From NCBI GenBank assembly GCA_018903055.1, contig JAHIPW010000145.1, forward strand, positions 1 through 6,540: a DNA stretch of 6,540 nt, read 5' to 3'. Source of the DNA: DRGV01 sp018903055 [NCBI: bacterium] (GTDB lineage Bacteria > UBP18 > UBA7526). The translations under genes and the position numbers were made by a program. The notes under the pieces were generated by a model. The model was not told the origin of the DNA, did not search any database, and saw only the letters and a list, made by a program, of their open reading frames with translations. Below are positions 1 through 6,540 of this stretch, piece by piece; positions within the stretch are counted from its first letter, which is position 1, and every line of letters begins with the position of its first letter.

Positions 1-83
1 AACGGCGCACTTCGTTCTCCGCCGTTGATGATTAAGTATTAATCAATTTGATGCTCTCTAGAATGTCAGCGAAGCGCATTCTG
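1..83. other. Leader region with three consecutive hairpins
   Basis: Three inverted repeats follow one another upstream of the first gene. Hairpin 1 pairs AACGGCG (1-7) with CGCCGTT (20-26) around a 12-nt loop containing CTTCG; it abuts the window edge, so its stem may extend leftwards. Hairpin 2 pairs TGATTAA (29-35) with TTAATCA (39-45) around a 3-nt loop. Hairpin 3 pairs AGAATG (60-65) with CATTCT (77-82), and its interior holds the very stable mini-hairpin GCGAAGC (69-75). None is followed by a T run, so none looks like an ordinary intrinsic terminator. They may be the tail of an upstream gene's 3' region, a leader structure, or decayed palindromic repeats. The pairing is seen directly; the role is unknown. 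Confidence 0.45.
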
Positions 84-100
84 TAATCTGTGATTAAAGA

Positions 101-107
101 AAGGAGG
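101..107 (+). promoter_or_regulatory. Strong ribosome binding site that sets the start of the GNAT gene
   Basis: AAGGAGG lies 9 bases before the ATG at 117. The frame is also open from a GTG at 90, but that codon lies upstream of this site, so the ATG at 117 is the better start. Confidence 0.8.
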
Positions 108-116
108 GAGTTTGAG

Positions 117-842
117 ATGAGAAAAGAGCCACCGGAGAAGGTATCACAGGAGAAGATAACCTTTGATGTCAGGGAGCTGGAGCCGCTCTTGAGTCCACCC
201 CTAATGAAGGTGAAACCATTTGCCCCAGCCTGGGTCAGACTTAAGAATGGAGAGAATCTGCTCATCAGGCCAGCAAAGAAGAGCGAGGCGCCTCTACTCT
301 TAAATTATGTGAAGAAGATGATCGACATAGACCACGACTTCTATGATATTGTAGGAGTGAGGGTCTGCGCCGAGATCTTAGGCTGGTATAGGAACAGGCT
401 GAAGGATCCCTATCAATTCCTGGGGCTCATCAATGGTGAAATGGTGGGCTTTGTCAATGGAAGGCTCATGAATGAGGACATAAACATCAGCCTCCACACC
501 ATGGCCTTCAAGAGGGGCCTGAGGATCGGGGCGATCTTATACTATGCCAAGTGTGAATACGCATTTGAGACCCTGAAGCAGAAGGAGTTCTGGGCCACCT
601 ACGAGAGTTATAACGGCCTGAAAAGGTGGGGGATCGGCATGGCCCAGCCTTCCTATCCCTGGCCAGATTATCAGCATGAACTGGGAGGGGCAAGGGTCTT
701 TTACATGACCCAAAAATACTGGTCAACAGTAGTCAAACAGTATCTACTGGACATGATTGGCACTACCTTGAAGAGGCCGGTACCTAAGGATTTATTGAGA
801 AAGAATGTAAGGCTTAAGATTCCCAGGGAAGTAGCTATTTGA
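117..842 (+). CDS. GNAT-like N-acetyltransferase domain protein
   Basis: The 241-residue product reads as a soluble GNAT-type acyltransferase, a fold that moves an acyl group from acyl-CoA to an amine. The acceptor cannot be told. Residues 1-40 are a charged, Pro-rich leader. The fold starts at about 45 with a beta strand and the family-like phrase LLIRPAKKSEAPLL (48-61). A hydrophobic strand with LGLINGEMVGFV (102-113) follows. A Gly-containing turn, RGLRIGA (133-139), stands where GNAT proteins bind the CoA pyrophosphate, followed by a helix (140-153). The turn is not a perfect R/Q-x-x-G-x-G/A match. The C-terminal part (about 157-205) is rich in Trp and Tyr and may shape the acceptor pocket. 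There is no signal peptide or membrane segment. The last four bases overlap the next gene's start, so the two are probably translated together. I do not recognise a named family member. Confidence 0.65.
   Translation: MRKEPPEKVSQEKITFDVRELEPLLSPPLMKVKPFAPAWVRLKNGENLLIRPAKKSEAPLLLNYVKKMIDIDHDFYDIVGVRVCAEILGWYRNRLKDPYQFLGLINGEMVGFVNGRLMNEDINISLHTMAFKRGLRIGAILYYAKCEYAFETLKQKEFWATYESYNGLKRWGIGMAQPSYPWPDYQHELGGARVFYMTQKYWSTVVKQYLLDMIGTTLKRPVPKDLLRKNVRLKIPREVAI
825..831 (+). promoter_or_regulatory. Ribosome binding site for the TTG-started nuclease gene
   Basis: AGGGAAG ends 7 bases before the TTG at 839, inside the end of the GNAT gene. It supports the TTG start. The first in-frame ATG (codon 49) would remove the conserved N-terminal Cys motif. 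Confidence 0.5.
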
Positions 843-1744
843 AGAGTGAGCAAAGCGATTTTTTTAAGCATCTCTTCGGTGGAGAGAAGTCATTACCAAA
901 GTCAGAGAAGAAGATCCTGGTCTTGAGTTATTCCCAGATAAGCACTTACCAGCAATGTTCCCTTAAGTATAAGTTTCAGTATATGGAGAAAAGACCCTCC
1001 AAGCCCAGTCCCCACTTGGATTTTGGAAACACCATCCATAATACCCTGAAGGAATTTCATCAAAACTTTGATCTTAGGAAAGCAAGCCCTTTTAGAAGTA
1101 ATCCGGCCCCAAAGGGGACGGATGCCTCCGATGAATATTGGGGGACTTCTAACGGGGTGAACCTTGAAGACCTACTGGAACTCTATGAAAAGAACTGGGT
1201 GGCCGAGGGCTACGAGAGCCGGGAGCAGGAAGAAGAGTTTAGGAGAGAGGGGGAGAGGATGCTTAAGAATTATTATCAGACAGCAATAAAGAATCCTAAT
1301 CTTCCTCTTTATTTAGAAGAAAGCTTCAAGTTTCGGATAGGAGATTGCGAGATTTGGGGAAAGATCGATAGGATCGATAGGCTTCCTGATGGAGAATGGG
1401 AGATCATAGACTATAAGGCAGGTAAGAGAAGAATAAAACAGGTAGGATTAGAAGCCGACCTAAATCTTTTGGAGATTGACGAGAGCTTCCAATTATCCCT
1501 CTATTATCTGGGTTGTAAGAATAAATTTGAAAAGGTTCCAGAGAAGGTGAGCCTCTACTATCTAAAGTATAATCAGAAGATAAGTGCCGCCAGGAGACCA
1601 GAGCAGTTGAGGGACGTGGAGAGGATTGTGGATCAGGTTGCCTCCCAGATCAGGGAGAAGAAGTTTGAACCGAAGAAAGGTCCCTTATGTCCCTGGTGTA
1701 GTTATAAAGAGCTCTGTCCAGCCTTCAAGGAAGCTCTTCTATAA
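839..1744 (+). CDS. PD-(D/E)XK nuclease, RecB/Cas4-like, with probable Fe-S cluster
   Basis: This 301-residue protein belongs to the PD-(D/E)XK exonuclease superfamily (RecB/AddB C-terminal and Cas4-like), which cuts DNA ends in repair and recombination. Visible motifs, in order: SYSQISTYQQC (30-40) with Cys40; FGNTIH (62-67) with His67; KIDRID (175-180) with metal-binding Asp177; IIDYKAG (189-195) with Asp191 and catalytic Lys193; QLSLYY (218-223) with the Q-x3-Y helix; and CPWCSYKELC (284-293). Cys40 with Cys284, 287 and 293 is the four-cysteine set that holds a 4Fe-4S cluster in AddB and Cas4. All key residues are present, so it should be active. Residues 85-105 appear to be an extra segment encoded by a palindromic element. 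The TTG start overlaps the previous stop as TTGA. With no helicase or cas genes nearby, its partner and substrate are unknown. It is followed by a 102-bp spacer before polA. Confidence 0.85.
   Translation: MKSEQSDFFKHLFGGEKSLPKSEKKILVLSYSQISTYQQCSLKYKFQYMEKRPSKPSPHLDFGNTIHNTLKEFHQNFDLRKASPFRSNPAPKGTDASDEYWGTSNGVNLEDLLELYEKNWVAEGYESREQEEEFRREGERMLKNYYQTAIKNPNLPLYLEESFKFRIGDCEIWGKIDRIDRLPDGEWEIIDYKAGKRRIKQVGLEADLNLLEIDESFQLSLYYLGCKNKFEKVPEKVSLYYLKYNQKISAARRPEQLRDVERIVDQVASQIREKKFEPKKGPLCPWCSYKELCPAFKEALL
1092..1152 (+). repeat. Palindromic element inside the nuclease gene, three-way junction fold
   Basis: The 61 bases pair almost completely. The outer stem is TTAGAAGT (1092-1099) with ACTTCTAA (1145-1152). 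Inside it, arm I pairs ATCCG (1101-1105) with CGGAT (1119-1123), then after one G-A mismatch CCCC (1107-1110) with GGGG (1114-1117) around AAA. Arm II pairs CCTCCGAT (1125-1132) with ATTGGGGG (1137-1144) around GAAT, using two G-U pairs. Only two junction bases (1100, 1124) are unpaired besides loops and the mismatch. The element encodes residues 85-105, rich in Gly, Pro, Ser, Asn and Asp. This segment lies between the helix ending near LKEFHQNF and NLEDLLELYEKNW, a stretch I expect to be short in relatives. The best analogy is the Rickettsia palindromic elements, which insert in frame in genes. No target duplication is obvious. Confidence 0.65.
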
Positions 1745-1834
1745 GAGTCTAAATCTTATTAGAAAGCTTTCTCTTTTACTATTCTTTGCTTGTCACTTCA
1801 TATCATGCCTCCCCTTTCCCCCTCTTTAGAAAAT

Positions 1835-1840
1835 TAGGAG
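1835..1840 (+). promoter_or_regulatory. Ribosome binding site of polA
   Basis: TAGGAG ends 6 bases before the ATG at 1847 and fixes the polA start. The 102 bases between the nuclease stop and this ATG hold no convincing gene, promoter or terminator. They do hold a loop-less 12-bp palindrome at 1761-1772. Confidence 0.75.
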
Positions 1841-1846
1841 TTCTTT

Positions 1847-4513
1847 ATGACCAAGAAGAGACTCTTCTTAATCGATGGGAATGCCTATATCCATAGGGCC
1901 TTCCATGCTTTACCTCCTTTCACTACCTCTCGAGGAGAGATGGTGAATGCGGTCTATGGCTTTATCAGGATGCTACTAAAGACCCTAAAGAAAGAGTCCC
2001 CGGACTATATGGCGGTTTGTTTTGACTATCCGGCTCCCACCTTCCGCCATAAGGAATATAGAGAGTATAAGGCCACCAGGAAGAAGTCTCCGGACGAACT
2101 GAAGAATCAGATTCCTCTGACCCATGAGATCGTCAGAGCATTAAACTTAGCTCTCTTTGAAAAGGAAGGATATGAAGCAGATGACCTAATTGCCACCCTT
2201 TCCGAAAGAGCGAAGAAAGAAGGAATAGAGACCGTCATTGTTACCGGGGATAAGGATGCTCTGCAGTTGGTCGATAAATCTACCTCAGTCTTAAATGAAC
2301 CCAAAAATATCCTATATGATGAGAAAGAAGTAAAGGAAAGAATAGGCGTTACTCCTGAACAGATAACCGATTTTATGGCTCTCATGGGTGATCAATCGGA
2401 TAATGTTCCCGGAGTAAGAGGGGTAGGACCCAAGACCGCTACTCAACTTATCCAGAAGTATGGAAATATCGAAAATTTATATCACCACTTAGATGAAATA
2501 GAAGGGAAATTAAAAGAAAGGCTAAAGGATTCAAGGGAAAATGCCTTTCTCTCGAAGAGATTAGTTATCTTGGAGAGGAACGTTCCCTTAAAGTATGAGA
2601 TTTCCCACTGCAAAATAAAACCACCCAAGAGAGAAGAACTTCTGGGCCTTCTCCACAGATTAGAATTCCGGAGTCTCATCGCTGAACTGGTTACCACTAG
2701 AGAAGAAAAACGGGTTAGCTACTCCGCCATCCTTTCCAAGGATGATCTTGAGAAACTACTAAAGGATTTAGGGAAAGCCCCCTTAGTTTCTGTTGACTTT
2801 GAGACTACGGGAAAGGACCCCATGGTCGCCTCTCTGGTAGGCATTTCTTTATCCCTAAAGCCTTTCTCTGCCTATTACATTCCCCTCACCCATTCCTATC
2901 TTGGGGTCCCGAAACAACTGGATAGGAAATATGTTTTGGGAGAATTGAAGCCCATTCTGGAGAATGAGAGAATAAGGAAGTATGGACAGAATATAAAGTA
3001 CGAGATCATTCTTTTAAAGAGAGCGGGAATAGATTTAAAAGGAATATATTTCGATACCATGGTGGCCTCCTACCTTCTGAACCCGGCGAAGTTAAACCAC
3101 AACTTAGGTGATATTGCCATTGAATATCTGGGACATAAGATGACCCCGATAGGCGAATTAATTGGCAAAGGCAAGAAGGAAATTACCATGGACCAGGTGG
3201 AGATTGAAAGGGTTACTCCCTATGCCTGTGCCGATGCAGACATCGTCCTTCGCCTGGCAGAGATCATGGAGCCGAAATTAAAAGAAAAAGGCTTAGAGGA
3301 ACTCTTTCATAAGGTGGAGATGCCTTTGGTAGGAATACTGGCAGAGATGGAGATGGATGGGGTTCTCATTGATAAGGAGTATCTTGGATCTCTCTCAAAG
3401 GAATTTGCTTTAGAACTAAAAAAATTGGAGAAGAAAATCTACTCTCTGGCGGGAGAGGAGTTTAATATTAATTCTCCCAAGCAGCTTTCCTATATCCTAT
3501 TTGAGAAGTTAAAACTTCCGGTAATAGAGAAGACCAAGACCGGATACTCTACAAAAGAGGCGGTCCTAAGAGAACTAGCCCCAAATCATAAGTTACCTAA
3601 TCTACTCATCAAATATCGGGAACTGGCCAAACTCAAGTCAACCTACATCGATGCCCTACCCCTTCTCATTAATTCCCACACCGGAAGGGTCCATACTTCC
3701 TTCAATCAGACAATAACCGCTACCGGAAGGCTTTCTTCCTCTGAACCTAATCTTCAGAACATTCCCATAAGGACAGAATTGGGAAGGAAGATTAGGAAGG
3801 CCTTCATTCCTCAAAAGGGCTACATTCTATTGTCTGCCGATTACTCCCAGATAGACCTCAGGGTCTTGGCTCACATTTCAAAGGACGAAGCCTTAAGGGA
3901 CGCCTTTTTCAAGGATGAGGATATTCACTCCCGAACAGCCTGTGAAATCTTCGGTCTCTCGAAAGAAGAGGTTACTCCTGAATTACGCCGTATGGCAAAG
4001 ACCGTAAACTTCGGTCTCTCCTATGGCATGAGCCCCTTTGGCCTCTCCAGGGATTTAGGTATCTCATTAAAAGAAGCCGAGAAGTATATCACCAAGTACT
4101 TTGAGAGATATAGCGGGGTGAAGAAGTATATTGAAGAAATCATCGAAGAAGCAAAGAAGAAGGGATACGTTACTACGTTACTTAAAAGGAGAAGATATAT
4201 TCCAGAGATAAATCACCCGGACCCCAGGCTCTCTAATTTTGCTAAAAGAGCAGCCATTAATACCCCCATACAAGGGACATCTGCAGATATCATTAAGGTG
4301 GCCATGCTTGAGATAAGTGAGAGAATAAAGAAAGAGGCACTGAAGACTAAGATGATTATTCAGATCCACGATGAGCTCTTATTTGAAGTTCCAGAGGATG
4401 AGGTGGGGAAAATATCGAGATTAGCCAAGGAGATTATGGAGGGAGCAATAGAGTTAGAGGTTCCCATAAGGGTTGATATAAAGACAGGAAGGAACTGGGC
4501 AGAAATCCAATAA
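1847..4513 (+). CDS. polA: DNA polymerase I
   Basis: Full-length family A polymerase of 888 residues (E. coli 928, Geobacillus near 876). It fills gaps and removes RNA primers in replication and repair. The 5' nuclease domain (about 1-290) keeps its metal-binding acids: Asp10 in LIDGN, Asp60, Asp112-113 in YEADDLI, Asp135 and 137 in TGDKDA, and Asp182 and 185 in GDQSDNVPG, followed by the helix-hairpin-helix VRGVGPKTA. The 3'-5' exonuclease domain (about 295-480) has ExoI Asp317 and Glu319 in VDFET, ExoII GQNIKYE (380-386), and ExoIII Tyr459 and Asp463 in YACAD, so proofreading looks retained. The polymerase domain (about 485-888) has motif A SADYSQIDLR with Asp665, the O helix with Arg714, Lys718, Phe722 and Tyr726, and motif C QIHDE with Asp842 and Glu843. 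Two residues are uncommon: Asp670 where E. coli has Glu710, and Glu386 where E. coli has Asp424. The downstream spacer is a large palindrome ahead of coaE. Confidence 0.98.
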   Translation: MTKKRLFLIDGNAYIHRAFHALPPFTTSRGEMVNAVYGFIRMLLKTLKKESPDYMAVCFDYPAPTFRHKEYREYKATRKKSPDELKNQIPLTHEIVRALNLALFEKEGYEADDLIATLSERAKKEGIETVIVTGDKDALQLVDKSTSVLNEPKNILYDEKEVKERIGVTPEQITDFMALMGDQSDNVPGVRGVGPKTATQLIQKYGNIENLYHHLDEIEGKLKERLKDSRENAFLSKRLVILERNVPLKYEISHCKIKPPKREELLGLLHRLEFRSLIAELVTTREEKRVSYSAILSKDDLEKLLKDLGKAPLVSVDFETTGKDPMVASLVGISLSLKPFSAYYIPLTHSYLGVPKQLDRKYVLGELKPILENERIRKYGQNIKYEIILLKRAGIDLKGIYFDTMVASYLLNPAKLNHNLGDIAIEYLGHKMTPIGELIGKGKKEITMDQVEIERVTPYACADADIVLRLAEIMEPKLKEKGLEELFHKVEMPLVGILAEMEMDGVLIDKEYLGSLSKEFALELKKLEKKIYSLAGEEFNINSPKQLSYILFEKLKLPVIEKTKTGYSTKEAVLRELAPNHKLPNLLIKYRELAKLKSTYIDALPLLINSHTGRVHTSFNQTITATGRLSSSEPNLQNIPIRTELGRKIRKAFIPQKGYILLSADYSQIDLRVLAHISKDEALRDAFFKDEDIHSRTACEIFGLSKEEVTPELRRMAKTVNFGLSYGMSPFGLSRDLGISLKEAEKYITKYFERYSGVKKYIEEIIEEAKKKGYVTTLLKRRRYIPEINHPDPRLSNFAKRAAINTPIQGTSADIIKVAMLEISERIKKEALKTKMIIQIHDELLFEVPEDEVGKISRLAKEIMEGAIELEVPIRVDIKTGRNWAEIQ

Positions 4514-4517
4514 AGAT

Positions 4518-4671
4518 GGTTACTACGCCCCGATATTATCGGGGCTGTTACTATAGGTTACTACGCTTTCCACCTCTTCGGTGGACCAGCCGAAGAGGCT
4601 GGCGCTGTTACTACCGGTTGCTTTGTAACTGATAGTAACTGTTTCGTAACCGCTAGTAACTGTTAGTAACC
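4518..4671 (+). repeat. 154-nt composite palindrome between polA and coaE
   Basis: The spacer folds on paper into one long interrupted stem. GGTTACTA (4518-4525) pairs with 4664-4671, GTTACTA (4547-4553) with 4654-4660, and GGTTAC (4556-4561) with 4646-4651. GCTGTTACTA (4604-4613) pairs with 4633-4642 with one T-T mismatch and one G-U pair. CGGTTGC (4615-4621) pairs with 4625-4631 around TTT. The left arm carries three side hairpins: GCCCCGAT/ATCGGGGC (4527-4545), CCACC/GGTGG (4570-4584) and CCAGCC/GGCTGG (4586-4602). Left-arm GTTAC units thus match five right-arm GTAAC units. A T5 run (4672-4676) follows directly, so the element might act as a terminator or attenuator before coaE. A REPIN-like mobile palindrome is the other explanation. 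It is not CRISPR: units are short, inverted and not separated by regular spacers. Confidence 0.75.
4570..4602 (+). other. Twin hairpins with complementary loops
   Basis: CCACC (4570-4574) pairs with GGTGG (4580-4584) around TCTTC, and CCAGCC (4586-4591) pairs with GGCTGG (4597-4602) around GAAGA. The loops are exact complements. Including the flanking stem bases, CCTCTTCGG (4573-4581) and CCGAAGAGG (4590-4598) are perfect reverse complements. The RNA could form two small hairpins with kissing loops or one 9-bp hairpin with an 8-nt loop. It sits as a side branch in the larger palindrome. Confidence 0.6.
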
Positions 4672-4676
4672 TTTTT
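4672..4676 (+). terminator. Possible terminator T-tract after the composite palindrome
   Basis: TTTTT directly follows the closing strand TAGTAACC of the long stem. The closing helix is long-range and moderately AT-rich, and the T run is only five, so efficient termination is doubtful. Partial read-through attenuation from polA into coaE is possible. Confidence 0.25.
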
Positions 4677-4677
4677 G

Positions 4678-4683
4678 AAGGAG
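4678..4683 (+). promoter_or_regulatory. Ribosome binding site of coaE
   Basis: AAGGAG ends 6 bases before the ATG at 4690 and lies just 3' of the composite palindrome and its T run. Folding of the palindrome should leave the site exposed. Confidence 0.8.
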
Positions 4684-4689
4684 TAAAGG

Positions 4690-5304
4690 ATGTTGGTAGT
4701 TGGCCTGACCGGCGGCATAGCATCTGGGAAGAGCGTAGTAAGCAAGACCCTTAAAGAGCTTGGCCTGCCGATAATCGATGCTGATCTGATTGCCCGGGAA
4801 ATGGTAAGACCAAACGAAGTGGGTTATAGAGATATTGTGGACCATTTCGGAAAAGGGATTCTTAATCCAGATCAGACCATTAATAGAAGAAAATTGGCTA
4901 AGATAATCTTCAGTGATTCTAAAGAAAGAGAAGGACTCAATTCCATCCTTCATCCCAGGATAGTTGAAAAGATCAAAAGGAGAATAAGGGATTTTAAAGA
5001 AAGAGGAGAGAGAATAGTTATCCTGGATGCCGCTCTCTTAATAGAAGCCGGAGAATTATCTTTAGCCGATAAACTCATTGTAGTTACCGTAAGTCCTAAG
5101 ATTCAAGTCAAGCGCCTGGTCCAGAGGGATCATTTGACAGAGAGAGAGGCCAAAGAACGCATCGCCACCCAGATGCCCCTCTCTGAAAAGGTGAAATTGG
5201 CCGATTATGTCATTGATAACAGTGGATCGGCTAAGAAGACCATAAGGAGAACAAAAGAGGTCCATGACCAGCTGTGTTTGACAATTACCGATAAAAAAGA
5301 GTAA
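4690..5304 (+). CDS. coaE: Dephospho-CoA kinase
   Basis: CoaE phosphorylates the 3'-hydroxyl of the ribose of dephospho-CoA with ATP, the last step of coenzyme A synthesis, in the cytoplasm. The 204-residue length matches the family (E. coli 206). The P-loop is GGIASGKS (8-15), preceded by the family's beta strand. IIDAD (28-32) supplies the acidic pair Asp30 and Asp32. LHPRI (87-91) and ILDAALLIEAG (111-121) are typical of the CoA-binding and central sheet regions. KRLVQRD (141-147) gives the Arg residues of the lid. RIATQMPLSEKVKLADYVI (157-175) and DNSG (176-179) complete the signature. All expected residues are present. The start is set by a good ribosome binding site. A likely promoter for rho lies in its last codons. 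The polA-coaE-rho order looks like housekeeping synteny, not a functional pathway. Confidence 0.97.
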   Translation: MLVVGLTGGIASGKSVVSKTLKELGLPIIDADLIAREMVRPNEVGYRDIVDHFGKGILNPDQTINRRKLAKIIFSDSKEREGLNSILHPRIVEKIKRRIRDFKERGERIVILDAALLIEAGELSLADKLIVVTVSPKIQVKRLVQRDHLTEREAKERIATQMPLSEKVKLADYVIDNSGSAKKTIRRTKEVHDQLCLTITDKKE

Positions 5305-5307
5305 AAT
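5278..5307 (+). promoter_or_regulatory. Probable sigma-70-type promoter for rho
   Basis: A perfect TTGACA -35 box (5278-5283) sits in the last codons of coaE. After 18 bases comes TAAAAT (5302-5307), a 5-of-6 match to TATAAT that overlaps the coaE stop. Transcription would start near 5314 and give rho a leader of about 115 nt that contains both heptamer arrays. This is inferred from consensus matching only. Confidence 0.5.
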
Positions 5308-5332
5308 ATTATACCACTGAGAACATAGAAGA

Positions 5333-5360
5333 GGCCACAAGTCACAGGCCACAGGCCACA
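5333..5360 (+). repeat. Tandem 7-bp repeat GGCCACA, four copies
   Basis: Four contiguous heptamers: GGCCACA (5333), AGTCACA (5340), GGCCACA (5347) and GGCCACA (5354). On the minus strand they read TGTGGCC, which matches the consensus of the next array on the plus strand. The array lies in the coaE-rho spacer. Its function is unknown. Confidence 0.8.
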
Positions 5361-5364
5361 GAAA

Positions 5365-5399
5365 AGCTTGTAGCTTGAGGCGTGCAGCTTGCAGCTAAT
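5365..5399 (+). repeat. Tandem 7-bp repeat AGCTTGN, five degenerate copies
   Basis: Five contiguous heptamers: AGCTTGT (5365), AGCTTGA (5372), GGCGTGC (5379), AGCTTGC (5386) and AGCTAAT (5393). Read in another phase they are TGTAGCT, TGAGGCG, TGCAGCT, TGCAGCT, close to TGTGGCC on the opposite strand of the neighbouring array. The two arrays thus form a degenerate inverted pair with period 7, separated by GAAA. A further exact pair, CCACAGAA (5356-5363) and TTCTGTGG (5404-5411), encloses the second array. Confidence 0.7.
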
Positions 5400-5419
5400 G
5401 AAGTTCTGTGGTTACAGTT

Positions 5420-5426
5420 GAGGTGA
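5420..5426 (+). promoter_or_regulatory. Ribosome binding site of rho
   Basis: GAGGTGA lies 3 bases before the ATG at 5430. It pairs with the extended anti-Shine-Dalgarno sequence, so the short gap is acceptable. Confidence 0.7.
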
Positions 5427-5429
5427 AGA

Positions 5430-6540
5430 ATGGATATCGTTGTTTTGAAAGAAAAAACCATCTCTGAGCTAAGTAATGTGGCGAAAAAGATGAAGATTCC
5501 TGGGGTAGGAAACCTGAGGAAGCAGGAGCTCATCTTCAAAATATTGAAGGCCCAAACCAAAAAGGAAGGCCTTTTCTTTGGGGAAGGTGTTTTGGAAATT
5601 CTCCCCGATGGTTTTGGTTTCTTACGTTCACCCAATACCAACTATCTTCCTGGCCCAGATGACATCTATGTCTCTCCCTCTCAGATAAGGCGCTTCAGTC
5701 TCAAGAAGGGAGATATCGTCTCTGGCCAAATTCGTCCTCCCAAGGCGAGTGAAAAGTTCTTCGCTTTACTCAAGGTTGAGGCCGTAAACTTTGAAAACCC
5801 AGAACTGGCTAGGGAAAGAGTACTATTCGATAACCTCACTCCCCTATATCCCAAGGAAAGGATTGGGCTGGAGACAGGAACCGATACTATCTCAGAGAGG
5901 GTCATGGATCTCTTGACTCCCATTGGAAAAGGCCAAAGAGGCCTAATCGTTTCTCCTCCCCGGGCGGGAAAGACCATTCTATTGCAGAAAATTGCCAACT
6001 CCATCACCACCAACCATCCCGAGATAATCTTAATCATTCTCTTAGTTGGAGAAAGACCTGAGGAAGTAACAGATATGGAGCGAAGCGTAAAGGGAGAGGT
6101 CATTGCTTCTACCTTTGACGAGCCGGCCACCCGCCACGTCCAGGTGGCAGAGATGGTCCTGGAGAAGGCCAAGCGGCTTGTGGAGTATAAGAAGGATGTG
6201 GTCATTCTCCTGGACTCTGTCACCAGGTTGGCTCGGGCATATAATACCACTTGTCCCCATTCAGGAAAGGTCCTGACGGGAGGGGTGGATGCCAATGCCT
6301 TGTCCAAGCCCAAGAGGTTCTTTGGTTCTGCCCGCAACATTGAAGAGGGAGGCTCTTTAACCATTCTGGCTACTGCCTTAATCGACACCGGGAGCAAGAT
6401 GGATGAGGTAATCTTTGAGGAGTTTAAAGGTACGGGGAATATGGAGCTGGTACTCGATAGAAGGCTGGTGGATAGGAGAATATTTCCGGCCATCGATATC
6501 TCGCGAAGCGGGACGAGAAAAGAGGAACTTTTGCTAGATA
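5430..6540 (+). CDS. rho: Transcription termination factor Rho, 3' end outside the window
   Basis: Rho is the hexameric RNA-dependent ATPase and helicase that loads on nascent RNA and stops transcription. The open frame runs 370 codons to the window edge without a stop; roughly 50 residues of a standard Rho of about 420 should lie beyond. The N-terminal helical part (about 1-47) is followed by the cold-shock-like RNA-binding fold with DGFGFLRS (60-67), Phe62, Phe64 and Arg66. The ATPase core has Walker A PPRAGKT (176-182), catalytic Glu208 and Arg209, Walker B VVILLDS (257-263) with Asp262, the Q loop [11 protein letters not shown] (281-291), the R loop around FKGTGN (332-337), and Arg363 in RSGTRKEE as the expected arginine finger. 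Spacing tracks E. coli Rho with a constant offset of about three, so there is no large N-terminal insertion. Gly207 stands where E. coli has Asp210. Confidence 0.98.

What the first reader, a model, noticed from the sequence alone, without database searches (positions are those of the whole stretch)
1092..1152. Palindromic three-way-junction element inserted in frame in a nuclease gene
Every base from 1092 to 1152 fits one fold: an 8-bp outer stem (TTAGAAGT/ACTTCTAA), a 9-bp arm with one G-A mismatch, and an 8-bp arm with two G-U pairs. That is about 25 pairs in 61 nt with only two unpaired junction bases. Coding constraint does not explain this. The encoded segment (residues 85-105) is Gly/Pro/Ser/Asn/Asp-rich and separates two helical parts that I expect to be nearly adjacent in relatives. 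It does not touch the catalytic or cysteine motifs. This resembles the Rickettsia palindromic elements, known to insert in frame in protein genes, but in what is probably an unrelated bacterium. That it is mobile is inference from a single copy.
Basis: partly seen in the sequence, partly recalled or inferred. Interest (0 to 1): 0.8.

Follow-up and report, generated by a model that had tools for sequence, protein, structure and literature searches.

The report
Palindromic jumping DNA inside protein genes
A tiny folded piece of mobile DNA has landed inside a nuclease gene without breaking its reading frame, and elements with the same ends sit in genomes of many unrelated bacterial phyla, some of them also in frame inside genes.

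Summary
The fold is real and larger than reported: 1087-1157, 71 nt, a 13-bp outer stem, two hairpin arms, two unpaired junction bases. None of 5000 synonymous recodings folds as well. It is an inserted mobile element. A congener (G001) has it with an exact 4-bp target duplication, CAAG/CAAG; four same-family genomes lack it; net gain 75 nt, 25 codons. Of 57 copies curated in the source genome, 26 have exact 4-bp duplications (shuffles reach at most 13), and 18 aligned copies covary strongly. Strongly structured copies tend to length = 2 mod 3 (23 of 24 own, 32 of 42 foreign), so with the duplication the frame survives. FtsW and Fpg copies also have empty sites in relatives. The same ends bracket elements in records of about a dozen phyla, 70 of 127 with exact duplications, but in only 9 of 187 sampled genomes outside the family. 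Three transposase families were not found in the six family genomes; the mobilising enzyme is unknown. It works like Rickettsia palindromic elements but was not shown to be one: a new variant of a known kind.

The parts
1087..1157 (+). palindromic mobile element (71 nt), three-way junction, encodes PFRSNPAPKGTDASDEYWGTSNG in the gene's frame
   Evidence: fold; empty sites and congener copy; other copies; covariation
1087..1099 (+). left terminal inverted repeat (family consensus CCCCGTTAGANNT; this copy CCCTTTTAGAAGT)
1145..1157 (+). right terminal inverted repeat (ACTTCTAACGGGG, matches consensus)
1101..1123 (+). hairpin arm A (10 base positions per side with one G-A mismatch, loop AAA)
1125..1144 (+). 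hairpin arm B (8 pairs, loop GAAT)
1083..1086 (+). left copy of the 4-bp target site, CAAG
   Evidence: single CAAG in the empty sites of G003 and G004; CAAG on both sides in G001
1158..1161 (+). right copy of the target duplication, now TGAA (CAAG in G001)
839..1744 (+). host gene: PD-(D/E)XK nuclease (RecB/Cas4-like), 301 aa, read through the element

Best explanation
This is one copy of a non-autonomous palindromic transposable element (MITE-like) with 13-bp terminal inverted repeats (CCCCGTTAGA fixed, the next three bases free but complementary). Shown: the nuclease gene of two species of this genus holds it at the same site, with a 4-bp target duplication (CAAG) in one of them, and four same-family genomes lack it; 71 + 4 = 75 nt, so the protein gained 25 residues and stayed in frame; both copies have lost stem pairs. 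Shown: strongly structured copies tend to length = 2 mod 3 and differ by 3 or 6 nt in the alignment, also where no open frame was found through them, so they can enter genes without shifting the frame. Inferred: an enzyme supplied in trans, not encoded in the element, cuts with a 4-bp stagger at YNNR-like sites; the strict end sequence is its recognition site, and the free but paired positions suggest that the folded (hairpin or cruciform) form, or arm-to-arm correction, matters. Inferred: insertions persist when the interior makes them harmless (open frame, own start codon, or a replacement tRNA).
For: Empty against filled sites in the nuclease gene, FtsW and Fpg; 26 of 57 own and 70 of 127 foreign copies with exact 4-bp duplications, shuffle maxima 13 and 22 in 2000 shuffles; covariation: 93.3% of cells paired, 16 of 31 pairs changed on both sides, 0 of 500 shuffles on four of five measures; end positions 11-13 covary in own and foreign copies; length = 2 mod 3 in 23 of 24 own and 32 of 42 foreign strongly structured copies, among them 15 of 16 and 20 of 30 where no open frame was found through the copy; 53 + 50 exact TCTAACGGGG in 1.085 Mb against 0 + 1 for the reversed control.
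Against: No autonomous element with these ends was found (by eye in the capped lists), and three transposase families are not found in the six family genomes. About half of the copies lack an exact duplication, and many of these have inverted-looking flanks (TTYA..TRAA, CCTG..TGAA); SufC shows that the net gain can still be n+4 with unequal flanks, but this is one case. In the window's own copy the right flank is TGAA, not CAAG. Less structured foreign copies show little length rule (34 of 84). MoaA and RpoN copies gave no clean empty site. The mod-3 and flank counts treat copies as independent although some are related.
Confidence: 0.88

Rival explanations
1. A member of the REP/RAYT world: a palindrome moved as single-stranded DNA by a Y1 (HUH) transposase.
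For: Palindromic, short, high copy; Y1_Tnp genes in 16 of 17 foreign carrier genomes searched; 8 of 30 Y1 loci have an end-like 10-mer (up to one mismatch) in the stretch held, 4 of them an exact one; pairing of free end positions suits a folded single strand.
Against: Exact 4-bp target duplications with empty sites are not expected from IS200/IS605-type transposition (recalled). None of six genomes of the own family has a Y1_Tnp match. In none of the 30 Y1 loci do the ends enclose the gene. No GTAG tag at the ends.
Confidence: 0.1
2. A functional RNA or DNA structure (terminator, regulatory RNA, protein site) conserved for its role, not mobile.
For: Strong fold and covariation; most own copies are not in an open frame.
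Against: Target duplications, empty sites, both orientations, in-frame copies in unrelated genes; stem pairs lost in the coding copies and 5 of 5 codon changes in the element nonsynonymous; no Rfam match at this place.
Confidence: 0.03
3. Ordinary coding sequence whose fold is chance or codon bias.
For: None found.
Against: 0 of 5000 synonymous recodings; dozens of copies elsewhere.
Confidence: 0.005
4. An integron-like cassette or recombination site (GTTRRRY core, recalled), not a transposon.
For: The ends hold GTTAGA/TCTAAC and interiors vary widely, even a whole tRNA; a few tandem or clustered copies exist (L086, L089, L135, L164).
Against: Exact 4-bp duplications at varied targets, mostly scattered single insertions. 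Integrases were not searched for.
Confidence: 0.02

Closest known systems
Rickettsia palindromic elements (RPE) and the Wolbachia counterparts
   Same: Short palindromes with inverted ends inserted in frame in unrelated protein genes and also in structural RNA genes (passages of PMC2229807 and PMC10969869)
   Different: RPE are 105-146 bp with target duplication marked '?' in the table of PMC2229807 and a CGTC tag at one end (passage of PMC3733652); here Y-shaped copies of 62-74 nt in the own genome, CCCC/GGGG ends, 4-bp duplications with empty sites, and copies in about a dozen phyla
MITEs of bacteria (Correia/NEMIS, ERIC, RUP, CIR)
   Same: Non-autonomous, mostly with terminal inverted repeats and target duplication, some with open frames fused to genes (passages of PMC2229807)
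   Different: Most of those have TA at the ends (PMC2229807) and narrow host groups (recalled); here one end sequence recurs across phyla, with a three-way junction fold and codon-sized length steps
REP elements with RAYT, and TIRtrons (passages of PMC3733652)
   Same: Short palindromes, some within genes
   Different: No GTAG or CGTC tag, target duplication present, no Y1 transposase match in the family genomes
PARCELs (PMC2996958, abstract seen)
   Same: Palindromic coding repeats with punctate distribution over distant microbes
   Different: PARCELs are tandem 25-residue repeats in repeat proteins; here mostly single dispersed insertions with target duplications

Membership tests
MITE (non-autonomous transposon with TIRs) | terminal inverted repeats | tested here: met
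   the fixed 10 bp of the ends were the search criterion; positions 11-13, which were not, are also complementary in most of 57 own and 128 foreign copies
MITE (non-autonomous transposon with TIRs) | target site duplication with empty site in relatives | tested here: met
MITE (non-autonomous transposon with TIRs) | ends shared with an autonomous transposon | tested here: inconclusive
   none among end pairs 350-6000 bp apart in held loci; PF13701, PF01797 and PF01609 not found in the six family genomes, which are incomplete; other transposase families not searched
Rickettsia palindromic element | palindrome inserted in frame in protein genes | tested here: met
Rickettsia palindromic element | CGTC tag at one end (passage of PMC3733652) | tested here: not met
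   ends are CCCC...GGGG
Rickettsia palindromic element | sequence kinship with RPE families | not tested
   no RPE sequence was compared
REP / RAYT | 20-40 bp palindrome with GTAG tag (abstract and passages of PMC3733652) | tested here: not met
   71-nt three-way junction, no GTAG at the ends
REP / RAYT | RAYT (Y1_Tnp) gene in the genome | tested here: not met
   0 of 6 family genomes; the genomes are 53-93% complete
Known structured RNA (Rfam) | covariance-model match | tested here: not met
   two matches in the window, both below gathering score and elsewhere

The most novel reading that the evidence does not exclude
A single family of palindromic mobile elements, recognised by the same 10-base ends, is spread by horizontal transfer over a dozen bacterial phyla and has evolved to be harmless on landing: its arms change length by whole codons so that element + 4-bp duplication keeps frame, some copies bring their own start codon, and one carries a replacement for the tRNA it interrupts; it moves without any transposase resident in many of its hosts.
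Probability: 0.45. Interest if true: 0.88.

Novelty: new variant of a known kind. Interest (0 to 1): 0.76.

Why it matters
In-frame palindromic insertions were known from Rickettsia and Wolbachia, where the target duplication was marked '?' in the table of PMC2229807. Here filled and empty sites with 4-bp duplications show insertion directly, and the codon-step lengths point to selection for being tolerated inside genes. If the cross-phylum spread is horizontal, small mobile palindromes are a recurrent source of new protein segments, start codons and RNA-gene changes in little-studied bacteria, and are easily overlooked in annotation.

Tried and rejected
Mobiliser: IS1380-type DDE (PF13701) in 3 of 23 genomes, none of the own family; Y1_Tnp in 16 of 23, none of the own family; 8 of 30 Y1 loci hold an end-like 10-mer (4 exact), none with ends enclosing the gene; PF01609 in 6 of 19, none of the own family, no end in its 15 loci nor in the five PF13701 loci. 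Autonomous element: end pairs 350-6000 bp apart in held loci gave no transposon by eye; the best-matching pair, in L120, marks in-frame insertions of a sister sequence in two genes, and the pair in L190 encloses only an 87-aa ORF not searched further. A crude motif search for RAYT-like proteins printed nothing. Of the clusters of 1411 foreign ORFs printed (three loci or more), none looked like a transposase by eye; one of three loci looks like a LAGLIDADG endonuclease (recalled motif), not followed. Viral contigs: 4 stretches. Structure prediction of the nuclease failed (mean pLDDT 36.3) and is not used. The first alignment (A2) had wrong coordinates for the congener copy; A3 replaced it and also left out L018, whose arm B is longer. 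A3 holds the window copy, the congener copy and 16 other own copies picked by hand for a clear junction, not all 57. MoaA and RpoN gave no clean empty site; the L008 copy had no relative to compare. Literature: the two 10-base ends occur in 19 papers, none about repeats in bacterial genomes of this kind judging by titles and abstract starts; searches listed no description of this family; subscription papers and preprints are not held.

The own set was paired without regard to flanks; one search lists only the first places, so a few own copies may be missing. The 24 strongly structured own copies include four simple hairpins of 29-31 nt; by the two-hairpin criterion alone 20 of 20 own copies and 27 of 43 foreign ones are 2 mod 3.

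Full report
What was checked. The window is contig C139 of a 1,085,295-base genome in 191 contigs (85% complete, 3% contaminated by estimate). Synonymous recoding does not reproduce it, 0 of 5000. Comparison with other copies extends it to 1087-1157: a 13-bp outer stem (1087-1099 with 1145-1157), an unpaired A, arm A (1101-1123), an unpaired G, arm B (1125-1144).

Insertion shown. The host gene encodes a PD-(D/E)XK nuclease (Pfam PDDEXK_1 7.4e-37, Cas4 3.5e-9). Among 60 genomes searched, own included, those of the same family gave the closest homologs. The congener G001 (88% identity) has the segment; G002, G003, G004 and G005 lack exactly 25 codons there. In G001 the element is flanked by CAAG on both sides; G003 and G004 have a single CAAG at the empty site. 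So the element is 71 bp and duplicated 4 bp, 75 in all. In the window's own copy the right flank is TGAA. Between own and G001 all five changed codons in the element are nonsynonymous, against 30 nonsynonymous and 36 synonymous in the other 277 codons, and stem pairs are being lost: the copy looks like a tolerated, decaying passenger. More distant homologs were not aligned at this place.

A family in the genome. A search with the element found 47 matches in the genome, many of them short. The end sequence TCTAACGGGG occurs 53 + 50 times on the two strands, its reversed control 0 + 1. Pairing ends in the 55 own-genome loci fetched gave 57 copies. Of these 26 have an exact 4-bp duplication outside the ends; shuffling right flanks gives 4.7 on average and at most 13 in 2000. 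All 26 own targets and 69 of the 70 foreign ones fit YNNR. Two more genes give clean evidence: FtsW, 74 nt in the own genome (flanks TAAG/TAAA) and 68 nt in G001 (TGAG/TGAG), empty in G003, G004 and G005; and Fpg, 119 nt with TTTA/TTTA, empty in G001, G002 and G003. SufC has unequal flanks but a net gain of 72 = 68 + 4 over the empty sites of G002, G003 and G004. MoaA and RpoN were not clean.

Structure under constraint. An alignment of 18 copies (17 own, one from G001) scored with the three-way junction has 93.3% of cells paired, 16 of 31 pairs with changes on both sides and a covariation score of 0.353 against 0.134 for shuffles; 0 of 500 shuffles reach the observed value on four of five measures (82 of 500 on the fifth, further pair types), and sliding the partner by one column drops pairing to about 50%. 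Among 57 own and 128 foreign copies, end positions 11-13 are free in sequence but paired (own 53/57, 44/57, 39/53; foreign 124/128, 111/128, 98/128; all above the shuffle maxima), while position 14 is at chance.

Length rule. Copies differ by gaps of 3 or 6 nt in the alignment. Strongly structured copies (at most -0.45 kcal/nt, up to 90 nt) are 2 mod 3 in 23 of 24 own and 32 of 42 foreign cases; less structured foreign copies in 34 of 84. The rule holds where no open frame was found through the copy: 15 of 16 own, 20 of 30 foreign. With a 4-bp duplication such a length preserves frame. Stop-free frames of at least 150 nt on both sides run through 13 of 55 own and 18 of 115 foreign copies with enough flank; the commonest encoded peptide reads PVR...SNG, another frame PLE...LTG. 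Hosts include FtsW and an ABC ATPase of SufC type, and by my reading of the sequences MoaA, RpoN and Fpg (names recalled).

Other ways of being harmless. Eleven of 185 copies contain an ATG in frame with one end and an open frame of at least 60 codons beyond, eight of them with exact duplications; some of the proteins that follow look like response regulator, TsaD and RpiB starts (names recalled). In the own genome and G001 a complete tRNA-Val(CAC) lies inside the anticodon-loop region of an outer tRNA gene, bracketed by CCCC...GGGG ends. In G005 a plain tRNA-Val(CAC) stands upstream of the gene that follows the outer tRNA in G001. The simplest reading is that the element interrupted tRNA-Val and carries its replacement. 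The flanks there are unequal (TTCA/CAAG), and G001's ends differ beyond CCCCG, so this is a lead.

Spread. Foreign copies have exact duplications in 70 of 127 (shuffle maximum 22). The 32 foreign genomes tested, chosen because they carry a copy, hold 6-219 copies of the 10-mer. Outside such a choice the element is patchy: 15 of 193 genomes, being 6 of 6 of the family and 9 of 187 others, reversed control zero. One own copy and one Elusimicrobia copy agree at 43 of 45 interior positions; shuffled interiors reach 0.65 at most. This suggests recent transfer between phyla, but the Elusimicrobia record is a metagenome bin and the own copy sits on a 3-kb contig, so contamination is possible.

How it moves. 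Not shown. The 4-bp duplications imply staggered double-strand integration. IS1380-type (PF13701), Y1 (PF01797) and DDE_Tnp_1 (PF01609) transposases were not found in the six family genomes, which are 53-93% complete. No longer element with these ends was found in held loci or, by eye, in the capped lists. I favour trans-mobilisation by an enzyme outside these three families or missing from these assemblies. About half the copies lack an exact duplication; many have inverted-looking flanks, which could be decay, arm-to-arm correction or a second mode of insertion.

Placement. It works like Rickettsia palindromic elements: in-frame palindromes in protein and RNA genes (passages of PMC2229807 and PMC10969869). 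It fails the one RPE mark tested (CGTC tag, passage of PMC3733652), and sequence kinship was not tested. It meets the MITE definition except for a known autonomous partner. Papers seen: passages of PMC10969869, PMC3733652, PMC2229807 and PMC9769881, abstract of PMC2996958, otherwise listings. Searches for the family in print listed none in the held library.

Noticed in passing
L023/L269 (own), L272 (G001), L271 (G002), L270 (G005): tRNA-Val(CAC) nested in the anticodon-loop region of an outer tRNA gene, bracketed by element ends; the own outer tRNA also holds a 62-nt element in its D-loop region; G002 keeps part of the outer tRNA; plain tRNA-Val in G005
   Followed up: partly
L138, L157, L170 (two), L175, L185, L187, L100, L120, L027, L073: Copies that supply an ATG in frame with one end, giving proteins new starts such as MAKQQDTSNGV
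   Followed up: partly
L089 (two), L125 (two), L140, L164: Six copies abut type IV prepilin-like motifs so that the element end encodes the LTG before FTLIE, FTLVE or FTMVE
   Followed up: no
L120 near 2547 and 4135: A sister sequence with ends CCCCGTTAAATCCGGC lies in frame in two neighbouring genes of a Parcubacterium (NPVKSGKAGAEQFNGVN, NPVKSGSAGAKQFNGVN)
   Followed up: no
many loci, e.g. L015, L022, L026, L030, L178: Copies without target duplication with inverted-looking flanks (TTCA..CAGG, CCTG..TGAA); several own ones share longer flanks, as if inserted in another repeat
   Followed up: partly
L013, L016, L061, L072, L075, L084 and others: AT-rich interiors of about 95-111 nt with the same ends form separate subfamilies in the own genome
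   Followed up: no
L097, L170, L177: One of the small clusters of ORFs shared between carrier loci looks like a LAGLIDADG endonuclease (motif recalled)
   Followed up: no
window 4530-4670: Several GTTACTA/TAGTAAC-type repeats lie between the polA-like and coaE-like genes (seen; gene names by reading)
   Followed up: no
window 6235-6295: The only other scanned 61-nt stretch of the window that folds as strongly, inside the rho-like gene (gene name by reading)
   Followed up: no
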